The position numbers and the translations under genes are program-made. Below are positions 1 through 42,005 of a DNA stretch of 42,005 nt, in pieces. The stretch comes from Prevotella sp. (GTDB taxonomy: Bacteria > Bacteroidota > Bacteroidia > Bacteroidales > Bacteroidaceae): positions 1 to 42,005 of the forward strand of contig JAFZBK010000017.1 of the NCBI GenBank assembly GCA_017561825.1, written 5' to 3'. Positions within the stretch are counted from its first letter, which is position 1. Every line of letters starts with the position of its first letter. A model generated the notes under the pieces. That model saw nothing but the letters and a program-made list of their open reading frames with translations. It was not told the origin of the DNA and searched no databases.

Positions 1-627
1 ATCGGTTACGGCGGTCTCGACCACGTGATTGCTTCTGGTGAGGACGTGAACATCCTCGTGCTCGATACTGAGGTTTACTCTAACACTGGTGGTCAGGCCT
101 CTAAGGCTACTCCGCTTGGTGCTATTGCTCAGTTCGCTGCTCAAGGTAAGCGCATCCGCAAGAAGGATCTGGGTATGATTGCCACCACATACGGTTATGT
201 CTATGTTGCTCAGATCGCTATGGGTGCTGACCACGCTCAGTGCTTGAAGGCTATCCGCGAGGCTGAGGCATGGCACGGACCATCAATCGTTATCGCTTAC
301 GCTCCCTGTATCAACCACGGTCTGAAGGCCAAGGGCGGTATGGGTAAGAGTCAGGCAGAGGAGAAGAAGGCCGTGGCTTGTGGCTACTGGCACCTCTGGC
401 GTTACAACCCCGCCCTCATCGAGGAAGGAAAGAATCCGTTCAGTCTCGACTCCAAGGAGCCTAACTGGGCTGACTTCCACGACTTCCTGCTGGGTGAGGT
501 TCGTTACCTCTCTGTCAAGAAGGCTTATCCCAACGAGGCCGAAGAACTCTTCGCAGAGGCTCAGCGCATGGCACAGCTCCGTTACAAGAGCTATGTTCGC
601 AAGACGCAAGAGGATTGGAGCGAGTAA
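1..627 (+). CDS. nifJ: pyruvate:ferredoxin (flavodoxin) oxidoreductase, C-terminal part
   Basis: The reading frame is open from the first base, so this is the 3' end (208 residues) of a gene that starts outside the window. The enzyme oxidatively decarboxylates pyruvate to acetyl-CoA and passes electrons to ferredoxin in the cytoplasm. The visible part is the end of the thiamine-diphosphate-binding domain: it opens with IGYGGLDHVIASGEDVN and the conserved EVYSNTGGQASKATP stretch, followed by the GMIATTYGYVYVAQ and PSIVIAYAPCINHG stretches typical of the single-chain enzyme. The stop TAA is at 625-627 and a hairpin follows at 657-690. Reduced ferredoxin from this enzyme is the expected substrate of the Rnf complex at 19850-25033. 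The family assignment is secure; only the 5' portion is missing. Confidence 0.96.
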   Translation: MGYGGLDHVIASGEDVNILVLDTEVYSNTGGQASKATPLGAIAQFAAQGKRIRKKDLGMIATTYGYVYVAQIAMGADHAQCLKAIREAEAWHGPSIVIAYAPCINHGLKAKGGMGKSQAEEKKAVACGYWHLWRYNPALIEEGKNPFSLDSKEPNWADFHDFLLGEVRYLSVKKAYPNEAEELFAEAQRMAQLRYKSYVRKTQEDWSE

Positions 628-656
628 ACGTAATGCCATGAGCATTCAATCATGTA

Positions 657-690
657 TTACAGGGGATACGCTATCGTGTGTCCCCTGTAA
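657..690 (+). terminator. hairpin terminator after nifJ
   Basis: Perfect 10-bp inverted repeat, TTACAGGGGA at 657-666 and TCCCCTGTAA at 681-690, with a 14-nt loop. It lies 30 bp after the nifJ stop. There is no long T run behind it, only TCTTACTTTG, which itself resembles a promoter -7 box for the next gene. Confidence 0.7.
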
Positions 691-692
691 TC

Positions 693-700
693 TTACTTTG
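693..700 (+). promoter_or_regulatory. possible -7 box for the xylanase gene
   Basis: TTACTTTG differs from the Bacteroidota -7 consensus TAnnTTTG at one position and sits 26 bp before the ATG at 727. No TTTG is seen 19-21 bp upstream, where the nifJ terminator lies instead, so this is a weak call. Confidence 0.4.
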
Positions 701-726
701 CACACACAATTAATACGAAAAGCTAT

Positions 727-2574
727 ATGAAATTAAAAACACTCTTAGTAATGTTTGCCGTTAGTCTTGCTACTACGGCTTTAGCACAAGAGAAATTCGA
801 GTTGGGCAAGCCTAACGATGACAATTATCGTTACTTGGACGAATACAAGGCACTCAAGGAGTACATCGATGCTGAGAAGTACCCCAATTTCAAATTGGGT
901 ATTGCTACCGAGAACCTCGACAACTCCCTGGTCAAGAACATGATTAGTAAAAACGCCAACGAGACCGTTGCAGGCAACGCCATGAAGATGGCCAGTTGCG
1001 TGGATGGCAATGGCAACATGAATTTCAATAATGTAAAGAAGTTCGTAACTGCCGCCACTAATGCCGGCATCAGCGTCTATGGCCATACCCTCGCCTGGCA
1101 CTCGCAGCAACCCAACGGTTGGCTGAGAAAACTCCTCGCTGACAAGCCAGATCCTTCTGCTGGAGAGGTATGGTCAGAGATCGCCAGCAAGGATTTCCGC
1201 AAAAACAAGAGCGTGGGCTGGCATTCCAGTGAAACTGATTACGGCTATTCTCTTAGTTATGATGCCAACGACGGTCTCATTGTCCATTGCACCAAGATGA
1301 ACACCAACTCATGGGACGTGCAGTTCCTGGCCATGACCGACATTCCCACCACCGTAGGCAAAACCTACAAGATGACGATGACAGTAAAAGGCACGGACAA
1401 TGGAAAACTGCATACTAAACTGGGCGACTGGAGCAATGGCGAATATCCTGATGTTTCTTTCACCACAGAATGGCAGGAGGTGGAGATGACCTATACGGCA
1501 GCCGTTGAGAGCAGCTTCTTCATGCTCCAATGCGGCGACTTCGTAGGCGACATCTATATCAGAGAAATCAAGTTCGAGGGCTATACGAACGACAAGACTA
1601 TCCCTCTCACTGCTGAGGAACGTCATGACACCCTCGTCTATGCCATGGACAAGTGGATCAAGAGCATGATGGAAGCCTGCGACGGCAAGGTGAAGGCCTG
1701 GGATCTCGTGAATGAAGCGATTGGCGGTGGTGGTAATGACGGCTCAGGAAACTACGAGCTGCAGCACTCCGAGGGCTATAAGAGTGGTACATGGGATGTA
1801 GGTGGCGACGCCTTCTACTGGCAGGATTACATGGGCGACCTCGATTACGTTCGTCAGGCCTGTCGTCTGGCCCGTAAGTATGGTCCTGAAGACATCAAGC
1901 TCTTCATCAACGACTACAACCTTGAATCCGACTGGGACGACAACAAGAAGGTAAAGAGCCTTGTCAACTGGATCAAGAAATGGGAGTCTGATGGTGTGAC
2001 CAAGATCGACGGAATCGGTACGCAGATGCATATCTCGTGCTATGAGGATGAAACGATTCTGAACAGTATCAAGAAGCACATCACCCAAATGTTCCAGATT
2101 ATTGCCAACAGCGGAAAGCTCTGTCGTGTCAGCGAAATGGACATGGGGTATGTACGCGGAAACAACAGATGGGGAAGCTCCATCAAGACCAGTCAGATGA
2201 CCGAAGCCGAGCACATGAAGATGGCCGACTTCTACGAGTGGATCATCAAGGAGTATTTCCGCATCATTCCGCCCGAGCAGCAGTGGGGCATCTGCCAGTG
2301 GTGTGCTACGGATGCACCTTCCAACAGCGGATGGCGCGGGGGCGAGCCTGTAGGAATTTGGGACAGCAACTACTACCGTAAGCATGTCTATGCAGGTTTC
2401 GTTCGCGGACTGAATGGCGGTGAGCCAACAGCCATCAGCAGCAGTGTGGCAGACAAATCCATCGACACCTCGAAGGGCATCTATAACCTCAACGGTGTGC
2501 GCATGCAAACAACATCTCTTGATGAACTCCCCTCAGGCCTTTACATCGTGAATGGCAAGAAGGTGGTCAAATAA
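727..2574 (+). CDS. secreted GH10 endo-1,4-beta-xylanase with an inserted carbohydrate-binding module and T9SS tail
   Basis: Hydrolyses internal beta-1,4 links of xylan outside the cell. Signal peptide is residues 1-20 (cleavage after ALA, before QEKF). The GH10 barrel begins near residue 50 (KLGIATEN, HTLAWHSQ at 120-127), is interrupted by a roughly 135-residue beta-rich insert (about 148-286) that resembles CBM4/9/22-type modules (VGKTYKMTMTVKG, FFMLQCGDF), and resumes near 290. The acid/base is E330 in WDLVNEA and the nucleophile E470 in VSEMDM. Interrupted GH10 domains of this kind are known from rumen Prevotella xylanases. The end (about 580-615), IYNLNGVRMQ...GLYIVNGKKVVK, is a T9SS-type sorting tail. 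The gene stands alone between nifJ and a membrane-tethered regulator. Xylanase function is secure; linkage specificity cannot be read from sequence. Confidence 0.95.
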   Translation: MKLKTLLVMFAVSLATTALAQEKFELGKPNDDNYRYLDEYKALKEYIDAEKYPNFKLGIATENLDNSLVKNMISKNANETVAGNAMKMASCVDGNGNMNFNNVKKFVTAATNAGISVYGHTLAWHSQQPNGWLRKLLADKPDPSAGEVWSEIASKDFRKNKSVGWHSSETDYGYSLSYDANDGLIVHCTKMNTNSWDVQFLAMTDIPTTVGKTYKMTMTVKGTDNGKLHTKLGDWSNGEYPDVSFTTEWQEVEMTYTAAVESSFFMLQCGDFVGDIYIREIKFEGYTNDKTIPLTAEERHDTLVYAMDKWIKSMMEACDGKVKAWDLVNEAIGGGGNDGSGNYELQHSEGYKSGTWDVGGDAFYWQDYMGDLDYVRQACRLARKYGPEDIKLFINDYNLESDWDDNKKVKSLVNWIKKWESDGVTKIDGIGTQMHISCYEDETILNSIKKHITQMFQIIANSGKLCRVSEMDMGYVRGNNRWGSSIKTSQMTEAEHMKMADFYEWIIKEYFRIIPPEQQWGICQWCATDAPSNSGWRGGEPVGIWDSNYYRKHVYAGFVRGLNGGEPTAISSSVADKSIDTSKGIYNLNGVRMQTTSLDELPSGLYIVNGKKVVK

Positions 2575-2612
2575 ATGTTTGGCACATTACTACTACAATA
2601 CAAAAAAAGTAG

Positions 2613-2620
2613 TATATTTG
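2613..2620 (+). promoter_or_regulatory. -7 box of the winged-helix regulator gene
   Basis: TATATTTG matches TAnnTTTG exactly, 31 bp before the ATG at 2652. It overlaps the right arm of a 7-bp inverted repeat (TACTACT at 2588-2594, AGTAGTA at 2608-2614). No TTTG is seen at the usual -33 distance. Confidence 0.6.
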
Positions 2621-2651
2621 CACTCAGAAACGAATCAATGACAGAACAAAT

Positions 2652-3353
2652 ATGAAACAACAACATGCCGTGGTGGTGCTCTTTGCACTGATTATCGCCT
2701 CCAGTATGACTAGTCTGGGGAGTTATCGCTGTACCAGTCAACGGGTTTGTTACGATATGGAACGGGCTCTTGCCCTCACGATGCAGCAACAGCAGAGTGA
2801 TGTGATCAGTCAGGATACCATCCGAACATTCAACAGTCATCTGCAGATTGCCGAACTGCGAGGTAAGGCCACCATTGCCGTAGATGCCCAAGGACAGCAG
2901 TTCAAGGCTTACGCCCACTGTTCTGAAGCCACTATCTTCAGCTTGTCCGACCAACGTCCTGCTACAATATTGTGGGTCATCACGGGCTGCTGGTTCATGT
3001 TTGTGTGTTACCGTCATAGACAGAAGATCATCACCCAACCACTTGCACTGAATACGGTGGGGAAAGGTTATGGTGGACTGTTCTATTCGGATACTGACAA
3101 TCGTTTCTATGCTACTGATGGTGATATGGTTCAACTCACGCCCATGCAGCATCACTTAATGGAGATGTTCTTCCAGTCACCTTCACATTCGCTGACAAAA
3201 ACGGAAATCTGTGATGCGCTGTGGCCCAAGAAACCTGATGCCAATGATACACTTTACACGCTCATCAGACGACTAAAGCCTGTAATTGAACAGCATTCAG
3301 ACCTAAAAATCGAATCAGACCGCAGTAAGGCATACCGTTTGGTAATCAGGTAG
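2652..3353 (+). CDS. membrane-tethered OmpR/PhoB-type winged-helix regulator
   Basis: 233 residues. Residues 6-24 form a hydrophobic helix, 25-103 a polar segment predicted to lie in the periplasm, 104-120 a second hydrophobic helix followed by the positively charged YRHRQK, and 140-233 a C-terminal winged-helix domain (QLTPMQHHLMEMF, KTEICDALW, NDTLYTLIRRLKPVI) of the Trans_Reg_C type. The charge pattern puts both ends in the cytoplasm, so the periplasmic loop could sense and the C-terminal domain bind DNA, broadly like ToxR/CadC but with the DNA-binding domain at the other end and two helices. There is no phospho-receiver domain. An outer-membrane receptor gene follows 106 bp later, preceded by 11-bp tandem repeats that suit an OmpR-type protein. 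Target and signal are inferred, not known. Confidence 0.82.
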   Translation: MKQQHAVVVLFALIIASSMTSLGSYRCTSQRVCYDMERALALTMQQQQSDVISQDTIRTFNSHLQIAELRGKATIAVDAQGQQFKAYAHCSEATIFSLSDQRPATILWVITGCWFMFVCYRHRQKIITQPLALNTVGKGYGGLFYSDTDNRFYATDGDMVQLTPMQHHLMEMFFQSPSHSLTKTEICDALWPKKPDANDTLYTLIRRLKPVIEQHSDLKIESDRSKAYRLVIR

Positions 3354-3404
3354 ATAGACAAATGACAGGAGAATGACCATGAATTGTCAGACAAATGTCA
3401 GACA
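3350..3404 (+). promoter_or_regulatory. five tandem 11-bp repeats, likely winged-helix binding sites
   Basis: Five successive 11-bp units: GTAGATAGACA (3350-3360), AATGACAGGAG (3361-3371), AATGACCATGA (3372-3382), ATTGTCAGACA (3383-3393), AATGTCAGACA (3394-3404); approximate consensus AATGWCAGACA. An 11-bp period is one helical turn and is typical of OmpR/PhoB-family dimers bound in tandem. The array ends 29 bp before the -7 box at 3434 and overlaps the stop codon of the regulator gene. Confidence 0.7.
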
Positions 3405-3433
3405 GTTTTCTCCTCCCCTACAATATCTCTTCA

Positions 3434-3441
3434 TACTTTTG
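3434..3441 (+). promoter_or_regulatory. -7 box of the outer-membrane receptor gene
   Basis: TACTTTTG matches TAnnTTTG exactly, 18 bp before the ATG at 3460. The -33 region has no TTTG, which fits a promoter that needs an activator bound at the repeats directly upstream. Confidence 0.68.
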
Positions 3442-3459
3442 CAGTAAAAAAGCAAAGAT

Positions 3460-5514
3460 ATGAAGAGATTTTTATTTATGTCATTAGTTGTAGGCTGTAT
3501 GACAGCTGCGGCTCAAGACAATGGTGAACAGCAGGGATTGGAGAAAAGTGTCACGCTCGACGAGGTGACAGTGAAGGCGGCACGCACTGTTCAGCGTATT
3601 GACGGACTGCGCATCTATCCTTCCAAACAACAGATTGAAGCATCGTCGAATGGCTATTCCCTGTTGGCGAAGCTCTCCCTACCCCACATCCGTGTTGACG
3701 AGGCGATGAGCAGTATTACGGCACTGACCAACCAGGGAGCCGTTCAGGTACGCATCAATGATGTGGTGGCTTCGCGTGATGATCTGCTGACGCTCGACAT
3801 GCAGGGCATTGATCATATTGAGTTTATCGACAATCCCGGCATCCGCTACGGAAAGGATATAGCTTACATCATCAATATCAAGGTGAAGAAAGCCGTGAGC
3901 GGATATGTCATAGGTTCACAACTCACCAACACCCTAACTACCGTCAACGGCAGCGAATCGCTTTTCGGTAAAGTAAACCACGGGCGCAGTGAGTTCGCCT
4001 TGAACTATTCGCTCGACTATCATCATTTCAATGGCTTGGCGTATGAGGCAAAATCTTCGTATCACCTGGAGAATGGCGATGTGATGACCATGAACCGGCG
4101 CAGTGTGAGCAGTCGTAACATGAACCTCAGTCATCTGGCCCAGCTCACCTATAGTCTCAGTGACAGCAGTTATGTGTTGCAAGTCAAGCTTAAAGGTAAT
4201 ACAGACATCCGTCCTCAGCGGAGTGAAGCAACGATGTTGTTCAATGGGATCCCCTACGAAGACCACACCAGTTCACGCAACAGTTCACCTTCGCTGGATA
4301 TCTATTATCATCAGGACTTCCTCCAGCATCAGTCGTTAACGGCGAATGTGGTAGGAACTTCCATCAAGACCAAGGGTGAGGAAATCAACAACGAAGGTAA
4401 TGATTACAGGTATTCCACCAACGGACAGACCTACAGTCTGTGGAGCGAAGCCATCTATGAGAACCGCTTGAAGCCCTTCACCCTTTCCACAGGCTTGCAA
4501 ATCACCCAACGGTACAGTCATAACGTCTATCAAGGGGATGCAGAGGCAGAAAACAATATGCACACTTCCGACGCGTATCTCTTCTCGCAACTGAAAGGGA
4601 ATCTCGGACAACTCAGTTATATGGGCGGATTGGGAGTCAGCAGAAGGTATTACCGTCAGGCGGACACCCAACAGCACTTCTGGCTGTTCAGACCCAAGAT
4701 GACAGTCAGCTACCCACTGACAAACAGCTTAAAACTGAAATACGATTTCGAAATCTCCCAGCACACCTCGCAGATTGCACTCGTCAGTGATGTGCGTATC
4801 AAGATGAATTCCATGGAGACCATCCTCGGTAATCCTGAGATTCATCCTAACCGCATGACCTCCCATCAACTCTTGCTCTCCTACTCCACTCCTCGGTTTA
4901 CATCCGAACTGCAAGGCTACTACCGTATCAACAGTCATTGCAACCTGGAGAAATACATTCGCAAGGACGGTCATTTCTACCAGACGCAAACCAATGCGGA
5001 TAACGAGTGTAGCTTCTTCTATTTCGAGAGTTACAACCAATGGGACATCATCCCAGATAAACTGACGGGCACCATCTACGGTGGCATCTATCGTTTTTAT
5101 AATATTGGCGAGGACTACACCCATACCTATACATCCTTCAACGGAGGCTGTTCGTTGCAAGCTTATCTGAACCGTTGGACGTTAGGTGCCTATGCCGACA
5201 ATGGCTGGAACTTCATGGAAGGCGAGCATCGCGGTCATCAGGCTCCTGCTTGGTACTTCACAGCTTCCTACCGGATGAGTGATACCCTCACCCTCTCGCT
5301 CTTTGCCCAGCATCCTTTCAGTCAGCATCCCCTTACCAACAAGACCGAAGTGGTGAGTCGTTATGTTCAGAAGGAGATTACACAACGTTGTCGTGACTAT
5401 GGTAATATGCTTACGCTGAAACTATCCTGGCGTCTTAACCATGGTCGTAAATACCGCGACATCCAGCGCACCATGAACCACAGTGATCAAGAAACGGGGA
5501 TTCTATCTAAGTAA
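3460..5514 (+). CDS. outer-membrane beta-barrel protein with TonB-receptor-like plug
   Basis: 684 residues. Signal peptide 1-18 (MKRFLFMSLVVGCMTAAAQ). Residues 30-145 resemble a reduced plug domain (VTLDEVTVKAARTVQRIDG, MQGIDHIEFIDNPGIRYG), and the remainder alternates polar and aromatic residues as expected for a barrel of the OMP_b-brl_3 (TonB-receptor-like) group. It lacks the N-terminal carboxypeptidase-regulatory-like domain found in the other receptor in this window (8609-10660) and no obvious TonB box is seen. It probably transports or senses a ligand across the outer membrane; no SusD-like partner lies next to it. The adjacent membrane-tethered regulator and 11-bp repeat array suggest dedicated control. 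The ligand cannot be told. Confidence 0.82.
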   Translation: MKRFLFMSLVVGCMTAAAQDNGEQQGLEKSVTLDEVTVKAARTVQRIDGLRIYPSKQQIEASSNGYSLLAKLSLPHIRVDEAMSSITALTNQGAVQVRINDVVASRDDLLTLDMQGIDHIEFIDNPGIRYGKDIAYIINIKVKKAVSGYVIGSQLTNTLTTVNGSESLFGKVNHGRSEFALNYSLDYHHFNGLAYEAKSSYHLENGDVMTMNRRSVSSRNMNLSHLAQLTYSLSDSSYVLQVKLKGNTDIRPQRSEATMLFNGIPYEDHTSSRNSSPSLDIYYHQDFLQHQSLTANVVGTSIKTKGEEINNEGNDYRYSTNGQTYSLWSEAIYENRLKPFTLSTGLQITQRYSHNVYQGDAEAENNMHTSDAYLFSQLKGNLGQLSYMGGLGVSRRYYRQADTQQHFWLFRPKMTVSYPLTNSLKLKYDFEISQHTSQIALVSDVRIKMNSMETILGNPEIHPNRMTSHQLLLSYSTPRFTSELQGYYRINSHCNLEKYIRKDGHFYQTQTNADNECSFFYFESYNQWDIIPDKLTGTIYGGIYRFYNIGEDYTHTYTSFNGGCSLQAYLNRWTLGAYADNGWNFMEGEHRGHQAPAWYFTASYRMSDTLTLSLFAQHPFSQHPLTNKTEVVSRYVQKEITQRCRDYGNMLTLKLSWRLNHGRKYRDIQRTMNHSDQETGILSK

Positions 5515-5532
5515 CAAGGAAGGAACAGGGAG

Positions 5533-5635
5533 TTCCCAACATGGGAATAAAATGTTCCCAACATGGGAATAAAGAGTTCCCAACATGGGAATAAAGAGTT
5601 CCCAACATGGGAACAGAGTATTCCCAACATGGGAA
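5533..5635. repeat. five tandem 22-bp repeats, each with a 15-bp palindrome
   Basis: TTCCCAACATGGGAA occurs at 5533, 5555, 5577, 5599 and 5621, exactly 22 bp apart, separated by AT-rich 7-bp linkers (TAAAATG, TAAAGAG, CAGAGTA). Each unit can fold into a small hairpin. The array lies between two convergent genes. Confidence 0.9.
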
Positions 5636-5644
5636 TACTCTGTT
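5612..5644. terminator. 33-bp perfect inverted repeat between convergent genes
   Basis: The last 22-bp unit is extended on both sides (ACAGAGTA before, TACTCTGT after) into an inverted repeat spanning 5612-5644. It lies about 100 bp after the receptor stop and 28 bp after the M56 gene stop on the other strand, so it probably ends transcription from both sides. Confidence 0.65.
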
Positions 5645-5672
5645 TCTGACTTAAAAACACTTTGATACAAAC

Positions 5673-7577
5673 CTACTGTTCTTTCTTTTTCGTGTAGATG
5701 CGGATGCTCTTTTTTGAATCATCCTTCTCATCTTTGACTATATTGATACGTTCAATGATTTTAGGATCAACCTCGTTTAACTTTTCTGTTTCAACCACTT
5801 TATCATCAACATACACGATGATTTCCTTAGGATCGACATTACCAAAGAAGCGTAAGCCCTTGGTTACAGCAACAACATCCTCTAGATTTTTCGCCTTTTT
5901 CTCTTTCTCTACATACGTCACGCTTCCCTTGAATTTTCTTTCGTCGGGAGTAAAGGTACCTGATGCTTCGTTGGGAGTATAGGAACCTGTCACGTTATGG
6001 GTGCTCTTAGCAGGTGTTGCGCGATCTAGCCGGAAGATGACAGGTACAACGTATTTCGTATTGACTGGTTCTCCATTTTGTTTGCCTGGAGTCCATTTGG
6101 GCATGCCATTGACAACACGTAGAGCCTCAGCATCAAATGCGGGATGAACTGACTTCGCCACTTTGGCATTGCTGACGGAACCGTCTTTCTCAACGACGAA
6201 CGACACAATCACCCTTCCTTGAACAGACGATTCCTCATCAGGCCATTTGATATTGTTCCTGATATATTCCATCAGTGCTTGCGTTCCACCAGGGAACTCA
6301 GGCATGGTCTCGGGAACATCATACACCTTAGAAGATTTATCATTACCATCAGATGCGCCAAAGGCAACAATATTCGTACCTTTCTCTTCTATCACCTCTT
6401 TGGTGATCTTCACCTCCTTCACATTGGTAACAACGGTAAAACGTACCGTAGAGCCAAGCGGAGCATTCAAAGTGATGGTTCCATCATTGTCTGTCTCGGC
6501 TGTCTGTATGACTTTACCATTCTGGATCACCTCAACAGGTACACCAGCAATGGAAGAGTTCTCTGGTGAAAACACAGCCTTGAACTTGACAGGATTGCTG
6601 TCATCCGTGACCTGAATCTGCTGATTACCCACTTTAATGGTTGTGTTCTTCTTACCTTTCTTCACGGGTTCCTGCTTCTGCGGACCGTCATAGACATAGT
6701 CGATAACGGTACGTGCATTGAGAGCCAGGGCAATACCCACGATGGGAACAAGTGCGAATAGCTTCAATAAGCTGGTTCGGTTAGATTTCTTATGTAACAT
6801 CATATTGATTCGGTTTTTGAGGGTACTATGACTGATACCGTTAGCAAGGGAGTACCCGCCGATGCCTGCGGCCTTCGAGATTAATAGATATTGATATTGA
6901 CGCGCATTAATCCCTTGAGAGAGTACCTCACCGTCAGCCTCGTATTCATGGATGGCACGAAGATCCATACGTAGCATCCACATGGCAGGATTGAACCATT
7001 GGAGAGCAGTGAGTAGGTCAACGAAGAGCAAGTCCCAGGAATGTCTGAGACGGATATGTCCTCGTTCATGAGTGAGGATGGCTGCATCTTGTGCCTCATA
7101 GTCACTACGGTTCATCACGATATAGTGCATCCAACTGAAGGGTGACAGTTCTGTGTTACCGGTCACACAGATAACTGTACCGTCTTCTTGCAGATGTTTC
7201 TCGCTTCGACGGATAAGCAATTGAATTCTGATTATCGACACGAAGGTGTGTACCAACGTGATCAGCATACCTATAATAAATAGGTAAGGTAGGACGGATG
7301 ACAGACTGAAAGAGGCTTGTTCTTCGGATGGCAAATCCGTTACAACAGTCTCGTTCATAGCCAGTTCACCAAACTGATTCAACTCATAATCCACCATCAC
7401 TGTCTTGTGCATGGTAAACACACACAGCGGCAGCACAAACGAGGCCACAGCCGTAGTCAACAGCACCAGGCGATTCACACGGTGGTATGTTTCGTGGGCC
7501 AGCATCAGACGGTAGAACATGTAGAATACCGCGATGAGCACAGCTACCTTTACGTCGTATATCAGAAAATCCATCAT
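5673..7577 (-). CDS. BlaR1/MecR1-family M56 membrane metalloprotease with TonB-like C-terminal domain
   Basis: 634 residues. Four hydrophobic helices (about 8-26, 37-56, 95-118, 271-288) surround an M56 zinc-protease domain: HERGH at 170-174 and the zinc-binding glutamate in EYEAD at 211-215. A beta-rich segment follows (about 320-400), then a TonB C-terminal-type domain (430-517; MPEFPGG, GRVIVSFVVEKDGSV, WTPGKQNG), and a last part (574-634; DPKEIIVYVDD, VDPKIIERINIVKDE) that resembles a piece of a receptor plug. M56 proteases of this type sense envelope signals and lead to inactivation of the paired BlaI repressor. The ATG overlaps the blaI stop by 4 bp (ATGA), so the two are translationally coupled. 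The signal is unknown; no beta-lactamase is nearby. Confidence 0.9.
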   Translation of the reverse strand: MMDFLIYDVKVAVLIAVFYMFYRLMLAHETYHRVNRLVLLTTAVASFVLPLCVFTMHKTVMVDYELNQFGELAMNETVVTDLPSEEQASFSLSSVLPYLFIIGMLITLVHTFVSIIRIQLLIRRSEKHLQEDGTVICVTGNTELSPFSWMHYIVMNRSDYEAQDAAILTHERGHIRLRHSWDLLFVDLLTALQWFNPAMWMLRMDLRAIHEYEADGEVLSQGINARQYQYLLISKAAGIGGYSLANGISHSTLKNRINMMLHKKSNRTSLLKLFALVPIVGIALALNARTVIDYVYDGPQKQEPVKKGKKNTTIKVGNQQIQVTDDSNPVKFKAVFSPENSSIAGVPVEVIQNGKVIQTAETDNDGTITLNAPLGSTVRFTVVTNVKEVKITKEVIEEKGTNIVAFGASDGNDKSSKVYDVPETMPEFPGGTQALMEYIRNNIKWPDEESSVQGRVIVSFVVEKDGSVSNAKVAKSVHPAFDAEALRVVNGMPKWTPGKQNGEPVNTKYVVPVIFRLDRATPAKSTHNVTGSYTPNEASGTFTPDERKFKGSVTYVEKEKKAKNLEDVVAVTKGLRFFGNVDPKEIIVYVDDKVVETEKLNEVDPKIIERINIVKDEKDDSKKSIRIYTKKKEQ

Positions 7578-7933
7578 TGCTCTTGTTCGATTTGATTGAT
7601 GAGTTCACGCAGATCTTCCACGCTGATTTTTTCTTCCTTGACAAACGAGGAGACGGCAGAGAGATAGGAATCGTCGAAGTAGTTCTTGATGATACCAGCA
7701 ATTGACTTTCGTCCATACTCTGCTTCAGAGATGAGCGGATAGTACTGGTAGGTATTGCCGAACTGTTTGTGATCGAGGAAACCCTCGCGCTCCAGAATGC
7801 GAACTATCGTAGAGAGCGTGTTGAAGTGAGGGCGAGGCTCGGCGTAATGCTCCTGCAACTCGCGAACAAACATCGGACCGTGTTGCCAATACAGGTCCAT
7901 GATTTCCTTTTCCTTGTTGGTCAGTTTCTTCAT
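7574..7933 (-). CDS. blaI: BlaI/MecI/CopY-family transcriptional repressor
   Basis: 119 residues from the start chosen here (MKKLTNKEKEIMDLYW); the frame stays open 14 codons further upstream to 7975, but family alignment begins at this methionine. It is a winged-helix repressor: the N-terminal half (VRELQEHY, FNTLSTIVRILEREGFLDH) binds DNA and the C-terminal half (SAVSSFVKEEKISVEDLRELINQ) dimerises. It is cut or released on signalling by the M56 protease encoded by the next gene, with which it overlaps by 4 bp. Two dyads AACTAA-N5-TTAGTT upstream are the probable operators, so the pair is likely autoregulated. Confidence 0.92.
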   Translation of the reverse strand: MKKLTNKEKEIMDLYWQHGPMFVRELQEHYAEPRPHFNTLSTIVRILEREGFLDHKQFGNTYQYYPLISEAEYGRKSIAGIIKNYFDDSYLSAVSSFVKEEKISVEDLRELINQIEQEQ

Positions 7934-7985
7934 TGTTAACGGTTTTAAGTTACCTTTTATTGCGTCTTTAATCAATATCTGAGGG

Positions 7986-8016
7986 CAAAGTAACTAAAAC
8001 TTTTCGTTATATACAA
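7986..8016 (-). promoter_or_regulatory. blaI promoter
   Basis: Reading on the reverse strand: TTG at 8016-8014, a 20-bp spacer, then TTACTTTG at 7993-7986 (one mismatch to TAnnTTTG). It is overlapped by operator-like half-sites. Confidence 0.5.
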
Positions 8017-8052
8017 CTAAATTGCTTAGTTTTTAAACTAATTATTTTAGTT
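8015..8052. promoter_or_regulatory. two operator-like dyads AACTAA-N5-TTAGTT
   Basis: Dyad 1 spans 8015-8031 and dyad 2 spans 8036-8052; both have six-base arms and a five-base spacer and start 21 bp apart, two helical turns. Extra half-sites are AACTAA at 7992-7997 (over the -7 box) and TTAGTT at 8056-8061. Position over the blaI promoter suggests BlaI binding. Confidence 0.65.
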
Positions 8053-8055
8053 TTA

Positions 8056-8628
8056 TTAGTTGTTAACATTTGGCGATGCCTGCATAGCCTGCTTCATTCC
8101 ATCCTGGAACTTCTGTTGTAACTGCTTGGCAAGGGCGTTTTCGGGATTCAGCTTCAAGGCTTTTTCGAAGTTCTGAAGTACGCTGAGATAGTAACGCTGA
8201 CCGTTCTGCGCAGGGTTCTGTACGATGCGCACCATGTCGAGGAAGCCACGAAGGGTACAGATATCCGACGGATCTGCCTGCTTCATCTTCTCCATCTGAC
8301 TGATGGTTTGCTCTGTTTCAGTAATTAGATTGTTGGTCTGCTCTGCACGTGGATTCGAGACAGCATAGACCAGACTCTGCAGCGCCATCTGGTACTTGGG
8401 CTGAACACTGTCTGGGAACATGACATCAATGCGTTTGAGTTCAGCAACACAGTTGAGGATTGTTGAGGGATCCGACTGCTGGATTTTGCTGAGCGACTGG
8501 CCGATGAGCGCCTCCATGGGGACCTGGGCGTTAATACTCACTGTTGCCATCAGGAATAGAACAATGGCAAGAACACGATTCTTAAAGTTTGCTTTGCACT
8601 CGCTGAATCTAAAAATTTGAGATGTCAT
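8056..8628 (-). CDS. secreted helical protein of unknown function
   Basis: 190 residues from the chosen start (MTSQIFRFSECKANF); the frame is open to 8766 but that part lies inside the receptor gene. A signal sequence covers about residues 17-35 (RVLAIVLFLMATVSINAQ). The mature protein is mostly helical and rich in Gln/Lys/Glu, and its last part (LSVLQNFEKALKLNPENALAKQLQQKF) looks like a single tetratricopeptide-type helix pair. It overlaps the end of the TonB-dependent receptor by 20 bp, so it is probably co-translated with it and could be a periplasmic partner. No family function is recognised. Confidence 0.75.
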   Translation of the reverse strand: MTSQIFRFSECKANFKNRVLAIVLFLMATVSINAQVPMEALIGQSLSKIQQSDPSTILNCVAELKRIDVMFPDSVQPKYQMALQSLVYAVSNPRAEQTNNLITETEQTISQMEKMKQADPSDICTLRGFLDMVRIVQNPAQNGQRYYLSVLQNFEKALKLNPENALAKQLQQKFQDGMKQAMQASPNVNN

Positions 8629-10660
8629 AAGCTTTATTATTTTTAAGTGAAACAAATATACCGATATAGAAAAAGCGGTCGCGAGTGGCAGTAACGGGTT
8701 TCCCATCTGTGCCATAGCGGAAGATGTTGGTGCGACCAAGGATATTGTTAAGTGAGGAATAGACAATCACCTTAGGACTGACGAGCCAGGTGATGTTCGC
8801 ATCCAAACTATTATAATAAGGTGTAGTACCTACAGTATAATGCCGTCCGCTGGCATACGAATCCGCCAGTCCGATGATAGTCTTGCCAATAGCATACTTG
8901 GCCGTTACACGTAGGTTGTGGCGTGAGGCATAATCGGGAATCTGCTCTGCAGAATAATCGAGATAATACCTGCGGGAATCATTATAGGAATACGACAGCG
9001 TAGTACTCAAGTTCTTCACCAATGAATGGCACTCGAAGAACACATCCAGTCCTTTACTCGTTCCGTAGCCATCAGCAGTATAAGTACCTTTGGTCAGCAG
9101 GGGCAGACGATGATATTTCTTATGGTAAGGCTCGATGCGCAGTAAGGTCTTGTCGGTACTGTGCTGCATACTGAGTATCAGATGATCAGCAGTGCTTTGT
9201 GAAAGCAGCTTCCCGCTCATAGCAACATAATCGTCATTGGCCGTCTGACTGTATCTGCCCCATATCGCTGACAACTGGAAACGGTTATTGGGCACATAGC
9301 TCAAAGAAGTGCGTGGCAGGAACAGCCATCTGTGGTTATACAATTCCTGCTCTGCTCTCGTTGAGAGATTCAGGAACACATTCGGCACCACACGCAACTG
9401 AGCATCCAGATGAGCAGCAGGCAAGTGGTAGTCGAGGGTGTAACGACTCTCTTCATACCGTTTCGTGCTATGGCGGAGATAGTCCTCTGTCCCACCCGAC
9501 ATCTTCAATACCGGTGAGAACACCTTGCGCACTTCCGCCTTGAGATGAAGCTCGTTACGGTTGTTATGGTAATGGTCACCTAAGGTCAGAGCATCATCAA
9601 TATTATTCAGCACAGACGACCACGCCGCACCGGTAAAGAGTGTATAGCCTTTTCCGATGTTGGTCTTGAGTGTGGTGTTGACATAGAAATTGTGTTCAAC
9701 AAGTGATAGGTTGCGATTATCGATGTGTTGTCCTACGGAGGTCAGGTCGTAACCCACATACGACTTCAACACCGTTGTTGATGAAAGCTCATTCTTATAC
9801 TGCGCCTCACCAGAGAGTTTGCGGTAAGGACGCGTCCAGTCGTAACGATCAGGGAAGAGGTTGTTGTAAAGTCCCATGCTCGTGTAGTCGGCATTGAACG
9901 ACAGACTGCTCTTCAGTAAGGCTTTCGTGCCGCCAAGATTCCAATCCACGAGTGATGCGCTCACGCCGAGTTTGTCACCTGTAGCCACATCAGTAGTCTC
10001 CATAGGTAACACAGAAGATAATGCCTGACCGTATTCGCCACCGTAGCCACCAAGGGAGAAGTTGATGCCTTTGAACAGGAAGGGAGAGAAACGACCGCGG
10101 ACGGCATTGTTCTCCGTATTGGTGGAATAAGGTACGAGCACGTGCATTCCATTGACAAACGTCTGACACTCGTCACTATCTCCACCGCGGACATACAGCT
10201 TACCGCTCTCGCCCACCTTCTGTGTTCCTGGCAGGGTTTGCAAAGCTGCCACGATATCGCCGCATGAATTACCGCTCATCACCACGTCAAGGGCATCCAT
10301 CGTCTTGAAGTTATCACTCTTGCCGAAGCTGTAGGTACTGGCAGTAACCACCACCTCGTCGATGGCTGTTGCCCGTTCGTGCATCTTGATCACAAGATCC
10401 GTGAGTTGAGAGGTGGTCAGGGAATAGTCATCAAACCCAAGGAACGTCACCCTAAGCGTTACCTCACCCATACGATCAGTCTGGAACGAGAACCTTCCAA
10501 GGGAGTCGGAAAGACAACCGTCTATCGTACCTATTATATATACATTGGCACCTGCCAGCGGCTCACGACCGTCGGTAACAGTACCGGTTACTGTGGTCTG
10601 ACTCCTTGCCGAACTGGCAACGAGCAGAAGGAATAGGATATATGTCAATCGCTGTTTCAT
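8609..10660 (-). CDS. TonB-dependent receptor with N-terminal carboxypeptidase-regulatory-like domain
   Basis: 683 residues. Signal peptide 1-20 (ends SARSQ). Residues 22-95 form a CarboxypepD_reg-like beta-sandwich (VTGTVTDGREPLAGANVYI), 98-105 carry a DEVVVTA linker, and 110-220 a plug (LQTLPGTQKVGESGKLYVRGG, ECQTFVNG). The rest is the barrel, ending in the terminal aromatic ISNF. It takes up an unknown ligand across the outer membrane using TonB energy. The gene follows a membrane LytTR regulator with four 20-bp-spaced repeats and a consensus promoter whose -7 box ends only 4 bp before the ATG, implying an almost leaderless message. There is no SusD partner. Confidence 0.9.
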   Translation of the reverse strand: MKQRLTYILFLLLVASSARSQTTVTGTVTDGREPLAGANVYIIGTIDGCLSDSLGRFSFQTDRMGEVTLRVTFLGFDDYSLTTSQLTDLVIKMHERATAIDEVVVTASTYSFGKSDNFKTMDALDVVMSGNSCGDIVAALQTLPGTQKVGESGKLYVRGGDSDECQTFVNGMHVLVPYSTNTENNAVRGRFSPFLFKGINFSLGGYGGEYGQALSSVLPMETTDVATGDKLGVSASLVDWNLGGTKALLKSSLSFNADYTSMGLYNNLFPDRYDWTRPYRKLSGEAQYKNELSSTTVLKSYVGYDLTSVGQHIDNRNLSLVEHNFYVNTTLKTNIGKGYTLFTGAAWSSVLNNIDDALTLGDHYHNNRNELHLKAEVRKVFSPVLKMSGGTEDYLRHSTKRYEESRYTLDYHLPAAHLDAQLRVVPNVFLNLSTRAEQELYNHRWLFLPRTSLSYVPNNRFQLSAIWGRYSQTANDDYVAMSGKLLSQSTADHLILSMQHSTDKTLLRIEPYHKKYHRLPLLTKGTYTADGYGTSKGLDVFFECHSLVKNLSTTLSYSYNDSRRYYLDYSAEQIPDYASRHNLRVTAKYAIGKTIIGLADSYASGRHYTVGTTPYYNSLDANITWLVSPKVIVYSSLNNILGRTNIFRYGTDGKPVTATRDRFFYIGIFVSLKNNKAYDISNF

Positions 10661-10664
10661 GCCG

Positions 10665-10696
10665 CAAATATACGATGGTAAAATGATACCTCCAAA
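10665..10696 (-). promoter_or_regulatory. consensus promoter of the TonB-dependent receptor
   Basis: On the reverse strand: TTTG (10696-10693), 20-bp spacer, TATATTTG (10672-10665). Only four bases separate the -7 box from the ATG at 10660, so transcription should start at or next to the start codon. Confidence 0.75.
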
Positions 10697-10703
10697 TTTG
10701 CGG

Positions 10704-10775
10704 GATAGACGACTAAAACGACTGACAGATAACTAATCCGACAGACGAATGACTATAAAAAAGGACGAATGACTA
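10704..10775. promoter_or_regulatory. four 12-bp repeats spaced exactly 20 bp, likely LytTR sites
   Basis: On the forward strand: GATAGACGACTA (10704), GACAGATAACTA (10724), GACGAATGACTA (10744) and GACGAATGACTA (10764); consensus about GACRRAYGACTA. The first-transcribed copy includes the stop codon of the LytTR gene and the last ends 7 bp from the -33 box of the receptor promoter. LytTR proteins bind direct repeats about two helical turns apart, so these are probably their sites. Confidence 0.72.
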
Positions 10776-11594
10776 AGCGATAAAGGAACGGAGTTTGGGC
10801 ACGTAAGTACGGGAAACAGGGACGATTGACTGACAGTTGCCAAGCTTCAACTGATAGCCGTTGGAGTTGCCTTGTGCCGAAGTAATATTGTTCAGGTTCA
10901 CCACGAAAGAACGGTGACACTGGAAGATGTTGTCGTATTCACGCAAATCATCAAGCACGGCAGCAAGGGTTGTGTGTAATTCCGTATGGGTTACCTTCCC
11001 TTCCTTTACATAACATACCGACACGTTGTTCTTCTGTGCCTCGATAAAAAGCAGGTTGTTGATGGGTAACTGAAGATCATTCCCCCTGACATTGGTATCA
11101 TGGAGCGTCACGATGATATCCGTCTGCTCCTCTGTTGTCTTGTCAAGTAACGTCTCTAATTGGTTGCGCAAATGACGGTAGTAGTTCAGACTGACAGAGC
11201 AGACGGTGACGAACACCCCGATGATCAGCGTCCAATAAAGGAACATCAGTAACAGTGCGCCCGTAATCGGAATTTTGAACACCAGTGAGAATACGAAGAA
11301 ATTGCAGATGCCGATAAACAGTATCATCAACAGCACCGCCAAGACTTCGTGCCAGATGCGCCAGGGGGAGATGCGCTGATGAATGGGACGCTCGACGAAT
11401 AAGGTCAACAGACAACAGGCGAAGGTAACACCCCCAAACAGCAGCGACACCAGAAACTTGTTCCCTGGATACATGCTGAACCCGAAAGGCTGCAGCAGAT
11501 AGAGAATCAGAAACACGATGACACAGTAGAAAGCGCAGTCTCTCAACCAATGACTGCTCTCGGGGAACGGATATTTGCGTGTTAGGAATGACAT
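10773..11594 (-). CDS. LytTR-family DNA-binding protein with four-helix membrane domain
   Basis: 273 residues. Four hydrophobic helices (about 18-38, 45-67, 81-104, 112-135) are followed by a short helical linker (139-155) and a C-terminal LytTR domain (165-270; LLFIEAQKNNVSV, ECHRSF-like FQCHRSFVVNLNNI, VPVSRTYVPKL). Such membrane-bound LytTR regulators occur in Bacteroidota in place of a full two-component system; there is no receiver or kinase domain. The upstream DUF3667 gene ends 14 bp before it and probably shares its transcript. The receptor gene downstream, with spaced repeats before its promoter, is the obvious target. The signal is unknown. Confidence 0.9.
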   Translation of the reverse strand: MSFLTRKYPFPESSHWLRDCAFYCVIVFLILYLLQPFGFSMYPGNKFLVSLLFGGVTFACCLLTLFVERPIHQRISPWRIWHEVLAVLLMILFIGICNFFVFSLVFKIPITGALLLMFLYWTLIIGVFVTVCSVSLNYYRHLRNQLETLLDKTTEEQTDIIVTLHDTNVRGNDLQLPINNLLFIEAQKNNVSVCYVKEGKVTHTELHTTLAAVLDDLREYDNIFQCHRSFVVNLNNITSAQGNSNGYQLKLGNCQSIVPVSRTYVPKLRSFIA

Positions 11595-11608
11595 ATACTA
11601 CTTAGAAA

Positions 11609-12412
11609 TTATGCGGCATCTCCCTGAGCATTCATCACGATGAAAACTATGAGGGATATGATGGCAAGAAGCACGATAAAGATGAGGAGGATTGTCAGGA
11701 ACATATACCAGAACAACCGACGTTTTGAATACCCCGTGAACTGCTTCAGGGCAACGAACACCATGATCACCGCCAATATTTTCAACAAGGTGGAGCCTAT
11801 GGGAGTAATATCGGCTATGATACGGTATATACTGTACATGTTCGACGTATATACCAACGCTACAAGATGTTCTGAGTACCTGAGATCAGGAAGAGCAGGA
11901 CAACGACGGAAGAACAGATACAAAGGTGCTGACGCAAGTACGAGCATCAGGAAGGCCAACAAAGTCGGTGCCTTCTCCTCTGCCACCTTGATGAATTTGG
12001 GAATCTTCTTGATGAACTGGATGGTCTTGTCGTTTACCTCCTTACCATTGATTGTAATACCTTTGGTCTCTGTTATCTCTTCAGAGGAAGTATGATGCTC
12101 TTCCGTCTCGAAACTAATGCCGTTAGCGATGAGTAGTGAAATAGTTGACAGGATGAAGAACATCTTGAAAGGCGGGAAATAAACCGACTGACACCCACTG
12201 AGGTAGTCGCGTATCATATAACCAGGTCGCAGTATCAGATCTCGGATACTGTGGAACATCCCCCGGTTTCCCATACCCCAGACATCAAGGAACAGCTTAA
12301 AGGCTGTCTTGAACGAGAAGCGACCGATGCGGGCCGACTGACCGCAACGTGGACAGTAGTTACCTTTGAACGAGGTGCCGCACGACTGGCAGATATGCAG
12401 TTCTTCATTCAT
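11609..12412 (-). CDS. DUF3667 membrane protein with N-terminal zinc ribbon
   Basis: 267 residues from the start chosen at MNEELHICQSCG; the frame is open to 12505, but the extra 31 residues look non-conserved. A zinc ribbon (CQSCGTSF...CPRCGQ) is followed by the conserved DUF3667 part (FLDVWGMGNRGMFHSIRDLILRPGYMIRDYL, VYFPPFKMFFI) and about four hydrophobic helices, the last two near the C terminus. The function of the family is unknown. It is common in Bacteroidota and here precedes the membrane LytTR gene by 14 bp, so it may take part in the same signalling unit. Confidence 0.85.
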   Translation of the reverse strand: MNEELHICQSCGTSFKGNYCPRCGQSARIGRFSFKTAFKLFLDVWGMGNRGMFHSIRDLILRPGYMIRDYLSGCQSVYFPPFKMFFILSTISLLIANGISFETEEHHTSSEEITETKGITINGKEVNDKTIQFIKKIPKFIKVAEEKAPTLLAFLMLVLASAPLYLFFRRCPALPDLRYSEHLVALVYTSNMYSIYRIIADITPIGSTLLKILAVIMVFVALKQFTGYSKRRLFWYMFLTILLIFIVLLAIISLIVFIVMNAQGDAA

Positions 12413-12526
12413 CGGAGCCACCTTATGGGGAGTAAGCTGCCAAATCCTGAAGGCCCGCTTCTTCACTTCCCAGCTCCTACTGTCTGTTATAAATTTCCAG
12501 CTCATCTGATTTTTGATACTGTATTA

Positions 12527-12561
12527 ACGGGCATCATCAACATATGACCGAAGATGCCCGT
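12527..12561 (-). terminator. hairpin after the lipoprotein gene
   Basis: Nine-base perfect arms, ACGGGCATC (12527-12535) and GATGCCCGT (12553-12561), located 22 bp past the reverse-strand lipoprotein stop at 12583. Confidence 0.7.
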
Positions 12562-12582
12562 ATGATATTCAGGTAAGTATGA

Positions 12583-13308
12583 TCACTTACCCAACTTCTC
12601 CTTAATAGCTTTCTGTACTTCCGGATCGCTAAGTGCTTTCTCAGCATCATCCATCGTCTCCTTGATTGATTTCTGAATGGATTGGGAAATCTTGAAACTG
12701 ATACGGTTCTGCTTACCACTCTTACCTTCTTTCAGATCCGTTGATACCCCATAGAAGGTGTCGTTCTGACGGAAGGTCCAGTCAATCAGATTCCAAGGCA
12801 TTCCAAAGAGTTTCTTGCCCGTCAGACTATCCAACGGCAGTTCGTTCAATGCACCTTCCAGCTTATCCTCAAGCATAAATCCCCTGACATTTTTACCATC
12901 TTGGGAAACACCTTTTGTTGCCTCATATAGTTTCTTGACAAATGCATCATATTCCTCCTGAGTAATATCAGTACCGTCTTCCTTCATAAAGAGAGCAGAG
13001 CCAATGTTTTCGGTCTCACTCTTTTTCCCATAGAAATTTGATTTGTCGTTCTCGTTCTTCTCCTTATAAGCGAACTCAGGAGCTACATCCTTCAATGAGA
13101 GTTTATAGGATTTCAGCACTGACTCGAACTTTCCGATATCACTCATCTTATCGAATTCCTCGATGGCTTCCTCAACAATCTCATCTACTTTCTCTTTACC
13201 GGTTGTTACAGTGCCCTTTTTCTCACCGCCACAAGCAGTCATCAACATAAGGGCAGCCATGCACATCAGTGTTCCGGCAACGATTTCAATAAGTCTTTTC
13301 ATTTTCAT
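12583..13308 (-). CDS. lipoprotein of unknown function
   Basis: 241 residues with a lipoprotein signal: a positively charged start (MKMKR), a hydrophobic stretch and lipobox LMTAC with the acylated cysteine at residue 26, followed by GGEKKG. A start at the second methionine (13302) is equally possible. The mature protein is highly charged and helical at both ends, with a middle part that may be beta-rich (LIDWTFRQNDTFYGVSTDLK). No known domain is recognised. It has its own hairpin terminator and follows a small outer-membrane protein gene that also ends in a hairpin, so it may be transcribed alone. Confidence 0.8.
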   Translation of the reverse strand: MKMKRLIEIVAGTLMCMAALMLMTACGGEKKGTVTTGKEKVDEIVEEAIEEFDKMSDIGKFESVLKSYKLSLKDVAPEFAYKEKNENDKSNFYGKKSETENIGSALFMKEDGTDITQEEYDAFVKKLYEATKGVSQDGKNVRGFMLEDKLEGALNELPLDSLTGKKLFGMPWNLIDWTFRQNDTFYGVSTDLKEGKSGKQNRISFKISQSIQKSIKETMDDAEKALSDPEVQKAIKEKLGK

Positions 13309-13336
13309 ATCGTTTGTTTAATGGAGTAAAGAAAAC

Positions 13337-13373
13337 ACGGACTACCCTTCATCTGTAATAAAAGGTAGTCCGT
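13337..13373 (-). terminator. hairpin after the small outer-membrane protein gene
   Basis: Ten-base perfect arms, ACGGACTACC (13337-13346) and GGTAGTCCGT (13364-13373), with a 17-nt loop, 24 bp past the stop at 13397 on the reverse strand. Confidence 0.72.
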
Positions 13374-13396
13374 ATATCTTTCATTGATTCTTTCGA

Positions 13397-13876
13397 TTAT
13401 AAAGCGAAGGCGATACCTACGGATAGAACCGGACGATCCCAGTCGTCTACAATCTGATACTTAGCCTCAGCATTGATCTTGATGGCATCGGTGATGGGGA
13501 ACTCTATACCGCCACCCACATTAAAGCCGAAATCAGAATCCGAAGCAGAAACGCCCAATACATCCACGTCTGTACCTAAAACGGTAAGACCAGCCAACGG
13601 ATAAATAGCAAACTTGTCGCTCACACGGAACAGATAATGCAGGTTAGCATTGATATCCCACATTGAGCAGTAGTCTTTCTTGAAGAAATAGTTAGCTGAA
13701 GCCTCTGCGCGGAGATTCTGGATGAACTCATACTGAGCCTTAACACCAACACCGATGTTCTTGTAATCGGAATGCATACCATAGTTCAGGTTACCACCTA
13801 CATACATGGCTCCTTGCTGTGCAAACATAGATGTGCTAAACAGCACCATGCAAGCAATCATCAAAAATTTTTTCAT
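13397..13876 (-). CDS. small outer-membrane beta-barrel protein (OmpX/OmpW-like fold)
   Basis: 159 residues from MKKFLMIACMV; the frame extends 12 codons upstream to 13912 without signal-peptide character, so the later start is preferred. Signal peptide 1-19 (ends SMFAQ). The mature chain shows about eight amphipathic strands (AMYVGGNLNYGMHS, VGVKAQYEFIQNLRAEASANYFF, INANLHYLFRV, FAIYPLAGLTVLG, FNVGGGIEFPI, AINAEAKYQI-type) and ends in the aromatic/hydrophobic GIAFAL, as in small porin-like barrels. It is probably structural or adhesive; no substrate can be told. The promoter at 13948-13978 is a good match to consensus. Confidence 0.85.
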   Translation of the reverse strand: MKKFLMIACMVLFSTSMFAQQGAMYVGGNLNYGMHSDYKNIGVGVKAQYEFIQNLRAEASANYFFKKDYCSMWDINANLHYLFRVSDKFAIYPLAGLTVLGTDVDVLGVSASDSDFGFNVGGGIEFPITDAIKINAEAKYQIVDDWDRPVLSVGIAFAL

Positions 13877-13947
13877 AAGCTTTGTTTTTAAGTTGTTAAT
13901 ACTATCTCCCATAGACTTTATTCAAAGCGTTCAGGAGATTATTGCGA

Positions 13948-13978
13948 CAAAGATACGAAATAAAAACGAAACAAACAA
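13948..13978 (-). promoter_or_regulatory. promoter of the small outer-membrane protein gene
   Basis: On the reverse strand: TTG (13978-13976), 20-bp spacer, TATCTTTG (13955-13948), leaving a leader of about 65-70 nt before the ATG at 13876. Confidence 0.68.
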
Positions 13979-14007
13979 TACTTCTGTAAAAAAATGTGCT
14001 TAATAGC

Positions 14008-14679
14008 CTAATAAACACGCGGTCCGAAGATGGTTGTACCTACCCTGACCATCGTACTATGACACTGAACAGCAATAGGATAATCATGACTCATACCCCA
14101 TGACCGTTCACAGAATTGGTCATCATCGGCAAAGAAACGTGCCTTCACTTCATCGAAGAAATCTGATGCCATCATCATCTCCCGACGGATCTGTTCCTGA
14201 TCCTCCACGTAACTGGCCATCATCATCAGTCCACAGATCTGCACGTTCTTCAGTTCGCGCCACTCCCCTGCCGCCAACAGTTCACGACAAGCATCCAACG
14301 TGAGTCCGTATTTCGTCTCTTCCTCAGCGATATGCAGTTCCAGCAACACTTTGATGACACGGTTGTTCTTCATGGCCTGCTTGTTGATCTCACGAAGCAG
14401 TTTCATGGAGTCCACAGCATCAATCATCGAGATATAGGGAGCGATATACTTCACCTTGTTGGTCTGCAGATGACCGATAAAGTGCCATTCGATATCATCG
14501 GGTAATGACTGCTGCTTCTGCTTCAGTTCCTGCACATGACTCTCACCGAAGACACGCTGCCCTTCCTCATAGGCAGCCAACAGGTACTCATTGGTATGGA
14601 ACTTGCTGACAGCCACCAGCTTCACCCCATCAGGGAGGTCAGACAGCACCTTGTGAAGATTGCCTTTTACGTCGTACAT
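14008..14679 (-). CDS. YggS-family pyridoxal-phosphate homeostasis protein
   Basis: 223 residues, the usual length. It folds like the barrel of alanine racemase and binds pyridoxal phosphate, acting in vitamin B6 and amino-acid homeostasis rather than as a known enzyme. The cofactor lysine is K26 in VAVSKFHT; other family marks are VFGESHVQEL, WHFIGHLQTNKVKY, GLMMMA and the C-terminal SMGMSHDY-like SWGMSHDYPIAVQCHSTMVRVGTTIFG. It is the last gene of a reverse-strand cluster menA, DUF4494, yggS; the DUF4494 gene ends 8 bp upstream. Confidence 0.95.
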   Translation of the reverse strand: MYDVKGNLHKVLSDLPDGVKLVAVSKFHTNEYLLAAYEEGQRVFGESHVQELKQKQQSLPDDIEWHFIGHLQTNKVKYIAPYISMIDAVDSMKLLREINKQAMKNNRVIKVLLELHIAEEETKYGLTLDACRELLAAGEWRELKNVQICGLMMMASYVEDQEQIRREMMMASDFFDEVKARFFADDDQFCERSWGMSHDYPIAVQCHSTMVRVGTTIFGPRVY

Positions 14680-14687
14680 CTTTTCTT

Positions 14688-15143
14688 TTATTTGATACTC
14701 TTCTGATACTCGAACACATCCATGATAGTGGTTTCCGAAACTGCAGCAATAGCATAATCAATCATCGTACTGCCCATCACCTCATCGATATTCTTCACGG
14801 CCTGGTGAATAGTGGAAGCCTGTACAAGGTAATACACATTGGTTCGCTTCTCCTTTTCTGTCTTCTCATCAATAGTAATAAACTGCACTTTCGCCTTATA
14901 CCAGCGGTCAGCAGTACCTTCATCGCTAAAGAAGATCTCCTTATAAGATGCTTTCTTGATATCTGCCACGTCAAAGGTACCGCTGATATATGATGACATC
15001 TCTTCTGTGATGCGCTTCTCTGCTTCTGTGAAGCTCAGCGCATCCACAACATACTGTTCCTTTACTTTCTTCTGCAGACCATCTTCCATGGTCTTCTCAT
15101 ACTGGATCTTGGTTTCAAACCAAGTGGTTGTTCTTGTTCTCAT
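14688..15143 (-). CDS. DUF4494 protein
   Basis: 151 residues, entire family length. The start MRTRTTTWFETKIQYEKTMEDG, the KVKEQYVVDALSFTEAEKRI stretch and YYLVQASTIHQAVKNIDEVMGSTMIDY match the DUF4494 family, which is restricted to Bacteroidota and has no known function. It is predicted to be soluble and cytoplasmic, with an alpha/beta mix. In this window it sits 8 bp before yggS, an arrangement common in the group, which suggests shared expression but says little of its role. Confidence 0.88.
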   Translation of the reverse strand: MRTRTTTWFETKIQYEKTMEDGLQKKVKEQYVVDALSFTEAEKRITEEMSSYISGTFDVADIKKASYKEIFFSDEGTADRWYKAKVQFITIDEKTEKEKRTNVYYLVQASTIHQAVKNIDEVMGSTMIDYAIAAVSETTIMDVFEYQKSIK

Positions 15144-15173
15144 TTTCTCTATTTTTCAAATAACCTTGTATAA

Positions 15174-15200
15174 CTAGTACAACTAGTAACACTAGTTTCT
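15174..15200. repeat. 9-bp CTAG repeats in the menA-DUF4494 gap
   Basis: CTAG begins at 15174, 15183 and 15192, giving units CTAGTACAA, CTAGTAACA and CTAGTTTCT that end beside the menA stop. The same unit CTAGTACAA occurs in the coding tail of rnfB near 24144-24175. Confidence 0.7.
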
Positions 15201-16086
15201 ATATTAAAATACCAATACTCACCAAAAGCCCATATACAAACATGTTCCTGGCAGTCTCTCCTAAGACACTATTAAGGGCGCGGCCATGATCGATGCGAAC
15301 CATATGGCGATAGGTCATCACATGCAGTGCAAGATAGCCAACGGGCAAGATGAATGCCCATAAATGACCGTTAAGCATATATACAACACCTAACAGACAA
15401 GCCATGATTCCCAATAGCAGATACATCATCCTGCTACATTCCTTTCCCAACTTCACGGCCAACGTCTTCTTCCCAGCCCGCAGATCATTCTCGATATCGC
15501 GGTAGTTATTGATCATCAGCAGTGTATCGATCACAAGACCGCAAGCCAATGAAGCCACAACCACTTCCATGTTGATGGAATGGGTTAATATATAATACGG
15601 TATGCACACCGGTACAATGCCGAAGAAGACGAGTACTAGCACATCACCCATGCCCACATAACTGAGATGTGTGGTGTAGAGGAAGCAGAACAATATGCAT
15701 AGCACACCTATCAACACCATCTCCAATCCACCATAAAACACAAGCGGAAGACCGATTACGCATGCCAATAACGTTACAATGACTATGGCTCGTTTCATGG
15801 CTTTAACATCAACCCACCCCATGGCACAGGCACGTTTAGGACCAAGACGAGTCTCATCATTACCTTTGATATAATCGAAATAGTCGTTCACGAAGTTCGC
15901 ATCGATCTGCATAATAAAAGCAAAGAGCAGACAGAGAATAGCAGGAAGCCACTGGAACTCATCCGCTTTAGTCCATGCTAACGACAATCCGATCATCACG
16001 GGTACCGCAGCACCTGTTAATGTCTTCGGTCGTGCCGCCAACAGCCATGCTTTCCATGAATTCTTGATAATTTTCTCTTCCTGCAT
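15199..16086 (-). CDS. menA: 1,4-dihydroxy-2-naphthoate polyprenyltransferase
   Basis: 295 residues from MQEEKIIKNSWKAWLLAARPKTL; the frame continues upstream to 16161 but crosses the promoter. It belongs to the UbiA family of membrane prenyltransferases and attaches the polyprenyl chain to dihydroxynaphthoate in menaquinone synthesis. The two Asp-rich motifs are visible as NFVNDYFDYIKGNDE and NNYRDIENDLRAGKKTLAVKLG, with about eight to nine hydrophobic helices. The divergent HD-domain gene shares its promoter region, where the two promoters overlap completely. Menaquinone fits an anaerobe with fumarate respiration. Confidence 0.94.
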   Translation of the reverse strand: MQEEKIIKNSWKAWLLAARPKTLTGAAVPVMIGLSLAWTKADEFQWLPAILCLLFAFIMQIDANFVNDYFDYIKGNDETRLGPKRACAMGWVDVKAMKRAIVIVTLLACVIGLPLVFYGGLEMVLIGVLCILFCFLYTTHLSYVGMGDVLVLVFFGIVPVCIPYYILTHSINMEVVVASLACGLVIDTLLMINNYRDIENDLRAGKKTLAVKLGKECSRMMYLLLGIMACLLGVVYMLNGHLWAFILPVGYLALHVMTYRHMVRIDHGRALNSVLGETARNMFVYGLLVSIGILI

Positions 16087-16105
16087 CGCGAAAAATGTGA
16101 AATTG

Positions 16106-16137
16106 TTTGCAAAAGTAAACAATTTCATGTATATTTG
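16106..16137 (+). promoter_or_regulatory. promoter of the HD-domain gene
   Basis: TTTG (16106-16109), 20-bp spacer, TATATTTG (16130-16137); the ATG at 16161 is 23 bp downstream. It occupies nearly the same DNA as the opposite menA promoter. Confidence 0.8.
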
Positions 16138-16141
16138 CAAA
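16110..16141 (-). promoter_or_regulatory. promoter of menA
   Basis: On the reverse strand: TTTG (16141-16138), 20-bp spacer, TACTTTTG (16117-16110); ATG at 16086. The -33 box of each promoter touches the -7 box of the other, making TTTGCAAA at 16106-16113 and 16134-16141. Confidence 0.8.
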
Positions 16142-16160
16142 TAAAATAAGGGCAAAGACA

Positions 16161-16793
16161 ATGGAAAATCATGTGAGTCTGGATCTGATGGAATTCATCG
16201 AACGCAATATCCTGCCCCGATATACCGAGTTTGACAAGGCGCATTCGATGCAACATGTCACGGGGGTGATAAGACGGTCGTTGGAGATTGCCCGCAAGAC
16301 CGGAGCCGACTTGAATATGGCCTATACCGTTGCCGCTTATCACGATCTGGGATTGTCAGGACCTCGTGCCATTCACCATCTTACCAGTGGAAAAATCTTA
16401 GCTGCGGATGTTCGTCTAAAGCGTTGGTTCTCAGCTGAACAGATCAAGATCATGAAAGAGGCTGTTGAAGATCATCGTGCTTCCGCCAGTCATACGCCCA
16501 GAAGTTTATATGGGAAAATTGTTGCCGAGGCTGACCGAGACCTGGAGCCCATGACCGTCTTCCGCAGAACGGTGCAATATGGGTTGGCCAACTACCCCGA
16601 GAAGAGTCGTGAGGAACAATGGGAACGTTTCTTGGAACACATGAGTAACAAGTACTCAGAACACGGCTATATCCGACTATGGATGCCCCACTCTCCCAAT
16701 GAGTCGAAGCTCAAAGAGATCCGTCGTTTAATCAATGCGCCTGCTCAGTTGCGGGAGATATTCGACAAGCTATATGAGGAAGAATCTAATTAA
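16161..16793 (+). CDS. HD-domain metal-dependent phosphohydrolase
   Basis: 210 residues. HD-superfamily metal ligands are visible as H32 (HSMQHV), H61-D62 (AAYHDLG), H105 and D125 (EADRDLEP), with an overall helical composition. Proteins of this kind hydrolyse phosphate esters of nucleotides; the substrate here is not clear. The start is the first ATG, 23 bp after a consensus -7 box. The DUF4923 lipoprotein gene follows 12 bp later, so they are probably cotranscribed. It is divergent from menA. Confidence 0.88.
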   Translation: MENHVSLDLMEFIERNILPRYTEFDKAHSMQHVTGVIRRSLEIARKTGADLNMAYTVAAYHDLGLSGPRAIHHLTSGKILAADVRLKRWFSAEQIKIMKEAVEDHRASASHTPRSLYGKIVAEADRDLEPMTVFRRTVQYGLANYPEKSREEQWERFLEHMSNKYSEHGYIRLWMPHSPNESKLKEIRRLINAPAQLREIFDKLYEEESN

Positions 16794-16805
16794 CATATTA
16801 AAAGT

Positions 16806-17450
16806 ATGAAAAAGAAATCTATTTTAGCATGCGCAGCCGCTCTTCTGTTATCAAGTTGCGGTTTCACTGGTGGTACAGCCACCAACGGTGGTGCTAGTAC
16901 CACAGACATCCTGGGTGGCATTCTGGGTGCCATCACCAACACGAACACCATCGGCGATATCCTCTATGAGGTCATCGGTGCTTCTAAGCTCTCTGAGAGA
17001 GATGTAATCGGAACATGGCAATACTATCAGCCGGGTTGCGCCTTCACTTCTGAGAACGCGTTGGCAGCAGCCGGTGGAAAGGTGGTAGCAGCACAAGCCA
17101 AGGAGAAACTGTTGCCAACCTATAATAAACTCGGTATCAAGGGAAAGAATACGTATTTCACCTTCAACCAGGATGGCACCTTCTCTGCCAAAGTGATGGG
17201 AAAGTCGATTAGTGGAACCTACACATTCGACAGTAACAACAGTTCTGTACAACTGCAGACACTGTTGCTCTCAACCACAGGCTACCTCACCCGCAATGCA
17301 CAGGGTATCAGTCTGCTCTTCGAGTCGAAGAAACTCCTCACTGCCCTTCAGGTGATTGGCGCCGCCAGTGGTAACAGCACCTTAGGCACGGTTAGTGAGA
17401 TCAGTAAGAACTACGACGGTATTCGTTTGGGATTCGATCTGACGAGATAA
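16806..17450 (+). CDS. DUF4923-family lipoprotein
   Basis: 214 residues. Lipoprotein signal with lipobox LLSSC (acylated Cys at residue 18), then a Gly/Thr-rich spacer and the DUF4923 pattern: SKLSERDVIGTWQYYQPGCAF, FTFNQDGTF, GKSISGTYTFD, NNSSVQLQ, a lipocalin/calycin-like beta barrel ending in GIRLGFDL. The family is found in Bacteroidota and its function is unknown; it probably lies in the periplasm, bound to a membrane. Cotranscription with the HD-domain gene is likely given the 12-bp gap. Confidence 0.88.
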   Translation: MKKKSILACAAALLLSSCGFTGGTATNGGASTTDILGGILGAITNTNTIGDILYEVIGASKLSERDVIGTWQYYQPGCAFTSENALAAAGGKVVAAQAKEKLLPTYNKLGIKGKNTYFTFNQDGTFSAKVMGKSISGTYTFDSNNSSVQLQTLLLSTTGYLTRNAQGISLLFESKKLLTALQVIGAASGNSTLGTVSEISKNYDGIRLGFDLTR

Positions 17451-17460
17451 CGTATGTCCC

Positions 17461-17480
17461 TTTCAGGTCATGTCCTGAAA
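17461..17480. terminator. small hairpin between convergent genes
   Basis: TTTCAGG (17461-17467) and CCTGAAA (17474-17480) form a 7-bp stem with a 6-nt loop. The loop contains the stop codon of the reverse-strand 57-aa gene. It may end both transcripts, though there is no T run. Confidence 0.45.
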
Positions 17481-17641
17481 TACACATACCATATATAAGC
17501 GAGCGCAGCCACGATGACGAGCATCACAATGCTCTTAATCAGGCAGCTCGCTAATTTTTTGATCATCAAGAATATCACGACCAGAACAACGATCGCGAAA
17601 AGATAAAAATAGAAATTCTGATTGAATAACACGTTCAGCAT
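17468..17641 (-). CDS. 57-residue two-helix membrane protein
   Basis: ATG at 17641 and TGA at 17470-17468. The product starts MLNVLFNQNFYFYLF and has two hydrophobic helices, about 11-27 (YFYLFAIVVLVVIFLMI) and 36-53 (IKSIVMLVIVAALAYIWYV), linked by the charged KKLASCLIK turn. The start is only 7 bp after the stop of the pseudouridine synthase gene on the same strand, so it looks like the second gene of that transcript. It fills an otherwise gene-free gap between convergent neighbours. No family is recognised; its role may be as a small membrane regulator or subunit. Confidence 0.65.
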   Translation of the reverse strand: MLNVLFNQNFYFYLFAIVVLVVIFLMIKKLASCLIKSIVMLVIVAALAYIWYVYFRT

Positions 17642-17648
17642 CTCGAGA

Positions 17649-18545
17649 TTACTTGAATACTTTTAAGAAACTATCAGGAATCGGGGTAACAAACTCCAAC
17701 CGTTCATGAGTAACGGGGTGTTCGAAGCAAAGCATATAGGCATGTAAGGCCAGACGGTTGCAAGGATCATCGCCATTACCATATTTAGGATCACCGCAGA
17801 CAGGATGTCCCATATCGGCAGAATGCACACGGATCTGATTCTTACGTCCTGTCTCCAGTTTAAACTCCACCAACGAATACCCGTTCTTTCGCTGCAGTGT
17901 ATGGAAATGAGTAACAGCATACTTACCACCATTGTCCACAGGAGATGAATAGGTGATATATGCCTTGTTATCTTTCAGCCAGTTGGCAATCGTACCTCCC
18001 TCTTCATTGATCTCGCCACTCAATACAGCCACATAACGACGGTCATATACAATCTCATGCCATTCCTTCTCCAGTACCTGTTCGGTCTTCATATCCTTAG
18101 CATAGATCATCAAACCGCTGGTATCCCTGTCAAGACGATGAACCACATGGGCATGACAGCGTTGATGACTCTTATGGAAATAATCGTCGAGCACACCTTT
18201 CACATTCAGGGAGGAATGACCAGCTGCCATAGATAAGATACCCACCTTCTTCTCCAACACCACCAGGTATTCATCCTCAAAGACGATCTTGATATATCGG
18301 CTCTTCAGGATCTCCTGGTTACGCTTGGTCTTGCTCACCATTACTACCATTCCAGGCTCCAAGGGGAAATCGAACTGCGTCACGGTCTTACGATCCACCC
18401 TAATGCCACCACCTTTCAGTGTCGCCTTGATCTTGCTACGACTCCCTTTGACATTCTCCAAAAGGAATGTCAACAACGGCTGTGCAAGCGTTACAGGGTA
18501 ACGATCGTACTCACCTTGCTTTTCGTTATAAATAAACTTCTTCAT
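17649..18545 (-). CDS. RluA-family 23S rRNA/tRNA pseudouridine synthase
   Basis: 298 residues. An S4-like RNA-binding part (about 15-70; GGGIRVDRKTVTQFDFPLEPGM) precedes the catalytic domain with HRLDRDTSG at 136-144, D139 being the expected catalytic aspartate, and the later TGRKNQIRVHSADMGHPVCGDPKYG motif. It converts specific uridines in RNA to pseudouridine in the cytoplasm; whether the target is the RluA, RluC or RluD site cannot be told. A purine-rich AGAGG lies just before the ATG. galE lies upstream on the same strand, separated by a terminator hairpin; the 57-aa membrane protein gene follows. Confidence 0.93.
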   Translation of the reverse strand: MKKFIYNEKQGEYDRYPVTLAQPLLTFLLENVKGSRSKIKATLKGGGIRVDRKTVTQFDFPLEPGMVVMVSKTKRNQEILKSRYIKIVFEDEYLVVLEKKVGILSMAAGHSSLNVKGVLDDYFHKSHQRCHAHVVHRLDRDTSGLMIYAKDMKTEQVLEKEWHEIVYDRRYVAVLSGEINEEGGTIANWLKDNKAYITYSSPVDNGGKYAVTHFHTLQRKNGYSLVEFKLETGRKNQIRVHSADMGHPVCGDPKYGNGDDPCNRLALHAYMLCFEHPVTHERLEFVTPIPDSFLKVFK

Positions 18546-18563
18546 CCTCTTTCATTTCAAAAT

Positions 18564-18589
18564 GAGCCCCTGATTCACATCAAGGGCCC
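18564..18589 (-). terminator. galE terminator hairpin (or leader hairpin of the next gene)
   Basis: On the reverse strand the arms GGGCCCTTGAT (18589-18579) and ATCAGGGGCTC (18574-18564) pair over 11 positions with two G-U pairs and a GTGA tetraloop, followed by ATTTT. It lies 55 bp after the galE stop and 19 bp before the pseudouridine synthase ATG. Confidence 0.65.
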
Positions 18590-18644
18590 ATAACAACACA
18601 AACACAAAATACATGCCTGTCATATAGACAGACTATGCTTTATC

Positions 18645-19685
18645 TTATTGAATACCGTCCTCGCGCAGTTTCAACTGCCATTTCCATGCAGAGCGGAGCA
18701 CGTCTTCTATATTAGCTTCTGCTTTCCAGCCAAGAACCTTGTTGGCTTTCTCCACATTTCCCCAGACCTTCTCGATATCACCCTCACGACGAGGAGCGTA
18801 GGTCCAGTTCAGTTTCACACCCGTAGCCTTCTCAAAGCCTTCCACAACCTCCAAGGTACTCAAGCCCGTTCCTGTGCCCACATTGAATACCTCCACGGGA
18901 TCGGTATCAGGATTGTCGAGCACACGCTCCATAGCCTTTACATGAGCCTTGGCCAAATCAACCACATAGATATAGTCACGGATGCAAGTACCGTCAGGTG
19001 TATCATAGTCATTGCCAAATACCTTCAACTGCTCACGGATACCGATAGCCGTCTGGGTAACGAAAGGTATCAGGTTCATAGGAACACCATTGGGTAGTTC
19101 ACCAATCAAAGCAGAAGGATGAGCACCAATAGGATTGAAATACCGCAGGATGACTGCCTTGATATCAGCCCCGCTGTGGATATAATCCTGAATGATTTCC
19201 TCATTGATCTGTTTCGTGTTACCGTAAGGTGACAGCGCCTTCTGAATCGGTGCCTGTTCTGTTACAGGGAGATTCTCCTTGGATGGCTGACCATATACCG
19301 TACAACTGGATGAGAAGATGATACCCTTCACACCAAATTCCGGCATCAGTTCCAACAGGTTCAGCAACGAAGTGATATTATTACGGTAATAGAGCAAAGG
19401 CTTTTCCACGCTCTCCCCTACTGCCTTACTGGCAGCGAAATGAATGATACCCTTGATATCGGAATACTTTCTGAATACGTTCTTCAGTGCAGAAAGATCA
19501 CAACAATCCACCTGTTCGAAAGCCGGTCGTATGCCCGTAATCTTCTCGATTCCGTCAATCACCTCGGCCTTTGAATTGGAAAGGTTATCGACTATCACCA
19601 CACGATAGCCGGCCTGCTGTAGTTCCACTGTGGTATGACTTCCAATGAAGCCCGTACCACCGGTAACAAGGATTGTCTGTTTCAT
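18645..19685 (-). CDS. galE: UDP-glucose 4-epimerase
   Basis: 346 residues, typical length. A short-chain dehydrogenase-type sugar-nucleotide epimerase that interconverts UDP-glucose and UDP-galactose with bound NAD (Leloir pathway and cell-surface sugar synthesis). Visible: NAD-binding TGGTGFIGSH at 8-17, the Ser in FSSSCTVYG, the catalytic pair Y154 and K158 in SPYGNTK, and PIGAHPS and GTGLSTLEVV near the end. Two identical 32-bp promoter units lie upstream at 19716-19747 and 19798-19829. It shares the strand but not the transcript with the rnf genes, which end at 19850. Confidence 0.96.
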   Translation of the reverse strand: MKQTILVTGGTGFIGSHTTVELQQAGYRVVIVDNLSNSKAEVIDGIEKITGIRPAFEQVDCCDLSALKNVFRKYSDIKGIIHFAASKAVGESVEKPLLYYRNNITSLLNLLELMPEFGVKGIIFSSSCTVYGQPSKENLPVTEQAPIQKALSPYGNTKQINEEIIQDYIHSGADIKAVILRYFNPIGAHPSALIGELPNGVPMNLIPFVTQTAIGIREQLKVFGNDYDTPDGTCIRDYIYVVDLAKAHVKAMERVLDNPDTDPVEVFNVGTGTGLSTLEVVEGFEKATGVKLNWTYAPRREGDIEKVWGNVEKANKVLGWKAEANIEDVLRSAWKWQLKLREDGIQ

Positions 19686-19715
19686 CTTTCTGTTCTATTG
19701 TTACAATAATGCGTG

Positions 19716-19747
19716 CAAAGTTACGAATAAACGAGGACAGTACAAAG
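19716..19747 (-). promoter_or_regulatory. galE proximal promoter, first copy of a 32-bp repeat
   Basis: On the reverse strand: TTTG (19746-19743), 19-bp spacer, TAACTTTG (19723-19716), 30 bp before the ATG. The whole 32 bp is identical to 19798-19829. Confidence 0.8.
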
Positions 19748-19781
19748 AAAAATGGTGTTTTTCTTTTACTGTCGAGTGCAA

Positions 19782-19806
19782 GTAACTTCGGCGAAGCCAA
19801 AGTTAC
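19782..19806. other. hairpin between the two galE promoter copies
   Basis: GTAACTTCGGC (19782-19792) and GCCAAAGTTAC (19796-19806) form an 11-bp stem with one mismatch and a 3-nt loop. One arm includes the upstream promoter's -7 box and the transcript from that promoter would carry the rest in its leader. Confidence 0.5.
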
Positions 19807-19829
19807 GAATAAACGAGGACAGTACAAAG
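19798..19829 (-). promoter_or_regulatory. galE distal promoter, second copy of the 32-bp repeat
   Basis: Same structure: TTTG (19828-19825), 19-bp spacer, TAACTTTG (19805-19798). Similarity continues about 25 bp further on the high-coordinate side as an A/T-rich hairpin, reaching the rnfA stop codon. Confidence 0.78.
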
Positions 19830-19849
19830 GAAAACAACGTTTTTTTCTT

Positions 19850-20452
19850 TTAGTCAAGACCGAACAACGTGCGCAGTCCGCCATCAACACCCGAGAATCC
19901 CATGAAGGCCAAGCTCAGTAAACCAGCCGTAACCAGTACAATGGCTGTACCCTTCATACCTTTAGGGATATTCAACAGACTCATCTGCTCACGAATACCT
20001 GCAAACACCACCAAGGCCACGCCGAAGCCAATGGCTGTAGAGAAGGCATAGACAATACTCTGCAACAGGGAGAACTCTTTCTGGATGACGAGGATGGCCA
20101 CGCCAAGCACGGCACAGTTCGTGGTAATCAGCGGGAGGAAGATACCCAATGCCTGATATAGGGCTGGAGACACCTTCTTCAAGATGATCTCCACCATCTG
20201 CACAAGGGCAGCGATCACCAGGATGAACACGATGGTCTGCAGGTACTGCAGTTCGAACACATCCAACACATAGTGCTGGATCAGGTATGTCACGATGGTG
20301 GCAAGCGTCATCACAAATGCCACGGCAGCCGACATGCCCAATGATGTGTTCACTTTCTGCGACACGCCCAAGAAAGGACAGATGCCCAGGAACTGCGACA
20401 GGATGATATTGTTAACAAATATCGCCGAGATGAAAATCAAGATATACTCCAT
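19850..20452 (-). CDS. rnfA: Rnf electron transport complex subunit A
   Basis: 200 residues with six hydrophobic helices. RnfA is one of two homologous membrane subunits of the ion-pumping ferredoxin:NAD oxidoreductase and, with RnfE, frames an iron-sulfur site in the membrane. Family marks: NNIILSQFLGICPFLGVSQKV near the start, with the conserved cysteine, and LPLITTNCAVLGVAI in the second half. It starts 4 bp after rnfE and is the last gene of the operon. Expected partners are the five other Rnf proteins encoded upstream. Confidence 0.95.
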   Translation of the reverse strand: MEYILIFISAIFVNNIILSQFLGICPFLGVSQKVNTSLGMSAAVAFVMTLATIVTYLIQHYVLDVFELQYLQTIVFILVIAALVQMVEIILKKVSPALYQALGIFLPLITTNCAVLGVAILVIQKEFSLLQSIVYAFSTAIGFGVALVVFAGIREQMSLLNIPKGMKGTAIVLVTAGLLSLAFMGFSGVDGGLRTLFGLD

Positions 20453-20456
20453 AACC

Positions 20457-21038
20457 TTACTTCTTCATTTTATTAACAACAGCAACTAAGAAACCAAGCG
20501 TGATGAAGGCACCCGGAGGTAACACGAACATCAGCATGTTATAGGTCTCGGGCAAGAGTGTGAAGCCGAAGATGCTACCTGCACCAAGCAGTTCACGACA
20601 GATACCCAAGAGGGTTAGACCAAGCGTGAAGCCGAGTCCGATACCGATACCATCCATCAGACTGGCCCCCGTACTATTCTTGGCCGCGAAAGCCTCAGCA
20701 CGACCTAAGATCACACAGTTTACCACGATCAACGGGATGAATAGTCCCAGTTCCGCATACACATCCGGTACATAAGCCTGCATCACCATCTGCAGGATGG
20801 TTACGAACGAGGCAATCACCACGATGAACACCGGAATACGCACCATGTCGGGCGTAAGTTTCTTGATGAGTGAGATCACCACATTCGAGCAGATGAGCAC
20901 AAACATCGTGGCCAGTCCCATGGCCAGACCGTTACGGGCACTGGTGGTGGTGGCCAATGTAGGACACATACCAAGCATCAGGACGAACGTCGGGTTCTCC
21001 TTGATGATTCCGTTTTTGATGATACTTATATAGTTCAT
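20457..21038 (-). CDS. rnfE: Rnf electron transport complex subunit E
   Basis: 193 residues, six hydrophobic helices, homologous to RnfA. Marks: KNGIIKENPTFVLMLGMCPTLATTTSARNGLAMG at the start, LFIPLIVVNCVILGRAEAFA in the middle, and LLGAGSIFG later; the two cysteines C25 and the one in VVNC correspond to the iron-sulfur site shared with RnfA. The gene lies 26 bp after rnfG and 4 bp before rnfA, in the standard B-C-D-G-E-A order. Confidence 0.95.
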   Translation of the reverse strand: MNYISIIKNGIIKENPTFVLMLGMCPTLATTTSARNGLAMGLATMFVLICSNVVISLIKKLTPDMVRIPVFIVVIASFVTILQMVMQAYVPDVYAELGLFIPLIVVNCVILGRAEAFAAKNSTGASLMDGIGIGLGFTLGLTLLGICRELLGAGSIFGFTLLPETYNMLMFVLPPGAFITLGFLVAVVNKMKK

Positions 21039-21064
21039 AATTCAACGTTCATGGTTCATACTTA

Positions 21065-21685
21065 TTATTTCTCTTGCTTCGAGGCTCCAGTCGCTCCATC
21101 GATGGGCGTGTTCTTGTAAGCCTTATAGGCATTGTTCACAGCTAACAGGAAGGCCCTGCTCGTAATGGTCGATGCCGTGATGGCATCCACCTGTCCGCCA
21201 TCCTTGTTGACAACCAGTTCTTCCTTGGGATTCTTACCGATGATGTTCCCTTTCCCATCAGCCTGGAACCACTTGTCGGCCTTGGCACCCAATCCAGGTG
21301 TCTCTGCATGTTCCAGCAGCGTATATCCAAGAATCTTTCCTTCCGGATCGAATCCCACCAAGATCTTCAGGTTACCACCGAATCCCATTGTTGCACTCTC
21401 TACAGCAGCACCGAGGTCTTTACCTTGCTTATCCTGTGTCTGATAAATGGTATATGACAGTTCCTTACCTTTGGCATCATTCTGCTTGACCACATCCGTC
21501 TTGGTAACCACCAGTTCGTCGCATACCATCACAGCCTTGATACCATCGGCCAGTGCCTTCTCTTTCTGGATGGCTATCGGTTCCTTAGTCACCTGATTCA
21601 CTGCTGCAAGGATAGCACCCGTGATTACAGCAACGCCTGTAAGCACCAATGCCATGTTCGTTATAGATGATTTTAACTTCTCCAT
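21065..21685 (-). CDS. rnfG: Rnf electron transport complex subunit G, FMN-binding
   Basis: 206 residues: one N-terminal membrane helix (about 8-28) and a periplasmic FMN-binding domain. FMN is bound through a phosphoester to a threonine, here most likely T173 in DAITASTITSRAF. Other marks are GYTLLEHAETPGLGAKAD and the glycine-rich MGFGGNLKILVG. It passes electrons between membrane and periplasm-facing cofactors of the complex. It lies 41 bp after rnfD and 26 bp before rnfE. Confidence 0.94.
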   Translation of the reverse strand: MEKLKSSITNMALVLTGVAVITGAILAAVNQVTKEPIAIQKEKALADGIKAVMVCDELVVTKTDVVKQNDAKGKELSYTIYQTQDKQGKDLGAAVESATMGFGGNLKILVGFDPEGKILGYTLLEHAETPGLGAKADKWFQADGKGNIIGKNPKEELVVNKDGGQVDAITASTITSRAFLLAVNNAYKAYKNTPIDGATGASKQEK

Positions 21686-21726
21686 AAATCCTTCATTTGC
21701 AATTCTTCAATCATTTCCTTGTATCA

Positions 21727-22728
21727 TTACTTAGAAGCAGGCACTTCACCGAAGCGCTTGGGTTTCACATACATATTGATCAGCGGCGTGAATGCATTCA
21801 TGATAAGGATGGCGAATGACATTCCCTCAGGATAGCTGCCCCAGTTACGGATAACAACGGTAAGCAAACCGATGGCCACACCATAGATCAGTTGTCCGTT
21901 ACCGGTCATGGGCGATGTCACATAATCCGTAGCCATGAAGATGGCACCCAGCATCAGACCGCCAGTGAGGATCTCTGCAAAAGGATCTGCATAGACGGGA
22001 TTAGCCAGATGAAGGAGTCCGCTGAACACAAACACCGTGACAATAATACTCACAGGAATATGCCAGGTGATGATCTTCTTCCAGAGCATATAGACCAGTC
22101 CTAACAGCAAGGCCAGGGCACACACCTCACCAATGGTTCCCAATCCGCCAGCAGGATTAGAGCCTAACAGCAGATGGGTGGCTGAAGGTAACTGATCAAG
22201 CAGCGAGGCATCCCCCGTCTTGATGGCCGTCTTCATGATGGCCAATGGTGTTGCACCCGTCTCAGCATCCAGATAGCTGGTCAGCTGACCAGCCACAGGC
22301 CATGATGTCATCTGTGCCGGAAAGCTGATCAGCAGGAAGGCACGTCCGAGCAAAGCAGGGTTAAAGATATTCTGCCCCAGTCCGCCGAAGGTCATCTTCC
22401 CCACTCCTATAGCGAACAGGGCACCGATGATGATGATCCATACCGGCAGGTTCGAAGGCAGGTTAAATCCTAACAGCAGACCCGTCAGTATGGCGGAGCC
22501 ATCACCTATCGTTGTCTTCTCCCTTCTCAAGATATATTTGGTAATCGCCCATTCGAAGAACACACAGGCGATAACACTGGTAGCAAGTACAATGGCAGAA
22601 CCCAATCCGAAATAGAACAAAGACACCAGCAGGGCCGGAATCAGGGCGATGATCACGCCATACATGTTCTTCCCAACGGTATCGCTGCCATGTGCATGCG
22701 GTGAAAGTGAAACGATTAATTTACTCAT
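21727..22728 (-). CDS. rnfD: Rnf electron transport complex subunit D
   Basis: 333 residues with about nine to ten hydrophobic helices. RnfD carries covalent FMN on a threonine, here T160 in AETGATPL, and is thought to be a main ion-translocating subunit, related to NqrB. Other marks are SPHAHGSDTVGKNMYGVI, NPSNLP-like GFNLPSNLPVW, FGGLGQNIFNPALLGRAFL and MATDYVTSPMT. It begins 20 bp after rnfC. Confidence 0.95.
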   Translation of the reverse strand: MSKLIVSLSPHAHGSDTVGKNMYGVIIALIPALLVSLFYFGLGSAIVLATSVIACVFFEWAITKYILRREKTTIGDGSAILTGLLLGFNLPSNLPVWIIIIGALFAIGVGKMTFGGLGQNIFNPALLGRAFLLISFPAQMTSWPVAGQLTSYLDAETGATPLAIMKTAIKTGDASLLDQLPSATHLLLGSNPAGGLGTIGEVCALALLLGLVYMLWKKIITWHIPVSIIVTVFVFSGLLHLANPVYADPFAEILTGGLMLGAIFMATDYVTSPMTGNGQLIYGVAIGLLTVVIRNWGSYPEGMSFAILIMNAFTPLINMYVKPKRFGEVPASK

Positions 22729-22748
22729 GTTGACAAATGAAATTAGGT

Positions 22749-24116
22749 TTACTTTTTAGCAGTTCTACTGCGGATGATTCCCATAACGGTTGACTTACCC
22801 AAACGGATATGGTCAAGTAGCGGACGGTGTGCCGGACAGGTGAACTGACAGGAGCCACACTCGATACATGAGGTGATATCCTCAGTCTCCAACTGCTCCC
22901 AGTTCTTCATACTGGAGAGTGTGGCAAGCAGATAAGGTTCAAGTCCCATCGGACAGGCACTGACGCACTTGGCACATCGGATACAGGGCATAGGCTCTTT
23001 TCGACGCGCATCATCATCACTAAGTACCGTCACACTGTTCGTTCCTTTACAGATAGGAACCTCTGTAGAGGTAAGCGCCTTACCCATCATCGGACCGCCA
23101 GCCAACAGCTTGTTATCCCCTTCAGGCATACCGCCGCAGAGGTCGATCAAGTCCTGCATCGGTGTTCCCATTCGTACCAGGAAGTTACCTGGGTTCTGCA
23201 GCTTCTTACCCGTCACTGTGGTGTATCGTTCAAACAAAGGCTTATGTTTCATAACTGCCTCATACACAGCGAAGGCAGTACCTACATTCTGAACAATAGC
23301 TCCAACGTTTACAGGGATGGCTGGAGGAGCAGGAACCTGACGACGGATGACCGCATCCACCAGCTGTTTCTCACCGCCTTGCGGGTAGCGTTGCTTTAGC
23401 GGAACCACCTCAACATGATAGTTCGTAGTACCGAACTTCTCCTCACATTTCTTAGTGAGCAGATCAATGGCTGCAGGCTTGTTCGTTTCAATACCGATAT
23501 AACCCGTCGTTACCTTCGCAGCCACCATCAGCAGTTCCAGTCCTACAAGTATCTCATCCGCCTTCTCCATCATCAGTCGATAGTCGGCTGTGATATACGG
23601 CTCGCACTCCACTGCATTGATGATCACACACTCAGCCTTTGCAGTTGGTGGCGGAGAGAGTTTGATAAAGGTGGGGAATCCAGCACCACCCATACCTGTC
23701 ACGCCAGCCTCCTTCACACGATTGATAATCTCTTCGGGTGTCAGTTCAGGATAATCGGCCAACAACTCCAGTTTCTCTGAACGGTCAATGCTTTCTTCCC
23801 ATTCATCACCTTCCACGTTGATGATGATCACCGGCTTGCGGTAACCCGTTGCATCAATAGCCGTATCCACCTTGAATACTGTTCCTGATACAGATGAATA
23901 GATAGGGGCAGAAACGAAGCCGCCAGCCTCAGCAATCAACGTACCCACCTTCACCTTGTCACCCTTGGCAACAACGGGTTTGGCAGGAGCACCGATATGC
24001 TGTGACAACGGGAAGATGGCCTGCTTGGGCAGGGGTGCCACCTTGGTCATCACTTCGTGGGTGAGCTTGTTCTCCTCGGGATGAACGCCACCGATACGGA
24101 ATGTTCTTATTTGCAT
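22749..24116 (-). CDS. rnfC: Rnf electron transport complex subunit C
   Basis: 455 residues. Peripheral cytoplasmic subunit that carries the NAD(H) and FMN site (GMGGAGFPTF at 141-150, related to complex I 51-kDa protein) and two four-iron clusters: C378, C381, C384, C388 and C417, C420, C423, C427. An N-terminal barrel-sandwich part holds GAPAKPVVAKGDKVKVG. It accepts electrons from RnfB-bound ferredoxin chains and reduces NAD. The gene overlaps rnfB by 10 bp, indicating translational coupling. Confidence 0.96.
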   Translation of the reverse strand: MQIRTFRIGGVHPEENKLTHEVMTKVAPLPKQAIFPLSQHIGAPAKPVVAKGDKVKVGTLIAEAGGFVSAPIYSSVSGTVFKVDTAIDATGYRKPVIIINVEGDEWEESIDRSEKLELLADYPELTPEEIINRVKEAGVTGMGGAGFPTFIKLSPPPTAKAECVIINAVECEPYITADYRLMMEKADEILVGLELLMVAAKVTTGYIGIETNKPAAIDLLTKKCEEKFGTTNYHVEVVPLKQRYPQGGEKQLVDAVIRRQVPAPPAIPVNVGAIVQNVGTAFAVYEAVMKHKPLFERYTTVTGKKLQNPGNFLVRMGTPMQDLIDLCGGMPEGDNKLLAGGPMMGKALTSTEVPICKGTNSVTVLSDDDARRKEPMPCIRCAKCVSACPMGLEPYLLATLSSMKNWEQLETEDITSCIECGSCQFTCPAHRPLLDHIRLGKSTVMGIIRSRTAKK

Positions 24117-25033
24117 ACTGATTCCTCCTTTCTTTCTTGATTGCTAGTAGAGCTAGTTGTACTAGTTGTACTAGATTCTTGCTCTGGTTCAGGCTTTGGC
24201 TTCGGTGTGGGGAAGTTTACGGCATGGATGGCCTTGGTAGGACAAGCCTCCACACACTTCTTACACAAGCGACACTTGTTGAAGTCGATGTAGCTCACGT
24301 TATTCTCAATGGTGATCGCCTCGAACTTACACTCCTTCACACACTTGCCGCAACCGATACAAGCCGCCTTACATGCCTTCATGGCTGCAGGACCCTTGTC
24401 TTTATTTACACAACTCACATAGACGCGGCGGTTCTTAGGACCTTTCTTCCGCAGCTCGATAATGTTTCTCGGACAAGCCTTCACACAGGCACCGCAAGAA
24501 GTACAGCGGTCATCATCCACCTCAGGCAGACCAGTTTCAGGATTCATACGAATAGCATCAAGCTGACAGGCTGCCACACAATCGCCACAACCCAGACAGC
24601 CATAGCCACAAGCCGTCTCACCGGCTCCTGTGGCATTCATTGCTGAGCAGGTGGACAAACCATCATATACGGCGATACGCGGACGGAGTGTGCAAGTGCC
24701 GTTACAACGGACCACTGCCACCATCGGATCCGAGGCAGCAACGGTCATTCCCAACAGATCGGCCGCTTTACCCATTACGTCTGCACCGCCCACAGGACAG
24801 TTCAGTCCTTCTAACGATCCTCCATCGGCAGCCTTCACCAAAGCAGTCGCCAATCCAGAGCAACCAGCAAAGCCACACCCGCCGCAGTTGGCACCGGGAA
24901 GAACGGCCGTTACTTGTGCAATGCGAGGATCTTCCTGAACAGCAAACTTCTTGGTACAGAAATACAGTATCAGCGCTGCCACCAGAGCGATACCTCCAAG
25001 AACGAGTACTGCAGTTAATAAAAAGCTCATCAT
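24107..25033 (-). CDS. rnfB: Rnf electron transport complex subunit B, polyferredoxin
   Basis: 308 residues. One N-terminal membrane helix (4-26), then a four-cysteine cluster (C50, C53, C58 and C79 in NCGGCGFAGC and LNCPVGG) and several ferredoxin-like clusters with CxxCxxCxxxCP patterns through residue 270. It receives electrons from reduced ferredoxin, such as that made by NifJ at the left end of the window. The C-terminal tail (about 285-308; STTSTTSSTSN) is low-complexity and encoded by 9-bp CTAG repeats at 24144-24175 that resemble an intergenic repeat near menA, so the tail is probably a late addition. It overlaps rnfC by 10 bp. Confidence 0.95.
   Translation of the reverse strand: MMSFLLTAVLVLGGIALVAALILYFCTKKFAVQEDPRIAQVTAVLPGANCGGCGFAGCSGLATALVKAADGGSLEGLNCPVGGADVMGKAADLLGMTVAASDPMVAVVRCNGTCTLRPRIAVYDGLSTCSAMNATGAGETACGYGCLGCGDCVAACQLDAIRMNPETGLPEVDDDRCTSCGACVKACPRNIIELRKKGPKNRRVYVSCVNKDKGPAAMKACKAACIGCGKCVKECKFEAITIENNVSYIDFNKCRLCKKCVEACPTKAIHAVNFPTPKPKPEPEQESSTTSTTSSTSNQERKEESVCK
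24144..24175. repeat. 9-bp CTAG repeats inside the rnfB coding tail
   Basis: CTAG starts at 24144, 24153, 24162 and 24171. On the coding strand the units read CTAGTACAA, CTAGTACAA, CTAGCTCTA, CTAGCAATC, encoding the Ser/Thr repeats near the RnfB end. Confidence 0.75.
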
Positions 25034-25044
25034 TTGTATTTGTT

Positions 25045-25473
25045 TTAGTTATTCTTAGGTTTCTCAACATGGAATGCGAACCTTTCCTTCAATCTGTCGC
25101 GTAGCAGGAAGAGAGCAATATAATAAGGTATAAGTACCAAGATCCCTGTAAAGGCCATCATCGGCTCACTGTCTGTGAACATGCTACATACGAATACTGC
25201 GAAAACCATGATCAGGAAAGGAACCACGAATGCCATCCACACTGCACGCATGCCCGTTTTATCCGCAAAGGTCAGCGTTACCGTTTCACCGATATGATAC
25301 TGACCGATATCTTTTACATGGTGAACATCAATCATCTTCTCTTTCTGCTCCGCAATATGGCAATGGGCTGACACCTTGCATTCGGAACAGGCGGCTCGTT
25401 GCGTGATCCTCACCCGCATACTATCCCCGTAAATCTCTGCTACGGTACCTTGATGGTTGATCTGTTGAACCAT
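25045..25473 (-). CDS. RseC/MucC-family protein (SoxR-reducing system)
   Basis: 142 residues. An N-terminal cytoplasmic part has cysteines C29, C32 and C38 (AACSECKVSAHC) and a small beta-domain, followed by two hydrophobic helices (about 77-98 and 105-125) and a charged tail. RseC-family proteins commonly precede rnf genes in Bacteroidota and are linked to Rnf/Rsx assembly or to keeping SoxR reduced; its job here is not established. It lies 11 bp before rnfB and starts the operon, with a promoter at 25523-25552. Confidence 0.9.
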   Translation of the reverse strand: MVQQINHQGTVAEIYGDSMRVRITQRAACSECKVSAHCHIAEQKEKMIDVHHVKDIGQYHIGETVTLTFADKTGMRAVWMAFVVPFLIMVFAVFVCSMFTDSEPMMAFTGILVLIPYYIALFLLRDRLKERFAFHVEKPKNN

Positions 25474-25522
25474 GAATTTCTATCCGTTTTTGTCACCCGT
25501 TTGTTGAGTAGAGTTTACATTG

Positions 25523-25552
25523 CAAAGATACAAAATATTTCTTATACGCCAA
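25523..25552 (-). promoter_or_regulatory. promoter of the rseC-rnf operon
   Basis: On the reverse strand: TTG (25552-25550), 19-bp spacer, TATCTTTG (25530-25523), giving a leader of about 45 nt. Confidence 0.65.
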
Positions 25553-25575
25553 TAAAAAACGCGTAAAATATTTTG
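25531..25575. repeat. inverted repeat between divergent promoters
   Basis: CAAAATATTT (25531-25540) and AAATATTTTG (25566-25575) are perfect inverted arms separated by 25 bp. One arm abuts the rseC -7 box; the other holds the -33 box of the opposite gene, so a regulator bound here could act on both. Confidence 0.6.
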
Positions 25576-25602
25576 TAGTTCAACCAAAATAGTTTAACTT
25601 TG
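25572..25602 (+). promoter_or_regulatory. promoter of the small acidic protein gene
   Basis: TTTG (25572-25575), 19-bp spacer, TAACTTTG (25595-25602), 19 bp before the ATG at 25622. Confidence 0.75.
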
Positions 25603-25621
25603 TATCGTAAAAAAGAAACGT

Positions 25622-26062
25622 ATGCAAGTAACTGAACAAACCACTCAGCAGATTGAGCGCGCCATCAAGAAGATCGCGCAGAAGCTGCCAGCCAATGAGG
25701 AAACCTCTTTGCTCACCGATATCCATCTGCTCGTATCGCAGGATAGCGGCGAATTGATTGCCTATGATGATAACGATGAGGAGATTACCCGTTGCGTGGT
25801 GGAACAGTGGATTGACAACAAGGACGAGAGTTTCTACGACGAGGTTACTGCACTGCTCCGCAAGGAGTTGCACCAGATGAATGAAGTTGTTGACAATCTG
25901 GGAATCATGAAGCCTTACAGTTTTGTGTTGGAGAATGATGATAAGGAGACCGTTGCAGAACTATATGTCGCAGACGATGACACCATCATCCTCGGTGGTG
26001 ACCTGATGGAAGGTCTCGATCAAGATCTTGATAGTTTCTTTGATTCATTGATGAAGGGATAG
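25622..26062 (+). CDS. small acidic conserved protein of unknown function
   Basis: 146 residues, acidic, without signal peptide or membrane helix, so cytoplasmic. It is a mix of helices (TEQTTQQIERAIKKIAQKL, VTALLRKELHQMNEVVDN) and strands (PYSFVLENDDKETVAELYVADDDTIILGG) and ends DLDSFFDSLMKG. No domain or function is recognised. It has its own consensus promoter divergent from the rnf operon. Its 3' end forms one arm of a perfect 17-bp inverted repeat shared with the convergent sugar kinase gene. Confidence 0.8.
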   Translation: MQVTEQTTQQIERAIKKIAQKLPANEETSLLTDIHLLVSQDSGELIAYDDNDEEITRCVVEQWIDNKDESFYDEVTALLRKELHQMNEVVDNLGIMKPYSFVLENDDKETVAELYVADDDTIILGGDLMEGLDQDLDSFFDSLMKG

Positions 26063-26085
26063 GCAATCGCCTATCCCTTCATCAA
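26048..26085. terminator. perfect 17-bp hairpin shared by two convergent genes
   Basis: TTGATGAAGGGATAGGC (26048-26064) and its reverse complement (26069-26085) enclose a 4-nt loop. Stops of the two convergent genes lie inside it, at 26060-26062 and 26073-26071. It should end transcription in both directions. Confidence 0.85.
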
Positions 26086-27087
26086 TGTAAGAATCTCCTC
26101 ATCGGTGGCCAGGTTGTAGTCACCGGCAATGGAATACTTCAGTGTGGCGGCAGCTAATGCGTAATCGAGTATTTTCTGCGAATCATCCCCGAATGCGTTG
26201 ATCGCATGCAGCTGTCCTGCTGTGAACGCATCTCCTACGCCCATCGAATCCACGATACCTTGTATGTCGTAGATCTTGGTGGAATACAGTTTCCCGTTAT
26301 CCCACAGAAGGGCGGTGAGCGTGTTCCTGCTGGAACTGATCATGTTGCGCATACCCATCAGCCATTTCCGGCATCGCGGCCAACGGGCGTGGATCTCATC
26401 GAACCACTCCCTATAGACCTCCATGGGCATCTCGTAGTCGGACGACATGGCTGGGAACGGTACCTTCCTGTCAGTCATGTACTCATACTCAATCACATCG
26501 GCAAACACCACATCAGCATAACTGAGCATCTTGCTCAGCGTTGCCTTCGGCTCTGCTCCGTATTTCCACAGGTTCTTCCGGTAATTGATGTCGAACGAAA
26601 TGGTGAGTCCCATCTCATCAGCGATGTCGAGTGCCTCGAAGGTGGCATCAGCCGACTCCTTAGAGACTGCTCCTGCGATACCCGAAGCATGGAAGACAGT
26701 CGCATCGGCAAAGATCTTCCGCCAGTCGATCATCCCCGGCTCCAGGTAATAGAAGGAAGAATAGGCACGGTCGTATATCACCTTGGAGCTGCGCATACCG
26801 GCAGACCCTTCATAATAATACGATCCCATGCGATCCCCTCCATAGAGCACATGCTGTGTATCCACATTGAACTCACGGAGTTTCATGCAGGAGGCACGTC
26901 CGATAGGATTGTCGGGCACACGGGTCACATATTCCACTTCATCACCCAGTGTGGCCAATGACACAGCCACGTTCGCCTCACTGCCTCCGTAATCACCGAA
27001 GAATGCCCTGCCTTGCTGCAGACGGTTATGCTGGTCCTTGGAAAAGCGGAGCAAGAGTTCACCAAAGGTAACAATCTTCTTTTTCAT
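26071..27087 (-). CDS. PfkB-family carbohydrate kinase, probably 2-keto-3-deoxygluconate kinase
   Basis: 338 residues from MKKKIVTFGELLLRF; the frame is open to 27114 but overlaps the preceding gene. PfkB-family marks are GGSEANVAVSLATLG near residue 34 and GVGDAFTAG near 285, with the catalytic Asp. The start TFGELLLRFSK and SYYYEGSAGMRSSKVIYDRA match KDG kinases, which phosphorylate 2-keto-3-deoxygluconate made from pectin or alginate breakdown. A related substrate such as fructose cannot be ruled out, and no KDPG aldolase gene is in view. It follows the phosphoglucomutase gene by 19 bp. Confidence 0.85.
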   Translation of the reverse strand: MKKKIVTFGELLLRFSKDQHNRLQQGRAFFGDYGGSEANVAVSLATLGDEVEYVTRVPDNPIGRASCMKLREFNVDTQHVLYGGDRMGSYYYEGSAGMRSSKVIYDRAYSSFYYLEPGMIDWRKIFADATVFHASGIAGAVSKESADATFEALDIADEMGLTISFDINYRKNLWKYGAEPKATLSKMLSYADVVFADVIEYEYMTDRKVPFPAMSSDYEMPMEVYREWFDEIHARWPRCRKWLMGMRNMISSSRNTLTALLWDNGKLYSTKIYDIQGIVDSMGVGDAFTAGQLHAINAFGDDSQKILDYALAAATLKYSIAGDYNLATDEEILTLMKG

Positions 27088-27106
27088 CGATTTCTCTCCC
27101 ACGGCA

Positions 27107-28855
27107 TCAATCAAGGTTCAGGCACTTCTTGATGGCCGCAACCTTCACATCCGTTGTCTTCATGCTCTGCTCATAGTCGGCAGCACCCTTGAAGGCAGGA
27201 TCCTTCACCTCTGTATAGAACTTGATCTTCGGCTCCGTACCAGAAGGACGCACACTTACCTTCGTACCATCCTCGCAGAACCACTGAAGCACATTACTGC
27301 TATCAGGCATGGTCAGCTTCTCCACACTACCGTCAGCCTTCTTGGCCTCCAGTGTCTTGAAGTCCTTGCACAGAATCACCTTTGAACCGCCTAATTCCTT
27401 TGGCGGGTTGTTACGGAAGTTGGTCATCATCTGCTTGATCTCGTCAGCACCTGTCTTACCCGGACGCACCACGTTGACGGTCACCTCTCTTGAGAAGCCA
27501 TACTCAGCATAGATATCCATGAGCAGGTCATAGAGCGTCTTACCATTGTCGCGAGCCCATGCGGCGATCTCGCAGATCAGACAGATAGAAGCTGGTGAAT
27601 CCTTGTCGCGCACCTTGTCGAACGGCAGGAAGCCGAAGCTCTCCTCACCACCACCGATATACTTCTTCACGCCCTCAGAGACGCGGATCTCATTGGCAAT
27701 CCACTTGAAGCCCGTGTAGCAGTCGCGCAGTTCCACCCCGTTCTTCTCGGCAATCTTGGCAATCACCTCAGTTGTAACGATGGTCTTTACAAGGAACTCA
27801 TTGCCCTTCAGCTGACCCAGTTTTTTCTTGTTGGCGATGATGTACCAAGAGAACATCATACAGGTCTGGTTACCATTCAGGATCTCCCACTCACCCTTCG
27901 AGTTACGGCACACGATAGCCAGTCGGTCGGCATCAGGATCAGAAGCAATCACCAGGTCGGCATTCAGCTTCGTACCGAGCTTCATACCAAGTGTCATGGC
28001 CTCAGCATTCTCGGGATTCGGAGAAACCACCGTGGGGAAGTTTCCGTCGATCACCATCTGCTCAGGTACCACGTGGATATTCTGGAAGCCCCATGAACGC
28101 AGTGCCATCGGGATGATAACACGTCCTGTTCCATGCATCGGTGAATAAACGATGTTCAGGTCCTTCTGACGCAGAATCACATCCTGATCCACCATAGCCT
28201 CTTTCACGGCCTGGATATAGTCCCAGTCCATCTCACCACCGATGGGGATGATCAGTTCCTTGTTTCCTTCGAACTTCACATCATCGATCTTCACCTTGTT
28301 CACCTCATCGATGATACCTTTGTCATGCGGTGCCAATACCTGTGCGCCATCATCCCAGTAGGCCTTGTAGCCATTGTACTCCTTGGGGTTGTGCGAAGCG
28401 GTGACGTTCACACCTGCCTGACAGCCTAAGTGACGGATGGCGAAGGAGATCTCTGGCGTAGGACGCAGACTCTCAAAGAGATAAACCTTGATGCCGTTGG
28501 CCGAGAAGATGTCAGCCACCGTCTCAGCAAACATCCGTCCGTTGTTACGGCAGTCATGACCTACCACCACGCTGCAAGCCTTGCCCGGGAACGCCTTGTT
28601 GATATAGTTGGCGAAACCTTGTGTGGCCATGCCCACGATATACTTGTTCATACGGTTGGTGCCTGCGCCCATGATACCGCGCAGACCGCCAGTTCCGAAC
28701 TCGAGGTTCTGGTAGAATGCATCAATGAGGGCCGACTTGTCCTCATTGTCGAGCATGGCCTGAACTTCTTTCCTTGTCTCCTCATCAAATGAAGGCGACA
28801 ACCATTCTTTTGCTAATTGCTCACACTGCTTGATGAGCTCTGCGTTATTTGCCAT
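27107..28855 (-). CDS. phosphoglucomutase/phosphomannomutase (alpha-D-phosphohexomutase)
   Basis: 582 residues, the length of the longer two-substrate group. It interconverts hexose 1- and 6-phosphates in the cytoplasm. Visible: substrate loop FGTGGLRGIMG at 53-63, the phosphoserine S154 in TASHNPKEYNGYKAYW, metal loop DPDADR, sugar-binding GGGEESFGFLP, and phosphate-binding RPSGTEPKIKFY near the end. With GalE it feeds sugar-nucleotide and storage-sugar metabolism. The promoter is at 28895-28925. Confidence 0.94.
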   Translation of the reverse strand: MANNAELIKQCEQLAKEWLSPSFDEETRKEVQAMLDNEDKSALIDAFYQNLEFGTGGLRGIMGAGTNRMNKYIVGMATQGFANYINKAFPGKACSVVVGHDCRNNGRMFAETVADIFSANGIKVYLFESLRPTPEISFAIRHLGCQAGVNVTASHNPKEYNGYKAYWDDGAQVLAPHDKGIIDEVNKVKIDDVKFEGNKELIIPIGGEMDWDYIQAVKEAMVDQDVILRQKDLNIVYSPMHGTGRVIIPMALRSWGFQNIHVVPEQMVIDGNFPTVVSPNPENAEAMTLGMKLGTKLNADLVIASDPDADRLAIVCRNSKGEWEILNGNQTCMMFSWYIIANKKKLGQLKGNEFLVKTIVTTEVIAKIAEKNGVELRDCYTGFKWIANEIRVSEGVKKYIGGGEESFGFLPFDKVRDKDSPASICLICEIAAWARDNGKTLYDLLMDIYAEYGFSREVTVNVVRPGKTGADEIKQMMTNFRNNPPKELGGSKVILCKDFKTLEAKKADGSVEKLTMPDSSNVLQWFCEDGTKVSVRPSGTEPKIKFYTEVKDPAFKGAADYEQSMKTTDVKVAAIKKCLNLD

Positions 28856-28894
28856 AATCGTATTGTGTTTTTAGTTAGTAAATGAATTATGGGT

Positions 28895-28925
28895 CAAAGA
28901 TAGTAAAAAACCTCCAAACCGCAAA
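28895..28925 (-). promoter_or_regulatory. promoter of the phosphoglucomutase gene
   Basis: On the reverse strand: TTTG (28925-28922), 19-bp spacer, TATCTTTG (28902-28895), giving a leader of about 35 nt. Confidence 0.78.
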
Positions 28926-29059
28926 ATTATTAACTTACTTTTGTTGTTTGCTTCATCAATCCAATGCATGGAAATACGTATTGTATAGCTTTGTGAATCA
29001 AAAAGTGCATTTTCTTACAAAATAAACGACAAAAATCCTTCTTTTTGAAAGATTATTTG

Positions 29060-29067
29060 TATTTTTG
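29060..29067 (+). promoter_or_regulatory. possible -7 box of the porin gene
   Basis: TATTTTTG matches TAnnTTTG, 40 bp before the ATG at 29108. The -33 position lacks TTTG. Confidence 0.5.
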
Positions 29068-29107
29068 CATCCGATTTGACATTTTTGTATCACTAATTAT
29101 ATCAAAC

Positions 29108-30196
29108 ATGAAGAAAAAAGTAATCAAGACAGCCACACTGGCTGTCATCATGGCTGCCTTCAGTAGCACCGCGGCCATGGGACAACAAAAGGATCAGTCA
29201 ATCGACTGGACAAAGGATTTCACAAGCCGTATCACCCTCAACGGCTATGCACAGGGAGGCTGGTCGTACCAGGATCCCAACGGGGTGAAAACAAACAGTT
29301 ACAACCTTAAACGTACTTTACTTTGGGGAAAGGCACGTATCACTGACAGGTGGTCGTTCATGTTCATGCACGATTTTTCCAGCGTGGTACAGGAATTCTA
29401 TACCGATTACAGAGTTTCCAACAACAACGCACTGACCTTCCGTTTAGGTCAGTTCAAGCATTCGTACACCATGGAGAACCCGCTCTCTCCCACCATGCTC
29501 GAACTGATCGACGTCTATTCACAGGCTGTGCTTTATCTTGCGGGCGAAGGTCCTGACCCGCTGAACGGTGTGAACTATGGTCGTGACATGGGTTTCATGG
29601 CTTTTGGTGACTTGGCCCAGGGGGCGCTGCACTACGAGCTGGCCCTGATGAGCGGACAAGGTATCAACCGTAAGGACCGTAATAATCAGAAAGACTTCAT
29701 CGCCAAACTGGAGGTTCGTCCTGTGAGCAACTTCCGCGTGGTGGCCTCCGGCTACTTAGGAACAGGTAATGCCGTGGGTACCGCTGCTTGGAACCCGGAT
29801 ATCGAGGTTGGCGACAACTATAAACGCAACCGCTACAGTGTGGGTGCGGAATACAAGACAACTGCTTATACAGGCAGTAAATACAAAGAGGCTCGTCCTG
29901 CCAGCGTCCGCGCTGAGTGGTTAGGCGGACAAGATGGCGAGGTGGGTAGCCGTGGTGGCTATGTCACCACCTGCATCCCCGTGGTTGATGCCCTCGATGT
30001 GGTGGCAAGCGGTGAGACATACGACAGGAACACCAAGGTGGATGGTTGGGATCAGACGAACCTGACCTTAGGTCTGCAGTACTGGTTCTACAAGAAATGT
30101 CGTCTGCAACTGCAATACACCCGTTGCCTCTGCGGCGAGAACATCAGTTCAAAGGATTACAACTGGCTCCAGGCACAGGTGCAAGTGGCATTTTAG
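29108..30196 (+). CDS. porin (phosphate-selective porin O/P-like)
   Basis: 362 residues from MKKKVIKTATLAVIMAAFSS; an upstream ATG at 29045 lies between promoter elements and is unlikely. Signal peptide 1-25 (ends AAMGQ). The mature chain shows regular amphipathic strands with porin O/P-type features (ITLNGYAQGGWSY, YNLKRTLLWGKARITDRWSF, LTFRLGQFKHSYTMENP) and ends LQAQVQVAF with a terminal aromatic. It forms a diffusion channel in the outer membrane; phosphate selectivity is only suggested by family name. A sodium symporter gene follows 49 bp later, so the two may work together in uptake of one solute. Confidence 0.87.
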   Translation: MKKKVIKTATLAVIMAAFSSTAAMGQQKDQSIDWTKDFTSRITLNGYAQGGWSYQDPNGVKTNSYNLKRTLLWGKARITDRWSFMFMHDFSSVVQEFYTDYRVSNNNALTFRLGQFKHSYTMENPLSPTMLELIDVYSQAVLYLAGEGPDPLNGVNYGRDMGFMAFGDLAQGALHYELALMSGQGINRKDRNNQKDFIAKLEVRPVSNFRVVASGYLGTGNAVGTAAWNPDIEVGDNYKRNRYSVGAEYKTTAYTGSKYKEARPASVRAEWLGGQDGEVGSRGGYVTTCIPVVDALDVVASGETYDRNTKVDGWDQTNLTLGLQYWFYKKCRLQLQYTRCLCGENISSKDYNWLQAQVQVAF

Positions 30197-30229
30197 TTGA
30201 GAGTTGATAGTTTATAGTTGATAGTTAAA
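30195..30229 (+). repeat. five tandem 7-bp repeats between porin and symporter
   Basis: AGTTGAG, AGTTGAT, AGTTTAT, AGTTGAT, AGTTAAA follow each other from 30195 and begin inside the porin TAG stop codon. Confidence 0.7.
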
Positions 30230-30245
30230 TTGATTATATAGAACA

Positions 30246-31766
30246 ATGTTTATAAAAGTATTATTAACCATCATCTTCCTGGCCGTGATGATTGGCGTGG
30301 GCCTCTATACCCGTAAACAGGCCAGCAGTGTGGATGGTTTCGTGTTAGGTGGACGTGCTGTGGGTCCGTGGCTGACAGCCTTCGCCTTTGGAACGAGTTA
30401 TTTCTCGGCAGTGGTCTTCGTGGGCTATGCCGGACAGTTTGGATGGAAATACGGACTTTCGTCTGCATGGATCGGTATCGGTAATGCAGTGATCGGTTCA
30501 CTCCTTGCATGGATCTTGTTAGGACGACGTACGAAGCTGATGACACAACATATCGAGAGTCGTACCATGCCCGACTTCTTCGGAACCCGCTATGGTGATC
30601 AAGGACTGCGCGTTGCTGCTTCCATCATCGCCTTTGTGTTCCTCATTCCCTATACCGCAGGTGTGTATAGCGGTATCTCACGTCTCTTCGAGATGGGCTT
30701 CGGTATTCCTTACGAATACTGTGTGATCATCATGTCTATCCTTACCGCCGTGTATGTGATTCTCGGTGGTTATAAGGCTACCGCCATGAACGACTTCATC
30801 CAGGGTATCATCATGCTCTTCGGTATCGTGGCAGTGATCATCGCTGTGTTGAATGCACAGGGCGGATTGACAACCGCTGTACAGAAACTCGCTGAGCTAC
30901 CTTCTGATGCTGATCCCGCAGTGAACGGTGGCTTCGCTACATGGTTCGGTCCTGACCCATGGGGACTGCTTGGTGTGATTGTGCTCACCTCTCTGGGTAC
31001 CATGGGACTTCCCCAGATGGTGGGTAAGTTCTACTCCATTACCGACGAGGCTGCCATCAAGCGCGGCACAGTTATCTCTACCATCTTCGCCTTTGTGGTG
31101 GCTGGTGGTTGCTACTTCCTCGGAGGCTTCGGTCGTCTGTACGAGCCCGTTATTGCCCCCAACGGAAAGATCGCCTTCGACTCCATCGTGCCCGCCATGC
31201 TGGTAACGTTGCCTGATATCCTCATCGCCCTCGTGGTATTGCTCGTGCTGAGTGCCTCCATGTCAACCTTAGCTTCGCTGGTGCTTACCTCATCCAGTAC
31301 CATGACGCTCGACCTGATCTATCGCGACAAGAAGTCTGAGCCGGGAGAGGTAGAGGAAGGATCCATCGATGATATCGTGGCCGAGAAGGTAGAACGCCGT
31401 AAGGTGGTGGTGATGCGTGTGCTGATCATGTTCTTCATCGCCATCTCACTGCTCATCGCCTTGAATCCCCCCACCTTCATTGCTCAGCTCATGGGTATCT
31501 CTTGGGGTGCTCTGGCAGGAGCCTTCCTTGCTCCGTTCATGCTGGGACTCTATTCCAAGTGCATCACCAGAGCATCTGTATGGGCCTGCTTCATCTGGGG
31601 TGTTGGTCTCACGGTAGTGAACATGCTCCTTGGCAACCCCATCAACCCCATCAACTGCGGTGCCATCGCCATGGTAGGCGGCTTCTTTGTGGTATGGCTG
31701 ATCAGTCTGATTACGCCCAAGATGCCGAAGGAAACCGTTGACAGCATCTTTGAGTGCTACAAATAA
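30246..31766 (+). CDS. sodium:solute symporter (SSS/SLC5 family)
   Basis: 506 residues with about 13 hydrophobic helices. Family marks include FVLGGRAVGPWLTAFAFGTSYFSA near residue 31, GYKATAMNDFIQGIIM near 178, and MGLPQMVGKFYSI. It imports a solute with sodium across the inner membrane; the solute may be a carboxylate, amino acid, sugar or vitamin and cannot be told. The Rnf complex could provide the sodium gradient. The last eight codons plus stop are duplicated directly after the gene, and a strong terminator follows. Confidence 0.92.
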   Translation: MFIKVLLTIIFLAVMIGVGLYTRKQASSVDGFVLGGRAVGPWLTAFAFGTSYFSAVVFVGYAGQFGWKYGLSSAWIGIGNAVIGSLLAWILLGRRTKLMTQHIESRTMPDFFGTRYGDQGLRVAASIIAFVFLIPYTAGVYSGISRLFEMGFGIPYEYCVIIMSILTAVYVILGGYKATAMNDFIQGIIMLFGIVAVIIAVLNAQGGLTTAVQKLAELPSDADPAVNGGFATWFGPDPWGLLGVIVLTSLGTMGLPQMVGKFYSITDEAAIKRGTVISTIFAFVVAGGCYFLGGFGRLYEPVIAPNGKIAFDSIVPAMLVTLPDILIALVVLLVLSASMSTLASLVLTSSSTMTLDLIYRDKKSEPGEVEEGSIDDIVAEKVERRKVVVMRVLIMFFIAISLLIALNPPTFIAQLMGISWGALAGAFLAPFMLGLYSKCITRASVWACFIWGVGLTVVNMLLGNPINPINCGAIAMVGGFFVVWLISLITPKMPKETVDSIFECYK

Positions 31767-31792
31767 CAGCATCTCTGAATGCTACCAATAAA
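31741..31792 (+). repeat. 26-bp tandem duplication of the symporter gene's 3' end
   Basis: 31741-31766 (last codons and stop) and 31767-31792 match at 22 of 26 positions; both start ACAGCATCT and end AATAA. The second copy is outside the gene. Confidence 0.8.
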
Positions 31793-31796
31793 CAAT

Positions 31797-31830
31797 AAAG
31801 AAGGTGCGTTAACCATAACGCACCTTCTTT
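31797..31830 (+). terminator. strong hairpin terminator after the symporter gene
   Basis: Perfect 15-bp stem, AAAGAAGGTGCGTTA (31797-31811) with TAACGCACCTTCTTT (31816-31830), a 4-nt loop and a T-rich tail. Confidence 0.9.
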
Positions 31831-31851
31831 TCTTCATCTATGTTTCCAGCC

Positions 31852-32886
31852 TCATTTATCCTCGACCTTGGCACTACTGTTTTCGTCCCGTCCGTCACAC
31901 TGTGTGATGTTAGCCAAATCCGCCGCAAACTCATTCATATCAAGGCATTGAGCCCTTGTAATCCGTTTCGCAGCCGTTTCCGCACTATAATCAGCATAAG
32001 GGGCCAATACCAAGATGAAACCCTCTGAGCATCCCGTCAAATCCCTACCTGACGGGTAAATGAATTTCCCATCTAACCCTCGGTTCACTATATGTATCAT
32101 CGGCAGTTTCTCCTTGTAACACGCATCATAAACTGCTTTCTCTGCTGGCGAAATAAATGGCGATATCAGAATCGCTCCTCGTCGTGCTTCTTTGAGATAT
32201 GTTGCCACCTCTTCTTGTATCTGTACCTCTGTTAGATTGCGATGGCAACGAACTTGGAGACGTTCCGGATATGTAACAAAAAACGTGTTACCGACGGCAG
32301 TATATTGATGCCCCTTCTTTCCTGCCGAAAAATTATAGACCTTGCGCAGACGATTAGAAAAATGAACTTTGAGCCAGAGCCGACGTGGATTATCATTCAA
32401 ATAGGCTATCCACGTTTGTAGTTGCCCTTTGCGGAATAAGATACGATCATTAAATCCACGTGAGAAAAGAGAAGGCTTTTCCGAACTAAAGTTCTGAGCA
32501 CGCAACGAAGAATCACTCCATAGAGCATGCGTACAATCGCTTTTCCATGCAGCGACAATCTTTCCTAAAGAATAATCAGCCGGCAGTGTATCACGGATAT
32601 ATAGTATGACATGGAAATGATCTGGCATAATCTGGTAATGAAGCACCTGAACTCGGCAACCAGTCTTTTTCGTCGTCTCTGATGCCACATGTCGGAATGC
32701 TTCTGCCACATATGCGCCCAAAGCCGTAGGCTCAATCTTTGCTGTACCCGGGCTTTCACCCACAAGCGATCCAAGAACACGCATACGGGCTTCGGTCGTT
32801 ACTGTTACAAGATAGATACATGACGAAGTATAGTCATGCTTCTCCATGCGTCGCAATCTATTATGTTTGACAGGTGCTTTTTCCAT
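31852..32886 (-). CDS. REP-associated tyrosine transposase (RAYT) with C-terminal extension
   Basis: 344 residues. Residues 15-185 form a Y1 single-strand transposase domain: the HUH motif is H90-F91-H92 in MPDHFHVIL and the catalytic tyrosine is probably Y162 in AYLNDNP. RAYTs cut and join short hairpin repeats (REPs) and are normally single-copy, domesticated genes. Residues 200-320 are an extension (GAILISPFISPAEKAV, IVNRGLDGKFIYPSG, GFILVLAP) that looks like a Rossmann-type fold, perhaps DprA/SLOG-like; this is uncertain. The last residues (TQCDGRDENSSA) are encoded by a copy of a repeat that also occurs upstream at 33098, so the gene reads into a REP-like element. Promoter at 33000-33030. 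Confidence 0.85.
   Translation of the reverse strand: MEKAPVKHNRLRRMEKHDYTSSCIYLVTVTTEARMRVLGSLVGESPGTAKIEPTALGAYVAEAFRHVASETTKKTGCRVQVLHYQIMPDHFHVILYIRDTLPADYSLGKIVAAWKSDCTHALWSDSSLRAQNFSSEKPSLFSRGFNDRILFRKGQLQTWIAYLNDNPRRLWLKVHFSNRLRKVYNFSAGKKGHQYTAVGNTFFVTYPERLQVRCHRNLTEVQIQEEVATYLKEARRGAILISPFISPAEKAVYDACYKEKLPMIHIVNRGLDGKFIYPSGRDLTGCSEGFILVLAPYADYSAETAAKRITRAQCLDMNEFAADLANITQCDGRDENSSAKVEDK
31869..31920. repeat. REP-like repeat, copy 1, within the RAYT 3' end
   Basis: The first 29 bp (from TGGCACTACTG to CCGTCCGTCA) are identical to copy 2 at 33098; GTGTGATG and GCCAAATC then follow in both. Next to the 29-bp core a small hairpin can form (TCACA...TGTGA on the reverse strand). Confidence 0.8.
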
Positions 32887-32999
32887 TAGTATAAATTTAG
32901 GAACATATTAATCGTAACTACTACAAAGACAGTGTAATTTGAGAACAATCAAACTAACTTGAATTGCTGAGATACTGCCTGCCTTCGTAAATACAGACG

Positions 33000-33030
33000 C
33001 AAAGGTACTCATTTTTCTCGAAACAACAAA
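33000..33030 (-). promoter_or_regulatory. promoter of the RAYT gene
   Basis: On the reverse strand: TTTG (33030-33027), 19-bp spacer, TACCTTTG (33007-33000), giving a leader of about 110 nt. Confidence 0.7.
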
Positions 33031-33097
33031 ATACTTGTGCCAATAATCTCCACTTCATTCTCACTCGGCATCACCGCTCCACATCGTACCAAGCCCC

Positions 33098-33162
33098 TGG
33101 CACTACTGTTTTCGTCCCGTCCGTCATACTTTAGTGTGATGCGCACATCGACGAGCCAAATC
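33098..33162. repeat. REP-like repeat, copy 2, upstream of the RAYT gene
   Basis: Same orientation as copy 1, sharing 29 identical bp and then GTGTGATG and GAGCCAAATC with a longer spacer. On the reverse strand TCACAC...GTATGA forms an imperfect hairpin. Confidence 0.8.
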
Positions 33163-33221
33163 GTGACGATAATCACGGAATGTAGTGTACTGAATAAGTT
33201 GACAAAATTTGAGTTCAACTT

Positions 33222-33590
33222 ATGAGTAGAAATGTAAAGAAAAGTAGAGAAGAAAGTCTGGAGATACTTCGTGAGTATCTGACCACCGACCAATCAAAAG
33301 GCGCCATATGTCGAAAATATGGGCTGAATCGTAATTGGGTTTACACGAATTTGATTAAATTTGCAGTCGCAGACAAGAAAGGAGGGTTGCCGATGAAGAA
33401 ATTGCCAGGTAATGTAAGTATCGAGAAGAACTATCACGACAGCGATCGTGAAGACCTCCTGCGTCGTATCCGCGAATTGGAGATAGAGCTGCGCAAGACA
33501 GAGATGGCACGTGATGCCTATGAAGAGATGATCCGTCTTGCCGAGCAGTACTACAACCTCCCGATAAGAAAAAAATCCGTTGCCAAGTAG
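33222..33590 (+). CDS. IS3-family transposase OrfA
   Basis: 122 residues. The N-terminal helix-turn-helix (EILREYLTTDQSKGAICRKYGLNRNWVYTNLIKF) recognises the element's ends, and the C-terminal half (DREDLLRRIRELEIELRKTEMARDAYEEMIRLA) is a leucine-zipper-like coiled coil for multimerisation. The end contains the slippery heptamer A AAA AAA at 33569-33575, in frame for -1 slippage, after which translation would enter OrfB to give the full OrfAB transposase. OrfA alone is expected to act as a regulator. Confidence 0.9.
   Translation: MSRNVKKSREESLEILREYLTTDQSKGAICRKYGLNRNWVYTNLIKFAVADKKGGLPMKKLPGNVSIEKNYHDSDREDLLRRIRELEIELRKTEMARDAYEEMIRLAEQYYNLPIRKKSVAK
33569..33575 (+). promoter_or_regulatory. 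-1 ribosomal frameshift site
   Basis: Seven A residues read as A-AAA-AAA in the OrfA frame. A -1 shift continues as ...KKIRCQVVESLSQKDRPGG, joining OrfA to OrfB without a stop. Confidence 0.85.
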
Positions 33591-33598
33591 TTGAGAGC

Positions 33599-34576
33599 TT
33601 GTCACAGAAGGACCGCCCTGGTGGCCATTACACCAAGACGGCTCTCTGTGAACTGCTTGGCATTAGCCGTAACGGCTATTACAAGCATGAGGAGAGTGAT
33701 GAAGAGTTCGGTATACTCGTGACGAGCATCGTGATGTACTGCCGCTGGCTGCGAGCGGAGGATCGCCTGCCGAAGGGTGGCTGCCGCGAGTTGCTGACCC
33801 TGTGCAAGGAATACTTCGGTGATAAGTTCAAGATTGGCCGGGACCGCTTCTACGACGTACTTCGAGCCAACGGCCTGATGCTTCGCCAGAGGCAGTACCG
33901 CCCCCGGACGACGGACTCGCGCCATCACTTCCATATTTACGAGGACCTGCTAAACACCACGCCCAGATTCGTGGCAAAGGCATGTGGAGAGATGATGGTT
34001 GCCGACATCACCTATGTCCGCTACCGTGACGGTTTCCTCTACCTGTCGCTGCTGACGGACTGCTACAGCCGCTATATCATCGGCTGGTGCCTGAGCCTTA
34101 CGCTTGAGACGGACGGGCCGCTGGAGGCCCTGCAGATGGGCCTGGGCTTTTACCGGAGCCACCGCATCAGCACCAAGGGACTCATCCACCACTCGGACAG
34201 GGGCATCCAGTATGCGTCATTCAAGTACACAGACCTGCTGAAGGCCAACAACATACGCATCAGCATGACACAGTGCGGAGACCCGCTGCACAATGCGCTG
34301 GCTGAGCGTATGAACAACACGGTGAAGAACTCCTGGCCATATGCCTATGAAGATATGGGATTCGACGAGGCACGGAAGGCTGTGGCCAATGCCATCATAA
34401 TGTACAACACGGCCCGTCCGCATAGCGCCCTGAACATGAGGACTCCATTCCAGATAGTCACGGGTATCAGGGCCAATCCGCTGCTCTCACCAACGAAGGC
34501 AGACCTTGCACGGATATCTCTCGGGGGTTCTTCGACCCCCGCCGACGGCATCCCCACGAGTGTTTTTCATGGTTAA
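33599..34576 (+). CDS. IS3-family transposase OrfB (DDE integrase domain)
   Basis: 325 residues if counted from a TTG at 33599, but it is most likely made as a fusion with OrfA by -1 frameshifting at 33569. It contains an N-terminal HTH_21-like part (GGHYTKTALCELLGISRNGYYKH) and a retroviral-type catalytic core with the acidic triad visible as D in VADITYVRY, D in HHSDRGIQYAS and E in LAERMNNTVKN. It catalyses cut and joining of the element's ends through a circular intermediate. The ORF is complete, so the element may be active. Confidence 0.92.
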   Translation: MSQKDRPGGHYTKTALCELLGISRNGYYKHEESDEEFGILVTSIVMYCRWLRAEDRLPKGGCRELLTLCKEYFGDKFKIGRDRFYDVLRANGLMLRQRQYRPRTTDSRHHFHIYEDLLNTTPRFVAKACGEMMVADITYVRYRDGFLYLSLLTDCYSRYIIGWCLSLTLETDGPLEALQMGLGFYRSHRISTKGLIHHSDRGIQYASFKYTDLLKANNIRISMTQCGDPLHNALAERMNNTVKNSWPYAYEDMGFDEARKAVANAIIMYNTARPHSALNMRTPFQIVTGIRANPLLSPTKADLARISLGGSSTPADGIPTSVFHG

Positions 34577-35013
34577 ATTCTGTTGATTATGACGTATAAT
34601 CGATTTATTGTCCTATCTTTGCCGCCGTAAACCCGATTCAGGAATAACGGAGAAATCTGTCAACCAGAACGGGAACTAAGTGATCTGCGTGTCAACTGGC
34701 TTAGGAATAAGCAGAACATAGCTATAACAATGTAAAAAAATAGGATTGTCAACCTATATTGAAATTAAAAGTATAATCTGTCAACCTAAATCAGTACACC
34801 TCAGAACTCAAAAATCGGATTGTTAGGTTTTGCATTGCGATATCTATGCTTTTAGGTGCTAAAACCTAGCCCTTTCTTTTCCCCATGGAGGGGCTGGAGG
34901 TGGGGTCTTTTCAATTATATTTAAGTCTCATGGAATTTGTGTTAAATATTATTAAGGCAGGCAGTCTTTTGACTTTTTCCCCATCTTTATAATATAATAA
35001 GGAACAAAAGTCC
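34577..35013. other. noncoding region: IS right end and flank
   Basis: 34577-34799 is the noncoding right end of the IS with TGTCAAC motifs near 34657, 34691, 34747 and 34779. 34800-35013 holds no supported gene; it includes a GC-rich palindromic repeat at 34868-34907 (CCCC-ATGGA-GGGG) and leads into the protease promoter. Confidence 0.6.
34868..34907 (-). repeat. GC-rich intergenic repeat, inverted copy
   Basis: CCCTTTCTTTTCCCCATGGA and what follows resemble the reverse complement of the repeats after the BspA-like gene (39382) and the serpin gene (41772). Confidence 0.55.
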
Positions 35014-35021
35014 TATATTTG
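35014..35021 (+). promoter_or_regulatory. -7 box of the protease-sigma operon
   Basis: TATATTTG, 7 bp before the ATG at 35029, implying a leader of only a few bases. No clear -33 TTTG, so an activator or alternative sigma may be needed. Confidence 0.6.
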
Positions 35022-35028
35022 CAAATAA

Positions 35029-36036
35029 ATGGATGTAAAAAGACTGATGTGTGCCATTGGACTGATGCTGTCGTTATGTGTGAATGGCTATGCTCATTCA
35101 AGTGACACGGGTCGATTGTATGCTGTGCTGGTTAATGGCGGGCGTAATAGACTGACGAACCATGAGCGCTATTGGAACGACTGCGCCTTCCTCTACCGTA
35201 CCCTGCGGCAGACTTTTCGTGTGCCGAAGCGCAACATCACCGTTTTGATGAGCGACGGCGGTGCTCCATCAGAGGACATGCTGCGGGCTGACGAACGGGG
35301 ATTCCTCTCGTCCCCTGTCGATCTTGATGGTGATGGACAGTCGGATGTCGATTATCCTGCAACAGAAGAGGCGCTTGTCAATGCCTTATACAGTTTGTCG
35401 AGGCGTCTTAACTTATACGATCATCTCTTTCTCTTCATTATCGATCATGGTGGTACCTATGGTGGCGATAATTCATTCATCTGGCTGTGGAACGACGAGA
35501 GAATGACTGACTATTACTTGGCCTCGCTGCTCGATAAGTTCAGGGTGGGTTCCATCGTCATCTTAATGGGACAATGTTATTCGGGCGGTTTTATGGCAGA
35601 CCTGATGCGCGAGGGGCGTGTGATGGCCACTGCATGTAGCGACAGTGAGCAGTCATGGAAATGTCCAGACCGTCCCTATGAAGAGTTTGTCTATCACTGG
35701 ACGTGTGCCGTTAATGGGGCTGATGAGTATGGTCATCCTGTGTATGCAGATACCAATGACGATGGAGAAGTGTCAATGCAAGAGGCCTTTCGGTACGCTC
35801 AAGCGCATGATCAGGCATTTGAAACACCGCAATACGCCTCATGGCCCGAACAACTAGGCGAGGAGTGGACATTCCAGCGTGCCCTTTCCAGTACAGTAGG
35901 TGTCCGTGAGATGGAGACGACAGAGCAAAAGTCCACAGCTATATGGACACTATCAGGGCAGCGCAGAAGCAGTGCTGGCGGCCACTCTATATATATCCAA
36001 CGAAAAGGTGGGAAGACAAAGAAGATAGTAAGATAG
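35029..36036 (+). CDS. secreted legumain/caspase-like (clan CD, C13-type) cysteine protease with T9SS tail
   Basis: 335 residues. Signal peptide 1-22. The catalytic pair of clan CD is visible as H140-G141 in FIIDHGG and C183 in ILMGQCYSGG, each after a hydrophobic strand; the start RLYAVLVNGGRNRLTNHERYWNDCAFLYRTL also fits the C13-like group. Two calcium-binding EF-hand-type loops are seen, DLDGDGQSD at 98-106 and DTNDDGEVSMQE at 241-252. The C terminus (TLSGQRR...SIYIQRKGGKTKKIVR) is a T9SS-type tail, so the protease should reach the surface or medium. The gene is 16 bp before the sigma-barrel gene and probably shares its transcript. Substrate unknown. Confidence 0.82.
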   Translation: MDVKRLMCAIGLMLSLCVNGYAHSSDTGRLYAVLVNGGRNRLTNHERYWNDCAFLYRTLRQTFRVPKRNITVLMSDGGAPSEDMLRADERGFLSSPVDLDGDGQSDVDYPATEEALVNALYSLSRRLNLYDHLFLFIIDHGGTYGGDNSFIWLWNDERMTDYYLASLLDKFRVGSIVILMGQCYSGGFMADLMREGRVMATACSDSEQSWKCPDRPYEEFVYHWTCAVNGADEYGHPVYADTNDDGEVSMQEAFRYAQAHDQAFETPQYASWPEQLGEEWTFQRALSSTVGVREMETTEQKSTAIWTLSGQRRSSAGGHSIYIQRKGGKTKKIVR

Positions 36037-36052
36037 TAATTAGTACAAGCGT

Positions 36053-37597
36053 ATGGCAGAACATAGCGTGAAGCAAATTGTAGAGCGGTGCCAGCAGGGC
36101 GATCGACAGGCATTCGGAGAGCTCTATACAGCTATGGCAGATCCGTTGCGTCAAGTCTGTCGTCACTATGTGACAGATGAGAGCGTCATCGACGATTTGC
36201 TTCACGACTCGTTCCTCCTGATCTTTAGTAAGATCAATTCTCTGAGAGATCCATCGAAAGCCGAAGCTTGGATGCAGAAGGTGACACAGAACCTGTCGTT
36301 GATTTATCTACAAAAGCATAAACAACAGTCAGCTGTAACGCTCGATGAATTGAAACAACCTCTGGCCGTGGCTGCTCCAGCGGCTGTGCCTATTACCTAC
36401 GAAGAGATATTGAATCTTGTGGATGCACTACCCAAGAGTTATCAGCGGGTGTTCCGTCTGTCTGTGCTTGAAGGAATGAGTCATCAAGAAATAGCCACCC
36501 TGCTCAATATTGAGCCGCATACATCATCAGCACAGCTGTTTCGTGCGAAAAAGCTGTTGCGTCAGTCGTTGGCAGTTCTATTGCTGAGTCTGCTGGTTAT
36601 TTGTCTGCCACTGGGTCTATGGTACGCTTTTCATCATCCGTCAGAAAAGGCTGAACCGTTGGTAAAGAAATCTTCCGAGCAGAATGAACCCGTCTCTTCG
36701 CAAGATGAACCCATATTGGCTCCTACTACGTTGCGTGCCGACAATGTGTCCATTCCGCCTAAGTATGTTGTCCGTCCATTACTGACTGATAATAGACAGG
36801 TAGAGACATCTGACAGTCCAACGTTACTCGCAGAAGAAAGGATGGTAACAGAAAATAGGGAAACAGAACAGACAAAAGCAGAAGATACAACCATCGTTCT
36901 GGGTGAGCCACATCGGCAGACACCTGTCCAAAGGGGCACTCCGTCTGTTACTCCAATGGAGTCCGTCAAGTCTGCTTCCGACAATGGAGAGTGGATGCTG
37001 GCCTTGGGTTACAATGGAATCAATGGTCAGCAGTCGTTTGACCTTCCTTATGGCGAAAAGGATATGAACGATCCTATGATGGATACCATTACTCACCATC
37101 GTCTGCCACTGACCATTGCAATACAAGTAAACAAGATGCTGAACGAGCAAATCTCTATAGGGTCAGGACTGCAATATACGCAGCTATATACAGAGACGCA
37201 TCTGGGTAACACCTACGCATGGGATGAACAGCAACAACGTCTGCACTATCTGGGCATCCCGTTGCGGTTGTCTTGGTATCCTGTAAGGAGTCGCCATTGG
37301 AATCTCTATGGATCAGTCCAGACTATGATGGAGCTGCCTTTACATGCAACACAGCAGAAGACAAGTTTCATAGATGGGCTTCAGGTTGATGTAAAAGAAC
37401 TACATCTGCATCCGTCCGTGCAGTGGTCGGTAGGCCTTGGTGCAGGATTTGAGTATAGATTGACACCAGTCATCGGTATCTATGCAGAGCCCAGTTTGCA
37501 GTATTTCTTTAAGACTGGAGATGGCCTTGACTCTTGGCGAACGGCTCATCCTGCTACTTTCTCTGTGCCCTTCGGTATTAGAATAACGATAGAATAA
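36053..37597 (+). CDS. ECF sigma factor fused to a membrane helix and an outer-membrane beta-barrel domain
   Basis: 514 residues in one open frame. Residues 8-88 match ECF sigma region 2 (DRQAFGELYTAMADPLRQVCRHYV, DDLLHDSFLLIFSKI) and 115-172 region 4 with its helix-turn-helix (LPKSYQRVFRLSVLEGMSHQEIATLLNI, SSAQLFRAKKLLRQ). A transmembrane helix follows at once (about 173-192), then a polar, proline/threonine-rich linker (195-310) long enough to cross the periplasm, and an OmpA/PorT-like barrel of about eight strands (312-514; WMLALGYNGINGQQSF, QISIGSGLQYTQLY, LGIPLRLSWYPV, VGLGAGFEYRL) ending GIRITIE. It would link surface sensing directly to RNA polymerase, unless proteolysis frees the sigma part. 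Bacteroides has dual-membrane-spanning anti-sigma factors with a like layout; here the sigma itself is attached. Confidence 0.85.
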   Translation: MAEHSVKQIVERCQQGDRQAFGELYTAMADPLRQVCRHYVTDESVIDDLLHDSFLLIFSKINSLRDPSKAEAWMQKVTQNLSLIYLQKHKQQSAVTLDELKQPLAVAAPAAVPITYEEILNLVDALPKSYQRVFRLSVLEGMSHQEIATLLNIEPHTSSAQLFRAKKLLRQSLAVLLLSLLVICLPLGLWYAFHHPSEKAEPLVKKSSEQNEPVSSQDEPILAPTTLRADNVSIPPKYVVRPLLTDNRQVETSDSPTLLAEERMVTENRETEQTKAEDTTIVLGEPHRQTPVQRGTPSVTPMESVKSASDNGEWMLALGYNGINGQQSFDLPYGEKDMNDPMMDTITHHRLPLTIAIQVNKMLNEQISIGSGLQYTQLYTETHLGNTYAWDEQQQRLHYLGIPLRLSWYPVRSRHWNLYGSVQTMMELPLHATQQKTSFIDGLQVDVKELHLHPSVQWSVGLGAGFEYRLTPVIGIYAEPSLQYFFKTGDGLDSWRTAHPATFSVPFGIRITIE

Positions 37598-37614
37598 ATA
37601 ACAATAAAAAATAT

Positions 37615-39381
37615 ATGATTATGAAAAAGCTATTATCTTTACTATTTATGGTTATCACCTCCATTGGCGTAAATGCACAGGCGGTTATTGCAGAGGTTGA
37701 TTGGACCCAAGAATCAGACTATTATAATGATATGTGGTACACTGCATATTCTATTAATTATTCCGTTACAAGCGAGGGCCTGGTAATAGAAAACCTTTCA
37801 GATGATTGGGAAACGATATGGAGAGCAACGATTCCAATTATTGAACATATTAAAGAACTAAAGGCCGGAAGACATTATCAGGTTAAACTTACTATTGATG
37901 CTCCTTGTTCCAATGAAACTCGTTTGGATATATCTGGCGAGCAAGGTTGTTATCTCTGGGTTGAAGCAGGCGAGCATGAATATACGGTTGACTTCCAGTT
38001 TAATGCGTTCCAAGATGTTACTGATGCTTATATAATGTACCAGTGTGGTTATTCGCCAGGTAAACATGTGATTAAGAAAGTTCAGGTTATTGATCTGGAG
38101 GCTGGTCAAGAAAAAGGGATTATTTACAATTACGATGCAGACAATAAAACTGCAGAGGTGAAAGGTATATCCAAGTATTCTCAAGAAAGTATAGAGATCC
38201 CCAATACTGTTATCCATGAAGGGAAAAAATACACCGTTACCAAGATCGGAGAAGGTGCTTTTCAGGGTTGTAAAGACCTGATTGTTGCAAAAATCCCAAG
38301 CAGCGTGATAATTATCGGCAGTAAAGCTTTTGCATATTGCACCAACCTGGCTTTTGTTGATATTCCAAACAGTGTGTTCCGTATCGATGAAGAAGCTTTC
38401 TATGGTTGTAGTAGTCTGATTTCAATTAACCTTCCCGAAAATCTGTATCGCATTGGACGTTGGGCTTTCTCCAATTGCAGCAGTTTAGTATCTTTAGACA
38501 TTCCCGGAGGAATACCATACATATCCGACCATGCTTTTGCTGGTTGCACAAGTCTGGTTTCCGTAACCTTCCGGAACTGTTTAACCAACCTCAGTGAGTC
38601 TGTTTTCTATGGTTGCAGAAGTCTTTCTGATATAAAGATAGTTGTATCTGATTATTATTCTTTCTGTCAGAATGCTATTCTAAGTCAATTGAAGAAAGAA
38701 AATGTTGATTGTCCAATTACCTTATTAAAAGAAAACGGAGATGAAATCCAAGAAGTCAAGATACCTGAACTTATTTCGTCTATCGGATTTGGAGCTTTCT
38801 ATAATTGTAAAGGCATAACGTCCGTAAGCATCCACAATGGAGTAACCTCCATCGGTGAATCGGCATTCGAGAATTGCTCTAATATAACATCCGTGTCAAT
38901 ACCCAATAGTGTGACTTCCATTGGAGCAAGAGCGTTTTATAACTGCGCAGGGCTGACCTCTTTTGTTTTACCTTATGATTTATCAATGATAAAGAAGCAA
39001 ACATTCTATGGCTGTACCAACCTTGAAGCCATTTCCATTCCTGCTTCAGTAGAATATATCTTCCAAGAAGCATTCGCAAAGTGTGATAATTTACAGCAAG
39101 TGACTGCTTTGCCAAAGATTCCACCTTTCATGTTTGCCAACTCTTTCTCCAACTATGATGCTATTTTGAAAGTGCCTGATTCTTCGATTGATCAATATAA
39201 GAGTACTGATCCTTGGAGCAGGTTTAAGATGATTGTGACAACATCAATACAGAATCCTTCCGTTGACCATCACGGTATCATCTCCGATTCGCCATTCTAC
39301 GACCTTAATGGCCGAAGAGTACAAGGAAAGCCCAAGAAGGGAGTGTATATACAAAACGGGGTAAAAAGAGTGGTGAGATAA
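37615..39381 (+). CDS. BspA-family leucine-rich repeat surface protein with N-terminal beta-domain and T9SS tail
   Basis: 588 residues. Signal peptide 1-21 (ends VNAQ); a second ATG at 37621 is an equally good start. Residues 25-160 form a beta-rich domain resembling the carbohydrate-binding insert of the xylanase at 727 (KAGRHYQVKLTIDA, DAYIMYQCGY, KVQVID). Residues 165-530 hold about a dozen LRR_5-type repeats (IGEGAFQGCKDL, IGSKAFAYCTNL, IDEEAFYGCSSL, IGESAFENCSNI). The C terminus (FYDLNGRRVQGKPKKGVYIQNGVKRVVR) is a T9SS tail. Such proteins mediate binding to host, other cells or polymers. It begins 17 bp after the sigma-barrel gene and is more AT-rich than its neighbours, suggesting shared expression and separate ancestry. 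Confidence 0.9.
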   Translation: MIMKKLLSLLFMVITSIGVNAQAVIAEVDWTQESDYYNDMWYTAYSINYSVTSEGLVIENLSDDWETIWRATIPIIEHIKELKAGRHYQVKLTIDAPCSNETRLDISGEQGCYLWVEAGEHEYTVDFQFNAFQDVTDAYIMYQCGYSPGKHVIKKVQVIDLEAGQEKGIIYNYDADNKTAEVKGISKYSQESIEIPNTVIHEGKKYTVTKIGEGAFQGCKDLIVAKIPSSVIIIGSKAFAYCTNLAFVDIPNSVFRIDEEAFYGCSSLISINLPENLYRIGRWAFSNCSSLVSLDIPGGIPYISDHAFAGCTSLVSVTFRNCLTNLSESVFYGCRSLSDIKIVVSDYYSFCQNAILSQLKKENVDCPITLLKENGDEIQEVKIPELISSIGFGAFYNCKGITSVSIHNGVTSIGESAFENCSNITSVSIPNSVTSIGARAFYNCAGLTSFVLPYDLSMIKKQTFYGCTNLEAISIPASVEYIFQEAFAKCDNLQQVTALPKIPPFMFANSFSNYDAILKVPDSSIDQYKSTDPWSRFKMIVTTSIQNPSVDHHGIISDSPFYDLNGRRVQGKPKKGVYIQNGVKRVVR

Positions 39382-39442
39382 GGCCACCCCCCTGCCCCTC
39401 CATAAAGGAGGGGAGATAGAGATAGCATATTATTCCTCTGAT
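39382..39442 (+). repeat. intergenic repeat after the BspA-like gene
   Basis: About 60 bp (GGCCACCCC ... CCTCCATAAAGGAGGGGAG ... GCATATTATTCCTCTGAT) closely matched after the serpin gene at 41772-41831, in both cases directly behind a T9SS tail and stop. Confidence 0.8.
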
Positions 39443-39445
39443 TGT

Positions 39446-39486
39446 AAAACTACCCGATCCATATCCAAGCATGGACGGGTAGTTTT
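39446..39486 (+). terminator. hairpin terminator of the protease-sigma-BspA cluster
   Basis: AAAACTACCCG (39446-39456) and CGGGTAGTTTT (39476-39486) form an 11-bp stem, extended inside by TCCAT/ATGGA, ending in TTTT. Confidence 0.85.
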
Positions 39487-39695
39487 CAAGCGAGTCAAAT
39501 GCATGTTCCCACGCCCCATTGACTAAGCAGAATCATCTGATTGGGAAGATTACAATACGATAATGGAATGAGTGGAAGCCGAAGGAAGTAAAGAGTAGGC
39601 AAGTAGGCAAAACGTAACTTCCAGGGCTATTGATAGATACAAGAATAGATTTTGCCAAATGACGAATATTGACGAACAAAAACCTTCTGAAATAC

Positions 39696-39726
39696 TTGGC
39701 GGGATAGATATATTATTATATCTTTG
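39696..39726 (+). promoter_or_regulatory. promoter of the serpin gene
   Basis: TTG (39696-39698), 20-bp spacer, TATCTTTG (39719-39726), giving a leader of about 105 nt before the ATG at 39835. Confidence 0.68.
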
Positions 39727-39834
39727 CGAAGGTAAAGGATACATCAGATTAAAAAGTTGGTGATTCAATGCAAGATTTCACAATCTTCGCGTTTATATAT
39801 AATGAAGCAACAGTAAACGAAAACCTGATAGAGT

Positions 39835-41700
39835 ATGATGAAGAAACTACTTTTCATGACGGTCCTTTTCTCTGCAATAAGCATTAATGCTATAGCAGAA
39901 GACAATACCCGTATTCCTATGCTGGAGCAGGGGAAAGCATGGACTTATATCCTTCACCACTTTGACTATGATGGTGATCGCTACAAAGAGACAACTACTG
40001 GCGTGATTTATCAGTTGGAGGGCGATACAGTCATTGACGGACGGCAGTATATGAAGATGTACCGTCGCATCAGTAAGATTAATAGCAAAAGTTACTATGG
40101 CGCCTTTCGTGAAGATGAGGAGGGAAGGGTGTGGCAATATGATTATCAGGGTGACCAGAAAGATTTCATGATCTGCGACATCACCTGTGAGGATTATCCA
40201 GATTATATCTTTGATAAGGAGACCAAGACGGTTTCAGATATCTTCTATGTTAAAGGAAAGAAGTTCCATCGATATATCCGAGACGAGTTCATCGGTGTTG
40301 AAGGTGTCGGTTTTGAGGGAAAGGGACTGATATACCACCTTGAAGATGACTATCCTACTTGTGTGTGCGACTATGAGTTATTCGAAAAAGTTGTAGCGAA
40401 AGGTTTCCAGTTTTTTAATAGTGACTTCTTTGGACCTCATTCTATCGAGTTGACACAGGATGAGAAGCAGCTGGTGGAACAAAACAACGATTTTGCCTTT
40501 AACCTCTTTCGCAAAACACGTACAGGGGCGAGTCAGATTATCTCACCACTGAGCATCACATACTCCTTAGGTATGCTGAACAATGGGGCTGCCGGGCAGA
40601 CGCAACAGGAGATATTACAGGTGCTGGGCTTCAAGGATGTTGCCGCTCAGAACGAGTTCTGTTTGAAAATGCAGAACGAATTTCTAACAGCCCATCTTGT
40701 TGACGGCACCAAGGCACTTCTTTCCAACACCATCTTTGTTAACCAAGGACTGGGTTGGCAGTTGCAGGATGGGTTCATCAATAAGGCCAAGGACTATTAT
40801 TTCGCACTGCCAGAGAACCGCGACTTCAAAGACGGCAGGACACTCGGCGTGATAAACCAATGGGCCAGTGACCACACGGACGGGATGATCCAGGAGGTGC
40901 TCAACGAAAGCGATTTCGACCCATCGGCCGTGAGCTACCTACTCAATGCCCTTTACTTCAAAGGTTTATGGAGTAATCCTTTTGATGTAGATATGACTCA
41001 AGAGGAAATCTTTGAAGGAGGGAATACCGTACTGATGATGCAGGATACATGGTTTGATCTCAAGTATGCTGAGAATGAACTCTATCAGATGGTTTGGCTA
41101 CCCTATGGAAACAAGACCTACCAGATGGAAATCATCCTGCCCCGCAAAGGGAAAACGCTCGATGAAGTGGTGGAGCAATTGAACGGAACGAACTGGCAAC
41201 TGGAAGGTCAATCAACCATGGTAAATGTGAAACTGCCTCGATTTGAGACCGGTACAGAAATCGACTTGAAAGACATCATGTCAGCGCTGGGTATGCCCTC
41301 TGTCTTCAATTGTGAAGATGCCGACCTCTCCAACCTCTGTATGGATAATAATGGAGAGAACCTGTTCATTAGTAAGATGAAGCAGGTGGCAAAAATCAAG
41401 CTAAACGAACAGGGGACTATAGCTGCTGCCGTCACTATCGATTATCTTACAGGTTCGGATGGAAGTAAACCCGTCGAGTTCTATGCTAACCATCCCTTCC
41501 TTTATGTCATCTGTGAGAGATCAACAGGTATCATCCTTTTCATCGGACAGTTTATGGGTGAAACAACAACGAAAATCGTTACACCCTGTAAAACAAATAG
41601 AGACGACCATACAATCTACAACCTTGCTGGTCAGCGACTAAGCGTACCTCCAACTCACGGCATCTATATTCAGGGTGGGAAAAAGGTCGTGATTAAGTGA
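39835..41700 (+). CDS. secreted serpin (serine/cysteine protease inhibitor) with N-terminal domain and T9SS tail
   Basis: 621 residues. Signal peptide 1-21. Residues 25-195 form an extra domain (WTYILHHFDYDGDRYKETTTG, DGRQYMKMYRRI) seen in other Prevotella secreted proteins, of unknown role. Residues 210-575 are a serpin: NNDFAFNLFRK, ISPLSITYSLGMLNNGAAGQT, LLNALYFKGLW, and the signature FYANHPFLYVI (549-559). The hinge E525-Q-G-T-I-A-A-A-V-T534 has small residues as in inhibitory serpins, so it should insert its loop and trap a protease; the scissile bond is near S541-D542, uncertain by two residues. The end (IYNLAGQRL...GIYIQGGKKVVIK) is a T9SS tail. It has its own promoter. It may protect the cell from host or neighbour proteases, or control the protease at 35029. 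Confidence 0.92.
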   Translation: MMKKLLFMTVLFSAISINAIAEDNTRIPMLEQGKAWTYILHHFDYDGDRYKETTTGVIYQLEGDTVIDGRQYMKMYRRISKINSKSYYGAFREDEEGRVWQYDYQGDQKDFMICDITCEDYPDYIFDKETKTVSDIFYVKGKKFHRYIRDEFIGVEGVGFEGKGLIYHLEDDYPTCVCDYELFEKVVAKGFQFFNSDFFGPHSIELTQDEKQLVEQNNDFAFNLFRKTRTGASQIISPLSITYSLGMLNNGAAGQTQQEILQVLGFKDVAAQNEFCLKMQNEFLTAHLVDGTKALLSNTIFVNQGLGWQLQDGFINKAKDYYFALPENRDFKDGRTLGVINQWASDHTDGMIQEVLNESDFDPSAVSYLLNALYFKGLWSNPFDVDMTQEEIFEGGNTVLMMQDTWFDLKYAENELYQMVWLPYGNKTYQMEIILPRKGKTLDEVVEQLNGTNWQLEGQSTMVNVKLPRFETGTEIDLKDIMSALGMPSVFNCEDADLSNLCMDNNGENLFISKMKQVAKIKLNEQGTIAAAVTIDYLTGSDGSKPVEFYANHPFLYVICERSTGIILFIGQFMGETTTKIVTPCKTNRDDHTIYNLAGQRLSVPPTHGIYIQGGKKVVIK

Positions 41701-41772
41701 GAGAAATGTAAGCTCGCTTATATATCCGAGCGTGAACGAGCTCGAACGAAGTTCAAGGTCGTGATCAAGTAA
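41683..41772 (+). repeat. duplicated end of the serpin gene
   Basis: AAGGTCGTGATTAAGTGA (41683-41700, end of the gene) recurs as AAGGTCGTGATCAAGTAA at 41755-41772, outside the gene and in front of the intergenic repeat. Both would encode KVVIK and a stop. Confidence 0.75.
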
Positions 41773-41831
41773 AGCCACCCCATTCCCTCCATAGAGGAGG
41801 GGAGAAAGGGAAAGCATATTATTCCTCTGAT
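41772..41831 (+). repeat. intergenic repeat after the serpin gene
   Basis: Second copy of the element at 39382: AAGCCACCCC, CCCTCCATAGAGGAGGGGAG, then GCATATTATTCCTCTGAT. Confidence 0.8.
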
Positions 41832-41888
41832 AGTTTTCGTTTGTTGGAGCGGAAAGTTATTACAGAACTAAAGAAAACGGTCAATCGT

Positions 41889-41920
41889 TTTGGTGGTTTC
41901 AGAAGAAATCACTACTTTTG
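41889..41920 (+). promoter_or_regulatory. promoter of the last gene in the window
   Basis: TTTG (41889-41892), 20-bp spacer, TACTTTTG (41913-41920), 37 bp before the ATG at 41958. Confidence 0.75.
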
Positions 41921-41957
41921 TATGTTCTTTTTTGTATAACGCTTAAATGTTAAGATT

Positions 41958-42005
41958 ATGAATGACATTGAAACAGCAAAAGGTGAGATTGTGATGTACC
42001 AGCCG
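41958..42005 (+). CDS. start of a gene, possibly RhuM-family protein (5' end only)
   Basis: Sixteen codons are visible, MNDIETAKGEIVMYQP, running off the window. The stretch GEIVMYQP resembles the beginning of RhuM-type proteins, which start with a Gly-Glu-Ile-hydrophobic-hydrophobic-Tyr-Gln pattern and are found near restriction systems and mobile islands. So short a piece cannot settle the family. A full consensus promoter lies in front of it, supporting a real gene. Confidence 0.5.
   Translation, partial: MNDIETAKGEIVMYQP

Follow-up and report, generated by a model that had tools for sequence, protein, structure and literature searches.

A sigma factor fused to a predicted dual-membrane-spanning protein of the Dma3 type in Prevotella, with a candidate promoter code and clade-specific neighbour genes

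A gene in Prevotella sp. contig JAFZBK010000017.1 (assembly GCA_017561825.1; the 42,005-nucleotide stretch analysed here is hereinafter designated the window) joins an ECF sigma factor, a transmembrane helix, a polar tether and a predicted outer-membrane barrel in a single chain. From comparison with its homologues we consider it reasonably probable that the product is a working, autoregulated sigma factor of the Dma3 type, fused once with the gene of its Dma anti-sigma partner, held back by its tether and probably freed by proteolytic cutting within the membrane. The sigma-helix-tether-barrel architecture is already in print: in the parts of PMC13088901 (Pardue et al. 2026) available to us, Dma3 (BT_2778) of Bacteroides thetaiotaomicron carries an N-terminal sigma domain and is said to be very little known, and the accessible part of PMC10434189 lists BT2778 under the sigma-70 family. 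New in the present analysis are the apparent single origin of the fused proteins, their distribution, the disappearance of an anti-sigma domain, a promoter code open to testing and neighbour genes that differ by clade.

The gene occupies one stop-free frame of the window translation, for which an annotation artefact was rejected (Table 1). All three Pfam domains of the product score above their cut-offs, sigma region 2 and the barrel by a narrow margin. With Pfam matches to sigma regions 2 and 4 and none to region 3, the protein belongs to the ECF type; it matches the NCBIfam superfamily TIGR02937 with 57.5 bits (cut-off 42.9), and its best NCBIfam match, TIGR02985 (Sig70_bacteroi1), reaches 80.8 bits, below the cut-off of 126.4. 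A profile of the fused family matches E. coli sigmaE through both regions over positions 7-176 (1or7, E 6.7e-23; 6jbq, E 9.7e-23). Behind the region 4 match, which ends at residue 169, a hydrophobic peak spans residues 173-189, with a mean Kyte-Doolittle value of 2.86 over 17 residues. The preliminary description had proposed an uninterrupted 514-codon frame with ECF regions 2 and 4, a transmembrane helix directly behind the sigma helix-turn-helix, a polar linker of about 115 residues and an eight-strand-like barrel; translation and Pfam bear out the first, the hydrophobic peak and the extent of the tether agree with the second and third, and the barrel is recovered at the profile level. OMP_b-brl_2 is matched at E <= 0.001 by 12 of the 19 members of set A1, the barrel region being present in 13 of the 19, and a pattern resembling a C-terminal beta-signal occurs in 101 of the 104 fused proteins described below. 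Profile matches and this terminal pattern predict, at the level of sequence profile only, that the C-terminal domain of the window protein is an outer-membrane barrel.

Table 1. Features of the fused gene and its surroundings (window coordinates; residues are those of the protein concerned)
Feature	Position	Strand	Length	Details
Promoter-like motif GCAGTCTTT-13 bp-ATCTTTA before the C13 peptidase gene, first of the operon	34961..34989	+		25.6 bits
C13 (legumain-like) peptidase, secreted type	35029..36036	+	335 aa	Pfam Peptidase_C13 42.8 bits; catalytic-type His140 and Cys183
Fused gene: ECF sigma factor, transmembrane helix, tether, outer-membrane barrel (predicted)	36053..37597	+	514 aa	
Sigma region 2, residues 24-90	36122..36322	+		Pfam Sigma70_r2 25.5 bits, cut-off 24
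Sigma region 4 with helix-turn-helix, residues 117-169	36401..36559	+		Pfam Sigma70_r4_2 50.5 bits, cut-off 25.7
Predicted transmembrane helix, about residues 173-193, proline-containing, abutting sigma region 4	36569..36631	+		Hydropathy 2.86
Polar tether, predicted periplasmic, residues 194-310	36632..36982	+		DTT at residue 278, one canonical O-glycosylation motif
Predicted outer-membrane beta-barrel domain, residues 311-514	36983..37594	+		Pfam OMP_b-brl_2 at 316-470, 29.3 bits, cut-off 27
BspA-type leucine-rich-repeat (LRR) protein	37615..39381	+	588 aa	Pfam LRR_5 239 bits; 17 bp behind the fused gene
Serpin with extra N-terminal stretch	39835..41700	+	621 aa	Pfam Serpin 284 bits over 216-574

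A search for homologues keeping all four parts, proposed in the preliminary description, returned 104 distinct fused proteins, a figure that counts only stop-free, stop-to-stop open reading frames in the fetched loci and includes some near-identical proteins and a few incomplete at their ends. A search of 398 genomes of the genus with the window protein gave matches at E <= 1e-60 in 38, its own genome included; a second fused protein, searched against 399 genomes of the family, gave matches at E <= 1e-25 in 189, not all of these matches being fused. Where the sources of fused homologues are named, they are metagenome assemblies of Prevotella and Prevotellaceae, of which two bear the titles yak rumen and yak reticulum; a genome from another family of the order (G996) encodes two fused proteins. 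Some seeming fusions, from genus g27 and from other families, proved to have a stop between the two genes and were set aside as not fused.

Elsewhere the same sigma factor and barrel protein are encoded by two adjoining genes, often with a 4-base overlap. Our set of such split relatives comprises 51 pairs, reduced from 54 by removal of L241, L243 and L244, which have the appearance of disrupted fused genes. In these 51, the helix of the barrel protein is preceded by 40-62 residues (median 49), a length that fits the Dma anti-sigma anatomy of anti-sigma domain, helix, disordered tether and barrel given in the available text of PMC13088901. In all 104 fused chains only 0-9 residues separate the end of sigma region 4 from the start of the helix, and there is therefore no room for such a domain; the anti-sigma domain of about 50 residues found in the two-gene relatives appears to have been lost. 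In a tree of 108 sigma domains, thinned by similarity from 152, one branch (SH-aLRT 100) parts the 76 fused from the 32 split sequences. When 32 fused sequences, hand-picked across clades from the 76, are placed in a rooted tree with the 32 split sequences and 11 other ECF factors, the fused ones form a single clade (100/100), and the split ones are monophyletic in only 6% of 200 bootstraps. A single fusion event in an ancestor belonging to the family, accompanied by loss of the anti-sigma domain, would explain all fused proteins, and the fused clade appears to derive from two-gene operons of the Dma sigma/anti-sigma type. Fused proteins of genera g27, g32 and g37 of the same family also fall inside the fused clade; most of the fused genes shown for these genera adjoin a gene for a methyltransferase of about 260 residues, and the label Dma3-like that we give this group is a guess. 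In two of the two-gene relatives (L190, 7979-7980; L247, 7507-7508), the anti-sigma reading frame lies in frame and begins at the codon after the sigma stop, an arrangement in which two genes and one chain are only a small step apart.

Compared with five relatives, in a comparison where synonymous changes are near saturation, the window protein shows dN values of 0.11-0.24 in sigma region 2, 0.08-0.21 in sigma region 4 (counted over residues 117-172), 0.14-0.33 in the barrel and 1.0-1.3 in the tether, pointing to purifying selection on the sigma domains. We regard it as extremely improbable that the protein is a decayed or chance fusion whose sigma part is inactive. Such decay would agree with the narrow margins by which sigma region 2 and the barrel pass their Pfam cut-offs and with the broken appearance of L241, L243 and L244, but it is opposed by the selection apparent on both sigma regions, by the descent of 104 fused homologues from what appears to be one event and by a promoter motif, described below, that varies along with the clade. 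Chance fusion in itself was ruled out by the recurrence of the 104 homologues together with the single 100% branch in the sigma tree. Because the sigma part is conserved and a recognisable promoter motif accompanies it, the fused sigma is very probably active; that it is functional and autoregulatory is well supported by sequence.

The gene neighbourhood of the window's clade (hereinafter designated clade I) was surveyed in 33 loci, a selection that takes in not every homologue match (G305 and G282, for example, were left out). In all 33, the fused gene is preceded on its own strand by a C13 peptidase gene, either immediately or after a single intervening gene, and His140 and Cys183 are kept in 33/33 of the peptidases; in the window the gap between the peptidase gene and the fused gene is 16 bp. 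Proteins designated P600 lie between peptidase and fused sigma (L043, 4172-5995; L044, 4144-5988; L046, 4162-5913); no Pfam family scored over its cut-off in the three that were scanned, and no NCBIfam family matched in the two scanned. Of the 33 loci, 15 have a serpin gene no more than five genes away from the fused one. The LRR gene of the window is probably on the same transcript as the fused gene, and the 453-bp gap before the serpin gene holds no match of at least 12 bits to the promoter matrix described below. The immediate neighbours being a C13 peptidase and an LRR protein and the sigma part lying in the same chain, the absence of a separate anti-sigma gene noted at the outset stands. 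Outside clade I, no C13 gene was found in 28 fused loci whose upstream sequence extends to 3.5 kb or more, and many loci of clade II carry a small lipoprotein-like gene (assigned by eye), a radical-SAM/SPASM gene and a Gfo/Idh/MocA-like gene. Across clades the fused device is retained and its neighbour genes change.

Several other features of the window lie close by. The C13 peptidase has Asp-rich stretches (DLDGDGQSDVDY and DTNDDGEVS) that by eye have a calcium-binding look; several of their Asp residues are kept in 33/33, and the EF-hand match is weak (12.3 bits). About 380 bp separate the promoter-like motif from the end of an insertion-sequence-like pair of genes at 33222-34576 (+); the second, at 33599-34576, encodes an integrase core (Pfam rve, 56 bits), and the first, at 33222-33590, has no Pfam match. 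On the opposite strand, a 344-residue reading frame at 31852-32886 matches the Y1 transposase (IS200-like) family with 22.5 bits, just under the cut-off of 23; it may be a transposase of the REP-associated kind with a second domain attached.

The promoter motif is bipartite, consisting of a -35 half TGCAGTCTTT, a spacer of about 15 bp and a clade-specific -10 half. An expectation-maximization (EM) motif search of the regions upstream of the C13 genes in 32 non-redundant clade I loci placed the motif in 21 of the 32 with posterior 1.0, and scored 279 for the real set compared with 91-97 for three shuffled sets, which were given 25 starts each against 60 for the real one. Among the 21, 16 have a GCAGT box and five another box; 11 of the 32 have no EM motif directly upstream, and at several of these the scan matrix finds a standard site before the serpin gene, before the P600 gene or at a C13 start that is probably misplaced. 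This matrix was built only from the 16 clade I C13-upstream GCAGT sites and was applied to the 150 bp upstream of each gene at a threshold of 14 bits. Outside clade I it finds sites before 28 of 46 fused genes, 7 of 9 LIP genes, 7 of 9 methyltransferase genes and 6 of 16 radical-SAM genes (15 of these 16 being positive by the -35 half alone), and within clade I before 14 of 30 P600 and 4 of 15 serpin genes. Sites precede none of six other sigma genes and 20 of 675 other reading frames, the latter control being high rather than low since some motif-bearing genes remain in it, namely a few methyltransferases without a label and one LRR gene. At 14 bits none of the 33 clade I fused genes has a site of its own; these genes are internal to the operon. 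In the two-gene relatives the -35 half reaches 9 bits in 8 of 51.

The -35 half TGCAGTCTTT is common to the clades and the -10 half varies among them: TATCTT in clade I, GGACTATA in most of clade II with other forms in its side branches, and TTATCATA in the Dma3-like group, each clade's form being common to the sigma gene and its neighbours. In the clade II locus L165 (7942-12473), the fused sigma, lipoprotein-like and radical-SAM/SPASM genes each have their own TGCAGTCTTT-type box; the Gfo/Idh/MocA-like gene there overlaps the radical-SAM gene, and no box was found before it. Exact clade II sites number 11, occur in 8 of 10 whole genomes and all lie at the fused locus (reversed control, 0), and exact clade I sites, also 11, occur in 8 of 12 genomes, with 7 at the fused locus and 4 elsewhere (reversed control, 1); over all 23 genomes searched, 19 of 23 exact sites lie at fused loci. 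In the window's own assembly (2.98 Mb, 88% complete) the pattern GCAGTCTTTN{11,14}ATCWT has a single match, at 34961 (reversed control, 0). The -10 half of this site, CATCTT, is one letter off the clade form, and the spaced pattern with TATCTT consequently finds no match in the genome. On its own, GCAGTCTTTT has five matches in the window compared with 2.98 expected in shuffles, which is not a clear enrichment. Three weaker sites, with two mismatches each, occur elsewhere in the window's genome. From the position of the motif and its co-variation with the clade, we infer that it is recognised by this very sigma factor. Our literature search, which did not cover Pardue et al. 2024 PNAS (reportedly the paper on the Dma family), found no account of this promoter motif or of a C13 neighbourhood.

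The promoter evidence also bears on the role of the neighbouring peptidase. Were the C13 peptidase the activator, cutting the tether or an exposed loop to start release, the presence of its gene upstream in 33/33 clade I loci, the retention of its catalytic-type residues in all 33 and the placing of a protease, often together with a serpin, beside a sigma factor possibly freed by proteolysis would all be accounted for. We consider this improbable, since the C13 gene itself bears the promoter motif, which makes it look like a target, and since such a gene is lacking from the 28 fused loci outside clade I that extend 3.5 kb or more upstream; the fast drift of the tether (dN 1.0-1.3) and the absence, by eye, of a conserved Asn column in the family alignment also argue against it.

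The fused proteins carry a mean net charge of +4.3 over the 15 residues before the helix and -0.4 behind it, the former exceeding the latter in 102 of 104, which by the positive-inside rule predicts an N-in/C-out orientation. The tether, on the periplasmic side in this topology, is rich in the Bacteroidota O-glycosylation motif D(S/T)(A/I/L/M/T/V), as defined in the portions of PMC10897501, PMC12871550 and PMC8550257 at hand. The 104 fused tethers contain 292 occurrences versus 68 +/- 8 in shuffles, distributed over 94 tethers with none in the other 10, and in the sigma part the motif is depleted (26 versus 47 +/- 6 shuffled). No such enrichment was seen in the split tethers (20 versus 26 +/- 5 shuffled), a contrast to be taken as a difference and not as independent events, since the sequences share ancestry and most of the split ones belong to other families. 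Besides the tether motif of Table 1, the window protein has DTI344 in its barrel domain.

Fused and split proteins differ in the helix as well: a helix proline is present in 84 of 104 fused proteins versus 4 of 51 split ones, and the 20 fused proteins without it include 7 of the 8 Dma3-like rows. Site-2 proteases cut more readily where a helix carries helix-breaking residues. The term helix-breaking residues stands among the keywords of PMC4597795. The genome of the window contains one M50 protease gene (G000:C25:68387-69676). A precedent for release is IutY of Pseudomonas putida (ECF243), which the consulted sections of PMC5411451 describe as a sigma-transmembrane-periplasmic fusion freed by Prc and RseP, and which a 2022 review (PMC8999054, likewise in the sections consulted) names as the only ECF factor whose activation by proteolysis of this kind has been experimentally characterised. 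By analogy with IutY, and together with the helix proline and the genomic M50 protease gene, proteolytic release is the favoured mode of activation.

A sigma factor working while tethered is an unlikely alternative, in which holoenzyme would form at the inner membrane and the state of the barrel or tether would set its activity with no cleavage. Membrane regulators of the ToxR and CadC type are the model for such action while membrane-bound. No recognised protease gene is found among the identified neighbours in clade II and Dma3-like loci, the proline is missing from 20 of the 104 helices and a narrow local regulon could be reached from the membrane, all of which would suit tethered action; against it, the abutment of sigma region 4 on the helix would leave little room for promoter binding at the membrane, and IutY, the only ECF factor for which such activation is shown according to the passages of PMC8999054 consulted, needs RseP (PMC5411451, in part).

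Among known systems, Dma3 is the closest by description, sharing with the window protein an N-terminal sigma domain on a helix-tether-barrel protein that would span both membranes, with no separate sigma gene alongside. Judged by what is published of Dma3 in the parts of PMC13088901 consulted, the window's clade differs in its neighbourhood of C13 peptidase, P600 or LRR protein and serpin, and those parts make no mention of a promoter motif, loss of an anti-sigma domain or tether motifs for Dma3. The earlier interpretation, of a sigma factor itself spanning both membranes, is upheld as regards one chain with four parts, now seen in 104 homologues, and the missing anti-sigma gene; as an architecture it had been anticipated by Dma3 (PMC13088901, same parts). 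The ECF21 pairs Dma1/Das1 and Dma2/Das2 resemble the window protein in helix, long tether and C-terminal barrel, but their sigma and anti-sigma factors are two proteins. IutY is, as in the accessible text of PMC5411451, also a one-chain ECF sigma factor with helix and periplasmic part that takes its signal from the outer membrane, whereas it has a periplasmic anti-sigma domain and a separate outer-membrane receptor and lacks a barrel. The Streptomyces ECF52 factor SCO4117, by the part of PMC5826349 available, likewise arranges sigma, helix, proline-rich stretch and extracytoplasmic domain in one chain, but differs by a zinc finger and a carbohydrate-binding module and by restriction to Actinobacteria. 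Neither a FecR-like periplasmic anti-sigma domain nor an ECF52-type zinc finger or carbohydrate-binding module was found in the window protein among 7 Pfam families up to E 1.

In the favoured explanation, the genes of an ECF sigma factor and of its dual-membrane-spanning anti-sigma partner were joined once, and with the disappearance of the anti-sigma domain sigma region 4 came to run into the inner-membrane helix. With the helix fixed in the inner membrane and the barrel in the outer one, the sigma part would not be available to RNA polymerase. Some event involving the barrel or the tether, for which barrel assembly, a ligand, tension or a protease are candidate signals, may let a periplasmic protease cut, after which a protease of the M50/RseP type would cut within the proline-containing helix. 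The freed sigma factor (about residues 1-175) would then recognise the bipartite promoter before its own operon and the neighbouring genes and transcribe the local cassette, itself included, in positive autoregulation. In clade I the operon yields the C13 peptidase, amid LRR, P600 and serpin proteins of surface type.

With more reserve, and as a possibility only, we propose that such a chain serves as its own sensor and brake: anchored in both membranes and devoid of an anti-sigma domain, with an O-glycosylated tether and a proline-containing helix that make it a substrate for regulated intramembrane cutting, it would release its sigma part upon an outer-membrane event to serve a private neighbouring cassette, which clades swap while the promoter moves along. 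If this is true, the private cassette in the window would be a legumain-type surface protease, often accompanied by a protease inhibitor. The comparison of fused with two-gene systems suggests that the tether replaced the anti-sigma factor: the anti-sigma domain went, and most members gained a helix proline and glycosylation motifs. The promoter motif before each clade's cassette makes the targets of this putatively membrane-locked sigma factor, and the timing of its release, open to direct reporter tests.
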